A DNA stretch of 64,000 nt from Macrolepiota albuminosa (Eukaryota; Basidiomycota; Agaricomycetes; Agaricales; Agaricaceae), in NCBI GenBank assembly GCA_027475525.1, contig JAMWFC010000049.1, positions 6,370,947 to 6,434,946 on the forward strand, written 5' to 3'. The notes beneath the pieces are model-generated. The model saw only the letters and a list, made by a program, of their open reading frames with translations. It was not told the origin of the DNA and ran no database searches. Below, piece after piece: positions 1-64,000 of the stretch. Position numbers and translations under genes: made by a program. Every line of letters starts with the position of its first letter. Within the stretch, counting starts at the first letter, position 1.

Positions 1-126
1 AATAAAGCTACCCCTTTGGAAGTGGAACCTGGTTTTGATTCCAGGTGTGTAGCCCAGCAGGCACGAGAGCCTCGCCTAGGGCACCGGCTTCAGTGCCATC
101 ACAAACGCTACTCCAAAAAAAAAAAC
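1..126 (+). mobile_element. possible SINE 3' part
   Basis: Bases 29-46 form a T-arm-like hairpin (ACCTGG, loop, CCAGGT) whose loop resembles a Pol III B box (GGTTTTGATTCC). A GC-rich body follows and an A-run at about 116-126 ends it. This order (tRNA-like B box, body, A tail) fits the 3' part of a tRNA-derived SINE whose head lies left of the window. No target duplication can be checked because the left end is missing, and no second copy was found here. Confidence 0.3.
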
Positions 127-265
127 TGATGATCAGTGGTTTTTCATGATCCTGAGCATAGTCACCATCCACCAGCATTTTAGCTATGGACGGCTAGACG
201 TCCCTCGTTTTTCGCAAGGGTGACATGTTTAATCTTGAGGATGCAGGTTCATGGCTCCTTTGGCC

Positions 266-270
266 TTTTC
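266..270. repeat. Target site duplication of element 1, left copy
   Basis: TTTTC directly before the LTR terminus. The same five bases follow the other LTR at 11557-11561. Confidence 0.85.
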
Positions 271-991
271 TGTCAGGTTCTGCTGAGTCAGAGGCTTTCC
301 GGGAAAGCAACGCCCTTACAATGCAGACTTGATCTACGGATACTCGGGTGTCTGGAACTCCAGAGCTAGGACTCCGGGGTTCAAGACGTGGACAGGGGTA
401 ACCCCGGGAGAGGGAACTTGGTCTGGGGGTTTTGAGTTTCGGGTAGCTGAAGGTAGGGTGGGGGTCGAGTTGTGAACTAGGGGTTCTAAGACGAGACCGG
501 GTCAACAAATTAAAAGTTGCGAAGTGCGTACCAAACTTAGAGCACGTGGTTATTCAAGCGTGCCAGTCAAAGTGTGCCAGTCAGTGCATACCAGTCAAGC
601 AGAGGGCACGCAACAATTCAAGTAATCCAAGTTAATGTAATATCAAGACTAGCGAATACAACGGGGAACTACGCTATAAATACTACGGGACCGGGTCTCG
701 GGGTTCCGTGTCTGGGATGGGTTCCAGGAGTCATTGAGTAGCGGGCAGGGACTGTATACTTGGATTGCGTGTGTGGGGCATGCGATCAATTGGTGCAGAG
801 GGAGCTGTGATGCGTGATGCGTGATGGCCAGAAGCGAGTCGCGTGATCCAATTGTTGATCGGGGCTGGTGGCGGCTGATGGCGGTGTCGGTAGTCGTGAT
901 GGCGGGGCGTGTCCTGTGGGGTCAGAAGGAGGGTTCCGGATGGTGTTCCGGAGGTGTCCTGGGGTGGATCCAGAGGGGAGAGGTCATGACA
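271..991 (-). repeat. 3' LTR of element 1
   Basis: 721 bp, TGTCA...TGACA termini. In element sense a TATA box (plus-strand complement at 675-682) lies 32 nt upstream of the 13-mer AGTCTTGATATTA (complement of 638-650), the inferred transcript 5' end. Compared with the 5' LTR the substitutions I see are mostly transitions, plus one indel of about 20 bp near 880. Confidence 0.93.
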
Positions 992-1005
992 TCACCTCCC
1001 CCTCA
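992..1005 (-). promoter_or_regulatory. Polypurine tract of element 1
   Basis: In element sense TGAGGGGGAGGTGA directly abuts the 3' LTR, the position and composition expected of the plus-strand DNA primer. Confidence 0.8.
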
Positions 1006-1119
1006 GCGCTGAGACCCTCCAAGGTGCACGTAGCTGGTGGTTTGGACCGGGGTCCAATCGTGGGATCCAGCACCTGACTTGCCACATATTGAAAAAAAAT
1101 TTTACCATCAAACTCAACC

Positions 1120-2569
1120 ATGTTGCGTATGCCGACGCATTTCCCGATGCCCCTGCAAACTAACAAGGTCGCGCCCCTCATGGCCTGGGAAGCCCGGGAT
1201 GCATGGTACCGAGCCCGCCTGGACTGGAAGCACGTGGTGGCACTTGCGCAACAACGTGAGTGCTTCCGGTGCCGCTCGCTTGTCGTTACTGACCTTCCTT
1301 TTTCAGAACAACACAATATTACTGCCCCGAAGGCAGGTCCCAGCCGGCTCCCGGAGCCTGTTCCTGATGCAGGTCCCAGTGCTCCTCCGGAGTCCTGTTT
1401 GAGTCGTTCTGCGCCCACCTTTGCGCGGATGACTGTTCGCCCTCCCCATCCGCACCCCCCTCCCTGCCCTAGGCTGCCTGCCCCCCGCTTCCGTCATTCC
1501 GGGATGGTGATAGGGACCATCTTAGAGGTCCCAGAAGATCAACGCATTGCGTGGGTGGCCGTGACACAGGAGTTGTTTGGGGAGGCCCTGGAGAGGCTCT
1601 GGGGTCTACCTGCCCATGCCTGGTGCGTGAGCAACGGACCGGTGAGTGGTCTCCTACCTCTGGTCTTCCTTGCTGACTTTGGTGTAGTGCTTGCACTGCG
1701 CCCAACGAGTGGTCTCAGGCCCCTTGTCCTGTCGGGATATGTCCGTCTGCGAGGCCTGCCATCTCAACCATGAGCGGTGCTCCGTGTCAGCACTGTGGGT
1801 CAGGGGGCCGGGGTGCCATTTGGATGGGGGGCTGGGGCTGGCCCGTGGTCCTGATCACACGTCGGGCGACCCAGGCCAGGACCGGTGGTCACGAGGGTTG
1901 TGGGGGGCGCTCCGACAAGGGGAAGAGGCGGGCATCGCCTAGCCCCTCCAAGAGGGCATGTTTGCCCTCTGGGACTCCGCCCCTGGTTTCCCCCCCACGC
2001 CTCTCCCCAGCGGTGTTCACGCCTCTGTTGAGGCGGCCCCTGGGGGCGGACATGAGGGCCTTTCTGGAGCATCCGGGGGAGTCCAAGGAGGAGGCCGATG
2101 CGCGAAGGGAGTTGGAGGCAGGTCGGGAGGGGAGGTGCTTCGGCAGTTGGAGGAGGCCCGAGTCACTCGAGGGGAGGTGGAGGCAGAGCTGGAGGCGTTG
2201 CAGGCAAGGTTGGGGCAGGGAGTGGGGATCCCGAAGAGGGCCCCCTCAGGGCAGGAGTCAATGGAGGGTCTGCGCCACGATGTGGTGGTCGCGTGTATGG
2301 CATCTCTGAGTGAGTCCCCTGCCGCCGGCTCCCTTCTTCTGCTAACGTCTCCAGGCTGGGCCCAGGAGCACCATCTGCTCCTGGATGGGGTTGCTGTGGC
2401 ACTGGCTTCTCTGCAGGAGGGACAGTGCCCAGAGGTGACGACCTCCGGGGTGGAGCATGGGCTTGACCTCCTGGGGCGGTTAGTGATCGCCCACTGGCAG
2501 AGGAACATCCCAGCCCCAGGGTCCTGGTTCAAACGGGTGCTGGACAAGGGCAAGCTCCTCCCGTCCTGA
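1120..2569 (+). pseudogene. Antisense intron-containing Cys-rich gene inside element 1
   Basis: A plus-strand gene opposite to gag-pol, between chromodomain and 3' LTR. ATG at 1120 in a good context (CAACCATG). Three canonical introns: 1256-1306 (GTGAGT, CTGAC, CAG), 1642-1687 (GTGAGT, CTGAC, TAG), 2310-2354 (GTGAGT, CTAAC, CAG). Exons 1120-1255, 1307-1641, 1688-2309, 2355-2569; the stop ends at 2569. Exon 3 opens directly with a cysteine cluster C-X2-C-X10-C-X5-C-X2-C-X6-C-S, zinc-cluster-like. Farther on there is a Glu/Leu-rich heptad stretch (about 2140-2215) that suggests a coiled coil. A TAG lies at 1940-1942, and from about 1890 to 2110 another frame looks more natural (KRRASPSPSKRA), so compensating frameshifts are likely. 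Function unknown; the zinc-binding role is inferred from cysteine spacing. Confidence 0.72.
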
Positions 2570-2984
2570 GAACTGCTGGCCAAGGAAGTGTGGCGGGAGC
2601 ATGGTCCAGAGGGGATGGGGAAGGGTTTCTGGGGCTGGCCGAGGGAAGGAGATGGTGAGGGCAGTTTGGGGCCCCAGCTCTAGGGGCTCCTGTTTTCTTG
2701 TTATTGCCTGTTTTGTGGTACCTATAGCTGTAGAATATTGTAGTTATAAAAAATGTATATACTTGGTCTCCCGGGGTCAAAGGGTAGTGTAAGGGGGTGA
2801 AAGAAAATTGGAAAGAGCACTTTGCCCAGACTCCGGGACACTACTATGAAAAGGTACTAAAAGAGAGTAAGATCTAAAGAGGGAAAGCAGAAAGTATACA
2901 TGGGAGTTGAATCCCTACTGAGCCCAGAGGCGGGGGTTATGCCCACTACTGCCGTCTGTGAGTTCTGTGCCCGGGAAGATCATT

Positions 2985-3170
2985 TCCTGGGTGCCGTTGC
3001 TGGAAGTCCTGGAGTTTATCAAGGGCGCCTTCGAGGTTTTGGCACGGTTCCCAAGTGTCGTCCTCCAGGCCATATCCCTTCCATCATACGAGGAAGTGGG
3101 GTTGTCCACGGATATTCTGGAAGTTGAGGATGTCTTCAACCTCGTAGTGGTACTCGTCCTTGACCTTGAC
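2985..3170 (-). pseudogene. Chromodomain at pol C-terminus, element 1
   Basis: In the integrase-core frame, 3' of it, the sequence reads as a chromodomain: an acidic/aromatic start (EYHYEVEDILN), then GQPHFLV, then [13 protein letters not shown], then a helix rich in Leu and Gln. Chromodomains of chromoviruses bind modified histone tails and steer integration to heterochromatin. A TGA (3084-3086) interrupts it just before WKGY, and another TGA (3219-3221) separates it from the integrase, both in the same frame. This domain defines the element as a chromovirus. Confidence 0.88.
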
Positions 3171-3218
3171 TGGGGGAGGGGGTTCGGGCTGTTGTTCGGA
3201 GAAGGGATCTGGGGGGTG

Positions 3219-3962
3219 TCATTCCAGGAGGCGGACGTGGAATACTGGGTGCAGGCCTTTAAGTCCCGGAGGAAGCTCGATCTTGTAGGCATGGGATGAA
3301 ATCTTCTTCAAAATTTTGAATGGGCCGAGGCGCTTGTGATCGAGTTTTGGGAAGGGCCGGCGGGTGCAGAGGTGGTGTTGATCTAACCATACCTTTGTCC
3401 TGGGGGTCCAGTCGGGGGTGTCTTCCTGTTTCCAGTTGGCGTGTTTCGCATAGGCCTGGTTCGCAGTGTCGATCTCTTCCCGGAGAAACTCATGAAGGGA
3501 CTGGAGATCCCGGGTGACCTCGTGGGTGGCGTGCGATGGGATGTCCCAGAGCAAAAGTGTCAGTCGAGGGTGGTATCCCTTGTTGGCAAAGAAGAGGGAT
3601 ACCTCGGTGGCAGAGTGCAGCGTGTTGTTGTAGGTGAACTCGGCCAGGAGGAGCTCGGCGTGCCAGTCATCCTGCAAGTAGTTGATGTACAGTTGGAGGT
3701 ACTGCTCGAGAGACTGGTTGACCCTTTCAGTTTGACCATCGGTTTTGGGGTGGTAGGCAGTAGAGAGGTTAGTCTTTACTTCAAGGGCCTTACACAGGGA
3801 AGTCCAGAACTTGGACACGAAGAGTGGGCCATGGTCGGAGACGATGTCATCTGGGAGTCCATGTTTGGTGAAGACATGCTCAAGGAACAGCTGGGCGAAG
3901 TCCGGGGTGGTGTCCGTGGTGTGGCAAGGTAGGAAGATGCCCTGTTTGGTTAGCCTGCACAC
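3219..3962 (-). pseudogene. Integrase catalytic core and GPF module, element 1
   Basis: This open stretch covers most of the DDE integrase core. The second Asp lies in IVSDHGPLFVSKFW and the Glu in GQTERVNQSLEQYL, with the usual spacing. The first Asp should lie just upstream, beyond a stop at about 3963. The C-terminal part holds the GPY/F module (RLGPFKI) and ends in HPVFHVRLLE before TGA. Integrase inserts the cDNA into nuclear DNA. It lies in a different frame from the zinc domain upstream, so at least one frameshift separates them. The protein would follow RT/RNase H in one pol polyprotein. Confidence 0.9.
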
Positions 3963-4060
3963 AACAACAAGAATGGCATCGAACTCTTCAGATTCCGGGA
4001 GTTCAACGATGTGGTCCAGGAATATAGAAGACCAGGGGTGTTGTCCAACCGGCAGGGGTT

Positions 4061-4525
4061 TCAGGAGTCTGTATGGTTGGTGTCAGGAACCTTGGCCTGG
4101 AGGCAGGGTTCGCACAATCGAATGTAGCGGGTCACATCCTTCAGCCCTGGCCAAAAGTAAGTCCAGGAGATAAGCTGGAGGGTCTTACGTATTCCAGGGT
4201 GTCTCTGGAGCTTGTGGTCGTGGTGTTGGCGGAGAACATCGTAGCAAAGTTGGGCGTGACCCGGGACATAGATGCAGCCATCCCAGAGGAGGAGTTTTTT
4301 GTTGGGGGACAAGGAGAAAGCAAGGTCCCGGTCAGTTCCATCGGGGGGTTTGCGGGGGTTGTGGTCGGTAAAGTACTTGTCTTGGGGGGCGTGGCGGATC
4401 TGGCTCAGGGTTCCTTCGTCGTTTAAGATCAGTACGGCATTCAGATGTTCGGAAGGAATCACCACGTGATGATTGAATGCATTGCGTTTTGCCTCGAACG
4501 ACTTCTTGAGGTAGACGTCTGGCAA
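4061..4525 (-). pseudogene. Integrase zinc-binding domain and RNase H-IN linker, element 1
   Basis: Contains an H2C2-type integrase zinc domain: HHDHKLQRHPGIRKTLQL, then FWPGLKDVTRYI and CEPCLQAK. This domain helps the integrase oligomerise and bind DNA ends. The N-terminal half is the linker after RNase H. Its frame differs from both the RT frame and the core frame, so the reading frame has shifted on both sides. Product is part of pol, not a separate gene. Confidence 0.85.
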
Positions 4526-5766
4526 CAGGTGAGGGCATCGGGTTTAGCTCCAAGTTGTCCCGGGCGGTACTGGATCGTGAAGTTGTATTCCGAGAGGACC
4601 TCGGACCATTGGGCCTGCCGTTGACTAAGTTGCTTGGTCGTGGTGAAGTACTGCAGGTTGTTGTGATCCGAGTAGACCTGAATCTGGTGCCGGGCTCTTT
4701 CGAGGTAGGCTCGCCATTGTTTGAAGGCTTTGACGATGGCGAGGAGCTCCTTGTTGTAGATGTTGTAGTTGAGCTTGGCGTCAATCATGGACCGGGTGTA
4801 GAAGGCAACTGGCCGGGGTTCCCCGCCGTCAGGTCCCATCTGCAAGAGAATCCCGGCGATGGCGTAGTTGGAGGCGTCACATTCCAGGATAATCGGGAGG
4901 GCCAGGTCGTAGTGCTGGAGTACGGGGGCAACTGTGAAAGCCTCCTTGAGCAGGTTAAAGACACTCTGGCACTTACTGTCCCAGTTCCAGGCGACGTCCT
5001 TGCATGTGAGCCGGTTGAGGGGTTTTGTGATACCGGAGTAGTTGTCTATAAACCTCCAGTAGAAATTAGCGAAACCCAAGAAGGACTGTACTTCCTTGAT
5101 GTTCCGGGGCTGCAGCCAGTTGACGATGGCCTCGACCTTGTGGGGGTCCATGCGAACGCCATTTGGGAATATGATGACGCCGAGATACTCAACCTCTTCC
5201 ATGTGGAATGAACACTTCTTGGGCTTGGCATGGAGGTTGTGCTCCCGGAGGCGTTCGAGGACTTGCCGGATGTGCCTCTGGTGGTCCTCCTTTGAGTCGG
5301 AGTAGATGAGGATGTCGTCCAAGTAGACAATCACAAAGACGTCGCTCATGTCATGGAAAATGTCGTTCATGAAGTATTGGAGCGTAGCGGGGGAGTTAGT
5401 CATTCCGAAAGGCATCACAAGGTACTCAAACAGACCGTACCGCGTACAGAACGCAGTTTTCCACTCATGTCCCGGAGCGATGTGGACGTTGTTGTAGCCA
5501 GAGCGGAGATCAATTTTCGTGTAAACCTTGGCACTGCGGAGTCGATTGACCAGGTTGCCAATGAGCAGGAGCGGGTAGTGGTTCTTCCTGGTGATCTTAT
5601 TGAGTCCCCGGTAGTCAATGCAGAGTTGGAGCAAACCGTCCTTCTTCTTGGCAAATAGCACCGGAGCTCTGGCGGCGGAGGCAGAGGGTTGGATGAATCC
5701 CTTACCGAGCATTTTGTCGAGGTAGTCCTTGAGGGCCCGGAGTTCGACTTCCGACATGTTGTACAC
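4459..5766 (-). pseudogene. Reverse transcriptase and RNase H, element 1
   Basis: 435 codons covering RT fingers-palm (KKDGLLQLCIDYRGLN, RSGYNNVHIAPGHEWKTAFC, MPFGMTNSPATLQ), the catalytic YLDD at 5314-5325, the thumb/connection, and an RNase H domain with CDASNYAIAGIL, a YNIYNKELLAIVKAF block and SDHNNLQYFTTTKQL. It ends in YRPGQLGAKPDAL. It copies the genomic RNA and removes the RNA strand. All catalytic aspartates I can identify are present, so this is the best preserved part of the element. It lies in another frame than the protease and the integrase zinc domain. Confidence 0.95.
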
Positions 5767-5906
5767 CTTGCCAAAGGGGGGGTGGCTCCTTCCTCGAGGT
5801 TGATAGTATGGTCATAGGGACAGTGAGGGGGAATCTCCTTGGCGTCTCCTTCGGAGAATACATCAGCAAACTCGTGATACTCTGGGGGAACTACTTCTTG
5901 GAGGAT

Positions 5907-7225
5907 CTACTCCTTGGTTTTCTTTTCCAGGGGGATAGCGTCCCCTCGTAAGTGTTCTTCTGGGAGAGATGGCGAGGTGTGTAGCTGAAACGTGGGGGTT
6001 CCGTCCTTCATGAGGTGGGCAAAGGGGGCGGCTCCAATAATCCTAATGTCGAGTGCATTCGGGTCGATCAGGGTTGTGGATGCATCAGCCGGAGTGGGTG
6101 TGACATGTGTCTGGGACCGACTTGGGTAGTTTGGCCCTTTGTACTTGTTCCGAGGAATGTTTGGGGATCGATCAGGAGCCTTGCGGGCTTGGATGGGCAT
6201 GGGGGGCACGGCTGTCATTCTGGGGATGTCGGGTATCGGGTCACTCCCTAGGGCCTGGAGGTGCACGGCGGTCAAGGGGTGGTCTTTGGGTCCTGGGAAG
6301 GTCATGGTGAGCATCCTCCAATTGATGTTGGGGTTCGTGTCACGCAGCCAGAGTAGTCCCAGCACCATCAGGGTCGATTCATGAAGTTGCGTGACCAGGA
6401 AGTTGGAGGTGAACTCGTAGTTGTTGTTCAGGGTCACGTGTCCCAAGTGAGACCTCTAAATGGGGCCGGAGGAGGAGGGGGTGCCGTCAAGGCATTGCAG
6501 GCGGAGGGGCTGGTCGAAGGAGTCGTGGGAGAGGTCAAGGGCATCGCTGATGAAGACTCCGGTGGCTCCGCTGTCGATGAGGGCCAATATCGGCCCTGAG
6601 GCGCCATCCAGCCTGGCATTGATGACGAAGGATTGGGACGAGCAGGACTGGAGTCTGGGGGGTGGTGGGGGCCCGTCCGGGGGGTCCTTCGGAGTAGGGT
6701 CTGGAGAGCAGAGGATGTCGAAAGGGAGTTGTTGGTCGTCGGGCGTCGGGTCCTGGGTCAGGCGAAGGGTAAGATGTCGCCAATTGATGCGGGGGTTGGT
6801 GTCTCTGAGCCACAGGAGCCCTAAGACCAGGGGTGTGAAGGAGTAGAGTTTGGTTATCAACATCCGGAAGGTGTGAGTCTGTCCATTGGTGAAAGTAATG
6901 GGCATACGCACGAAGTGAGTAATGTCCCCCGCCGTAGAGGCATCTCCGTCGAAGAGGCAGAGCCACACTGGGACTGGGAGTTGCTGAGCGGGTTCCGGGG
7001 CAAAGGTAGACCATGCTTTGTCGATGAAGTTGTCGGTGGCACCACTGTCAACGAGGGTGTTGAGGGGGGTTCCAGAGGGGGTGAGGCGGGTTTTGAGGAG
7101 GAGGGAGTATGAGGAGTGGGAGGGTAGGTAAGCCGTGAGGGTGTCCTGTGCAAGTGTCGTGGAGCAAAGATGGGAAACCTGGGCAGAGAAGACGTTGGGG
7201 TCAATTCCATGATTTAGGGCGTCTT
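5907..7225 (-). pseudogene. Tandem retropepsin (aspartic protease) region of pol, element 1
   Basis: One reading frame holds two complete retropepsin-like domains in a row. PR1: LVDSGATDNFID (catalytic triad codons 7041-7049), then VLGLLWLRDTNPRINW near 6790. PR2: LALIDSGATGVFISDALD (triad codons 6567-6575), then VLGLLWLRDTNPNINW near 6330. Each has its own DSG loop and its own C-terminal LG.WL..NP.INW block, so this is domain duplication, not a split domain. A single TAG (6456-6458) interrupts PR2. Retropepsins cleave Gag-Pol and act as homodimers; a tandem pair could fold as a single-chain dimer. The frame is -1 relative to gag and overlaps its 3' end. Length and doubling are unusual for Ty3/gypsy. 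Confidence 0.85.
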
Positions 7226-7231
7226 CCGGGT

Positions 7232-8644
7232 CTAAATCGCCAGGTCGTTTTCCAAATACTCGTAGGTGGCGTCCTCCCCTTCAAAGGTCCAGGTGGCACG
7301 TTCCATGACCTGTCGTTGGAGGCACTCGGAGATGAAATGGTCTTTCTCACCACAGAGTATGCAAACACCCTCCCTTCTCCGTCGTTCCTGCACATTCTTC
7401 GGGACCTCAACCCAGGATCGCCCCTTTTTTGAGAGCCGGTTAGCCTGGAGAGCCTCTTTGTCCCATTCGTTGGTGAAGTCGGGATCTTCAGAGTCTTCCG
7501 GGAGTTCCTTGGGGTTTGGCACGTTGTCCGGGTCGTTGGCGGCCATGGTGGCGTTGAGTTGGGCCTGGGGGCGGGTGCCGCTGCTGGGGTTAGTATTGGG
7601 CGGGCCATGACTCACTGGGGCTCGGCCGCCAGGAAACACGGGGGGACTGGGGTTTCAGATTTGGGGGTTGGGGGTTTCACCAAAGGGCCATGGGGGTCCT
7701 CCCCTAGGGTTCCAGGGGGGTCGGGAGTTCAAATACTTGCTGCGGTCTTCCCAGTAACGTTGGTTGATCTGCATGACGAGGGCCTTATATTCGTCATAGG
7801 AGGGTTGTTTTGGGGCAAGTCAGAGGACATCCTTGATACGTTGCGGCAGGGCGGCAGAGGGCGTACTGGAGGGCGCTGTAATTCCAGCCTGTCTCGTAAG
7901 CTTCCTTCTCAAAACGTACGATGAAGGTGGTGAAACGTTCTTCAGAGCGCATCCAGAGGTTGAAGAGGTTGTCCTCGGCCTCGGCCACGGTGTCGTAGAT
8001 CCCAAATTTCCCGGAGAACTCGTTGACAAAGGCTTGCCAGCGAGTGAGTGCCGGGTTATTGGGGTCGAACTGGATGAGGGCCGTGTAGTGGTCGAAGACG
8101 ATCTCCTGGAGGTACGAGGCGGCAAAGGCCACCTGGAAGCTGTCAACCTGAAACGTGAGTGGTTTTGCCTGAAACGTATTAAGACACTGAGTGAGGAATG
8201 TACGCTATTTTTGGGGGTCCCGGCCCGTGAATGCGTCGGGCTTTTGAATGTCCAGACATCCTTTGCGGGTGAGGGCGTCACGAGCGTCATCCAATCCGGT
8301 AGCGTTGCAGGGAGGGGGGCCAGCATTGTAGTAGTAGTAATAATGGTTACCCCTCCCTCCTTGTGGAGGAAAGGCACCGAGAGCAGGACCCCACCCGCCT
8401 GGAGGGCCTCCTTCGGGTGGCTCACCTGGGGGTCCATTGTCCCAGGGGGGTTCGTTCCTGCCAGGGGGAGGCCTGGGTCTCCACGCAGGGGGTGGCGGAG
8501 GTGGAGGGCCTGGGGGTCGCCCTCGAGGCTCGGCTGGGGGTGGCAGAGGTGGTTGGGGAGGGTCCAGTGGTGTCGGGTCAATCTGAGGGGGGCTGGGTGC
8601 AGGGTCAGGTGCCAGGTATGGGGGACGTTCAACCCGGGAGGGTC
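7232..8644 (-). pseudogene. Gag, capsid and nucleocapsid part, element 1
   Basis: The capsid-type Retrotrans_gag region reads FAASYLQEIVFDHYTAL, then LTRWQAFVNEFSGKFGIYD and NLFNLWMRSEERFTTFIV. A zinc knuckle CX2CX4HX4C (CILCGEKDHFISEC) lies at 7322-7363, near the C-terminus, and binds the genomic RNA. The stop TAG is at 7232-7234. The part upstream of the capsid (about 8140-8644) is in another frame, the frame that continues across the nested LTR. Pol overlaps the end in the -1 frame; GGAAAAC at 7247-7253 (minus strand) is a possible slip site, though not a canonical heptamer. Confidence 0.85.
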
Positions 8645-8648
8645 GCGC

Positions 8649-9527
8649 TGATAGGACCCCATATAGGATCAGCGCATCAACGGCAGGCTACGGCAGCACG
8701 GCACAGGTCCGGGATACCTTAGCGCGTGCTAACTAGCCATTTTTGGCAATATTTGACGGCCGTGCATGGCAAGAAGCAGATCCAATCAGTGATAGCGCCG
8801 ACGGCAGACAGAATGACAACTGACAGATGGCATCAGTCACTGACGACAGCGCTTAGCGAGAAGCCTGATGATCTATCAAAAACTGACAGACAGCTTGGCG
8901 TTTGACATTGGCGTCTGACACCGCTTAGCGCCTCGATCTGGCGCCTGACACTGCTAAGCCTTTTGGACGGACAGAAGGGTGATGGAGTGATGGTTTAGCT
9001 TCGCGATCTGTCGCCTGGCGTCGCTAAGGCTCTTGAATGGACGGTAGGGATCTGAAACCGTTGGAGCTACCCCTATGAAATTTTCTAGTTTACCGCACTC
9101 TGGCATCATTAGCCACTGGCGACGGCGAACTCCTTGTAGTATATAAAGCATTTACCGACTTGTACATACGCCAGAGAATAACAGACCAGAATTTCCTGCT
9201 CCCCTTACTTCAGTCTCCCTTACGCTCAAGAGCTCATTTACAGTCAGCAACGTTGAACTCATCGGCAGTTACAGACGCTCGCCAACACTCGACACACTCG
9301 CGCCTTGCAACTACGGCAGGCATTATCGACGCTTAGACTTCGCTAAGCGCTTTACCTTAGCGCTTGACACTTGCCGACCTCGTTACCGACTTTTCCCCTT
9401 TTTCACAGGCGCGTTCTCTGGGACCTGCCCGGGACTCCTCACATCACTTATAGCATGCCCAACGCAAGCAATTGGTACGGTAACACTATAGTCACATTTG
9501 TTACTGACCAAACTTTGGGCGTCATCA
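8649..9527 (+). repeat. Solo LTR of the element 2 type nested in gag of element 1
   Basis: 879 bp starting TGATAGG and ending GTCATCA, the same termini as the element 2 LTR, with 4-bp duplications GCGC at 8645-8648 and 9528-9531. It has a TATA box (GTATATAAAG) near 9139 and the GGGACTCCTCACA block near its end that the element 2 LTR also has. No internal sequence remains, so it arose by LTR-LTR recombination after insertion. The gag frame on both sides is in register once the LTR and one GCGC are skipped. Confidence 0.88.
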
Positions 9528-10787
9528 GCGCTTGCATCGGGGGCTGTGGGGGGTTCCGCAGATCGAAGTGGGGTGGGGGGTCGCGGCAGAAGTTGGGCTC
9601 TGGAGGGGCCGGAGCAGTACCAGGGCAGGCATGGGCGCAGGACATTGCTCGTTGTTGCTGCGCATGAGCTCGTCGATGTAGCACAGTGTGTTGTCCATGC
9701 TAGGGGTGTCCGTGCAGGGTCTACCAGGGTTCGCCTGGGCTGGGGGTCGGGTGTTGTCCATTCGCAGGAGGGGTTCCAGGAGCCTCTGGGGCTGTCCCCA
9801 GGTCTTGAAGGTGCTAGGAACGGAGTTAGCCCTACGGCGAGTTGACAAGCCTACTGTGTGGGCAGCAGGCTGATTGAATAGCCCTCCCATCAGGTTAAGG
9901 GACCGTAGTATGGCTGAGGCATTTTGTTGCTCTTCCCGTTGTCGTTGCTCTATAGTGGGGGCCGCAGGAGTTGCCAGGGCTGGTTCCAGGGGTTCCCGCT
10001 GGATGTGAATCGAGCGGCCTGGGTCTGCAGGGTCGTTAAGGGGTCGAGGGGAGGGGGATGCGTGGACTTTGTCGAGCAGTTGTTGCAATTCTTTGTGGAG
10101 GATTGTGTTATGTCTATACTTTACCATAGTCTGCTCCGGGAGTTCTCCTTGCATAAGGCGATCCCCGAATTTGACCAAGCAATGGGCCCAGTCCTCTGGA
10201 GTGCCTGTGAAGTCGTCATGTCCGAATTCCATGAGTAGCGCCCTTGCCTGTTGCGTGAAGTCCTCTGGTGAGATCTTAAGTGAGCGGAGTACTTTGTCCC
10301 ATTGCCGTTCGTAGTCCTCGAGACGTCGTCGTCCCATTGGCGAGGGGGGAGTCCGAGTGGGTGGGGCAGCGGTTAGGTAGTGTCAAGGGAGATAGTCATA
10401 GTTGAGGGGTCCCCAGGGTTGGGGGGCAGGGCACTGGTAACCGTAGTAGGGGGTGGGTGCAAAGGGGCCCTTACTAGGGGGTACCGGGCGAGGTCTACTG
10501 GGGACTGGTGGTGTCTCCGGTAGGCCCCTGGGAATGCTCCAGTACGAGGGGACCTCCATGGGTCATGCCATGGCTAGGTTGGGCAGAGGGGCCCAGCTGG
10601 CTGAGGGCCCCAGATCATAGAGAGATGGGTCAGGGGCCCAGTAGCGGTGGAGGTATTGGGGTTTGTACGGGAGGGGTGGATAGGTGGGGCAAGGGGTCTG
10701 TGCGGGGTAGTGATCAGAGACCGGGTGCCCATAAGGGTCGGTCTGGTAGCTTGTGGGATAGTAAGTATGAGTATACGTAGCCATCAA
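9528..10787 (-). pseudogene. Gag N-terminal region, element 1
   Basis: The frame starts at ATG 10787, 18 nt after the primer site, with a Tyr/Pro-rich segment, and continues in the same frame to 9528, where the nested LTR begins. A TGA (10563-10565) and further stops before 10337 break it; from 10337 it is open for 270 codons. That part has a helical, charged block (DYERQWDKVLRSLKISPEDF, then PEDWAHCLVKFGDRLMQGELPEQT) and a Pro/Gln-rich linker. It would be the matrix-like N-terminus of Gag. No enzymatic motif. The assignment rests on position and in-frame continuity with the capsid part. Confidence 0.7.
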
Positions 10788-10804
10788 GAACGGTGTAAGG
10801 AGGG

Positions 10805-10817
10805 AGTCTTGATATTA
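10805..10817 (-). promoter_or_regulatory. Self-priming primer-binding site of element 1
   Basis: Element-sense TAATATCAAGACT directly abuts the 5' LTR. It is exactly complementary to the LTR 13-mer AGTCTTGATATTA (complement of 11178-11190). That 13-mer starts 32 nt downstream of a TATA box, where the transcript should begin. This is the arrangement known from Tf1/sushi elements, in which the 5' end of the RNA folds back and primes its own reverse transcription. No tRNA-type TGG start is present. Confidence 0.85.
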
Positions 10818-11556
10818 TGTCAGGTTCTGCTGAGTCGGGGGCTTTCCAGGAAAGCAACGCCCTTACAATGCGGACTTGATCTACGGATACTCAGGTGTCT
10901 GGAACTCCGGGGCTAGGACTCCGGGGTTCAAGACGTGGACAGGGGTAACCCCAGGAGAGGGAACGGGGGTTTTGGGTTTCGGGTAGCTGAGGGTAGGGTG
11001 GGGGTCGAGTCGTGAACTGGGGGTTCTAAGATGAGACCGGGTCAACAAATTAAAAGTTGCAAAGTGCATACCAAACTTAGAGCATGCGATTATTCAAGCA
11101 TGCCAGTCAAAGCGTGCCAGTCAGTGCATACCAGTCAAGCAGAGGGCACGCAACAATTCAAGTAATCCAAGTTAATGTAATATCAAGACTAGCAAATACA
11201 ACAGGGAACTACGCTATAAGTACTACGGGACCAGGTCTCGGGGTTCTGGAGTGTCTGGGATGGGTTCCAGGAGTCATTGAGTAGCGGGCAGGGACTGTAT
11301 ACTTGGATCACGTGTGTGGGGCGCACGATCAATTAGCATGGAGGGAGCTGTGATGCGTGATGCATGATAGCTGGAAGCGAGTCGTGTGATCCGATCGTTG
11401 ATCGGGGCTGGTGGCAGCTGATGGCAGTCCTTGATGTGCGTGATGGCGGTGTCGGTAGTTGTGATGGTGGGGCGTGTCCTGTGGGGTTGGAGGGAGGGTC
11501 CCAGATGGTGTTCCGGGGGTGTTCCAGAGTGGATCCAGAGGGGAGGGGTCGTGACA
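10818..11556 (-). repeat. 5' LTR of element 1
   Basis: 739 bp, TGTCA...TGACA. Element-sense order: U3 11556-11191, inferred transcript start at 11190, R/U5 11190-10818. The TATA box (11215-11222) carries one substitution relative to the 3' LTR copy. TTTTC follows at 11557-11561. Confidence 0.93.
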
Positions 11557-11561
11557 TTTTC

Positions 11562-12010
11562 AATTTAGTTGAAAAGATCCTTGCTTCTTTCCTACAAACA
11601 GACAAGCCTGACAAGCAGCATGCTTAAAGGTGTTGGACATGGGCAGCGGTATTCCCAGCTTATGAAGCGCACCTTGACTATGTTTTCCCTTCATCGTCTC
11701 CTTCCTGTGGCAAGCAACTCATGTGTGTTCAAGCATATTCGCCAGATGACCATGACAAACAAAGGCAAGATGGACGATGGAGAAGTAAGCGTCCAATTTC
11801 ACGCTTCATATTCTGCTTTTGAATGTCAATGTTTTTATTACAGCAGGTTAATGATGATAACAATCAGGATACCTGAAACATGGAGGAACGCAGCGTTGTT
11901 ACAAATGTGAATTAAAAGGTAGGTTCTCCACTTGTTCTGTTGGTTGAGCCCAATTGCTGATTTCAGGGAGATCAGCACCTGAGACAAGTTCTTGTATATG
12001 CTTGTACATA
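11562..12010. other. Intergenic remnant, no supported gene
   Basis: AT-moderate DNA with a short plus-strand open stretch (about 11569-11790) that ends at a GTAAGC donor-like site. It could be an exon of a lost gene, but nothing recognisable is encoded. Confidence 0.4.
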
Positions 12011-13000
12011 CAGTCGAGGACAAGCAAACCCTACAAATGGGTTTCTGAGAGGTCTAGTCGGCAGATTCCCAAGATCTTAGTGACTCTGAGCTCAGATTAG
12101 CGAAAAATGCCAAAAAACACTTGTCCGAAATTTTTCCCACTACTTTTTGAGGTGGCCAAATTTTTTGGCCCAATTTACAAGAATCTATGTGCCTAAGAGA
12201 GCCTCAAGATGTATCATCGCAGACTGAGATACTGCTCGATGACCCTTCTGTTTGCGAACTGCCCATGCCACGGCCTTTCCCTTCAAGCCCAGATGATAAG
12301 CGCTCATAAATCGCCAAGTTCGGTTTATGAATTTCTTGATGACATCCATGGGACATGCATCAAGTGCTTCGAACGCAGCCATCTTTGCATCTTCAAATGT
12401 TCTTTAGGCTTCTCTCTGTACCTCTACTTTGCCCATCCCCAATACTGAAGAATTGAGTATTGAGAGGATGATATGAAGGTAAAGTAAAGACTCGCCATCT
12501 CAATGGGATTCAGCTCACAATGAAACTTGGGAAGGAAAATACATTCATGTCCGAGCCTTGACACTTGATTTGCGAAATCATCCTGCTTGATGTCCTGGTC
12601 TTTCTATTTCAAAGGCCTGAAGTGTTATATGAGTTTTTAGCCCACTTTCCCTTTGTCATCAAGGTGAACAGATAGCAAAAGTTGAAATTTTTTGTTGTTT
12701 GAGTCACTATCAAAACTTTTTTTTGTGTCACTTTGATCATTCTGACCCTGAATATATTACCGGAAACCATCTTTGTTAGATGAAAGGAATCAGTTGCCAT
12801 ATTTTTTGTAATTTTAGCTATTTTTTCAAGGGGCTGGCCAAATTTTTGAGGTCAAAAAATCAAAGCTATGATTGAGCAAAATGTGCTCGATAATTTCATG
12901 TCTAAGGAGTCTAAATAACACATTTTTACAGTTTCCCTGACTTTCCATTCATTGTGGCCGGTAGTCAGTTTGTTTGGTAGGGTTTGCTTGTCCTCGACTG
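12011..13000 (-). mobile_element. Internally deleted pogo/Fot1-like DNA transposon
   Basis: Perfect 24-bp terminal inverted repeats at 12011-12034 and 12977-13000, starting CAGTCGAGGACAAGCAAACC. TACATA flanks both ends (12005-12010 and 13001-13006), containing the TA expected for Tc1/mariner-pogo elements. Inside, a minus-strand stretch (12185-12382) resembles the C-terminal tail of fungal CENP-B/pogo-type transposases (FINRTWRFMSAYHLGLKGKA, then AWAVRKQKGHR). The DDE core and HTH domains are missing, so this 990-bp copy cannot move on its own. Confidence 0.8.
12185..12382 (-). pseudogene. Transposase C-terminal remnant (pogo-like)
   Basis: 65 codons with the motif pattern F-I-N-R-x-W-R-F-M-x-A-Y, G-L-x-G-K-A and W-A-V-R-K-Q-K-x-H-R, which I recall from agaric DDE-1 type transposases. 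It ends at the natural stop (12185). Everything upstream of this tail is gone. The enzyme would cut the inverted repeats and paste the element at TA. The identification is by recalled motifs only. Confidence 0.6.
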
Positions 13001-13117
13001 TACATAGTTTGTAAATCAAATGCGCAATTCTTATCTTGCATCTCTACAGCAGATTCAATCTTGATGTATCAATGCTTGTTACCATTCTTTCGATGCCGCC
13101 TCTCGTTGACCTCTTCA

Positions 13118-13490
13118 ATGTCCCAAACCGTCGATATCCCACGATCAATCAAGGATACCCTTGCGCAAGTGCAAGTTTGCGGCTATGATCATTAAGAGAA
13201 ACAAGCCGAAAGTCATCCTCGAGGAGATAGAGTGATTCGATGATATTAGAATTGAAGAATTGGCAGAAGGTGGAGCAGTGTGCCGAAATACTGTTGAAAT
13301 CTTGACCGATCTGGCTGAGCTGCCGGATCATTCGCCTCGTTATGTCTTGTTGTCGTATGAGTTGAACCACAGCGACGGCCGCAAATCATTCCCCCTCGTC
13401 CTCATCAACTGGGCACACATCACAAGTGAGATTAGTCTATTGTCTCTCTATGCCAGTGCTTTCCTCGATTTTCAGACGACGGTAAGCAAG
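13118..13490 (+). pseudogene. GMF (glia maturation factor/Aim7-like, ADF-H) pseudogene
   Basis: Starts at ATG 13118 with MSQTVDIPRSIKDTL. After a frameshift near 13165 it continues with MIIKRNKPKVILEEIE, a TGA (13233-13235), FDDIRIEELAE, and then the diagnostic block LPDHSPRYVLLSYELNHSDG and FPLVLINWA, then SLLSLYASAFLDFQTT before a GTAAGC donor. This order matches fungal GMF, an ADF-homology protein that debranches actin networks by acting on Arp2/3. The segment between strands 1 and 2 is shortened, an extra stretch lies before LPDHSP, and no last exon was found. Broken gene; family identification confident. Confidence 0.75.
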
Positions 13491-15440
13491 AATCACAGTT
13501 AAGGGCTTGAGGACACGTGGGATCCTTCCCAATTCATCGGCATGCCTTCACGCACCTTTTTTCTGTTCTCACCCCTTTCCTGCATTAACCTCGTTTCTTC
13601 AGCGGCCTGCTCGCTACAAATTTCTCATTACTCTTCACTTCCTCCGGAAGGTTAGACTCCTTTTGAGGACATGACTGTAGCCCTTCACAAGCTTCCAGTC
13701 CGCACGCTGGCTATTGACATATGTTTTTTTCCTGTCCCTCGCACGGTGCGAACGGTTGAAGTATCTACGATGATTCTACATAGGTCCTTGATAAGCGCGG
13801 CTCGATGGTTATCTACTTTGAACTGACTTCATTGCAGGGTACGTTTTCACTCTGATTAAATCTGAAAAGAAAACGAAGACAAACCTTAAATATAATCATG
13901 ACAGACGCCTCATATGATACACCACTGTTGTGGTCCTTATCGAGATGGCTCGAGTCTTATCTACCCGCCTGCCTGACCTTTTTTAGTGTAAGACCGGTGG
14001 CACATACGCGTCCACAATCTATGAAAATCAAATCTCCATTTTCATCTTGCCCGTTGTAGGTTACCCAGACTTGGCGATGAGTTACAACCATACCAGGGTA
14101 AGTCGTTTGTCACACATTAGTTGAATCAACAATCGACATGTACTTATAGAACATGCTAGACAAACTCCACGTCATATCACCTGCATGAGGCATTCCAGCC
14201 ATGCTGGTTCCAAAGACAGTGTCACTCGCACCACGAAAAGGTATGTTGATTTTTGATCCCATTTCCGTTTCGTTGGGCTTACGCATCAAATTTTTAAGAT
14301 TGTTATCGTTGTAAACCATCGGTGGCCTTCCACTTGTATTTCGTCCCACCCTCTCACGGTTGTTTATACGACCAATTTCATGCGCACGTTTCTCACCAGG
14401 GAGGATTTAAATAACGCACAGGTGGTGAAGTGTCACTATGTGAGCAATTCGTTGTCAATCTTTAAAACGGCGAGGATGTGATAACGTGACGTACGTTCTC
14501 AAGGGTTGTATGACTTTCATATGGCCAAACACTATCGGACGACTTTAAGAAACCAGGGAAAGCGACGACCAGCACCGTTAATAGAATACTCGCATGCAAC
14601 AACTAGCGGTCATGGCCAGGAAGATCAGCGAAGGATAAAGTATGATTGAAACCGTCAGGCGTTTCACAGAGACGAAATACACTGAAACATCAAGGCAGAC
14701 GCTGAATGTGTCATAAGGGTTTAATAAGATGAAATTTATGAAACAACTACACATGTATAGGTAAAAGATAGAAATCGAGGCTTGAAAAGCTTAAATCGTC
14801 CATTTCGGATGCTCGACGGGGCAAATTGGCTGTAACTGCCAGGCATTTCAAGGCCAAACGGCCTACAGAGCTATTATTTCTTTGCAGCTAAACAATAATT
14901 TCGCAGGAACCTGGAGGTATCCACGGATTGCACGAACATTCTTGCTGATGAAGCCTACTGTGTAGGCGGAGGTGGTAGCCCTTGCAGTAAAACCTATACA
15001 GTACAGAGTTGCGATTTCTGCTACGCAATCACACAGAGCCAAGGTATCGGTCAGGCGCAGCTAAACACACTTATCTTTTTATCAACCCAAACCGTGACTG
15101 GATCTCTGGGGAGAATCTTTGTGTGGAGTAAAAGTCATATGTGTCTCGGTTTCACGGTCATTACATTTGTTCTATTAAGTTGTACTTAGTCAAAGTAAAA
15201 TACATGCCCGTTTTCCGTAAGTCCTGGTAATTCAAAAATACCATATGTCGCCTACGCTTTTTTACCAGGACATGAGTTCCAGCGACAGATGGGGGCCGAA
15301 CAGGTTCAAGTTTAGTGTTCGAGCATCATCCCAACAATTGAATGCCTCGCACATCCCAGGTGGGTCCATTGAGGTTGAAAATGACTACAGTAACAGTCAG
15401 TGAGAAGAAGACAAAGCACAGCACTGTCACCATCCGCTAA
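13491..15440. other. Degraded intergenic DNA with unassigned coding scraps
   Basis: No gene can be supported. A 79-codon minus-strand open stretch (14110-14349) and several splice-like signals are present, but none matches a family I know. Confidence 0.4.
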
Positions 15441-15448
15441 ACTGTTGG

Positions 15449-15860
15449 CTAGGACGATCTTGTGGGAACTGATGTACTGAAAATACGTGGTATGCTGTGA
15501 ATAAAAGTCAGGGATTGAGGATTACAATGAACGAACAACCACTGAACCCTGAATCTTTCCGAGACAAGCTTGAGGAAGGTCCCCGCTGTCTGCATTCCAA
15601 GTAGCAATCGACTCTGCCTCAAGACCAAGCAGGAAGTGACGTCCTGGCTCATAATCGAGGCGGTGATAAACCGTCGATGAAGAGACACCTTTCCAAGAGT
15701 ACATAAAAGACTCTTTTTCACAAATACCGCCGCGAAAACAGTTTGACCATATGAACCAGTCGGCGCATGGATCCTCTCTGGCCGTTTGTAATTCAGAGTT
15801 CCCTGGTCAGATTGGACTTGATGATATGGAGAGCAATACGCAGTAACATCTTGTTAGATG
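15449..15860 (-). pseudogene. Unidentified gene remnant
   Basis: Overlapping minus-strand frames include a natural-looking segment (HRLDYEPGRHFLLGLEAES, then IATWNADSG) about 15530-15700, and TAYCSPYHQVQSDQGTLNYK followed by HAPTGSYGQTVF just upstream. The parts lie in different frames. The style recalls secreted beta-sandwich proteins of agarics, but the match is too weak to name a family. Confidence 0.25.
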
Positions 15861-15943
15861 CATCCTTGTATCACTCGCTAATTATAGATGAAATTTAGGG
15901 TGACAATTTCTATTGCATTATGGCGCTAGGATCACCTAGGCCT

Positions 15944-16120
15944 CTAGACCAGTGCCAGAGCCATACCAGCGACAACACCAATAACACCATTCAACGTGAA
16001 AAGGGTAAAGGCACCATTAGAATATGTAACGCCGGCGGCATTACTCGTCGAGGCCGAGGCCTGGGAGTCAGCAGAGGAGCCACTCATTGTCGTTACCGTA
16101 GACTGAGATAGGCGTAAACG
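15944..16120 (-). pseudogene. C-terminus of a Ser/Thr-rich GPI-anchored wall protein
   Basis: The frame ending at TAG 15944-15946 reads a Ser/Ala/Thr-rich stretch (SGSSADSQASASTSSNAAG), then a hydrophobic tail ending VIGVVAGMALALV. That is the layout of a GPI-attachment signal: small residues at the cleavage site, short spacer, hydrophobic end. Ser/Thr-rich sequence continues upstream to about 16280 in other frames, so the N-terminal part is lost or frameshifted. Such proteins sit in the plasma membrane or wall. Confidence 0.5.
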
Positions 16121-16359
16121 ATATGGCTGATTCTGTAGTCATCAGTGCAGGTCCCGGGCTTGATGTTGGAGAGGATGCTTGTGTCAGATCGTATGCTCGA
16201 GAGAGTTGAAGTAACGAGGGGAGTCGCCGACACGATGCGAGTGGAGTAAATGATGTTTCCAGTGGCGCTCGGGGAACTAACGGAGGGAGTAAGAGTCCCT
16301 CTCAGGAAAACCGCTCGGTGCTAATTAAAGCTTGGTAAAATAATAGCAGTTGGAAACTG

Positions 16360-16844
16360 CGTACCGTCGCGGATCCGTGCAAACATTTCCTGGCTCTCCC
16401 GATTGCCCATCTGTCCCTCAATCCCCCGCCGACGAGGCAGATTTTGCGCCTCATTTCCCGGGTACTGAACATGGTGCTTCTGTTCCGAATGCCGTTCCCG
16501 ATTTCCCATTTGTCCCTCAGTCCTTCACCGACCAGGCACACTATGTGCCGCCATGTGGTCATCGTGTACGTCTGATGACAACATCTCCTTTCCCTGCCGC
16601 TGCAGTCGCTGGCTCGCCCGTATGTTATGATTCCGACGGTTCACCCCTCTTCGTCGGCTCTGCCTGGTTTAAGAACACGCTCCAGCCCTGTCAGATCGGA
16701 CCTCATCTCCAGCCGTTTGCCTCGGTCGCTTATATTGGCAAGGAGCACCCGCACGACGGACGTTTTGACCTCCTCCCATTCGATCCACAGACGATGGAGT
16801 GGGTTCATACCTCGAAAGGTAAAATACCTCGGCGGAGATTCTAG
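16360..16844 (+). pseudogene. DM9/DUF3421-domain protein, truncated
   Basis: From about 16605 the frame reads DGSPLFVGSAWF, LQPCQIGPHLQPFASVAYIG, KEHPHDGRFDLLPFDPQTME, WVHTSKGKIP. This is one DM9 (DUF3421) repeat as found in fungi and animals, a mannose-binding type fold in studied cases. The family normally has two repeats; here a stop at 16844 follows the first. The first ATG in this frame is 16575. Upstream the frame holds two copies of an imperfect PDCPSVPQS/PDFPFVPQS-type repeat of about 80 nt. Probably a truncated gene. Confidence 0.6.
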
Positions 16845-16866
16845 CCCCTCTATCGAAAAAAATTGC

Positions 16867-16873
16867 ATAAATA
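16867..16873 (+). promoter_or_regulatory. Possible TATA box
   Basis: ATAAATA, 107 bp before the ATG at 16980, with a C/A-rich leader between. Placement fits a Pol II promoter for the small secreted ORF. Confidence 0.3.
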
Positions 16874-16979
16874 CCGCCAGAATGCAGGATGAGCTGCAGC
16901 ATTCCAATCTACTCTCATCGGAATGGACACACCACACCAACAAATCACACACTCAGCCTCACATTGACTCACTTGAACC

Positions 16980-17069
16980 ATGAAATTCAACACCATCGTG
17001 GTGGCCGTCATCTTCTTCCAGACGGCGTTCGCCGCACCTCATCTCAAGGCCCCGCCTCGGATCACATGA
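16980..17069 (+). pseudogene. Small secreted protein start (signal peptide)
   Basis: ATG at 16980 in a leader-like CA-rich context (TTGAACCATG). It encodes a clear signal peptide: Lys after Met, hydrophobic core VVAVIFF, then QTAFAAP with a likely cleavage after AFA. The frame stops after 29 residues (TGA), while another frame stays open a little further, so this is either a frameshifted start of a secreted protein or a relic. No mature domain can be recognised. Confidence 0.4.
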
Positions 17070-17314
17070 GCGAGGTTAGCTCTCTCGCTTCCGTGTAGCG
17101 ACAGGATACTAACTCCCCCTCGCGAAGCGCTCAACTGAGCACAATGAACCACACGTCATGGAGCAGCCGCAGGTTTTGCATCAGAATGAACCGAAGCTCG
17201 GGTGGACCCCCCCGCACAGCGTTCAATCTGTCCCCCGAGCGACTGGTCTGAGCCTCTTCTCCATAGCTACTGCCACTCCTTCATATACTCAACCACTTCC
17301 TCGTCTTCCCACGG

Positions 17315-17821
17315 CTATGACATGGTCTGACACAGTATGATGTGCCGGTGCTTCCCTCCGCCCTCTTCACTCGGTGCAAGTTTGGAATCCATAGCCGATG
17401 TGCACGGTTGGGACTGGGTCGCAAAACATCCGTGTCCAAAAGATGTATATGATCTCTTCATCTTCTTCCACATACCCAACTGACGGTATCCCTTCCTGCT
17501 CTCACTGGCATCAACATCAATACTGCTGTGCATGATGTGCGATGTTTGGTTAATGTCTTCCTGTTGCTTGTAGGCAACGACAACAGCGGCTGCGGGAGTG
17601 AGACTGGTGCTGGGATCGCTTGAGGCCTCGGATTGAGTAGAACGGGGGTTTCTCGAGTGTGAGCGACTGCGAGAAGATGAAGATGAACGGTCATTCAATG
17701 ACGAGGGTGCGCTGAGGTGGCATTGCTGGCAATATAAATTTGGAGAGGCCGGGTGAGATCTAGAAGGCGATTGTGAGGATGAAGATGGGAAGGGGTGACC
17801 TATTATTTGAAGATGCGACAT
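17315..17821 (-). CDS. Hypothetical Ser-rich protein
   Basis: 168-codon ATG-to-stop frame with long Ser/Arg-rich stretches (SSSSSRSRSHSRNPR). No known domain or transmembrane segment. A CXXC pair near residue 32 is not enough for a zinc site. Low complexity makes a chance open frame possible, so this is a weak call. Confidence 0.25.
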   Translation of the reverse strand: MSHLQIIGHPFPSSSSQSPSRSHPASPNLYCQQCHLSAPSSLNDRSSSSSRSRSHSRNPRSTQSEASSDPSTSLTPAAAVVVAYKQQEDINQTSHIMHSSIDVDASESRKGYRQLGMWKKMKRSYTSFGHGCFATQSQPCTSAMDSKLAPSEEGGGKHRHIILCQTMS

Positions 17822-18058
17822 TAGTGTAGGTTTAAGAGTGGTGGTAACAAAGAATAGTAGCCAAGTTGAAGAGGATTTAAGTAGACTTCAGTAAAACTGT
17901 GAAACGTGAAAAACAGCGACAGAGTAGTCAAAAAGAAGGGGAGAAATCATCAACACGAGGACATCAGCGCAGATGGCGTGACAAGTATCAAAACAAACAG
18001 CCACTAAAAAGGGATGCGTCAAAAGGCTCAGTAAAAATGAAGGAGAACTTAACAAGAC

Positions 18059-18301
18059 ATGCCCTTTAATTCTCTCAACCTCGCCCTGGTATTGACTTTC
18101 TTCCCTTTCTCGTCCGTAACACTAACCACACATTCCTCCGTATGCCCTCATTCTTCGGCACCTGGGCCGGCCCAGACCCATAAGGACGATCCCAAGGATC
18201 AAGGATTCTCTTCTAAATTTGGTGACAGCGGGAGCGTTTTATCGAAGCTCGATACAGAGGATACACGTCGTCAGACCAGGAACTTGAGCTGGGCGCAGTA
18301 G
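18059..18301 (+). CDS. Hypothetical short secreted protein
   Basis: 80-codon frame whose N-terminus looks like a signal peptide (MPFNSLNLALVLTFFPFSS), followed by a polar tail rich in Ser, Asp and Lys. No recognised domain. It overlaps a minus-strand Ser/Thr-rich frame. Could be a relic. Confidence 0.22.
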   Translation: MPFNSLNLALVLTFFPFSSVTLTTHSSVCPHSSAPGPAQTHKDDPKDQGFSSKFGDSGSVLSKLDTEDTRRQTRNLSWAQ

Positions 18302-20200
18302 TCTGACGCGGGGTTGATCCGAGGGTTACTGAAGGGCTTGAAGTAGAGCCGGCGAGAAACAGGGACGGTGTTAGGAGAGGGCACTGTGAAAGAGGAGGTA
18401 GGGGCAGATGTTGAGGGGGAAGTGGAAACGGAGGAGATTTCTGGTTTTGCAATTGTGACGATGTGGAATGACAATGTGGAAGGCCGATGGCGTAAAACAT
18501 TCCGTGGGCGTCTCTCTTTTTCCTTTTGTGCATGATTATTGTCCTTTTCTGGCATGATGGCATTTATCTGATGTCCCTTCCGATAGTCCAGGAGGGACTG
18601 CAAGCTTCTAGATCTACTCACTGTGTGCGCTACGGCTCCACGATCAACTTTCTGAGATCATCAATGTCTCACGTCCTATCTCCCCCGGTCCAAGTCGAGA
18701 GGGATCAGCGAATGTTTCGGATGGGTTCGGGTATAGTCAGGCGACGAGGCAGCGAGGGAGAATAGACGGGGACAGACTTCTGATAGTCATTGTTGTACAT
18801 TACGACTTGTGTATTTATGAGCAACGTAGGTGCGCGCGATCTCTAATGGGGAACCACGTCCGGTCCAGATTGGGAACAGTAGTACCGGTGCCGCGTTCCC
18901 GAGCGCTGTACTCAATAGTGGAGTGGCGTAGGTCCTGCAAATGACGGGCATTGTACGTCGTCTTTGTGATTTACTGAATTTTTCTGATTTCAAAATAGAC
19001 TACGTACCGTACACAACGCCACTGAACTTGATGATAACCCTTGACGATCGCACCCTCTTGACCTCACTATTCCACCATCAAACGACAACACCGCCAGCTT
19101 TTGTACCGGCGTAATGAATCCTTCGATTCCATGGAGCGTGCCCGTGCGCAGTCGTATGATGAGTTTGGTGTGCATCCTGGGCCTCAATATGGAGACTGCT
19201 GCGAGGTCTGCGAGGATTGGGTCGTGGCGGCATTCTGAACGTTGCAGTCATGGGTAGCGTTAGTCTTTTTTGTGTGCGACTCGGCAAGCAAGTTTGTCAC
19301 GCGTGTCAATCCAGAATTGCTTACAAGCCTCAGTTAGCATAAGAGACCCTTGGTTCTTCCTCTTGCCCGAGAATAAAATGATGCCACAGTTCTGGATCAA
19401 GACGAACCCTTGTATGCACGCAGCGAATGTTTTGGTCATCTAGGGCGTGTCTTTGATCTCCGTTCTGTTAATCTGAGTTGACTAGATATGTAGTTCACAT
19501 CTTAAAATCAACATCAAGTTCTCCTTAACCCAGATAGTGGAAATCACCCCAAAATCGGCTACTCGGAACTCGCGTCAACATCCCAGTTTGAATTCATAGA
19601 CTCGGAGCGTACTTTGTTAAGATTCCGGGACATCATTCTATCTTGTCTTCCGAGGACCGACGCCTAGTCCTTGATACGCCCTACGATAGACAAAACAGAC
19701 ACTGCGGCGTCAGGCTCGGATCGAAATTGAATGAGTGCTACAGTTCTAATTCAAACTTTGTAGGTATCTCATTCGATCCTGCGTGCTGTTAGAGTTCTGA
19801 TTTGTGAACAAATGTTCCTGTTCTCACAGGCAAGAGACGCAGATGAGAAGTTGCTATACTTATCGAGACTCGAGAGGTTGATGTTATACGCTTACAAATC
19901 TTATAATTAAATCCGCTGAAAAGATCACTGAATTTACAAGAACCTTGACCGACTCACTGCGATGGTTTTGTTCTTTTTTCTCTTTGCGAGACACGTCCCA
20001 GAAAAGAAACATCCTGCATTCACACCACAAAGAGATTGAGGATTCCCTATCCGGGTTAGTCTTTTTTTTCAAGCACAAAAGTGACGGTCAAAAGCAACTT
20101 TGAGACACCGAAAACGAACTAAGTATTTATCGACAAACCAAACCATGTTACTATACGTTTCTGATTTCCACCGTTCAAAATGAGCATGCGCGCCCACATA
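18302..20200. other. Gene-poor DNA
   Basis: Only short frames. A plus-strand exon-like segment at 19079-19225 (QRQHRQLLYRRNESFD, then a CCEVCEDW end) shares a first part with 40770-40826; see findings. Otherwise nothing recognisable. Confidence 0.4.
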
Positions 20201-20344
20201 CAAGTCCCACCCTATATCCGCCCACTCACCCGCAGACTTTCAAGACCCAAGCCATGGCCTTGGATTTTGGAAGGAGATGGGAGATGTTCGACTTTGAACA
20301 ATCAGTACGTCCTGGGCATTTGATGGCTTACTGAGCTGTGTGGA

Positions 20345-21325
20345 TTGCCATTGCTTCGCACCGAACCGACCCCCGCGTGTCATGTCGTCCACCTTGTTCG
20401 TCTCGTCCCCGCTCAACCCATCGTCGCCCCTCCCGCTGTCTCCACACGTGGCGCAACCGGCGACCTCGAGTGGTACGACCCCCAGCAGATCACCACCCGC
20501 AACGGCAGTCTCGTCATCACCCTCGACTCCACGTCCACCCTCCAGTCAGGCCTCACCCAGAACAACATTCTCGACTATCGCAGCGGCATGTTACAGAACT
20601 GGAACAAGTTTTGCTTTTCCAGTGGCTATATTGAAGTCTCTGTCGTCAGAGTCAAAAGGCTACGTGAGTAATTTTCTAATCCTTTCACACTCCGTGCTTA
20701 TCCTTCCCAGTGGCCTGGTGCATGGACAATGGGAAACCTACCCTGCAACGACAGACGGCATGTGGCCATACACGTGAGTCTTCTTGATTGCTTTCTGTCA
20801 GTCTTAATCTATCTACCAGCTACAACTCGTGCGACGTCGGCACGTTTCCCAATGAGACGCTCAAAGACGGCTCAGGCCCCGCCGCTGCACTCCACTCGGA
20901 CGCCTCCAGGAGCAAGTACAATAACGAGTTGAGCTGGCTAAGCGGCCAACGGCTCTCGTAGGTCCATTTTTGTTATCTTGCACCCACTCTCACGCTCCAC
21001 AGCGCCTGCTCATGTCCTGGTTCCGACCACCCAGGTCCTTCCACCTCTGTCGGCTGCGGCGCCCCAGAGATCGACGTTTTCGAAGCCGAATATGCCAAGG
21101 ACACCCCGACTGGCCATGTCGCGTCCATGTCTGCCCAGTTTGTGCCCTTTTCGGCCGACTGCGTCTACCTCAACAGCACACCCGAGCAGTGGACCGTGTT
21201 TAGTCCCAACATCACAAGACCGAATACGTACAAGGGCAGCGCCGTACAGCAGGCTGTCAGTGGTATTGTTAGCTTGAGGGAAGATATGTTTAGGAAGTGG
21301 CAAGTGGTTCATGACTATGGGTAGG
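20345..21325 (+). pseudogene. SKN1/KRE6-type GH16 (beta-1,6-glucan synthesis) pseudogene
   Basis: Exons carry the hallmarks of fungal SKN1/KRE6 proteins, type II membrane glycosidases needed for beta-1,6-glucan. They read [79 protein letters not shown], and the GH16 catalytic loop GAPEIDVFEAE with both Glu residues and the Asp. Small introns lie near 20670-20710, 20773-20819 and 20958-21001. Around 20735 a few codons are missing after WTMGNL and the frame shifts before TTDGMWPY. The N-terminal anchor is absent and the match ends at about 21325, before the conserved C-terminal third. A broken copy. Confidence 0.82.
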
Positions 21326-21950
21326 TCGTCTCAAGCACTGCTGAGGCCAGAACGTGTTTCCCTTGGAAAAAGTGACAAAGAAAGCTGTCATGCTACTTCC
21401 ATGTCATTTTTTGATGGGAAATACATAAGCAACTTCTTGTAGTAAAAGTAAGGAAATTCTATACCTTCATCCAAATCCTTTCCTGTGATAAAATGATATC
21501 TCTTTACCACTCTCTAGCCATCAGAAACATCGTGGAAAACCTTCTGATATTTTATTACGTATTTCTTTTGAAATAAGAAACTAAATTTACTTTCAAAGTA
21601 TGCATCGAAAAATGGAACCTTTTTCTTTCTATGTCTTTCTTTGATAATTTTATCCTTTTTCTTCCATAAATAGAGATTGAAACTTTTAACAATTTGGGCA
21701 TCTGCCAATTGCACCACCAAAAAAAAAAAAAAAGAAACTTTTAACAATTTTACAGAGGAAAATGTTCAGAAGAAACGCAATTTGTATTTTCACTCAAGAA
21801 AGGTCAAAGAAACAGAGATCGACTCGATCAGTGAGTCACTGAGGGAGTGGATCAGGAAGTCACCAGCAGCTCAGCACCGACACAAAAAGGGATACGACCT
21901 GCATAATAATTACAGGATAGTTATAGGTCTACGAGCCATACTAAAGAAGA
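21326..21950. other. AT-rich DNA with a poly-A tract
   Basis: AT-rich with an A/G run at about 21718-21736 that could be the tail of a retroposed sequence. No gene. Confidence 0.4.
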
Positions 21951-22029
21951 GCTCAAATTTGATATCTTGGGAGGTTGTATTTCCACAGGAAAATGGGCGG
22001 AGAGGCTAATGGAAGAAAGGGAAAAGAGA

Positions 22030-22521
22030 ACGACATGAATACCACACCTGCACCAACACTAGCCCACTTCTCGTGGGCATCGCCAAAGTAGAAATTGGAG
22101 GCAAAGGGATTGCTGTTGAAAAAGATGATGTGATCCAGATTGACACTGTGAATGGCTTTGTGCATGCGATCACAGAAGGCGATGACCTGGGTGTGTTTGG
22201 GGTTGGGCTCATTGAGGGGGCTGTAGCCTGTGATCCAGGAGTTGTCCTTGTCATGGGCAGCAAGCTGTTGCCAGAGCCAGACAGCGTGATCAAGGAAGTC
22301 TTTGTGGTTCCAGACTTGAAGATAGATGAATACAGGTGATAAGATCGTGGATAAGAAAGATACACACAGTTGGCAATATGGGAACCGTGGTCTGAGTGCC
22401 AGTCAGTATATCGACCTCCAGAGGTGGTGTGAAGGTTGAGAATGGTGTAGATGCCATGGGCTACCATAAGACTGCCTCCTGGCTCTTTGACAATACTCAC
22501 TATGTGCTGCTCCAAAACCAA
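22030..22521 (-). pseudogene. GH5 glycoside hydrolase fragment
   Basis: The upstream exon reads GIYTILNLHTTSGG, then DWHSDHGSHIAN. A 53-bp intron (22315-22367, GTGTGT...CAAG) splices to FWNHKDFLDHAVWLWQQLAA, then SWITGYSPLNEPNP, then FFNSNPFASNFYFGDAHEKW. The NEP motif holds the GH5 acid/base Glu, and the style is that of fungal GH5 exo-glucanase or mannanase-like enzymes. The exon pair is in register with no stop, yet the first third and the nucleophile region were not found, and the downstream side runs into AT-rich DNA after 22030. Secreted or wall-bound carbohydrate hydrolase in origin. Confidence 0.68.
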
Positions 22522-22529
22522 GATAAAAA

Positions 22530-23660
22530 GGCCTCACTTGCATACTTCCTGACTTCCTCCTCTCACGCTTCGGTTTCCTTCTTACTTGTCCGAGACTGGA
22601 TCTCGTCCATCTCAGGGAGGAATGTGATCTGTGTAGGTGAGAAATGATGTCTTGTATGTAGCATGAGAAGATAGAATGCAGCATGGCAACCTTGGGTGAA
22701 ATGAGGAGGTTTTTGGCTGGACCGGTCATTTCCGCAATAAGAGACTAAGTTTAGTGTCACTGCATCTCACATATAAGAATCATAGTAGAGAGGAAACAGA
22801 AAAGATCACCCACTCAATAATGTTAAGAGCCATGAACAAGACCATTTGCTGTCAGGAAGACGAGGTCAAAGGAGTGTACCAGACACCCAGTGATGGGACA
22901 GGCAGATGCATAATATCGGCTTTGAGTTGTACTGGTCGTCACAATGATACCAAGGCTGGGGATGATCTGAGGAGAGTTGGTAACTCGTTGAGTTGGAATT
23001 TGCACAACCTGAGATAGTTAGTCAGTCAGGAAATGTGGGAGTGCATCACTATATGATGGAGGGAGATTGACTTACTGAAGTAAACATAGTTGAATCTGAA
23101 CATCTGAAGACTGAGGAGAATTTGATGCTTGTTGTGTTGATGAGGTGACTTACTGTTATGAAGGTGGTCAGCGAAACAAAGCCACATGTGTGATTGCCGA
23201 TGATTGACTAGCCATCGTGACGATGTTGATCTCTGGCATGATTGAGGGTAGGCAAACAGCTACCAATGTACTACATGGTATAGAGGGTCACTTTCAAATT
23301 TGTAACAACTGCATGATCGTGCCATCTTAGCATGGCAAACAGCTTCTAGGATGTGTTAGGAAATGTTGAGGATGATGATAAGAAGGTGAAGAACTTGAGT
23401 GAAACTGAAGAGGCGATGAAATTATAAAGAAACTTGCAAGCTCGATATATATTGTTAGCAGTAGAAGCTCACAACTACTTGTATTGCTAAAATATAAAAT
23501 CAACTTGCTGCATCAGGTCAATACCTTTCAATTCAGGATTTGGTTCATCTATAATAGGAATTTTGCCAACTAGGCATCTGCATCACTACTGTGACTTAAG
23601 TCAATACAACGAGTAAGCAAGAAAACAGGGAATATACATACTTATAATACGAATAATGTG
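22530..23660. other. Intergenic DNA
   Basis: Possible upstream exons of the GH5 fragment may lie here, but I could not recognise them. No other feature. Confidence 0.35.
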
Positions 23661-23666
23661 ATGATC

Positions 23667-25267
23667 TCATGCGTGATGATGCTGGGCATGATGGTCCAGG
23701 ACGTGGTGCCAGTTGTTCACTGGAAACAGCATGAACATCAATTTACAACAGGTTCCAGGACTCAGACAGAGAACGTACTCTTCAAATTCTGGCAACTCAA
23801 TGGTGCTTTGAACATCCAGGTGGTTGAGTTGGTCTGGATGCCTTGTGCTGAGAAACTCGTTGCTGTAGAATTTATAAGGTAGCCTCATGATGGGCCGATC
23901 CCGGGTGAGTGGCGGATTGCTCTTGCACTTTCTCTTTCTGAAAGGCTTTCCAGACTGATTATTCCCATAGTTGTTCAAAGTCTCTCGATGACTGTCGATG
24001 AACTGGAGGAGTTCTGTAATGTGCTCATTATGCCAGGGCCGGTGCCAAACAGAGAAGGTTTCAGGTTCATCTTCAGACTCATCAGAACTCTGTCCTTCCG
24101 TCCCGAGTGTAAGAACAAGCCGAAGGAGCACCTCCCAAATAGCATGGTCAGACTTGTTAAGTCCTTCTCTGCATATCTGCTCTTGAGACTTGAAAAGCTG
24201 TGTTGCCAAGGATCAGCTCAGCCATACTTCATAGAGTAGAAGACCTTACGGTAATCTGGTGATTCTGCACGTGGCCCCTTGCCAATGTGATCAGGTGTTG
24301 TCTTTCTGCTCGTTGAGTTGCTTGGACTTCAGTTTCATGAAATTGAGGAGTCTGATGTGTGAGCTCTTTCTTGAGAGTTGATAGATGCTGAAAGAAGTGA
24401 GTCTTAACATTCTCTCTCGTCTCACTACCCAGTTCATTACCATCAGCCAGAATCTCGTCTATGAACTGTTCAGCTAAAGATTTGTTCCAGGGACACCGTA
24501 TCTCATCCCAGTAAGGACGGAACGGAGTCAATGAGGGGGCAGGAATTACCTCATTGTCAAAATTGTTGACCTCCTCAGGGGATGCCATATGCTGATGGTC
24601 TTTAGTTGCTTCCTTGATGTCTCTATCATGTGTGATACCAAGCTTGGGCTTCAATGCATCGCGAACTACTCTCTATTGGGCAGCGTAAGCAAAGGACAAC
24701 AACTGAATCCATATCAAAACTTGCTATCATATCAACACGGGATTGTTCTTTGATGCGTTGGTTAGAAAGAGCCTTGTAAGGGGAATGATGGGATATCCTT
24801 TGAGAAACAGAAACTGCTGGTCTGTTCATGGCAGAAAATGAGTTTTGAGTTTCATTCCACTCTTCACGAAGTGAGTTGACGGCACTGGTAAGATTGGTTA
24901 ACATGGAGTAGACATCATCTGGAAATCCTGGCATGGACCTCTGAGATGGTGTTGGACTTGAGACATGACTTGAAGCTTGATTTGAAGCAAAGGGAGAGTG
25001 AAGATAATGGTCTCCACTTGGTCTTCAGTGATGAGCTGGTATAAATGGTTGGCGTAGAGGTGAAGAATGCGGAGCCCTCAAGGCAAGCACAGAGAAAGCA
25101 GGAAACAAAGGCTGCAGAGTGGGAAGACGTAGACGAGGAGTTCGGGGAGTCGAGGAAGAGTATGGCCGTGAAATATGGAGAAGGGGGGTAATTGTCTCTT
25201 CAACACTTGCCAACTCAAAGGAGACTCGTCTTTGAGAATGCCTGTCTTGGGTTGCCCTTTCAGTCAC
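23667..25267 (-). pseudogene. Agaric-type hypothetical protein with SSDES motif
   Basis: Three minus-strand blocks in order: 25267-24626 (one TGA at 25025-25027; Pro/Ser-rich, then SLREEWNETQNSF), 24654-24229 (WNKSLAEQFIDEIL, then a charged helix) and 24209-23667 (LTLGTEGQSSDESEDEPETF, then WHNEHITELLQFID, RDRPIMRLPYKFYSNEFL). The layout of conserved W, helical middle, SSDES acidic segment and C-terminal LP..FY..EFL resembles a very large agaric family of unknown function that is often mobile-associated (recalled, not searched). Nonsense codon and frame changes suggest decay. Confidence 0.45.
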
Positions 25268-25894
25268 CTAGTAAAGAGTATGAACCACAAAACAGACTTG
25301 TTATTGAGAGAACTGTACATACATGGATTCTAGCCAATTAAGGATCTGCTGGAAGTCTGTCATGCATCTGATCTGACAAAGTGTTATTCAATGGACATTG
25401 TACAGAGGTGCCCAAATTGCTTGATGCATAATGGGAGTTATTGGAAGCAATTTGGGCTTCGAGACGCTGTGCTTGTGATTAGAAACAAGCCTCTTTATAG
25501 ATAGAAGTTAACTTGCCTCAACTTGTCCTCGAAGGTCTGATATGACCTTAGTATTGTGGTTGAGAATGGATTCAAAGGCTGCCTCAGAGCGAGAAGCTGC
25601 TTCAGCAGAAGTACGAGCCTGCTCAGTTGCATTTGCTGCCTGTGAACAATAGAAATAATGATACTCGTTCAAAAAGTATGAATGGTTATACCTGAATTTG
25701 AGCTTCCTCAAGTTCCTGAATCCTGCTCTCCATCTCTTCACGAGCAATAGTGGACTCTGTGATTTGTTGCTGGTGCTCCTCTTTAATACAGCTCACTTGA
25801 GCTTGAAGAGATTGTTTATAGATGCGACCCTGTTCATCCAAGCATTGCTGTTTGGGTTGCGAGATTCTGTCATTGCAGCTGAAGGTGTTGCTCA

Positions 25895-26290
25895 AGTTCT
25901 TCTTGAAAATGTTGCTCGCGTTCTTGAGATTCCTGTTGTTCGCAAATTCAATTAATCTTTATAAAGAATGTATATTTCATGTACACTCACCTCAGTTCTA
26001 ACTTGTTCTAGTTCTTGGATTCTATTCTCCAGTGCTTCACAAGCTCTAGTGAGCTCTACAGTTTCCTGCCGGTGTTCCTCTTGCATGTGGCATTCTTCTT
26101 GAAAGTGTTGCCTACATTCTCAAGATTCCTGTTATTTCCAAATTCAATCAACTTTTAAGGAATTTATATTTAATGTAGACTTGCCTCAGATCTAACTCGT
26201 TCTAGATCTTGGATCCTATTCTCCAGTTCTTCATGGGTTCTAGTAAGCTCTGCAGTTTCCTGCTGGTGTTCCTCTTGCATGCGACCTATT
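25895..26290 (-). repeat. Duplicated coiled-coil exon and intron
   Basis: Two adjacent copies of an exon plus intron, about 195 bp apart (for example about 25918-26090 and 26113-26285), encode near-identical heptads (ENRIQELEQ / ENRIQDLER). A third, more diverged version lies at 25690-25800. Confidence 0.6.
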
Positions 26291-26773
26291 TTGGATTGAT
26301 ATAATTGCTCGTGATTGTGCTCAAGTTCCTGCAACCACTGTTGAGTAGCCGCCTCCAGTTGCACAGAAATAATTTGATGCTCCTGTTGGAGTCATTCCTT
26401 GAATTTGTGTTGAAAGTGCTGCTCACGTTTATCAAGCACCTGCTGCAAGTGTTGCTTGTACTTGCATGTAAATCAACATTCATAATCTTGACTCTGCTCA
26501 TCAAGGGCCTGTGATGTGATGGCTGCAGCCTGAAGAGCCTGGTCATGCTGAACAAGATTGTTGGTGGCTGGAATTCAGTTGGAAGCCGGCTTATTACTGG
26601 CCACAAGAGACAAAGATTGAATGTGTTCTTCAGTGGGAGAGGCCACATCCAGGACCCGAGCAACCTCTGCTAATTCCTTGACTGCGGAATCTCTTTCACT
26701 GGTGACAGACTGCAGTTGGAAAGACATTCTGTCATATATTCCTCTTGCATGCCATGCAGTTGCGACTTGTTCT

Positions 26774-27497
26774 TGTCACGACCCCTTCCCTCTGGACCCA
26801 CCCTGGGACATCCCCAGAACACCATCTGGGACCCTCTCTCCAACCCCACAGGACACACCCTGCCATCACGACTACTGACGCCGCCATCACACGCATCAAG
26901 GACTGCCATCAGCCACCACCAGCCCCAATCAATGATCAGATCACACGCATCACGCATCACAGCTCCCTCCATGTAAATTGATCATGCACCCCACATGTGC
27001 GATCCAGGTATACAGTCCCTTCCCGCTACTCAATGACTCCCGGAACCCATCCCAGACACCCTGGAACCCAGAGACCCAGTCCCATAGTACTTATAGCATA
27101 GTTCCCCGTTGTATTTGTTAGTCTTGATATTACATTGCATTACTTGGATTGTTGCGTGCCCTCTGCTTGATTGGTATGCATTGACTGGCACACTTTTGAC
27201 TGGCATGCTTGAATACTCACGTGCTCTAAGATTGGTACGCACTTCACGACTTTAATTTGCTAACTTGGTCTTGTCTTAGAACCTCCGGTTCATGACTCGA
27301 CCCCCACCCGAATTCCCCAGCTACTCTCAACCCAAAACCCCCGGACCGAGTCCCGTCTCCCGGGATTACCCCTGTCCACGTCTTAAACCCCGGAGTCCTA
27401 GCCCCGGAGTTCCAGACACCCAGGTATCCATAGGTCAAGTCCGCATTGTAAGGGCGATTGCTTTCCTGGAAAGCCCCCGGCTCAGCGGAACCTGACA
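26774..27497 (+). repeat. Solo LTR of the element 1 family
   Basis: 724 bp, TGTCA...TGACA, with 5-bp duplications GTTCT at 26769-26773 and 27498-27502. It carries the TATA box and the inferred start AGTCTTGATATTA at 27120-27132, in the opposite orientation to element 1. No internal sequence remains. It interrupts the minus-strand coiled-coil gene. Confidence 0.93.
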
Positions 27498-28825
27498 GTT
27501 CTTGTATCTAACAAAAAACCTTTTTAGAGTAGTCCTTTGAAAATGACTGTAAATATTCTTATCTGTGATAGCTGATAGTTCAGGGCATTGACTCTGACTT
27601 GCTCCTCATTCAGCTGATTTACAAGCTAAGCCACATGACAAGGTGAACACCAAATAAGATAGGCAAAAACAGATAATTTTACCTGATTGTTCTGAAGACG
27701 CAGCATAGGATCTTCAATGACTCTAACTTTAGTGTGATGGTGGTAGCTCTGGTATAAATTGTCGGTGCTGAAGTATATGTTAACCTTCAAATACATACCC
27801 TATCTGCAACAACCTCAGTGTCTTCATGTTCAGTAGATAGGCTGTCATCTGAGTCACCGTCTCTGTGCTTTTGAGTCAACATGTTCTGGAAATTTAAAGT
27901 CAATAATGCAAGCAAAGTACACTTGAAGATAGGATGTCTCACACCAGAAATAGATGCACTAGAACTGTTGTAAAGTATCACAGCTGAGCTGACCTCAGCA
28001 TTGTTAGACTGCTGATTTATGTCGCTCTGGAAAACATACATCATTGCTTTTTTTTTTGCTTCGATCGGAGATGTACTCACCCTATGCACCATCATACCTA
28101 CAGAAGAAGTTTCACCATGGACAAAGCCCTGCTCACGAGAAGAGAAGTGATGTGTTGACATTTTTTGTCAAGGAGGTGGCATGAGGGAATAGGGAGACTG
28201 TTGAGAGGGCACCACTGAACTAACAGCTGTGGAGTTCTCTACTTTCTCAATTGTTGATAAAGTACTATTGTTGTAGACACGTCCATTATAAGGGTCATCA
28301 GAGTGATTATCTTGTGATTGGGTATCTTGAAGGAGGAGAGGGCCTCTGAAAAGGAAATTGAAAGGCATCAGAAGTCCAAGTTATTGCTGAAGAGATTCAT
28401 ACAAGTTGAACAGATTTGTTGACGAGAAAAGATATACACCATTTTATACTAGGCCCTGAGCAATAGAGAATATGCCTGACAGTCATTTCAAGATATTCTT
28501 GTACTCACCTGATTGCTTTGAATGCCATGACTGTATGAGAGTCGTTGAAAGAAAATTGATCATGGGATTGTGTCTGATCACAACAAGCCATATTGGGATG
28601 TATGTTATACATAGCTCTGTTGTGCCTTGATAGCACCTGCCTATAGCGCCCTGGCTCACCACCTTGTATTTTCACTCATTGCTCATCTGGTCTTTGTCAC
28701 CCTGGTTGGAATGCATTGTACTCAACCCTGAAGATGTCAAGGAAATTGTTCCATTTTTGTGCCTTCTTCTAACACCTTTGAGGGAGTGCTGAGTACTTGT
28801 AGAAGGGCATATGCTTGAATAACCC

Positions 28826-29620
28826 ATGGCTCATAAAGCAAAAGCCCTGAAATCTGGTAGCATTGAGCTGTATCGACAAAGTGAACATGCCAAGTTATAC
28901 AATGCTGCACTCAATCCATGGGGCCAGACAGGGCTGCCAACAACTGATTCTGCCAGTAATCAGGTGAGACATCACCAGGTGATCAGTATTTTTACCATCA
29001 CTGAGCTCCATGTCACAGCCAAATGTTTTACGGGATGCATTAGCTAAAGTTATTGCAGAAAAGAATGATATTGATGCGTTATTGTGCACATTACAAGTGG
29101 TGAGTGTTCCTGTATAAAAAGCATGCACTCATCCCATCCTTTTTCTAGTTGCATACAGATGTACAACATCAACTAGAAGAGCTTAGGGAGGCTAGATCTG
29201 TAGAGGTCAATGAACTTAAAGAAGTGTGAATTAAAATTTGTTTCCCAGACTTTAACTAATCCTTATATTCAAAGCAATTATCCCATACAAAGAAGTTGTG
29301 AGACCATCTTTTTTGTGTTCAACAGTCTGTATGTTAGACAGTGCATTGTTTGTTGTTTGAACTTACCATTTAATTCCAGCTGATTTCAGTCTTGAAGAAT
29401 CTCACTCTGTGCTGCATCTGTCGTAATGTTGCCAAAATACCAATAACAACGTAGGTGTCAATTCTTGATTCCTAGATTGTTACTAATTCTATTCAGTCTA
29501 ATGTATGGTCATCTCTTTTGTAAAGAGTGTATTGATAGATGAATTGAATACAGACCCTTTGCAACATGCCCAACTTGCAGGATAATGATTGAAAAAGTCG
29601 ATTGAAACCTTGTGGGGCTA
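28826..29620 (+). pseudogene. RING-finger protein, broken
   Basis: ATG at 28826. Exon pieces include LRDALAKVIAEKNDIDALLC and a helix HTDVQHQLEELREARS. The RING domain is split by an intron at about 29451-29497: CCICRNVAKIPITT, then YGHLFCKECID, then ATCPTCRIMIEKVD. The Cys/His pattern C-X2-C...G-H-X2-C-X2-C...C-X2-C is typical of RING-HC E3 ubiquitin ligases. A TGA directly after CIDR interrupts the frame, and the substrate part is short. Likely pseudogene. Confidence 0.6.
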
Positions 29621-29639
29621 GAGGATGTATTGGCTGAGG

Positions 29640-30530
29640 CAGAAAAGTTATAACTTATTTGTTACTATCTACATATAATCTGATTTGGCATGTGGAAAGG
29701 AGGAGACAGGGCAAATCTAGAGAGACACTCAACAGTCTGAGTCTGATGTGATGTTTGCTCATGTGTTGAATAAGAGTTGTACAATTCAATGGGTTTGATG
29801 TATTCAGAAAAATGCCCTTTGATGTCCCACTATGTAAAAATGGCAGGAAGAGGATTTGAGGTGCTTGAACTTGACATTTTGAGACAACAGCTTGATATGA
29901 TAGCATAGCAAGTCTTTTTTCTCAAGCCAGGATATCTCTTCTTGACAGTATAGCGCAAGACCTTGAGATGACTTCTGACAAATGGCTTGAGTTGAAGTCA
30001 ACAATACTTTCTGGATGATGTGCATTATTGTATATCCACTGTTGCCAACCAAGAATGATGGGTTTTTGTGTGGTGCTCACAAGTGAGTAGTATAGATTGT
30101 GCAGATAGAGCTGAATCAGAATTCTTATACAGGGACTATGGTTATCTCATATTTGTACCACTATTTTCTTGCATCCCATCTAGTCTGGAGCTTTGAGAGA
30201 CGATGTGAGAGAAGATGGCATGGGCCAAAAGCAGTATTGGTCATGCAAAAATCATGCTTTTAATTGCTTTCTTTAGATGTTGTGAGTTGTTTGCATACAA
30301 ATCATGGTCACATGAACAATCACCTTTTTTTGACCTGATATGTTACTATGTTACTATTTGATATCTATCTATGCTAACAAGTAGCTATGATCGCATCTGT
30401 TACAACAAGTCACAGTAGACTTAGATATAATTGAGGAGGGACAGTAGAGACAATATCTCCGCATGACCCTTGATGTAGCGTATGTCAGTCTGTTTGTCTC
30501 TTAGGAGATGAAAAATCCATTGATAGTAAG
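29640..30530. other. AT-rich DNA, no supported gene
   Basis: Only short overlapping minus-strand frames (29655-30052) without recognisable motifs. Confidence 0.4.
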
Positions 30531-30531
30531 A

Positions 30532-31000
30532 TCAACCATTCATCTGCCTCAGGCATGCTTCAATGTCCATGTCATTATAGCTGTCTTCAATTAATCTGAC
30601 AGAGTTTAGGTGATCAGTATGTATCACATCATCTTCCTTGCTGCCTGCAAGAATTAACCCTGCTATGAGACCAACAAGCTCGCCCTGTAGAATGGAGACT
30701 TTGTGTTTGGTTAGCTTGAGAACTGCAGTTTTCGAGCCTGTTACTGCTGTGGTTACTGATTTCTGGTCCAACATGCCCACTGACAATGAAAACATTGAGC
30801 TATCCATTCCTCATTGACCAGTTCCTAGTGCTTCAGGTAATAGGAGAATTGGGCCATAATCTGCCATGGATAAGATGAAAGACTCAGCTTGGCTTTTTCT
30901 ATGGGGATGTGACACTATAAGTTTGGGCTGACTATCATAAAGCATTCTGATCTAAATGTGCTTAGACGCTTCATGCAGCCCAATTCTTTTGCTGTGCATT
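30532..31000 (-). pseudogene. RNase H fragment of a non-LTR-type retroelement
   Basis: The 91-codon frame (30807-30532) reads VTGSKTAVLKLTKHKVSILQ, GELVGLIAGLILA, HTDHLNSVRLIEDS. This is the RNase H fold with the catalytic Glu (GEL) and Asp (TDH), in the style of agaric LINE-like elements. Sequence upstream to about 31000 (HPHRKSQAESFILSMADYGP) appears to belong to the same ORF in another frame. RT itself is absent. Confidence 0.55.
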
Positions 31001-32600
31001 GGACCATTTGCCTTGTGGTAGCTGAAACATCTGGAAAGAGGTTTGATTGTCATTGTTTACTGACTATTGTCCGATGTCTTTTAATCATAGGAATCCCATC
31101 ATCTGGACTGATCGAAGAGTGTGGCTATTAGGCACCATGAGATGACGCCTGGCAATTGCCACTAGTCACAAAAGATGTAGAAAAGTGTTCACCTCACTGG
31201 CTCTGCAGAACTTGCCGTCTTTCTGCAATTATATGAGATCTGTGGGACTCATAAGATGGGTAGAATGAGTGGAACTTGTGGAAACTTCCAATACCCAGAT
31301 GATCTTGGAGAGGTGGTGCGGAATCTGACTCTGTTCAATCAAATGAATACCATTATCTGAACCATGATTAGCATGAGTTTAACCCTATGACTGAATACTG
31401 AATAAAAATTTACATGCCAGTGACTGTCTACTACTTTCATGGCAAAGCTACACTACTCCATGTATAATTGTGATGCTGCCATGTTGTGTCACTGTGACAC
31501 TCAATCAGTGTGCAAGTACACAGGCATCTGACTTGCTCAACTTGTGTCATGCTAAACTTCATCAACACTCCTTGCCAGACCAAGATGCTTGGCAGATTGA
31601 GAGGCATTACTGATCCAAGACTTGTCCTGTTCATGCTTCAGGTATCGCCATCCCAGTATATTAAGGACGATCTCTGGGATCTTGCAAACAAGTTTTTAGA
31701 TGAAGATCAGCCAATCAGTAAGTCCCTTGAGGTTGTGATGAATTATGGTGTGCTAATTATTATATAGCCTATCGAGAAGAGGTTCCAGGTCCTAGGATCC
31801 TTTCTTTCCAGGAGTTAATGAAAAATAAAAGTGATAATTGACCTAATGATGTGGTCATATGTTGATTGACCCTCCTCTGATAATCTATATATTTGTATTA
31901 ACACTCAAAGAGATCCTGTAACAACATCCCGCCTCAGCCCCTGGAATAAAAAAGTGTGTAATTTATCTGTCATCAATGCAGCAGCTTCTAAGCCATGACA
32001 CCACTCCACTTGAATACACTTTGTGGTGCTGAGTATCAGACCTTAGAAGTAGGTACACACACAAGGAAATGTTTCAAAGTTTGAACCCTGGCCTTATTGT
32101 CAGTGACAGCAAAGAACCTGTTTTCAACAATTGGGTTTAGCCATCCACTTCATGAACAGTCTTTGGAGTGTTGTTTGGAGTAGAAAGACATCTAGGACAG
32201 GAGTGAAGGAAGCTTTGTAAAAAAATTAGCAAGAATCTATATGAGCAGTCTATTTGATCCCTATCAGTATTGATAGACTAATCAGTACTTGGATAATGTT
32301 AGACCATCATCTGCCTCATGTTTAGGCCCACGTTGACTGACTCATTTATTTTAATCATAGAATCAAGTACATGCCTCGATTATCTGTGTATATAAGACTA
32401 TTTCCTTGACTTTATACAAAGACCATATCTAGTGGTTGATGTTCATACTAGTTCATGTCTCTACTTCTTAATTACTACTTCAAGAAGTCAAAAAAGAGGC
32501 TACCTAGCTGTATATACAAGATTCATGAGGTAAGTGCTAATCTATGTATGTCCTTGTTTCAGTGTATATATGTATTCCTATATTTGAGATGCAAGGTTGC
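31000..32600. other. Gene-poor, CpG-poor DNA
   Basis: A plus-strand open stretch at 31510-31767 (LRGITDPRLVLFMLQVSPSQ) could be a fragment of something; I do not recognise it. Otherwise empty. Confidence 0.35.
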
Positions 32601-33037
32601 CCCTTGCAAATGATTTTAGCAACAGGCAGCTTTGGCTTGTTTCCTGATTTGTCGATACAAGCCAGTATAAGTGTTGGTGCGATTTCCTGGAGCTCATGTC
32701 ATCTTTTTCATCAAAATAGAGTGACAAAAAATCGATGTATGTTACATGTCTTCCAGAAAGCAAACACATACTCAAATAGAGAGCCAGAAACAACATAAGT
32801 AATGAGTGCAAAAAGAGTAATGAGTGCAAAAAGAGTTGCAAAGCAGTACAATGCTGCTGATTCAATAAGAATCTTAATTATTGAAGCGTAGGAATGCATT
32901 CCCCCTGCATTTATAAGGTGATAGATAATTGAAGCAGTGCAGAAGATTGGCATAATTAACATTAGGGACCAAAAGGCTGTTAAGCAGCCAGTGCTATTCA
33001 GTTGAGATATAGCTTGATCAAGTTCAACAATAGACAT
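32600..33037 (-). pseudogene. Multi-pass membrane protein fragment (agaric 7TM-like family)
   Basis: At least three hydrophobic segments: AFWSLMLIMPIFCTASIIYH, then SIIKILIESAALYCFATLFA, then LFALITYVVSGSLFEYVFAF. Downstream, a different frame gives QEIAPTLILACI. The IESAALY motif and order of helices match a large agaric family of integral membrane proteins of unknown function. An 18-bp direct duplication (about 32800-32835) repeats LFALIT inside a helix. Frameshift before QEIAPT; likely pseudogene. Confidence 0.5.
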
Positions 33038-33081
33038 CCCTTGGGCTCAGTATGAATAAACAGAAACATGGCTGACTGGAT

Positions 33082-33315
33082 TTGACAAACCTCCAATCTT
33101 CCCTGCACACTCTCAGGCATCTAGGGCTCATCAATGGCTTTGAGTACCCTACTAAACATTTTCCTGTGCTTACACACCTTGCCCTCATTCCCAACTCTGA
33201 GGACAAGGTTGTACATCAAGTCGAAGCTTTCCTTGAAAACAGGCATATTGAGTTGATTGTTGTGACCAGTCCAAATTTTGATTATGGAGGCTTTGCTTAT
33301 TCTTCTTCAATGTAA
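33082..33315 (+). pseudogene. F-box/LRR-like C-terminal fragment
   Basis: Reads TNLQSSLHTLRHLGLI, then VLTHLALIPNSEDKVVHQVE and NRHIELIVVTS. The L-T-H-L-A-L plus a downstream L-I-V-V strand recalls the irregular LRR tails of agaric F-box proteins. No F-box seen. Weak call. Confidence 0.3.
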
Positions 33316-33700
33316 TCAGCCATGATTTCCATGTTATTATTGCATGTGTGTTTTTACATACAACTACAAAGATATTTGGTTATGACAAATTTGGAGACAC
33401 TAGCTATGCTTTCATATCCACTATACCAAAACTCCTCTTCCATGAGATGCAACTGCTTCCAAGACTCATTTTGACTGAGCATGTTTGTGTGCATTCATTC
33501 CTGTCTTCAGTACCATTTTGAGAAGGCTGTGCACTGGCCAGCACTCCTCATAGTATTCGAGTGATGGCCATTGAAAGTCTTTAGTTAGCTATCAGTGGGG
33601 TCATAATCAGCAAGTATGCATACAACAAACTGAACCTCTTACCAACTGGCATATAGCTTTAACAATTTCCTGCTTCTGGTACTAAAAAGATCATGACACG

Positions 33701-34223
33701 TCAAGCTTTTTGGTTGCCTCTGACTTGACTGCATTCTAGTAAACAATCTATAAGTGGGATGAAGCCATATGAATGTAGGTCCAACCTCACATATAGAGCT
33801 TTTGACCAATGCAACTTGATCAGCTTTCTTTCGACATTGTGCCCTCCTGCATTTGGATGACTAGGCTCTCCTGAAGACTTCTTGATAATTTGAGTTTCTT
33901 GGTTGCCAAAAGAATGAGTTTCAGGTGAGCTGGACCAAAGCTGTGGGGTTGCTGATTGTCTGAGTTGACAATCACTGCTACCAGCAGAAAATTCCCGGAA
34001 GGTATCATGCTGTGATTGTTTAACTTTCCCTTGGTCATTGACCCTCAAAAGGTATATGTGCTTGAGACTTTTGTGCCTGTTTGTGGTTTTCATTGTCTTG
34101 TTGATTATTACTGCTACTTCTGTCTCCAAATAAATGCTCATCTCCAGATTGGGTACGTCTCTCTTCATCCAATATTTTATTGCGTATTGTTGAGAGTTTG
34201 AGCTCTTCTTCCAAAAAAATCAT
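33701..34223 (-). pseudogene. Hypothetical protein, frameshifted
   Basis: Two overlapping frames: 34223-34035 (acidic, Gln/Asn-rich helix MIFLEEELKLSTIRNKILDE) and 34168-33701 (155 codons, Ser/His-rich). They may be one protein with a frameshift. No domain recognised. Confidence 0.25.
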
Positions 34224-34734
34224 ACAATGAGTAATCAGGGCTTGTGGAGGATAAGGAGCCAGCCTGAAGTGGATGCAATCAGAGATAAGAGGTCAATGTT
34301 TCTCAATATAAGGCATAGTAGTCAAGATATTCTTGTCTATCCTATTCTTATGACTCTGCCATGCCTTGTTTTACAGCTCCCTTGAGTTACACAATGTCGT
34401 CAAGGCCAACAAGAGGCTCTTATTCATTTGTTCTTATTCAAGCACCAGCCTGTTTCTTGTTTCATTTTGAATAGAAAAATCAACTTTTAAATAATGGAGT
34501 CATTTGGAATCCTGCATTCTCTGAAACTTATGGTACATCAATTGTCAAATCATAAAAAGTCCTGCCTTCTTATGCTTTTGGTATAGTCTTGCTTCTATAC
34601 TCTATATCACCGCTTGAAAGGCTCTTAAGAGACAGTCAACTGCATTGTTTTCTCTTCTAATGGCTGTATATTGCTCTCTGAAGGCTTGTGCTCTCATTCT
34701 GGACAATCAACTGTTGTTAATAACACTTCAAGCC

Positions 34735-35870
34735 CACAGGCAATAATGACTGTGTTCGAGTCTGGGATCTTACCACCTTACAATGCATTCAAGTGATGCG
34801 CAGCCAGAATTGGGCACAGATCATATCCATTGAATGGCTGCATCACGACTTGTCACCTGAGGGCTTTTAAGATTGGATCAGTGTTGGGACAGGCAGAGGT
34901 TCTCATACCCTTTGCCCCAAAGCAACAGAAGAAACAGTGCAAAATGTTTACTGTTCTAGTTTATGGACAACTTTCCTCATAATTTAATTAGAAGTTTGCT
35001 TGGAATGAAGCAGCCACTTTATTTCCATTCCATGTCAACGACCCTATTGAGGCTCAAGCTTATAATAATATCAATGCAAGACTTGCTCTGGCCAGTCATT
35101 CTGAAATACTTAAAGTCTTCAAGCTTTGCAGAAGTGAGTTTTCATCTGAACACTCAATTATGTTCTAATGTCCATTCAGAAAGTCTGATCCTTTTCTGAG
35201 AGTTCAACAGTACAAACATATCTCAATCATTGCAGTTTTTTGGTTTGGGAAAGCAATTTCTCTTGTCATTCTTCCTGGAAGGAGGCAAAATGTAAGGATC
35301 TAGCATGAGGCAGTATGAAAAAATTCTGACCTAGATTTCAGTGTCTGTTGGAATGAAAAGGATTCAACAATTGAGTGGAGGTGGTTACTCTTAGGTGGAA
35401 TGTGACTATTCATTGTTGTAAAGTTTTCAGAGATACTTATCCAGATACAGCGGGAACACAGCCATATCTCCAGATGAGAGCATGTTACTTGTTGATAATC
35501 TTTGCATCAAGAACTTTGACCTCTATCGTTTCTCTACAGGCAATCTTCATATCTCGATTCCTTCAAAATCAATTGAACGAGTTATAAAAGGTGTGATTTA
35601 TATTGAAGGTGGCAGGTTTGCTGTTTGTGGAAGCAATCAACAATTTGTCCAAATCATTGACCTAGCCATGCAAAGATTATGCCAGGAATTAATTTCAGAA
35701 AACTGTAAGTCAGCCTTTCTTATATTCTGTTATCACTCTTTATTCAATAGTTGTAGCTTCTGATATTTTCCAAGCTGTTGCTGCTGTTAGCCTCAGTGAT
35801 CATTGACATCTGATTGCCTGTGGATCTTCCAGTACCCAACCTACTATCTATGTTTGGGAGAAAGTTGTAA
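34735..35870 (+). pseudogene. WD40-repeat-like protein pseudogene
   Basis: Scattered across frames are NDCVRVWDLTTLQCIQVM, IISIEWLHHDLSPEGF (then TAA 34868-34870 and DWISVGTGRG), EAQAYNNINARLALASHSEI, ISPDESMLLVDNLCIKNFDL, FIRV-like IKGVIYIEGGRFAVCGS, and HLIACGSSSTQPTIYVWEK. The order matches a beta-propeller family that is abundant in agarics: WD endings, a GTG strand, EAQA motif, SPDE, VCGS, final YVWEK. Several stops and frame changes show that it is dead. A scaffold role is presumed for the intact family. Confidence 0.6.
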
Positions 35871-35945
35871 GTCATGTTTCATATCACATGGAAGCGTTAA
35901 TCTATCATGGACCATTAGAATATTAGTTTTGATGATAGGCCTACC

Positions 35946-36340
35946 ATGTCCACAACTTCAGCATCTCAAACCCAGATTAGCACATTATATAACAGACACT
36001 CTAAGGTGCTTGATACGCTCTTAGTGTGGTTTCTTCAATTCCTCCCTATTATGTTGTTAAGCACTCACTCATTCTGGATCCCTTACTTCTGGCAGGTATG
36101 TCAAATGCTTACACTAACCAGTAATATTCTACTGAATTGGGTTCAAGTTTCTTGGCAAAGTTGGAGGCGGTCTTTCACATGCTATTGAAGCTTCAATTGA
36201 GTTGAGCAATCAGATGCAAGACCTCTCACAAAGTGCTTTACTCTTGGCTATGTCTGTAACTAGTGTCAAGGAAATGACCTTGAGCTTGACTAGTATCTCA
36301 GTTAGTGCTAGTTTGCCTACTCTCCCATCTGTCATATAGA
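35946..36340 (+). pseudogene. Helical protein fragment
   Basis: Starts MSTTSASQTQISTLYNRHSK at 35946. After intron-like sequence it continues with FLGKVGGGLSHAIEASIELS, NQMQDLSQSALLLAMSVTSV, in helical heptads. Possibly the next gene of the WD40-like locus. Function unknown. Confidence 0.3.
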
Positions 36341-36349
36341 TTGAGATCT

Positions 36350-37690
36350 ATCACTTTGTATATTTAGATTTGACTACAATGTGTACTTAATAAACATAGA
36401 TTTAAACTGTTTTCAATTTCTGATTATATCAATGATCACTCAATCATTGATCATTTTTGACAACCTTGAGTTGAAGCTATGCAGCTGCCAACTCGCTTTC
36501 TCTTCCTCAAAACCCCCTCTACTTTCCCTTTCCCCTTAATGCCCTCATTTTCCAGAAGCCACACACAATCATGAAGACCCCGACATTGCCTATTTCTCTC
36601 CCAAAATATTACTGGCACTCTTGGCTCCACCATTGAGTGCTCAAGGCTGCACAATCCTTGCATTGTCCTCTTGTTATACTGCACTCCCAAGAAAGGTCAA
36701 GTTTTTTTTTTTGACACACTCATCAACATGCTCTAAGATCATGTTGCTGGCGACAGGTGGTGCTGAGCTCATTGAGGTGACCAAAAAGTCTTTAACTGAC
36801 TATCATAATTCACTCTTCTTGGTAAAACACTTGATTAAATGATTGATGTATGACAGCTTGACAATAACTTACTTCTTTAATCACAAGTTCTTTTTACTTC
36901 TGCCTTGTATTCTCATTGAATGAAACTCTGTTGCATTGATATCAAACTATGTCTCCTTCTAAGCTGTGCCAGTGTATTTCTCATGGTTGTCACAAAGCAT
37001 TTGAAACCAATGAAAGAGGCAATTACCTCCCTTCTTGAGTCTGGAAAAGACATCAAGACGATGTGCAAATCTAACTGATGAATTTGCAACAACAAAGCTC
37101 AAAGACAGTCAATATCCACAGTTGCTTGAAACAGTGCAGAGCCAGGCTATTCAGTCTCAGGAAGCAGACATTGTTTCCTTCTTGGTTGAAGGTTGAGCAT
37201 ATCCATCTATATCGACACACTCATCATCTGGTCAGCAGTCATTATTGTACATGAAGGAAATGAAGGTCTAGTTGCAGCATCACATTCAATCAGTTCAAGA
37301 GCTTGCAATGCTGTCACCACAATGCAGCACAGACAACATCCTCAAGGATCTTGATGATATTGATTCACATATTTATAACAAAATGGATAAACTCAAGCTG
37401 ATTTGAGAGGGTTGTGGTAGTGATGGGAGATTACTGGAGATTCACAGGGAATTGGAGGACAAGATTACAAAATCTTTGCAAAAACTTGATAAAGTCAAAG
37501 TTTATTAGACTGAAGTAGCAAGGAAGATGAGGAGAATATGATACAGGTGAGATCTCATTGACTGTCATTGTATAGATTCTCAATCCAACAACCCAGCTCA
37601 CTACTTTCATGACAACCTTCAACATGTAAAACCTCTGGTGCAATTATCACTTATCATAGTTGTCTGCTGCAGTATTATTCTAGACTTTCC
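36350..37690. other. Coiled-coil scraps and AT-rich DNA
   Basis: Plus-strand pieces about 37085-37195 (TTKLKDSQYPQLLETVQSQA) and 37275-37510 (LKDLDDIDSHIYNKMDKLKL) read as broken coiled-coil exons with stops. No family assigned. Confidence 0.3.
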
Positions 37691-37699
37691 TTAGAGAGG

Positions 37700-38072
37700 T
37701 TGTTCCTGGTTGTTCGACATCACTTGCCTCATCATACAAACAACTGTCCTCAAGGCAATTGTACTTGTCAATGAGCTGGTTATATCTGTTCTTGGCTTTC
37801 AGCCCTTTCTCAATAACATCAACAGTCTTCCCTACTTCAAGTCTATTCTCAGTGACTTCCCACATGACATTCAAACTGCTACAGCCCAATTCAATCTTGA
37901 GGGCAAGAAGACAATTTATGCCACTTGCCTCAAATGCTACAGGATTTATGCCCCTACCATCCATGATGGCATTCCTGTGTATCCTAGACCTATTATGCAG
38001 GGCAACCAACCAGCCATCAAGTCACATGACCTCTGGATCCTTTGCTATAGCCCAATCAATAAGAAGGTGTAA
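37700..38072 (+). pseudogene. Plavaka-like (CACTA-type) transposon protein fragment
   Basis: 120-codon frame with LGFQPFLNNINSLPYFKS, then TIYATCLKCYRIYAP, then VYPRPIMQGNQPAIKSHD. The TIYA.C..C...YAP....YP block is the conserved N-terminal zinc-like segment of Plavaka-group transposase ORFs in agarics (recalled). The frame stops at 38072 inside the tandem repeat unit that fills the next 1.6 kb. No DDE core is present. Confidence 0.5.
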
Positions 38073-39640
38073 AAGTTGATTTTCCAAATAATAAATTGAA
38101 AATATCACAGTGGCTATCATAACATATGCTAGACCTGTGGGATGGTAGAAGTCCAGTTTTTCAAGGGCTATCCAATAGTACCCTGCTTTTTTTTATTTCT
38201 GCACAGTAGTTCATGAGATAATACAGGAACATTGCAAATTTATAACATTTTATATGTTCAAAATAGTATACTCTTTGTTTCTGGGCTAGAAGACTCAGAT
38301 TTGAGCAGATCACTTAGCTCTAAAAAAAAAGTATGTTTTTAGACCTACTTTGCTTGCCAACCAACCAATTATTAAGACATATGACTTCTGTATCCTTTGC
38401 TACAGCTCTATCAATATGGAAGTCTGGCAGTTGATTTGTTTAGAAGTAAATTGTACATATCTTAGATCTATCCTAGTATATGCTAGACCTGTAAGCTAAT
38501 AAAATTCTGCAAAAGCTATTTAGAAATACTTTGATTAAGAAATTCTGCTTAGTATTTTTTGAGATAATTTAGAAACTATTGATTTTATTTGCAGATTTTT
38601 AAATATCTATTAGTCAACAAGTAAGTCACATAATCTTTTCAGGAATTATTATAGCATCTGCTAGATCTAAAAGTTGACAAAGAACAGTTTATCTGGGGGA
38701 AAATTTGACTAGAGTGCTACTAGGATTGAAAAGTTTTTAGCATAGGGTGGATAGAGTGTAAATAGGATAGGATAGAAAAGATAGGATAAGATGGAAAGGA
38801 TTGAGTAGGACAGAATAGGATAGAATAAAAAGAATTGAGTAGGACAGGACAGAATAGAATAGGAAGGATTGAGTAGGACAGGATAGGATGGAAAGGATTG
38901 AGTAGGATAGTAAAAATTGAGTAGGACAGGACAGGATAGGATGAGAAGAATTGAAGCTGTAACTCAAAGACTACCCACTTGACTCTTGAATTATTTGTCC
39001 TGGACAAATAGTGCTGGCTCCAGTTTTTTGAGGGCTATCTAGAAAAACCCTGATCATGACAGTCCACCTAGTAGCTGATGAGATAATCTAGGAACATTGC
39101 AAATATTGCAAATTTTGTAATATATTATATTTTTAAAATAGAGTACTTCTTATTCCTGGGCTAGCAGTGTAGGATTTGAACAGATCATTTAGCTACAAAA
39201 GAAAAATATGTTCCTAGACCTATTTCACTTTTATACCAACTAGCCAATAAGTTACATGACTTCTGAATCCTTTATTATGGTCCTATCAATAAGAGGGTCT
39301 AAAAGTTGATATTTTACCAATAAATGGTGAATATCTCAGAAACTACCATGGCATATGCCAGATCTGTAAGTTGGTAAAAGACCAGCTTTCCAAGAGTTAT
39401 CTAAATATACCTTGATTGTGAGATTTTACCTAGTAGTTCATGAAATAACTCAGGACCATTGCAAATTTTCTAATATATTATACTTTCAACATAGTATACA
39501 TCTTGTTCCTAAGTTAGCAGTCCAGGATTTGAGCAGATTCTATAGATTAAAAAGAAAAATATGTTTCTAGACCTATTTTTTTTATTTCTACCAACCAACA
39601 AATAAGTCATATAATTTCTAAATCTTTTGCTATGACTCAA
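37989..39640. repeat. Decayed tandem repeat, unit about 350 bp
   Basis: At least four diverged copies start near 37989, 38343, 39224 and 39572. Each has an acctattt/acctactt start, a ccaaccaa block, a catgacttctg.atccttt block, gctagacctgtaagt and a ttgcaaattt stretch. Adjacent starts are 354 and 348 bp apart; the middle interval of 881 bp contains a minisatellite. The first copy overlaps the 3' end of the Plavaka-like frame. Confidence 0.65.
38753..38952. repeat. TAGGA-type minisatellite
   Basis: Purine-rich tract made of imperfect TAGGA/TAGAA pentamers and a recurring ATTGAGTAGGACAGGAT-like unit. It creates spurious minus-strand frames rich in LSYSI. Confidence 0.75.
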
Positions 39641-39649
39641 CAAACATAA

Positions 39650-42030
39650 TCAAGGGCAGCAACAAGAAAGCTGGTATTTATTGACACTTACAATTAGAGT
39701 GAGTATATTTTGTAATGTTTTTTCTAAATTAGAGAAGCATTTTTATCTGATTAGTTTTATAAAGCCTGTTTAATATATTAAAGTCCAGATCATTTTGTTA
39801 ATAAATAATTTTTGTATTTTCTATTTGTTTTATATTGATGAGCAAATTAAAACTATTAAATAAGCAAATTGGCACTCACATTTTGAGTGCCACTTGTATT
39901 ATATTATAATTTTTTTTTTTGTTAAAAACTTTAGCTACAGCTATTTACTCTTTTTAAAACTAAGCATGTGTTTGATTAGCATGCAAAATAATGTGAACTG
40001 GCTAAGAGCAATGATGACAAAGTTAGAACTAAATTTACTATAGTGGTCAGTAAAGTACAAGCCAATTGTTTGTGCTATGAATCAAAACTGCATGAGAACA
40101 CTATAAATCATTTCCAACATGGAATGAGGTGCTTTGAGAAAAGACTAAATGGATTGCATATCCACCTGCTTGTAAAAGATGAAAAGTTATGCACAAGCTG
40201 CAAGTGTGTGAACGTGGCTTGAGGTGCCGGGTTGACTGGATATCCACCTGCTTATGTCAGCCACCTGCTTGAAAGAGAAAAAAAAGGCTACTCAGCATAA
40301 AATTTGCCATGGATAAATATTTGCTGATCACATCTTGATAGTGCGATCAAGACATCTCCTCTTTTTTTTATTCAATCAAATTGAACTGACTATGGACCAA
40401 TACATTACTCTGCTTGTATACTTTCTGATTTTGTATGAGTTTTCATGTTATCAATTATCTTTGTGAACTTGGAGCCTTAATCTGACTTTTATACATCCTG
40501 GAGGGCCTGCTTTTGTATAGTGGCATCCTTGGCCTTGGCCTGCTTCTCAACTCAATCATTGCAGCACACATATCTTTTCAATCACACCAGTGTCGTCGCT
40601 TCTTATCTTTCCTTCTCTCATGCTTGGCTCAGAGACAGTCTCTGCATAGCTTAAAATTGCTCAACATCCTAGCTTTGTTACTAACCCATCCACAGTCTAA
40701 TACACAGTTCTGGAGAGCGGGAGACAAGGAACATCGTTTTCAAATGTAGCTCAATATGCCACCCTTGAGCGACAACACCGCCAGCTTTTGTACTGTAGTA
40801 GCATAATTCAATCCTTCAATTCTGTATTCACTCAATATGACACACCTACCAATATCATCATTGATGCCCCATTCCTCCACAATGCGTACATAGTGATGGC
40901 CTGCGAGCCATCAAACAAATCAAGACACCATCACCATGACAACCGACTCTTCTGGCGCAGGTGACATCTAGCCTTAACAGACATCTCTATGTAGGCGTGA
41001 TTGTGCTCACTGTGCTTGTCAGATTCTTTGTATTATGTCTTGATCTGTTTGGTGTGCGCTGGTGGCTTACTCATCAGAGGTTCCAATGAGTGAGCGACAC
41101 GTCAACCGCAGGGTGTGCGGCTGTTCTTGTAGGTGTCAGCAGAGCAACGGAGAAGGAAGGTGGGTATAGGTAAGCATGTACGTTGACGCTTGGGTCTAGA
41201 GAAGGAGGCAGGGTTGGGCCAGAAAAAGAATTTTATGTGGATGAGGAGACAGATGCACAGTGTGTAGTGGGAACTATACATGCAGGATCATGGGCTGGTG
41301 GATCTGAGACTTGGAAAGACTGAGTGGAAGAAGGGGGTGCGTCCACGACAGGGACAGGGGAGGAAGATGTGTGGGGAGATGCAGATGATATGCTTGTCAC
41401 ATTGAGATAAGTTTATTTTTTCTTTAGGAAAAGACATGAAACAAAATGATCACACTACAGATCTCAGATTCCATCTCTTGTGTCTCTTGTAATTTTAAAC
41501 TTGGATCCAATCTACAAACCCCCACCAAACATGTAATCCACTGCTGCATGTACATTCCCACCTGTCGCAAGCAGAGCCAGAATATTCTGTGATGCATTCA
41601 TGAATCCTATATCATTCAATTGCTATAACTGTATCAACTCATCAGTATCGTCTTCTGCGAACTCAACTGGGTCAACAGATTGCTTGGAAGCTGGCCAGTC
41701 TGCATGTAGGTAATTGTTGTCATGGAGTAGCACTTCCAACTGGCTGAGATCATTGCGGAGGACAAGGATGATGACGATGATGCTGCACCCTTGATCATGT
41801 GAATGGTGTGACCTGACTGAATCTTGTATGTTCAGAGACAGTCATCATCCTAACAGTTTACAGTTGTATGAGTAGATTCCTTTTCTAGATGACAAGAATG
41901 TACCTTTAACACCCATCCAGAGTATATCAAGTGTTGTCTTGGGGGGCCTCCACATCCCACTTTGCAGCAATCTCGGTCTTACAGGGTAAAAAACTCAAAT
42001 TAATTTTGAATGAATGCTGGGGAGAAATCC
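39650..42030. other. AT-rich to mixed DNA without a supported gene
   Basis: 39650-40500 is very AT-rich. 40513-40749 has an open but featureless frame. 40770-40826 shares a segment with 19079 (see findings). 41100-42030 shows nothing recognisable. Confidence 0.35.
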
Positions 42031-42032
42031 AC

Positions 42033-42290
42033 TCATGGCAATTCCAGATTGCTTGTGAAGGAGAAGGGTCTCATAGCTTTTGCACCAGCTAGCGCTCTGA
42101 GACCAAGTGAAGGAGTACAAGAATCAGCAAACGTCACCTCAGCAGACATCTCATCCAAGCATTCAATAGCAGAAACTTGGTAGCCCATCAATCCAATATC
42201 TTTGTCCTGGGACATCAACGGCGTCCTGAGAGTTCCAAGCCCAGCCTCTTCTGTCTGCTGACTGAGCAGAACCCACACCTGGAACAACGT
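42033..42290 (-). pseudogene. C-terminal exon of a host gene cut by element 2
   Basis: Open from a likely splice acceptor (target sequence CGTTGTTCCAG, minus strand) through LSQQTEEAGLGTLRTPLMSQ, GLMGYQVSAIECLDEMSAEV, LRALAGAKAMRPFSF to a stop at 42033. The composition is that of a real coding exon, but I do not recognise the family. Element 2 inserted a few bases upstream of the acceptor AG. A copy of its first 200 bp lies at 54367-54566. Confidence 0.45.
42091..42290. repeat. Left host flank, duplicated at 54367-54566
   Basis: This 200-bp host segment and 54367-54566 differ at one base by my reading, offset 12,276 bp. The copy at 54367 sits between a truncated LTR and a full LTR. Confidence 0.9.
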
Positions 42291-43333
42291 TGATAGGCTT
42301 CTACTCAGACTGAGCGCATCAAGGAACATTATAGGTTGACTGACACTTGACACACTGGAGACTCTAGCAACCAGCTTGGGGTACAGAGTAGCCCTAGTGC
42401 TGGCGCTCTATGGCAAGACTTATTCATTCATCTTAAACACCAGTATCAGCCCCTCAGCACACTTCACACATTTATTTTGAAGACCAAGGAGGCTTAGAAC
42501 TCATAGCGCTAGCACAATGGAGGGAAGTTGACTCTGACCAAACCCTGATTAATACCAAAAGGAGTTAGCAATTGGCGCTGTCAATCACTGAGGCACTTCA
42601 ATCAGAAGTCTAAAGGAATCGATGACAACGAGACAGGATACATGGAGACCTGACATTTAAATCTATCAAAAGATGGTACAATGTTAGCGCAGAGATTAGC
42701 GCTCACGGCGTCTGTTGAGGATTCTCCGACCATATCCAGGGATGGCATGGCCAATTAAATTACATCAAAAAGTGAGCAAAGTCGTATCATTTCTAAGTAG
42801 TTTTAGAGTTGCTGTTGGTCGCTGTCACCCATGTGCTGCAGGTCGCCGTTGACAGGTGGCTGTTAGCTACAACCACGAGGAGAGGCGCTAATTGTTAGCA
42901 CTGTCAATGGACTTATTTTGGAAATACCGTAGCGCATAGTATAAAAACTAGCTACTTGCCATGTATATAGCAACAAATCGTAACCTTTAAGGACCCAGTT
43001 ACACTTAGCATTCAAATCGTGCTAGCATTGCCTGACTTTGTCAATAAGTTTGGCGCTAGCTTTGTCTATCTTGTCCTCGTCGTTTACGGTGCCACCTACA
43101 GGCACACTATGCTGCGCTATTTGTTTTATTCTCTATAACTTCTCCTAAAACTACGACACTTACCACTTGCTAGGTAGCACCCGAGGTGCTATCATCTAGC
43201 GCATTGCCCTATCACCTCTGCTCGAGCACACCGGGACCCTGCTGGGACTCCTCACAAACCCGTACGCCAGGCGCTGGAGACGGCGTTGTACTGCGTATAT
43301 GTCCAGTGCACCCAACCACAGTTGACGTCATCA
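42291..43333 (+). repeat. 5' LTR of element 2
   Basis: 1043 bp, TGATAGG...GTCATCA. TATA box (AGTATAAAAAC) near 42936. The preceding 4 bp ACGT match those after 55609. Its first 360 bp are identical to the LTR at 54567; the rest differs at about 40 sites, all transitions. Confidence 0.93.
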
Positions 43334-43336
43334 TTT

Positions 43337-43352
43337 TGGAGCCCACCACGAG
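43337..43352 (+). promoter_or_regulatory. tRNA-type primer-binding site of element 2
   Basis: TGGAGCCCACCACGAG begins three bases after the LTR. Its complement ends in CCA, as a tRNA 3' end would. I do not assign the tRNA. Element 1 has no such site. Confidence 0.6.
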
Positions 43353-43544
43353 GGGTTCTATTAAGGCAGAATTCTGCTGGAAACTCGAGCCCAGCGACAG
43401 CGCCGCCTCCTATTGGAGAGCGCGTTTGGACAAACATTGACTGAATCACCACACTTACCAGGTGCACTACTGAGGCAAACTTTAGACCAGGAACTTGAAG
43501 CCGCTCCAGATAGCTTGGCTGAAAGCTTCTTCCCGTTTTCCTGA

Positions 43545-45332
43545 CCGTTCGAATACTTAGCAGGTGAAAACCATACACCACTTACTCCTTTGGAAGAGCT
43601 GTCTAGGTCATTATCGCCAGAACCTAGCGACTCAGAATTACCCAAGCCAGTACCGACTACGACCATGCCAAGTGAAACTACCACTAACACCACTATTCCT
43701 ACCACGACGTCGATGCCAGCTAATATGGAGCAGGCAAACACACCACGCATGCTGCCAAGAAACCACTTCTCATCGCCAAAATGGGACAAGACGAAGCCTC
43801 GCGAGCTAACACAGTATTTCCGAGAATTGGAATATTTATTATGTGACTGCCGAGTCACCAACAACACACAAATGAAAGAATATGCCGCCAGATACGTTTC
43901 CTACAATACCGTGGAATCTTGGACAGGACTGGACGAGTTTCAAGAATTAACACAAGATGCGGTACCAAGACCGTTTACCTATGAGGAATGGAAAAAGGCA
44001 ATCATTAAACTTTACCCTGGCGCTGAAGAATCCACGCACTACACAGTCCTGGAAATCCAGAAACTGGTACAGGATACCTTTGCAACAGGCATTTATACGT
44101 TAGGCACGCTATCTACTTATTATTGAGATTTCCAGCAAATTGCATGATGGCTAGTACAGAATGGCAAACTCTACAGGAACGAGGAACGGTGCCTGTTCCA
44201 ACAAGGGATTCCGACATTGTTATGGACTCAAATAGCACGTTGTTTAGAAATTCTTAAGTCCGACCACCATCCCGAGGAACCCTACGATATAGAAGACGTC
44301 TTTGAAGCAGGTAAATGGATACTGAAAGGCACAGATACTGGCATCCCCTTCCAGCGACCCTCTAGTACTGATAACGGAGGAAAGGCGCCACCCATTGTGG
44401 CGCCAGTGCCTAGCGCGACTAACAACCAGGAAGGCTTTGTCAAGAAGGAGGATCTAGAAAACGCAGTCAACACGGCTGTCACAAACATTATGAGCAAATT
44501 GGAAACATTAATCTCGACTAGCCTTAACGCGCTATGAAGTAATATGCAACCTGGGCTTTGTCACTTCTGTGGCGAGGCGGGACATACAATGACTTGAGGA
44601 CGCTGCGCTATCCTCAAACAGTATCTACGCCAAGGAAGAGCACGTCAGGGTGCCGACGGTAAAATAATCCTACCCTCAGGTGCTAACATCCCTCTATATC
44701 CCGAGCACCGGACTTTCCAGGAACAAATTGATGAATGGCACCGACAAAACCCTGGGAACTTAGCGACAGGCAACTTCAATAGTACGGCTGCAACGGAGGC
44801 AGAGGCAACTCCACAACAGGCGCTAATCCATGAAGTACTCCAGCTTAACACTATTAGCAAGCGACCGACGTTGTCACAAGAGGAGAGGATCGAGACATTG
44901 GAAAGGGAGCTAAAGTCGCTAAAGAATCAGGTTTTTGACAGGGTCAAGATTAAAAAGAGCAAGCAACCATTGAAAGACTATAGACCCTCAGGCGCTACAT
45001 CAGATCCAGCACTAGCAAAGCCCTCAAATTCCAGCATCAACAACAATGCACCCGATATGGCCAAAGCATCAGCTAGCACGGAACCGCCACTGCACCCTTA
45101 TTCAGGGCTTGCTGGTAACTACTCTCCACCAGTCAATCAAAACTTTGGGGTGCCAGACAAGCCAGCAGGAGGCTACCGACCAACGGCACCTATCTACGAC
45201 ATAGAAAAATCGAAGCAAGTATTCGATCGCATCATGAAAAGTCAAGTTACGATGTCGGTAGGGGAGCTATGCAGTGTGGCACCTGACATCAGGAACCAGA
45301 TGCGTACCGCGGTTACCCTCGACAAAATGTAG
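43545..45332 (+). pseudogene. Gag of element 2
   Basis: One frame throughout, broken by several TGA codons (for example 44124-44126 and 44535-44537). Order: Ser/Thr/Pro-rich N-terminus, a capsid-like helical region (PRELTQYFRELEYLLCDCRV, then TYEEWKKAIIKLYPGAEEST), linker, zinc knuckle at 44559-44606 (CHFCGEAGH...GRC, a TGA inside), then a segment with DGKIILPSGANIPLYPEH and a coiled coil (ERIETLERELKSLKNQVF). It packages RNA into particles. No ATG is present before the open region, because the upstream border is itself a stop at 43542. Natural-looking end at TAG 45330-45332. Confidence 0.82.
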
Positions 45333-45343
45333 CTAACAATGTA

Positions 45344-46009
45344 ATGGCAGTGGACGAATGTGATGACGTGCTACCTGGATTTGCGTACATAACAGAGACG
45401 GTAGCGCCGGAAATCAAAGGAGAAGCCGAGCCACCCAAAGAAGCCACGTCCATTGACCCAGTTGAAATCTACCTCAAGTCACTAAGATCTAGCGACGATC
45501 CTGCCGTCCTCACTGTAGCACAAGACTCTCATGCGATATGCTCAATTATGTTGACAGTTGATGGAAAAAGCGAGATAGAGTCTATCGTGGACAGCAGATC
45601 ACAGATTATTTCAATAGCTGCCAATGTCGCTAATGAGCTTGGCATCATCTACAACCCCACCATCATTCTTAATATGCAGAGCGCTAACGGCACGATTGAT
45701 CGATCCCTGGAAATGGCCCGTAACGTCCCATGTGCTGTTGGCGATCTTACATTTTACCTACAAATTCACATTCTTAGATCGCCTGCATATGACTTATTAT
45801 TAGGAAGGCCCTTTGATGTATTAGCTCAATCAATAGTCAAGACAATGTCTGAAGATGAAACGATGCTAACTATTAGTGACCCTAACTCAGGTGTAAGAAG
45901 AACGGTACCGACGTTCCCTCGAGGGAAATTCCAAAAGCCAGGACCGAGAAAGCAACCTTATGTTAGCGACGACCCTTGCGGGTGTTTTCCGGTGCCATCG
46001 AGGAGATGA
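45344..46009 (+). pseudogene. Aspartic protease region of pol, element 2
   Basis: Reads IESIVDSRSQIISIAANVAN, LNMQSANGTIDRSLEMARNV, YDLLLGRPFDVLAQS, TVPTFPRGK. This is the retropepsin-like protease of the second gypsy family, with LLGRPF as the C-terminal block. The catalytic loop D-S-G/D-P-G reads DSR here, as expected from a G-to-A change (GGA to AGA), which would kill the enzyme. It follows the gag stop by a few codons in another frame. Only one protease domain is present, unlike element 1. Confidence 0.82.
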
Positions 46010-46860
46010 GTGATGAGGATCATGGAGATAAAGCGCTTATCTTGGACTATAACCATTGGACTGGGCAAGTAACCTTTATATCACATACCCCTTTAGCCCA
46101 CAAAATCTTGAATTCTTCCTCACTGCTTACTAGCAAAGCGTTATCCTACTTATACCTCACTGCGTCAGATATTACTGAAAACCTTTCAACAGACACTTAT
46201 TTTGTTTCTACTCCTGACTCTAAAAAACCTTTGATATCAGGTTTCGCTAGAAACCATGACTCTATTTATAATATGTTTGCTAACAATAGTACTCCTAAGC
46301 GCAAAGGGGTTCAGGTCAAGAAGAAATATAAGCCCGTAGTGCTTAAAACAAAACCGGTAGCGAGCACCGTACCTGAGGAATTTCGCATCAAATGAAAGAT
46401 AATAGGCAACCCTTTAGCTACCCTGCCAAAACTCGACCCAAATCCACCACCCTTTGAACCAACAGGACGATTTACAGAAGAACAAAAGGCGCTATTTCTT
46501 AGCGCCCACGATACCGGCTTTCTCTCAATGGCAAAAATGGACGTACTAGTCGACATCATGCAAAAACAGAACAAGGTGTTTGTCTGGGAAGACTCGGAGT
46601 GTGGTAAGCTCAGAACTGACTTCTTTCCACCTGTGGTTATACCGACAATACCACACGTACCCTAGACTGAGCATAACCGACCCATACCACTGGGCATTGA
46701 AGCTGAAGTCTGCCAAATTATTCGCTCTAAGATAGCGGCAGGCGTTTATGAGCCTTCCAATTCGGCCTACCGCTCAAGATGGTTTTGTGTACTAAAGAAA
46801 AACGGGAAGCTACGTATAGTCCACAGCCTAGAACCACTAAACAAGGTCACAATCAACTAG
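45976..46860 (+). pseudogene. Pol linker and RT N-terminal part, element 2
   Basis: The linker is open to 46395, then in the same frame after TGA reads PFEPTGRFTEEQKALFLSAH, MDVLVDIMQKQNKVFVWED, then RT fingers: IRSKIAAGVYEPSNSAYRSR, WFCVLKKNGKLRIVHSLEPL, NKVTIN. Here the match stops. The next conserved segment of this family lies far downstream in the normal protein, so the palm is missing. Confidence 0.8.
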
Positions 46861-46868
46861 TTAACTGA

Positions 46869-47789
46869 GTGCTCCAGCACATGAAGTATTGTGGCGGGAC
46901 ATTTTCAGGGCACAAGCTCATTCTTTGTGCACCACAGTTTAAGATTTTGGGGCACATTTGTACCCCAGAGGGCAGAATCCCAGAAGAGAGCCGATTAGCG
47001 CTTCTGGAGAAATGGGGGATCTGTCATAACCTCTCGGAAGTCCACGCATTCTTGGGCACTGTAGGGGTGCTGCGCATGTTCATACACCATTTCTCACATC
47101 GCGCAAATGCCCTTAATCGCTTAACTCGTTCAGGGGTCCCCTTCGAATTCGGACCTGACCAGATCAATGCCCAAAAGGACTTAGTGAAGGCACTACAGGA
47201 AGCGAAGCCCTTGGTACCCATTGACTATACCACTGCCGATCCTGTTATACTTGCCATTGACACATCATATATTGCAGTTGGCTTCTTCTTATGTCAGTGT
47301 GATGGCGAGAACCAAAAAGTCAGGCGCTACAATCACTTCAGATCGATTACCCTTAACGACAGAGAAGCGCGCTATAGTCAGCCCAAGCTAGAGTTATATG
47401 GCTTGTTTCGGTCGTTTCAAGCACTGCACATGTATCTTATTGGAGTTCAAAACCTTATTGTCAAAGTTGATGCTTGCTACATCAAAGGAATGCTCCAGAA
47501 TCCAGACATTCAACCTTCAGCTAGCATGAATCGCTGGGTAGTAGCAATACTGATGTTCCACTTTGAGCTTGTGCACGTTAAAAGTGCGTTTCACGGACCT
47601 GATGGACTATCTAGGCGACCTAGGCAGCCAGAAGATGAGGCGCTAGATGAAAGCGACAATGACGTATTCGATGACTGGATTGACTGGCTGCATGGTTTCG
47701 TGCATATTGTTCAATTACCCATTTCGGCCCTTTGCGAAGACCGACCTATCTCGACATACCTACACCCTATCATCCTGTATCAAACCTAA
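46869..47789 (+). pseudogene. RT thumb/connection and RNase H, element 2
   Basis: Open frame beginning VLQHMKYCGGTFSGHKLILC, then HICTPEGRIPEESRLAL, FLGTVGVLRMFIHHFSHRAN, and RNase H: VILAIDTSYIAVGFFLCQCD, REARYSQPKLELYGLFRSFQ, VKVDACYIKGMLQNPDIQPS, HGPDGLSRRPRQP. The catalytic xIDD box of RT, which should precede KYCGGTFSG by many residues, is absent, so about 100-150 residues have been deleted between 46857 and 46869. RNase H acidic residues are still visible. Confidence 0.85.
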
Positions 47790-48039
47790 ACTGTATCGGG
47801 CTCCATCAACTTTTTACATGGCCAGTATCTATAACGTCGCTAAGCCATCTAATGATCTAAAGATAGTCAAAGAACCCAGACCCTTACGGAAAGATAGTTG
47901 CAACCTCCCATATTTGGTGGTACCTCATAGCGCCAAGGCTAAGTCAGAAGACCAACAAGTTGATCAGGTTAGGAAGTGGCTACAGGATTTGTGCCGACCA
48001 TCAGACCTTACGGATGCGGAATACGCCACCTTTATTTGA

Positions 48040-49314
48040 TACGCAACGACTTTCTTTATGGTTGAGAATCGGCTTTGGCGACAAAATAGGGCTGGCGCTC
48101 ACAAATTGGTAATCAAACCAGAGGGCCACATTAGGATTCTGCGCACTATGCACGATGACTTGGGACATTGAGGACTCTATGCAATGCGGGCAAATTTATT
48201 GGAACGTTTTTGGTGGCCTCAAGTTAGCGCCAATATTGCATGGTACATTTGCACTTGTCATCTCTGCCAAATCCAGCAGACGTGCCAGGTGCTTATTCCC
48301 CCAACCGTAGCAACTCCAGCACCATTGTTCGGAAAGATATATATTGACACTATGCACATGCCCAAGTCAGGGCGCTACAAGTACATTATCCAGGGAAGGT
48401 GTTCTTTGGTACATTGGCCAGAGTTCCGTATGCTCCAGCAGGAAAATACTGACACTATAGCTAAGTGGCTCTTCGAAGATGTTATTTGCTGATGGGGGGC
48501 CCTTCACGAGATTGTTACAGACAACGGAGCATCTATAGTTAAGGCGCTTACCTACCTTGCAAAGAAATACAATATACAGCATATTTGAGTCTCAGGATAC
48601 AATAAATGCGCTAACGGCATAGTGGAAAGACCGCATTTTGATGTATGACAGGCGCTATTTAAGGCGGTAGACGGCAACGAGAGTCGCTGGAGTGAAGCAA
48701 CTTATTCAGTCTTTTGGTCTGAACGGGTTACCGTACGGAAGAGGATGGGTTGTTCTCCTTACTATGCGGCGACTGGCACCCATCCCCTGCTTCCAGTGGA
48801 CATTGTGGAGGCAACGTACTTACAACCCCCACCTAACTCAATCCTGTCTTCTACCAATCTGATTGCTAGGTGCACCATTGACTTACAACGACGCATGGAG
48901 GATCTAGAGCGCCTACACGAGGTGGTATTTCAAGCTAGACGACAGGCCGCATTACGATTTGAAAGCGAGCATAGCGCTACTATCCAAGACTACAACTTTA
49001 CAGCTGGCGCCTTAGTGCTAATGCGCAACTCGAAAATCGAAGTAACCCATAACAAAAAGATGCGACCTCGATACCTAGGGCCCCTCATAGTAGTTTCCTG
49101 CAATAGGGGAGGAGCCTACGTACTCTGCGAGTTGGACGGCTTGGTTTTGCATTGACCGGTAGCGGCATTTTGACTCATTCCCTACTTAGCATGTGAACAT
49201 ATTCCACTACCTTTGCCGGTGCTAGACATCGACACGGCTAAACTGCAAGAGCTAGAAGAGACCGAGTTGGTGGACGATGACGAGATCACTCCTGATGACG
49301 AAGAGGAACAGTAA
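48040..49314 (+). pseudogene. Integrase of element 2
   Basis: Zinc domain (HIRILRTMHDDLGH, then CTCHLCQIQQTC), then the DDE core: first Asp in KIYIDTMHMP, second in IVTDNGASIV, Glu in NGIVERPHFDV. Then SPYYAATGTHPLLPVDIVEA, a helical segment, and the GPY/F-like RPRYLGPLIVVS, with an acidic tail ending at TAA 49312-49314. Stops lie at several places (after GH, after DVIC, in HI*VSG, HFDV*Q, and in the tail). No chromodomain follows. Function: cDNA integration. Confidence 0.85.
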
Positions 49315-49452
49315 AAGACCATGAGAAACAAGGCACCGGCGGTTAGCGCTGCCTGCTACAGACTTAAAACATACAACAGCAACCACAAAGGGGCGAATAA
49401 ATAGATGATACTAATACAGACGGCACTACTAAACTATCTTTGACTACAAAAT

Positions 49453-51056
49453 TTAAGATAACAATGAAGACTGCCGACGAGGGCCCTTGACTTGCTCCTT
49501 GTGTCGCCTATAGGCAGGAGGAGCACCGGAAGGGGGATGTATTGCAGTGTTAGGCGGCATGGGAGGAGCAACTGGAGGAGGAGGCACGGGAAGAGCAATT
49601 GTAGGTAGAGTGCGGGAAGGACCCAGGGGAGCAGCGGAACGAGTAGGGGACAAGTACCACCTGGCCTCATCCATGCGATGCTCTAAAGCCATATAAGGAA
49701 TGGCCACACGGGCAAGCACAGCTCTACTAGCGCTAAGGTTAACAAGAACCGGAAGGGGGAGCCATGAGAGGCTCTAGAAAAGGGCAAGGAATTAGCTAAC
49801 TAAGGTCAGGAGAAAAGGAGTATAGGCACTAACCAAACTCCTGGTCTCATGGAGAAGGCTATAGAGACTCAAAGCGGTACCAGTAACGGGCTCCTACGAC
49901 ATGCATAAGTATTACCTAAAGCATGCGCTAATGAAAGGTTTACGGTGACTAGAGCAGGGTCTGTATTTATCTCCCATTTGTCGGAGGCCACTAGCAAAAG
50001 CTGGTACTGGTGCACAAGGGTCATTATGTTACTGTTCTCATGTGGAAAGCTGCCATCAGGCATTAGCATGAGAAAGCGCTCAAGGCGGTCTAGGATTAAT
50101 GGCCGGTGAACAAGTACGGGGTCATCAAGAAGGAGGGAAGGTTCTGGCATGGTATGATACTAACCAGGTTAACAGCGCCAGAACCCATAAAATACCTCAA
50201 GCTGCTTGCAGAGTCGCAGATACTTGGGAACTCTTACATGCGCAAAACAATCATGGGGGGGGACAACAGCAATGCATTTCATATAACTACGACAAAAGAA
50301 ATCAACTAGCCAAAGTCTGTCAGCCCGGTGGCGCCACGGAAAAGAAGGAGCCGACTTACATAAACGACATGGGAGATGGACAAGCACTAAGGACCGGGCA
50401 AAAGGAGAGGCCTGGGAGGCCGCTAGCCTTCAGCCGGACTGCGAAAAAGCTGGCCACCAGTAGACGAGCAGGGCGCCTAGCGAGGCAACACGTTAGAAGG
50501 AAGAAGACGGGGTAATAAGGCAACAAACCAGGTAGTGACTCTCCTCCAGCAGCAACTCAAGATGCTCCTTCGTTTCCTTGGTCGCAATTTGCTTTATTTG
50601 GCGACTATCAGAAGAAAAGGAGGGCAAAAAAGGCAATAGCGCACCTGGAAAATCTGACTCCAGTTCTTCTCCATACCAAAATGGGTCAACGGCAGGTCAT
50701 CGTGCCAAATCTCACAGGCCACACAAAGTAGCTGGCAGCGACGACCTAATTCAACGACTCTGTCGGTCAGTCCGGGCATGCCAACTGCTGGGTAGTGGTG
50801 AAAGAACGAGGTAGCGCGTTCCAGGAAAGTGGGGGGATCAATTACGAGATGAGCACGATCACAGCAGGGAGACCACACAATGCCAGTAGGGCTTTCCATC
50901 GCGAAGACTGATGACATCCCATCGTGGCATGGGCAATTTATAGGATTCAGGCAGTGTTTCAGCTAGCGACAGCATGAGAGAGCACTTCTCAAGAGGCTTG
51001 GGCCCTGATGCAGACACGAACCAATAAGATGCGCCTATCTCATTTTTAGGTCGCAC
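49453..51056 (-). pseudogene. Second antisense coding cluster in element 2
   Basis: Minus-strand blocks in order: about 51075-50859 (INFPFVRPKNEIGASYWFVS, PRWDVISLRDGKPYWHC), 50917-50594 (CCDRAHLVIDPPTFLERATS, then RRCQLLCVACEIWHDDLPLT), 50150-49869 (LVHRPLILDRLERFLMLMPD, then IMTLVHQYQLLLVASDKWEI) and 49719-49453 (MALEHRMDEARWYLSPTRSA, then Pro-rich). Composition and donor-like ends (FQ|GTGCGC) suggest a spliced gene. Cys/His clusters (HC, PCCD, H, then C.L.CVAC...H) may bind metal. One frame change lies near 50890. Family not recognised. It lies between pol and the first antisense gene, same strand as the latter. Confidence 0.5.
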
Positions 51057-51197
51057 AAAGGGGAAGTTAATCTTTGAGATCTAGCACTTATAGCCACCAT
51101 CACCGAATAATCATAAGCGATCAGTGGCACTCTATTTTTTATACATTAAAACTTCTTACATGAATCAACTTATCTTTTTACAGACAATACCTATTTC

Positions 51198-51273
51198 TTC
51201 CTAGGCTGGCGTGATATTGGCTATTGGGCCATGCTGGTAATAGGAGTTTTCTATGCCATGATGATTTACTGAG
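51198..51273 (+). other. Orphan transmembrane-like segment
   Basis: A sense-strand frame ends with GWRDIGYWAMLVIGVFYAMM and a stop, preceded by TDNTYFFL. It would be one membrane helix. The open stretch is about 40 codons with no ATG at its start. It may be a relic or chance. Confidence 0.2.
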
Positions 51274-51336
51274 CGTTTCCCTTTTTTTTTCTTACTTTAT
51301 ATTTTGATTACTTACAAACTGACAATTTTGGAACAA

Positions 51337-51349
51337 GGGGGGGAGCGTT
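51337..51349 (+). other. Second polypurine-tract-like run in element 2
   Basis: AACAAGGGGGGGAG resembles a polypurine tract but no LTR follows. It lies between the two antisense coding units. Confidence 0.3.
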
Positions 51350-51429
51350 TATTTTAATGTGGCTATCACACGACTACGTATCAAAAATTACAAAGTCCAA
51401 CAAAGTTCGAGGCACTATGGGGCCGGTGA

Positions 51430-53914
51430 CTACGGATCATACTCGGGAAGGGCAGGATCGCCCAAAGGAAGCAAGTCCCTGTCCTGAATTGCATTACTTG
51501 CTTGCCACTCAAGCGCATCGGTGATATTGTCATGGAGCTCGAGCAGGAGGCGCTCACGGCATGCTAAGGTGGAGACACGAGGACGCAGGTTAGCAAGTTC
51601 GCGACCAGTGATTTCGGTCGCATCCTCAATATAGAGAAGTTGCTGGCGAAGGTTGGCAGAAGGACGGAGGGGGGTAACAGGATAGGAGAACTCGTCCCCG
51701 AGCCAAGGGAAGGCGTCCAAAAGGGATCAAACTTACCGGGAAATCAGAAAAAGGGAGAAAAGAAGCTGATAAGGAAGGGGCATACCCGAACAGTTACAGG
51801 CACATGAGGTGTCCATTCATGACGCTCATCGCCGGAGGACATAGGTCTGGCGGAGGAGAGGTGGATGCTGTAGAAAGGCAGGTAACTCCAGCAGCGATGA
51901 CACTCACTCTACGGTACCAAAGTTCCTTCGGACTCTGGCGCCGTAGAAGTCTCACAACTCCTAGGAAAAGAGGAGAAGCTGTGGGGAGGAGTAAGGGACG
52001 GAGTAATAGAAAGGGCAACAGGGGGGTCACTAGCCACAACCGGCTCGGGAGCAGGGGTAGTGCTGGCGACAGACATAACGACATCTTTGGCAGGAGGAAT
52101 ATCCACTATGACGGGAACAGGAGTGGGGGACCTACCAGTCAAGGAGTTAGCACGAAAGAAAAAAAAGTTAAGAAAACATGTACTGGTTACCACTGGGGCC
52201 ACTCTGACGAGGGTTAGTGGCGATAGGGGGAGTAAGGCAAAGCAGGAGAGCGCGTACCGCCAACAGCACATCGGCATCAATGACAGGCTCAGCTTCATCA
52301 TCATCCTTTCCCTTGGCATCCCTCTCAGTGTCCTCTCCCTCATCCATAGACAACTCAGTCATAGACAAAACCACAGGCGTAGCAGGTGATAGCTCGCAGC
52401 GCTTACCAGGACCCTTGCCAGGAGACGCAACAACAGGTTTACGTTTCGAAGGAAAGGGGCGACAAGGAGAGCGAGCAAAGGGTGCTGCCATGGTGGTACC
52501 ATCCTGGGTAGTCGGCAGCGCCAGGCTGGCTGCGCTAATCACTGTGGGCTGGTGAGTAGCCGCCAGATCACGTTGCTGCAGCACAAAGTCCCAGGCATTA
52601 CAAACCAATACCATGCGCTCATAGTTCCTTTGCATGATGGGGTCCCTACCACGTTTACGAGTACAAATCCCATTGAAGGCGCAGCCTCGTTTCAACGCAT
52701 CGCACCGATAGCAAGGCAGAGAAGCGGTAGGAAACCAGCAGCCCTCAGGATCGTTCTTAGACCAACATTTGTCACACTAAGAAAGAAGTTAGCAATGTCA
52801 TCAACCTACCAAGGGGCAAACCAGTACTTACCGTGCCAATCTTTGCCCTAAATGCATGACGTTCCAAAGGCGTGACTGTAACCTTCTTCTTGGCGCCCAG
52901 TACTTGGACACCAGCCAGGATGCCGGTATCAATAATGGTAGTATCATGGCGAAGACACAACAGGTCACAAAGCTCCGCATCAGTGAACATGGTCTGATTA
53001 GGCACCTACCGACATTAAAACTTAGGCGCTAAAGTCTAGCAACGACGTGCAAAGCACTTACGACATACAAAGGGGCAACGTGAGCAGGGAGATTGATCTA
53101 GAAGGGGAGAAGTCAGAAAAATGGAATAAGGAAGGTAGGAGGAGGGATGCACAGTACGTTTGGGAGAACTAGCATGAGCAGGGGGCGCTCATTCAATAAC
53201 AATGGCAAAATTATGCGGAGGACCGTGGAAAGTTGGACGCGTCGGGCCGGTTTGTGGTTTGCTACAAGAAACAGCAATACATTTGATGGCCAAATGGGGA
53301 GGGGCAGTGCGAACGGAAGAAGCAGCACTTGGGGCAGGACAGGTGGAAGAAGCAGTGCCACAAAAAGGGCTGCCAAGAATGGAAGGAGGCGGAACAGAAG
53401 TCGAAGAAGGAGGGGCAGTAGGAACAGAAGGGACAGTGGAGGCTGATGGGGCAGTAGGAATACTGGCAATGGTGGGAGATGTAGCAACCGACTACCCAAG
53501 GTTAAAGAATTGGAAGTTGGGGGAAGAAAAGGAAGGACTTACTTCGCTGACCTCGGTACTAGCCAACAACGCGTCAATCTTGTCAGATAAGGAGGGCGCC
53601 TAGTATGGGCGCTGAACCTTAGTGCCACAAGCTCACAATCAAACTTAGAAACTTACAAAAAGGTCTGCAAAGGGGCGCAGCCAATCGGCACCTTTGTACT
53701 TGCGGTACCGAGCCATGCACCACTTACGAACCTCAATGCCCCGCGCCCAGGAACTGTCAGAGCCGCGGACTACGAGCCACCGCCAATAGATTTGCATAAT
53801 GCCAGGGATGGTTTGTGGCGCATTGGCGGGACCGACAGACTTAGCACGATCGAATAAATAGGAGGCCTTAGCCAGGAAATTGCGGAGAGCAGAAGCATCG
53901 AAAGGAGTGGACAT
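51430..53914 (-). pseudogene. Antisense multi-exon Cys-rich gene inside element 2
   Basis: Opposite to gag-pol. ATG at 53914, about 50 bp after a TATA box. Exons (minus): 53914-53657 (MSTPFDASALRNFLAKASYL..., 86 aa), 53599-53543 (APSLSDKIDALLASTEVSE), 53491 to about 53110 (Ser/Pro-rich; TGA at 53189-53191), 53097-53062 (INLPAHVAPLYV), 53005-52832 (58 aa, ends HAFRAKIGT), then from 52776. The last opens with C-X2-C-X8-C-X8-C-X2-C-X6-C (CDKCW...CYRC) followed by a basic KRGRD stretch. Introns are about 36-58 bp with GTAAGT donors; 52777-52831 is phase 0, directly before the first Cys codon. An acidic tail and a last block (51720-51430, RQQLLYIEDATEITGRELAN) follow, not fully resolved. Zinc binding is inferred. 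Confidence 0.75.
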
Positions 53915-53964
53915 GCTGGAAAGATGTGAAGGAAAACACAAGAAGGTGAAGTGCTAAAAATGAC

Positions 53965-53976
53965 TTTTATAAGGTG
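53965..53976 (-). promoter_or_regulatory. TATA box of the antisense gene in element 2
   Basis: On the minus strand CCTTATAAAAGTC lies about 50 bp upstream of the ATG at 53914 and about 85 bp inside the element from the 3' LTR. This is a consensus TATA box at a suitable distance for a short leader, so the gene seems to have its own promoter. Confidence 0.55.
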
Positions 53977-54050
53977 CCGCCGGCATTATACGGACCGTAG
54001 TGCAGTCAAATTAATGATGGCGTTTGACTGAGGACAGTCAATTTTTCAGT

Positions 54051-54060
54051 TGGGGGGAGA
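54051..54060 (+). promoter_or_regulatory. Polypurine tract of element 2
   Basis: TGGGGGGAGA directly precedes the 3' LTR start TGATAGG at 54061. Confidence 0.8.
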
Positions 54061-54366
54061 TGATAGGCTTCTACTTGGACTGAGCACATCAAGGAACATT
54101 ATAGGTTGACCGACACTTGACACACTGGAGACTCTAGCGACCAGCTTGAAGTACAGAGTAGCCCTAGTGCTGGCGCTCTATGGCAAGACTTATCCATTCA
54201 TCTTAAACACCAGTATCAGCTCCTTAGCACACTTCACACATATATTTCGAAGACCAAGGAGGCTTAGAACTCATAGCGCTAGCACAATGGAGGGAAGTTG
54301 ACTCTGACCAAACCCCGATTAATACCAAAAGGAGTTAGCAATTGGCGCTGTCAATCACTGAGGCAC
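54061..54366 (+). repeat. Truncated true 3' LTR of element 2
   Basis: Matches the first 306 bp of the 5' LTR with about 13 substitutions, then stops abruptly. The next base starts the copy of the left host flank. No microhomology at the join. Confidence 0.88.
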
Positions 54367-54566
54367 AGCGCTCTGAGACCAAGTGAAGGAGTACAAGAAT
54401 CAGCAAACGTCACCTCAGCAGACATCTCATCCAAGCATTCAATAGCAGAAACTTGGTAGCCCATCAATCCAATATCTTTGTCCTGGGACATCAACGGCGT
54501 CCTGAGAGTTCCAAGCCCAGCCTCTTCTGTCTGCCGACTGAGCAGAACCCACACCTGGAACAACGT
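54367..54566. repeat. Copy of the left host flank of element 2
   Basis: Repeats 42091-42290 with one difference. Ends in ACGT just before the next LTR, exactly as at the true left border. Confidence 0.9.
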
Positions 54567-55609
54567 TGATAGGCTTCTACTCAGACTGAGCGCATCAAGG
54601 AACATTATAGGTTGACTGACACTTGACACACTGGAGACTCTAGCAACCAGCTTGGGGTACAGAGTAGCCCTAGTGCTGGCGCTCTATGGCAAGACTTATT
54701 CATTCATCTTAAACACCAGTATCAGCCCCTCAGCACACTTCACACATTTATTTTGAAGACCAAGGAGGCTTAGAACTCATAGCGCTAGCACAATGGAGGG
54801 AAGTTGACTCTGACCAAACCCTGATTAATACCAAAAGGAGTTAGCAATTGGCGCTGTCAATCACTGAGGCACTTCAATCAGAAGTCTAAAGGAATCGATG
54901 ACAACGAGACAGGATACATGGAGACCCGACATTTAAATCTATCAAAAGATGGTACAATGTTAGCGCAGGGATTAGCGCTCACAGCGTCTGTCAAGGATTC
55001 TCCGACCATATCCAGGGATGGCATGGCCAATTAAATTACATCAAAAAGTGAGCAAAGTCGTATCATTTCTAAGTAGTTTTAGAGTCACTGTTGGTCGCTG
55101 TCACCCATGTGCTGCAGGTCGCCGTTGACAGGTGGCCATTAGCTACAACCACGAGGAGAGGCGCTAATTGTTAGCACCGTCAATGGACTTATTTTGGAAA
55201 TACCATAGTGCATAGTATAAAAACTAGCTACTTGCCATGTATATAGCAACGAATTGTAATCTTTAAGGACCCAGTTATACTTAGCGTTCAAATTGCGCTA
55301 GCATTGCCTGACTTTGTCAATAAGTTTGGCGCTAGCTTCGTCTATCTTGTCCTCGTTGTTTACGGTGCCACCTATGGGCACACTACGCTGTGCTATTCAT
55401 TTTATTCTCTATAACTTCTCCTAAAACTACGACGCTTACCACTTGCTAGGTAGCACCTGAGGCGCTATCATCTAGCGCATCGTCCTATCACCTCTGCTCG
55501 AGCACACTGGGACCCTGCCAGGACTCCTCACAAACCCGTACGCCAGGCACTGGAGACAGCGTTGTACTGCATATACGTCCAGCGCACCCAACCACAGTTG
55601 GCGTCATCA
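54567..55609 (+). repeat. Complete LTR (recombinant solo LTR) at the right border
   Basis: 1043 bp, TGATAGG...GTCATCA, followed by ACGT (55610-55613). The first 360 bp are identical to the 5' LTR. From 54927 on it differs at about 40 sites, all transitions. It thus reads as 5'-LTR sequence joined to 3'-LTR sequence, the product expected from LTR-LTR recombination. Confidence 0.88.
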
Positions 55610-55613
55610 ACGT

Positions 55614-56990
55614 GTATACGAGAGAAGGGTAAATTTTCAGGAGTTCACTTTACAGGAGGACCTTCCAAGAACCAGAAAAATGAAGGAAATGGATTTTGGA
55701 GCACTGACTAATGCTTGGGACATCTGCACCGTCCTAACTGCACTAAGTAAGTTGGTCAAACGTTTTTATTGGTACTCTACTCATATCGCTGAATTAATTT
55801 CAGTCTCACTATGATGAGTTCAATGTCAATGCTGACTTTTTGTAGCCTCCGTTGTGTCTCGCTCCTCATCAAGCACCTTCAAAGCCTTGGCCAACGGTCA
55901 ACAAAGCTACCATAGCAGGAAGGATGGTTTCAGAGGTTAGGGTAGGTAGGTAACTTGCATAGTGAGTAATGATATTTTTTTGGCCTTCCTTATGTTGATA
56001 TTACCCTTGCCGTTGCTCTGACACCTTATATCAGGTATCTGCCCCCATCTCTGCCCCCACACATTTTCCAACCCTCAGCCAGCCATCTAACAATTAGAAT
56101 GACCCTCCTGTGCTGCCATGTCATCATGCAGCTCCGCTCCCAATGATTTTGGCGGCATGGAGAACCTCTACGCTACGTAAGTGAATTTTTTTATTTACTT
56201 GTATACTACTGGAAGGCTTTCTGATTACTCCAATATTTCTAGGGCCTTGGGTTGCCCATCGATGCCATGACTTGGACGTTACTCTATAGTGCCACTTTGT
56301 TCTGCACCCTCTGTCAATTAGGTGCTTGAAATCACTCTGACGGTGCATAGGACAGCGTCAAATATACCGCCCACCTCTAAAATCCAAACCTTCTTCCTTC
56401 TCATATGTGACCCATTCGACTTGAAATTGTTCATCAAGGCTGATAATAATTCTGTTTTTTTCATCTTTGCTTTCATGTTCTCTGTGATTTCCACAAGAAA
56501 CAGTGACAATAAACCACAGTCCGCTCACCACAAGTTGACACCTGCTAATACTGATGTAATCTCAGGTTCTGGAAGACCAAAGTTGAGATAACTAACATAT
56601 GTATACAGACTCGCCACATCTTTGATGATAAATCCAATCTATTGCCAAGTTCTTTTGCAGGTATCTAGTACTGATTCTCACTTATTCATTGTTGGACAAT
56701 TGTGCATCATCAAGATGGTGCTGTTGCATACCGGGCTGCCTTCCCACTTGCATCGGTTCAGCAATTACGAGTGGCCATGAGTGGATGAATTTCAACAACT
56801 GACAGAAAACAGAAGGCAAGGTCAACCGTGATTGACAGATAGAAACAAGTCATCTACTGTCAACAATGTGCCAGGAAAGGAGGAGGAGGGTCAAGAGGAT
56901 GCAACTAGGTGAGGATAAACCAGAGGAAGAAGTGTTAAATGACGAGGCCAATGAGAGGCAGAAAAAGGAAGGCAGAGGAGGATGTGTGGT
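55614..56990. other. Host-like DNA right of element 2
   Basis: CpG-poor. Upstream exons of the gene cut by element 2 may lie here on the minus strand; a candidate is about 55660-55735. Nothing recognisable. Confidence 0.3.
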
Positions 56991-56999
56991 TTGCACCCA

Positions 57000-58492
57000 A
57001 AATTGCAGAGGCAATCAATCACGTGTGGAAGGATGAGACATTCCAGAAGAATATGGACGACTATACTAGCAATTTTTATTTCATGGATTCCGCCAGCTAG
57101 TGAGTTTGGTCCCTCAAAAGTTTGAACTATACTTATAATTTCATTAATTTCATTTTATCTAGCTTCTTCTCAGAGATTTTAACAATATGTATGCCTAGAT
57201 ACATTCCCAACAAGACTGACATCCTTCGTGCGCAGAGAAAGACGTTTGGGATATCTGAGGAGCAGTTTTTGATGAATACCCTATTGTGAGCGGCCCTTTG
57301 GTCGCTTGTTTCCCTTTCCTCCTCATCCCTTGGTTTCTCTTCCCTGAACAAATGAATTTTTCATTTCTTACGCTCACTACCAGTGTCTTCTATCTCCACC
57401 ATCTAACTATATATGCTTTTTTCTTCCTTCTTCTGACCAGCCCCTTCATTCTATGCTTGTCTACTTATTACATCCCTTCTCCGCTCGTAAGATGCTAATC
57501 ACTGTTTTACTTACAGAATTCACATGTTCAATGTTGGCGATAAACGATCCAAGCAGAAGAAGTGGATCCACTGTTTCGAGAGTGTGATGAGCATTATTTT
57601 TTGTATGGCGCTGAGCAAGTATGATCAGGTGCTGCTGGAGGAGAAATTGTAGGTGGGTATTGAGCTTCAGGCATTACAATTTGGTTTCTGAGCTGCAGTC
57701 CTTTCTTGAGTATAATTATGCTTGATCTGTTCCTGTATGCTTCTATATTTTCCGTTTGCCTTATTTTTTTTTTTTAATCCAATTCTTATCGCTATGGATC
57801 TTTCTGTCGACATTGTCTACCTGTTCATGAGGCTTCAATGGATACTCTTGTTTGGAATTGGTTTGTTTGCAGTCTTATCCATCCACCCACGTTTCTCTCT
57901 ACTGGCCTGAGAATTGACCATTTTGTTTCTTTTTGTTCAGATTCATGCCATGATTGTGCGCCAGGACTTGTTGAAAGTGTACAGGTGTGATGTAGCTCAT
58001 CTGAAATCGCATCTGCATTGACTGCTTCATGCCACAATTTTTCTGATTGAAACTACTATTCTTTGTTCAGCCCTATTGTTTTGCTTTTGAATTAACTGGA
58101 CTTGATACTTTCTTTTGGATTTGGAACCTACGTTCCTATCCCATTCAATGCTGCCGACCTTTCCTTTCTCTCACAGAACTAACTGAGAGAACCGCTGCAT
58201 TTCTTTGCGTCCGTCATTGGCTCTCAGTGATTCCTTTGTACATCAATGATATTATTCTTGAATAAGAACGACATGTTCAAAGTGAAGCTGCTCAAGGTGC
58301 ATTTTTAAGCCGCTCCTTTTTTCGTTCAACTCCGTCTTTAGTTTGTGCATTTTCACATTTGTATAGTCTCTGTTCATGTAGATGCCGCTACAGAAATTCC
58401 TTCCTGAGTACATGAGTGGTGCAGATATTATCAAGGCTGTAAAGTAAATCCTTTGGAAGTTTATGCAGACAAACAGGATGAAATTCAGTCTG
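57000..58492 (+). pseudogene. Heterotrimeric G-protein alpha subunit pseudogene
   Basis: Exons in order: 57000-57102 (KIAEAINHVWKDETFQ, MDSAS), from 57163 (YFFSEILTICMPRYIP, KTDILRAQRKTFGISEEQF), 57517-57652 ([40 protein letters not shown]), 58177-58296 (FFASVIGSQ*FLCTSMILFL, NKND), 58382-58492 (LPEYMSGADIIKAVK*ILWK). This is the Ras-like/helical module of G-alpha, with switch II and the NKxD guanine-binding motif. Switch II reads NVGDK where DVGGQ is usual, so the catalytic Gln is replaced by Lys. The P-loop exon and the last C-terminal segment were not found, and stops lie at TAA 58180, TGA 58228, TAA 58445. Family usually signals from plasma-membrane receptors. Confidence 0.8.
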
Positions 58493-58579
58493 TAAAACCT
58501 GTCTACATCCCAATTTTCAGCTGATGTCCCAACAAGAACAACAACGACAAAAACAACAACAAGATGAATGACAAGGAAA

Positions 58580-59190
58580 ACAACGTACAAATCTGCAACG
58601 TTCCACGCATCAACCAGTGTCTTTATAACAAACCTCTTATCCTCCGTCTTCCAAAAATCACTCTGACTCTTGCCCCTATCTGCTCCCCACTCCTTGCTTC
58701 TCTGCAAACTTTCCAATAACTCCTCATCATGCACTCCACACATCGTCTTTAACTGCACAAACTGCTTCGCATAATAAACTGTACAACTGAACTTGAGCCG
58801 CTTTCTGTGCACCCAGTCCAGCTGGATGTGTGGGCGGTCGTTGTCTCTGTCATTGATCTTTTCCACTGGAGTGCCTCCATCAAGGGAGGCCCAGGGAAGG
58901 CCGTGCTGTAAGGATGGAGATGCTGAATGGGTGCCGCTGGTGCCGTCGATAGGGATGGAGACAGTGGTACCTGTACCATACCAATACCTCTCATTGCCGC
59001 TCTCACCCATCCTGTCTCCAACTCTGATGCACATAGGAGCGTGCAGCCTCGGACTGTGCAGCTCGTAGACATATACCTTGTGGCATGTAAAGATCACCAC
59101 CACTGCATGCTTGTCCTTACCCTGAACACAAGCAGATAGAAGCGCATGCAAGCCTTTGGGCATATATGAGCATTTCAATAACTTTGCCAA
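58580..59190 (-). pseudogene. Phosphatidylinositol phosphate kinase (Fab1/PIKfyve-like) fragment
   Basis: Reads RPHIQLDWVHRKRLKFSCTV, YYAKQFVQLKTMCGVHDEEL, SLQRSKEWGADRGKSQSDFW, KTEDKRFVIKTLVDAWNVAD. The pattern FSCT.YYAKQF..L...CG, SL.RS..W...GGKS.S.F.KT.D.RF.IK is the N-terminal lobe of PIP kinases, closest to Fab1/PIKfyve (recalled). After VADL the frame runs into CAA-rich low-complexity DNA and then antisense through the G-alpha end, so the catalytic C-lobe is missing. It is tail to tail with the G-alpha pseudogene. The intact enzyme makes PI(3,5)P2 on endosome or vacuole membranes. Confidence 0.68.
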
Positions 59191-61325
59191 ATGAGAGAAG
59201 CTGGTTGTTGTCCAGTGTGTGTGGCTCTGTGTAAATCATCCTTGTTACTCCCAAGTGTTTCGCAACATAACAAAGCTGTACTGCGCTGCGTAAAGTCAGC
59301 AGATGACATTGTAAGCCCCCCAGCCAATTTACAGTTGATCAAAAAAAGGGGGAATAGTTTGGGCCCCAGGTGTCTGCGCTCAAGGGTGAGATTCAAGGCA
59401 TGCCACAGTCGATTAAGGGGCAGTATTCAATGCAGAGGGAGCAGGTCAAGAGCAAATTTACGTGGTGTAAGAAACACATCAAGTGCAAGAAGACCTGCTT
59501 GTGCGGAGCGGGGGCATGCGTGAGTTGTGCAGAGTTTGGATGACTTGTATAATGAGTAGGGTGATTGTGCATGGCTGCTTGTTGGGATGCAGGCTTTGGA
59601 AAGGAGCAGTCAACGGCTGAGAGGGATACACAGAGGGTGGACAATATACAACTCTTGTGTGGCTGCTTGCTCCCGGTCCTTCACCCATGTCCCGACTTTG
59701 AGTTTCATAGAAGCCAGACCATTAACTACGGTGAACTCTCTTGACATACCTCGACTTGGTCGCACAAAGTCCTCATTAGTTTCCTAGTTTGGTCTCAACA
59801 CTATGAAAAAGAAAACTCTCAGGACGACAGTCTTCCTCCTGGTAAATGGACCAAACGTGAATCAAAACAAGATTGGGTATGTTTGACTCATTTGATGTAG
59901 ATTGTCCTACTAACTTCACATTAGCGAGTGATCCATCTATGATCTAGGGGCGAACGTTTGCCAAAGTCAACTTCCTTTTTGAGAGGCTTGGGTTATTCAT
60001 TACCTGTTTTAAAATCAGCTGGGGTGTGTCCGCAGAGCGGGGCTCTTGCTGATGAGGAAGACGGTGGTGATCATGGGCCTAGGGGTCAGATTAGTATTGT
60101 GGGGGTGCTGCGAGGGCTGCAAAAATTGGCTTGTGGCAGCATTCAGAAGGTGAGTGACTAATCTTTGTATATTTTCCTAAAGTTTTTGATCTTCTATGAC
60201 TCTGAAGTTGCCTCAACCTGACGTTGCCTTACCTCTAAGATGACGCCACCCATCCAACCATGCATCCAGCATTGACTCGATACAATGTCATTTCCTGTAG
60301 TAGTCACATCGGGCCCGAGTCCTTGCACGTTTGATAGTATTATTTGGTGCAATGGATCATTGCAGAGGCCGTGGAGTTTTCCAACAAAAAGTTGCGCACA
60401 CTGAGCAATAATCTCGGTGAGCTCATTGACTGCACTATTACTACAATTAGCTGACCATAGACGTAAAGTTCAACAACTTTCTTATAATTACTTGTAATAA
60501 TCCTGTCTTTCGTCATATCTACTAATGTTTCACAGTTTCACATTTTTTAGCATTGATTTTGATGCCGCCTCTCTTGCACGACCTCCAAACCACACCTCAA
60601 CCCTTATGCGGCCACCATTTCCCAGTTCAAAGAGTACTCTTTGCTTCACTGTTCAGGCTCTTTCTCTTCCAACAGTCTCATAGCCACACATTGTGCCCAG
60701 CAACAATGAGGCACGTTTCAGGTTTTTTTAATCATTTTTTTGGCAACAATTATCTATAACTTTACTCGTTGTAGGTCACTCAACCCATCCATTGTTGGTG
60801 CTGGAGTCCATCATGCCTTGCGTGCATGCCATCTCAGAATGATGATGAGGTGAGATCTTTTTCTTTCTCAATTTTTTTTTTGTTTTTGTTTTGTTAATTT
60901 TTGCATGTTATATTTATTTTATTGCTTTGTACTCGCTTTTATTCTGAGTACATTGCGCTGCCGCACCTCATGCCAGCCAATTTACCCTCTCGTTGTCTCA
61001 GATAGAGGCCAGAAATACAGGACCGAATTGTTTTCTAACTGCTTCCTGTTAGTTTCAGTGCGTTTTCTGATGATAAAAAACATGAACCAAGTCTTGATTT
61101 ATGCAAACGATCTTCAGCAGAAATTCCGTGTTTGGTTTGGATTCATCAAAAGACACCAGGGCAACATTCTGGTTCTGCCATCTTCCAAAAATCAGAGTAT
61201 TGATGTTGTTCTATCTTTTTCTCAGGCTCAGGGTGCTTTATTGGATGGAGATATGTCTGAGGATAATTAGAGTAGCTGTGGCATGTGGTTTGACCATTGA
61301 CTTGTAGAATTTTTATGATATTTCT
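59191..61325. other. Degraded genic DNA before the gap
   Basis: Exon-like pieces: 59395-59530 plus strand (KSKFTWCKKHIKCKKTC, then LCGAGACVSCAEFG), 60015-60150 (GALADEEDGGDHGPRGQISI, VGVLRGLQKLACGSIQK) and 61080-61200. They are bounded by splice-like signals but not assignable. Confidence 0.3.
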
Positions 61326-61425
61326 NNNNNNNNNNNNNNNNNNNNNNNNNNNNNNNNNNNNNNNNNNNNNNNNNNNNNNNNNNNNNNNNNNNNNNNNNNN
61401 NNNNNNNNNNNNNNNNNNNNNNNNN
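61326..61425. other. Assembly gap (100 N)
   Basis: Exactly 100 N, the conventional length for a gap of unknown size. Sequence left and right need not be adjacent. Confidence 0.99.
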
Positions 61426-64000
61426 ACGTGCGAGTGTTGTCACGGTGATTTTTGTGATGTCTGAGGGTGTTTGTGATGGGAAAGGGGTGTGTGATGAGTG
61501 ACGTGACTGTAGACCGCTTGTAACGGTTGAAAAGTGTTGGTTTTGTTAGAAATGTAAGTATTGTGATTATTAAGTTGGTATTGCGATTGATTGTTGAGTT
61601 GTATTGGTGATTGTTGAGTTGTATTGGTGTTTATGAGTGTTGATTGGTGATTGTTGAGTTGTATTGGTGTTTATGAGTGTTGATTGGTGATTGTTGAGTT
61701 GTATTGGTGATTGTTGAGTTGTATTGATGTTTACGAGTGTTGAGTTGAGTTGTATTGATGTTTACGAGTGTTGAGTTGAGTTGTATTGGTGTTTACGAGT
61801 GTTGAGTTGAGTTGTATTGGTGTTTACGAGTGTTGAGTTGAGTTGTATTGGTGTTTACGAGTGTTGAATTGAGTTGTATTGGTGTTTACGAGTGTTGAGT
61901 TGAGTTGTATTGGTGATTGTTGAGTTGTATTGATGTTTACGAGTGTTGAGTTGAGTTGTATTGGTGTTTACGAGTGTTGAATTGAGTTGTATTAGTGTTT
62001 ACGAGTGTTGATTGGTGATTGTTGAGTTGTATTGGTGTTTACGAGTATTGAATTGAGTTGTATTGGTGTTTACGAGTGTTAGTTGAGTTGTATTGGTGTT
62101 TACAAGTGTTAGTTGAGTTGTATTGGTGTTTACAAGTGTTGAATTGAGTTGTATTGGTGTTTACGAGTGTTGAGTTGAGTTGTATTGGTGTTTACGAGTG
62201 TTGAATTGAGTTGTATTGGTGTTTACGAGTGTTGAGTTGAGTTGTATTGGTGATTGTTGAGTTGTATTGATGTTTACGAGTGTTGAGTTGAGTTGTATTG
62301 GTGTTTACGAGTGTTGAATTGAGTTGTATTAGTGTTTACGAGTGTTGATTGGTGATTGTTGAGTTGTATTGGTGTTTACGAGTATTGAATTGAGTTGTAT
62401 TGGTGTTTACGAGTGTTAGTTGAGTTGTATTGGTGTTTACAAGTGTTGAATTGAGTTGTATTGGTGTTTACAAGTGTTGAGTTGAGTTGTATTGGTGTTT
62501 ACGAGTGTTGAATTGAGTTGTATTGGTGTTTACGAGTGTTGAGTTGAGTTGTATTGGTGATTGTTGAGTTGTATTGATGTTTACGAGTGTTGAGTTGAGT
62601 TGTATTGGTGTTTACGAGTGTTGAATTGAGTTGTATTAGTGTTTACGAGTGTTGATTGGTGATTGTTGAGTTGTATTGGTGTTTACGAGTGTTGAGTTGA
62701 GTTGTATTGGTGATTGTTGAGTTGTATTGATGTTTACGAGTGTTGAGTTGAGTTGTATTGGTGTTTACGAGTGTTGAATTGAGTTGTATTAGTGTTTACG
62801 AGTGTTGATTGGTGATTGTTGAGTTGTATTGGTGTTTACGAGTATTGAATTGAGTTGTATTGGTGTTTACGAGTGTTAGTTGAGTTGTATTGGTGTTTAC
62901 AAGTGTTGAATTGAGTTGTATTGGTGTTTACAAGTGTTGAGTTGAGTTGTATTGGTGTTTACGAGTGTTGAATTGAGTTGTATTGGTGTTTACGAGTGTT
63001 GAGTTGAGTTGTATTGGTGATTGTTGAGTTGTATTGATGTTTACGAGTGTTGAGTTGAGTTGTATTGGTGTTTACGAGTGTTGAATTGAGTTGTATTAGT
63101 GTTTACGAGTGTTGATTGGTGATTGTTGAGTTGTATTGGTGTTTACGAGTATTGAATTGAGTTGTATTGGTGTTTACGAGTGTTAGTTGAGTTGTATTGG
63201 TGTTTACGAGTGTTGAATTGAGTTGTATTGGTGATTGTTGAGTTGTATTGATGTTTACGAGTGTTGAGTTGAGTTGTATTGGTGTTTGTTGAGTTGTATT
63301 GGTGTTTGTGAGTATTGGCATGTGTGGATATGTGATTGTTTGGCAAAAGCAAGTTGGTGTGACATGGGTGTGGTCAGTGTGTGACGGGCTTTGAGTTGAT
63401 TTGAAAGGAAACGTTATTAAGTGTTGTATAAGTGTTTATTGCGATTATCAAGTGTTGTACGTGATTATTGAAGGTGTGACAGTGTTTGTAAGTGTTTTTG
63501 TGCATTAGACGAGTCAGTGTGACACGGTTGCAATCAGTTTGTGACAGGATTTGAATTGATTTGGATGGAAACGTCAACAAGGGTTAGATAAGTATTCATT
63601 GCGATTATTAGAGTTGGAATGGTATTTGCGAGTGTTGGTATGCATTATTTTGCGATTTTTGGTTAGAATCGAGTGTGTGTGACATGGTCAAGACTGGTTT
63701 GTGACAGGATTTGATGGGAAATATTTCAAATGGTTAGTGGGCATGGTTAGAAGGTTAATTATTTAGACCAGGAATGTTTTTGAAGTCGTGGGAGTACCCC
63801 GGTATTAAAATGGGCTGTTTGAGTGTGGGAATTGATGGGGGGAGTGCGGGCAGTGTAATAGAAGGGGTGTGTAGAAGAAAAATTGATGGTTTGATGATGG
63901 GAAAAGCGGGAAAATTAAGGTTGAGTGCAGGGGTGTTTATGTTGATTATTGTGACGTGCGAGTGTTGTCACGGTGATTTTTGTGATGTCTGAGGGTGTTT
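61426..64000. repeat. Large tandem repeat, period 2,528 bp
   Basis: The first 47 bases after the gap (61426-61472) recur exactly at 63954-64000, the window end. The unit holds the minisatellite plus about 780 bp of GT-rich DNA with no gene, including a segment with two related halves (63355-63480 and 63480-63620). More units probably lie in the gap and beyond the window. Confidence 0.7.
61560..63310. repeat. 31-bp-unit minisatellite
   Basis: About 55 copies of a GT-rich unit (GTGTTTACGAGTGTTGAGTT followed by GAGTTGTATTG) with common variants (ttgaattg, ttagttg, tattg, a shorter gattgttgagttgtattg unit). Variants recur in the same order at about 62000, 62343, 62808 and 63113, so there is a higher-order structure of several hundred bp. 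Frames rich in NTTQ on the minus strand are artefacts. Confidence 0.95.

Follow-up and report, generated by a model that had tools for sequence, protein, structure and literature searches.

A conserved, intron-containing antisense gene in Ty3/gypsy retrotransposons of the agaric Macrolepiota albuminosa

Introduction

Can an LTR retrotransposon carry a protein-coding gene with introns on the strand opposite to its own genomic RNA, and what would such a gene do for the element? The question is raised by a stretch of 64,000 nt of the M. albuminosa genome (contig JAMWFC010000049.1, positions 6,370,947 to 6,434,946; hereafter the window), in which a spliced minus-strand gene with a six-cysteine motif had been predicted between pol and the 3' LTR of one element (element 2). 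Antisense accessory genes of LTR elements are already known from plants and some retroviruses. Plant elements of the Tat lineage carry antisense ORFs (aORFs), including those of the Retand TRP28 proteins, maize Grande gene23 and rice RIRE2 (PMC7264820, PMC11963269), and the available text of one of these sources describes the function of the plant antisense ORFs as unresolved (PMC7264820). In the literature covered, mostly outside subscription papers, no conserved antisense protein gene is described for a fungal LTR element.

Results

The carrier element

Element 2 is a Ty3/gypsy LTR retrotransposon that reads, on the plus strand, from a 5' LTR through pol remnants and a polypurine tract to a 3' LTR:

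42291..43333, plus strand: 5' LTR, 1043 nt
45287..49155, plus strand: pol remnants, from Pfam matches and the ORF list
45287-46009, plus strand: protease-like part of pol
46869-47789, plus strand: RNase H part of pol
48172-48492, plus strand: integrase zinc-binding domain
49155, plus strand: end of the last pol ORF
54050..54060, plus strand: polypurine tract TTGGGGGGAGA, immediately 5' of the 3' LTR
54061..54366, plus strand: initial 306 nt of the 3' LTR; next come a 200-nt flank-like repeat and then a full LTR
54567..55609, plus strand: full 3'-end LTR, 1043 nt, TG...CA

The pol remnants matched PF17917 (E 8e-12) and PF17921 (E 2e-7) in Pfam, and the protease matches, PF13975 and PF13650, fell below the cut-off (E 1e-4 and 2e-4). 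No chromodomain, the mark of chromoviruses, was found at E<=1 in the pol tail of one copy (L054), where integrase H2C2 was present and SH3_Tf2-1 matched weakly (E 0.06). Rfam gave no family in 49000-55700 at gathering scores. Comparison of 54061-54872 with 42091-42596 revealed a partial LTR, then 200 nt that match the 5' flank exactly, then a full LTR, and this doubled 3' end is the product of recombination or of an assembly join. At 61563-63272 the window contains a large minisatellite whose units measure about 31 nt (TTGAGTTGTATTGGTGTTTACGAGTG...).

Gene A has eight exons on the minus strand

The predicted gene, termed gene A, is organized as follows in the window:

51430..53914, minus strand: gene A, antisense gene of eight exons; decayed copy
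53914, minus strand: ATG
53657..53914, minus strand: exon 1, conserved N-terminal domain (dN/dS 0.18)
53543..53599, minus strand: exon 2
53153..53491, minus strand: exon 3, Pro/Ser/Ala-rich linker, with the first in-frame stop (codon 206)
53062..53097, minus strand: exon 4, 12 codons
52832..53005, minus strand: exon 5
52184..52776, minus strand: exon 6, with the six-cysteine cluster, the segment next to it, and basic and acidic stretches
52681..52776, minus strand: C-X2-C-X8-C-X8-C-X2-C-X6-C cluster of exon 6, the most constrained part (dN/dS 0.03)
51786..52131, minus strand: exon 7, with the second in-frame stop (codon 561)
51430..51731, minus strand: exon 8, conserved C-terminal region ending in LPLGDPALPEYDP-stop; 31-nt deletion

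The original prediction of at least six minus-strand exons thus stands, with the number now fixed at eight; the seven introns between them are short and canonical (GT-AG), as had been expected, and the six cysteines lie in exon 6 with exactly the claimed spacing. The window copy itself is a pseudogene, given its two in-frame stops (numbered on the reference copy L024) and the 31-nt deletion in exon 8, and it still retains all seven GT..AG pairs. The gene model was taken from single natural copies, and in L024 it comprises eight exons, seven GT-AG introns of 52-58 nt and 712 aa. Exon chaining in L024 scored 2022, compared with 1070 on average and at most 1400 for 29 dinucleotide shuffles and 1566 for the opposite strand; the best chain carries one intron more than the final model. 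Exon chaining was rejected as proof on its own, because in decayed copies, too, the algorithm produces long models that are false. What decides the matter is conservation, namely shared splice sites and purifying selection on the frame and strand of gene A, which makes a real, selected, intron-containing antisense gene nearly certain.

Splice sites and reading frame are shared among genomic copies

The genome assembly (100.1 Mb, 129 contigs) was searched at the DNA level with 51430-53914 (best 40 of 386 candidates scored, the window copy included) and at the protein level with exon 6 (best 150 of 858 candidates scored), so that the resulting copy numbers are lower bounds. When 46 copies, the window copy and 45 others, were compared with L024, all seven GT..AG pairs were kept in 35, and 15 of the 46 were intact in that they also lacked stops and frame-breaking indels, a test that lets through insertions in multiples of three. 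Five of the intact copies (L033, L036, L039, L042 and L044) contain a tandem duplication, leaving 10 clean ones; the window copy is not among the 15. Tandem duplications, mostly of about 70-80 nt and in varied places, were seen in L032, L033, L036, L037, L039, L041-L045, L047, L055 and L056. Their pattern resembles contig ends with a fixed k-mer overlap that were joined unmerged, and they are probably an assembly artefact that falsely breaks frames.

Purifying selection acts on the protein

A check for purifying selection across copies, a lack of which was to have counted against the frame, did not refute it: dN/dS of gene A was 0.12-0.28 in all 13 pairs listed (for example 0.12 for L024-L052 and 0.14 for L024-L048), and the +1 and +2 frames gave 0.77-3.27. 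Seven of the listed pairs set a copy of the old subfamily against one from outside it; these gave 0.12-0.17, against 1.15-2.02 in the shifted frames, and across 102 young-old pairs the means were 0.111 for dN, 0.774 for dS and 0.143 for the ratio.

It could be supposed that the plus strand is the coding one, through the mirror frame, or that CpG decay mimics selection. Plus-strand ORFs of 152-179 aa do overlap gene A, and the mirror frame has a dN/dS of only 0.18-0.43; this value nevertheless exceeds that of the gene frame in every pair, the gene frame being the lowest of all six in 13 of 13, and the splice sites, TATA box and ATG suit the minus strand in most copies. Since CpG decay is evident in the copies, a permutation test was applied in which each substitution was moved to random sites with the same trinucleotide context. 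The observed N/S was 0.28-0.52 of that expected (0.49 against 1.75+-0.17 for L024-L052), and simulations as low as the observation numbered 0 of 500 in 12 of the 13 pairs and 9 of 500 in L024-L044, which argues against CpG decay. An artefact of either kind is therefore extremely improbable.

Along the protein, dN/dS was lowest in the cysteine cluster (0.03) and highest in the proline-rich linker (0.30), with six other parts at 0.11-0.18. When codon changes were sorted by the number of copies sharing them, leaving out codons more than one base off the majority, N/S was 0.48 for changes present in at least five copies, 1.23 for two to four copies and 1.35 for singletons, indicating selection in the spreading lineages and decay in single copies. 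Codons without a common form between the 6 old and the 40 other copies comprised 88 synonymous and 43 nonsynonymous differences. The NG86 estimate of dS may be inflated, for instance by CpG decay, because intron divergence between the subfamilies (0.30) is below that at synonymous sites (0.77) and dS is uneven along the protein, lowest for the N-terminal domain (0.41) and highest for the cysteine cluster (1.47). Third positions rich in CpG, along with introns that are short and under constraint, are suspected behind these oddities, and the permutation test is the safer figure.

Homologues in a second family and in Termitomyces

The protein search that had been suggested succeeded with region-limited queries and failed with the full-length one, which gave no match at E<=0.01 among 7993 scored candidates, probably because it was swamped by low-complexity words. 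The region-limited searches gave one match each, P0001 (5 candidates; E 7e-26) and P0002 (815 candidates; E 1.6e-39), both annotated as hypothetical proteins of Termitomyces, a genus in the Lyophyllaceae and the only outside source of matches. A scan of IMG/VR returned 6 pattern matches, of which 0 were confirmed. With P0002 as query, 147 matches in the M. albuminosa genome were obtained from the best 89 of 1865 candidates; in this list the family of gene A (family 1) stood at about 53-54% in the cysteine exon and other families reached up to 63%.

One diverged Ty3/gypsy family (family 2) was sampled at four loci, L059-L062. In all four a gene A homologue was found some 0.3-0.4 kb from the stop of pol, on the strand opposite to the reverse-transcriptase and integrase frames. 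Its exons are an N-terminal one, one containing LWTELSPRSKQEV or LWSDLSPHSKQEV, and a cysteine exon, and the last exon is a single frame of 387 aa in three loci and two frames in L061. The homologue can be aligned to gene A from the N- to the C-terminus, with introns 6 and 7 absent. Identity between the families is 28/43 in the cysteine segment, followed by 15/40 and 21/60, and the cysteine spacing is identical in family 1, family 2 and the Termitomyces proteins. Within family 2, dN/dS was 0.01-0.14 overall (11 of 12 estimates defined), with 0.01-0.06 for the N-terminal exon (6/6 pairs) and 0.06-0.14 for the cysteine exon (5/6 pairs, one being saturated). A family-2-type element start with its own gene A first exon is nested in a family-1 element at L057:684-2801.

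Gene A is linked to pol and inherited with its introns

Linkage was assessed from 40 scored RNase H matches. An exon 6 match lay 4.4-5.8 kb downstream in 24 of them, and gene A was antisense to pol in all 24 paired loci (parts 3-8 kb apart). For three further RNase H matches the distance to exon 6 was different, and in one of these cases the two lay on the same strand. The remaining 13 had no partner within 20 kb among the 150 scored exon 6 candidates; by eye, three of these 13 (C63, C115 and C65:1220544) pair with matches of the P0002 query on the opposite strand. In copies reaching that far, a polypurine tract and the start of an LTR follow beyond gene A.

These observations uphold the view that the gene survives retrotransposition with its introns: the intron positions are kept in 35/46 copies, and the antisense arrangement holds in 24/24 loci of family 1 and 4/4 of family 2. 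Common introns together with antisense linkage imply inheritance through the sense genomic RNA, introns included. Because the introns are oriented opposite to that RNA they would survive each round, and only a dedicated antisense Pol II transcript could yield the protein. That gene A has its own Pol II transcript is thus a sound inference from the sequence, backed by a strongly conserved TATA promoter.

The intron-rich, promoter-bearing and host-like structure, and the annotation of the Termitomyces relatives as ordinary hypothetical proteins, would also suit a captured host gene carried as cargo, which would benefit or manipulate the host, or keep rival elements out. Such an origin is unlikely in view of the high copy number, the position antisense to pol in 28 orientation-checked loci, and the absence of a single-copy host gene among the best-scored candidates.

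A conserved antisense promoter precedes gene A

The following signals flank gene A:

53964..53972, minus strand: TATA box TTATAAAAG, 51-57 nt upstream of the ATG
53989..53999, minus strand: inverted repeat TACGGTCCGTA (CGG-N-CCG), 5' of the TATA box; candidate binding site
51345..51357, minus strand: AATAAA-containing segment, about 80 nt past the stop

The TATA box had been placed about 50 bp before the ATG, in agreement with the distance found, and both TATA box and ATG occur in those copies that span them; the AATAAA is present in most covering copies. The gap from the ATG to the 3' LTR is 146 nt. Divergence between subfamilies is 0.086 in the 140 nt upstream of the ATG versus 0.30 in the introns, a conservation that may partly be owed to the adjoining polypurine tract. 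CAGTCAA occurs three times (two forward, one inverted) at 54003-54041, between the gene A promoter and the polypurine tract, and these repeats are well conserved among aligned copies. The CGG-N-CCG sequence is absent from both window LTRs, and an operator common to the LTR and the gene A promoter is accordingly not supported.

The strongly conserved antisense promoter block and the convergent layout with pol could also reflect an antisense transcript that acts by itself, through transcription interference or through dsRNA that limits copy number, with the protein unimportant. RNA control by antisense transcripts has been discussed for other elements, and fungal transposon-derived antisense lncRNAs have been studied, according to the available parts of PMC7264820 and PMC10648671, respectively. 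As the sole explanation this is very unlikely, since selection acts at the amino-acid level (dN/dS 0.12-0.28, strongest at the cysteines) and a protein with the same cysteine spacing is kept in the second family and in Termitomyces. RNA control could exist in addition to the gene A protein.

Two further antisense genes lie between pol and gene A

Gene A is not a lone antisense gene: two more genes, B and C, seen in the window and in copies L054-L058, lie on the minus strand between it and pol:

50390..50899, minus strand: gene B, ATG at 50899; 3' end approximate, from copy L054
50645-50899, minus strand: gene B exon 1
50936-50942, minus strand: gene B TATA
49453..50150, minus strand: gene C, ATG at 50150, stop near 49453

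The exon boundaries of both are known with less certainty than those of gene A. For gene B exon 1, dN/dS was 0.08-0.35 in the 9 of 10 pairs with an estimate among five copies, L056 being excluded for a tandem duplication. For gene C, where the pattern caught three copies, it was 0.19 over 59 codons (L054 vs L055), and a later stretch of 34-40 codons gave 0.18-0.73 in ten pairs, the two top values involving the window copy. Both genes are thus under purifying selection, and a relationship between the two was detected (hhalign probability 86.5). Homology of the gene A N-terminal domain to either was not supported (1.7 for B, 0.1 for C), and the peptides of B and C had no Pfam match at E<=1, PF04195 included. 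The gene A exons of the window copy are 88% identical to the young copy L024, and in the B/C region (49100-51450) its identity is 88% with the old-type L056 and 60% with L055, which represents the L024 locus; from these unequal identities the elements look mosaic.

The protein resembles zinc-cluster regulators in outline

Pfam gave no match at E<=10 for the gene A protein, its cluster segment, P0001 or P0002, and a GAL4 control matched PF00172 at 48.2 bits, so gene A does not encode a recognisable Zn(2)-Cys(6) protein. NCBIfam contained no family for it. Sequence searches of PDB gave one chain at E 1.4 (phmmer) and none with a profile, nothing convincing, and AlphaFold models of exon 6 (197 aa) and P0002 were of low confidence (mean pLDDT 44 and 41). 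Like the Gal4-type regulators of PF00172, gene A has six cysteines in two CxxC halves and a basic KRKP...GKRR stretch, and also an acidic stretch. In Zn(2)-Cys(6) proteins the loop after the first CxxC usually has six residues, whereas in gene A it has eight.

By position, gene A is closest to the antisense ORFs of Grande, RIRE2 and Retand and to HTLV-1 HBZ; the tests made here showed no homology to the plant aORFs or to HBZ. Like the plant Tat aORFs, it lies antisense between pol and the 3' LTR of a Ty3/gypsy element; unlike them, it has no TRP28/PF04195 match, resides in a fungus and encodes a six-cysteine cluster. Its element carries seven introns in gene A and up to three antisense genes, and introns go unmentioned in the accessible text of PMC7264820 and PMC11963269. 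The same sources describe gene23 of Grande as having its own promoter and a nuclear product, with a regulatory role proposed (PMC7264820, PMC11963269). For HBZ, antisense transcription from the proviral 3' end, a TATA-less promoter inside the 3' LTR, a spliced form and a nuclear product have been described (PMC10186651). Gene A is likewise antisense and would be read from the 3' end of its element, and differs in having a TATA promoter between gene and LTR. HBZ is a bZIP protein, and gene A has no Pfam match of that kind. Bdelloid rotifer LTR elements of several families have a captured ORF3, likewise an extra ORF after pol; the rotifer ORFs encode other protein types, and antisense spliced genes are not described in the text available (PMC5408684).

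Env-like genes occupy this very position between pol and the 3' LTR, cysteine clusters are able to bind RNA, and no domain is recognised in the protein, all of which would allow an accessory with a structural or replicative role (as an env-like, particle or RNA-binding protein) in place of a nuclear regulator. Such a role is not very likely, on grounds that are all indirect: env-like ORFs are in sense orientation in the plant review, as far as its available text goes (PMC7264820), separate antisense expression fits a regulator better than a particle protein, and the basic and acidic stretches look nuclear. For the function, the original prediction had suggested transcriptional regulation, chromatin targeting or antisense control of the element as possibilities. 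Read from its anatomy, gene A is best taken as encoding a nuclear, nucleic-acid-binding regulator that would be expressed independently of gag-pol.

Discussion

The explanation favoured here, which is moderately probable as a whole, is that gene A is a protein-coding accessory gene of a fungal Ty3/gypsy group and encodes a nuclear, zinc-cluster-like regulator. Its transcription, antisense to gag-pol, would start from a dedicated TATA promoter within the 146 nt that separate the ATG from the LTR; the transcript would end before pol, and the seven short introns would be spliced out. The predicted protein combines a conserved domain at the N-terminus and a conserved region at the C-terminus with the six-cysteine zinc-cluster-like module and the basic and acidic stretches. 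It would most likely enter the nucleus and bind DNA, first of all in the promoter and LTR region of the element. Bound there, it may set the transcription or silencing state of the element in the manner of HTLV-1 HBZ or of the Grande and Retand antisense ORFs. On the sequence evidence gene A likely regulates its element, and such elements probably encode their own regulator, as the gene is preserved across copies and in a distant second family.

A wider proposal, plausible and put forward tentatively, is that of an antisense regulatory cassette of as many as three genes (A, B and C), each with introns and a start of its own, in which gene A founds a new six-cysteine DNA-binding family that has controlled elements since before the split of the two families and the Termitomyces copies. 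If this were true, the retrotransposon would have a second, opposite-strand part devoted to regulation.

The case adds to the known antisense accessory genes a fungal one with strong evidence of selection at the protein level and at least ten visibly undamaged copies among 46. The finding also suggests that some 'hypothetical proteins' of agarics may be antisense retrotransposon genes. The introns provide a built-in reporter, in that a spliced minus-strand read is possible only from gene A, and the old question of whether retrotransposons use their opposite strand to encode nuclear regulators of their own has thereby become directly testable.
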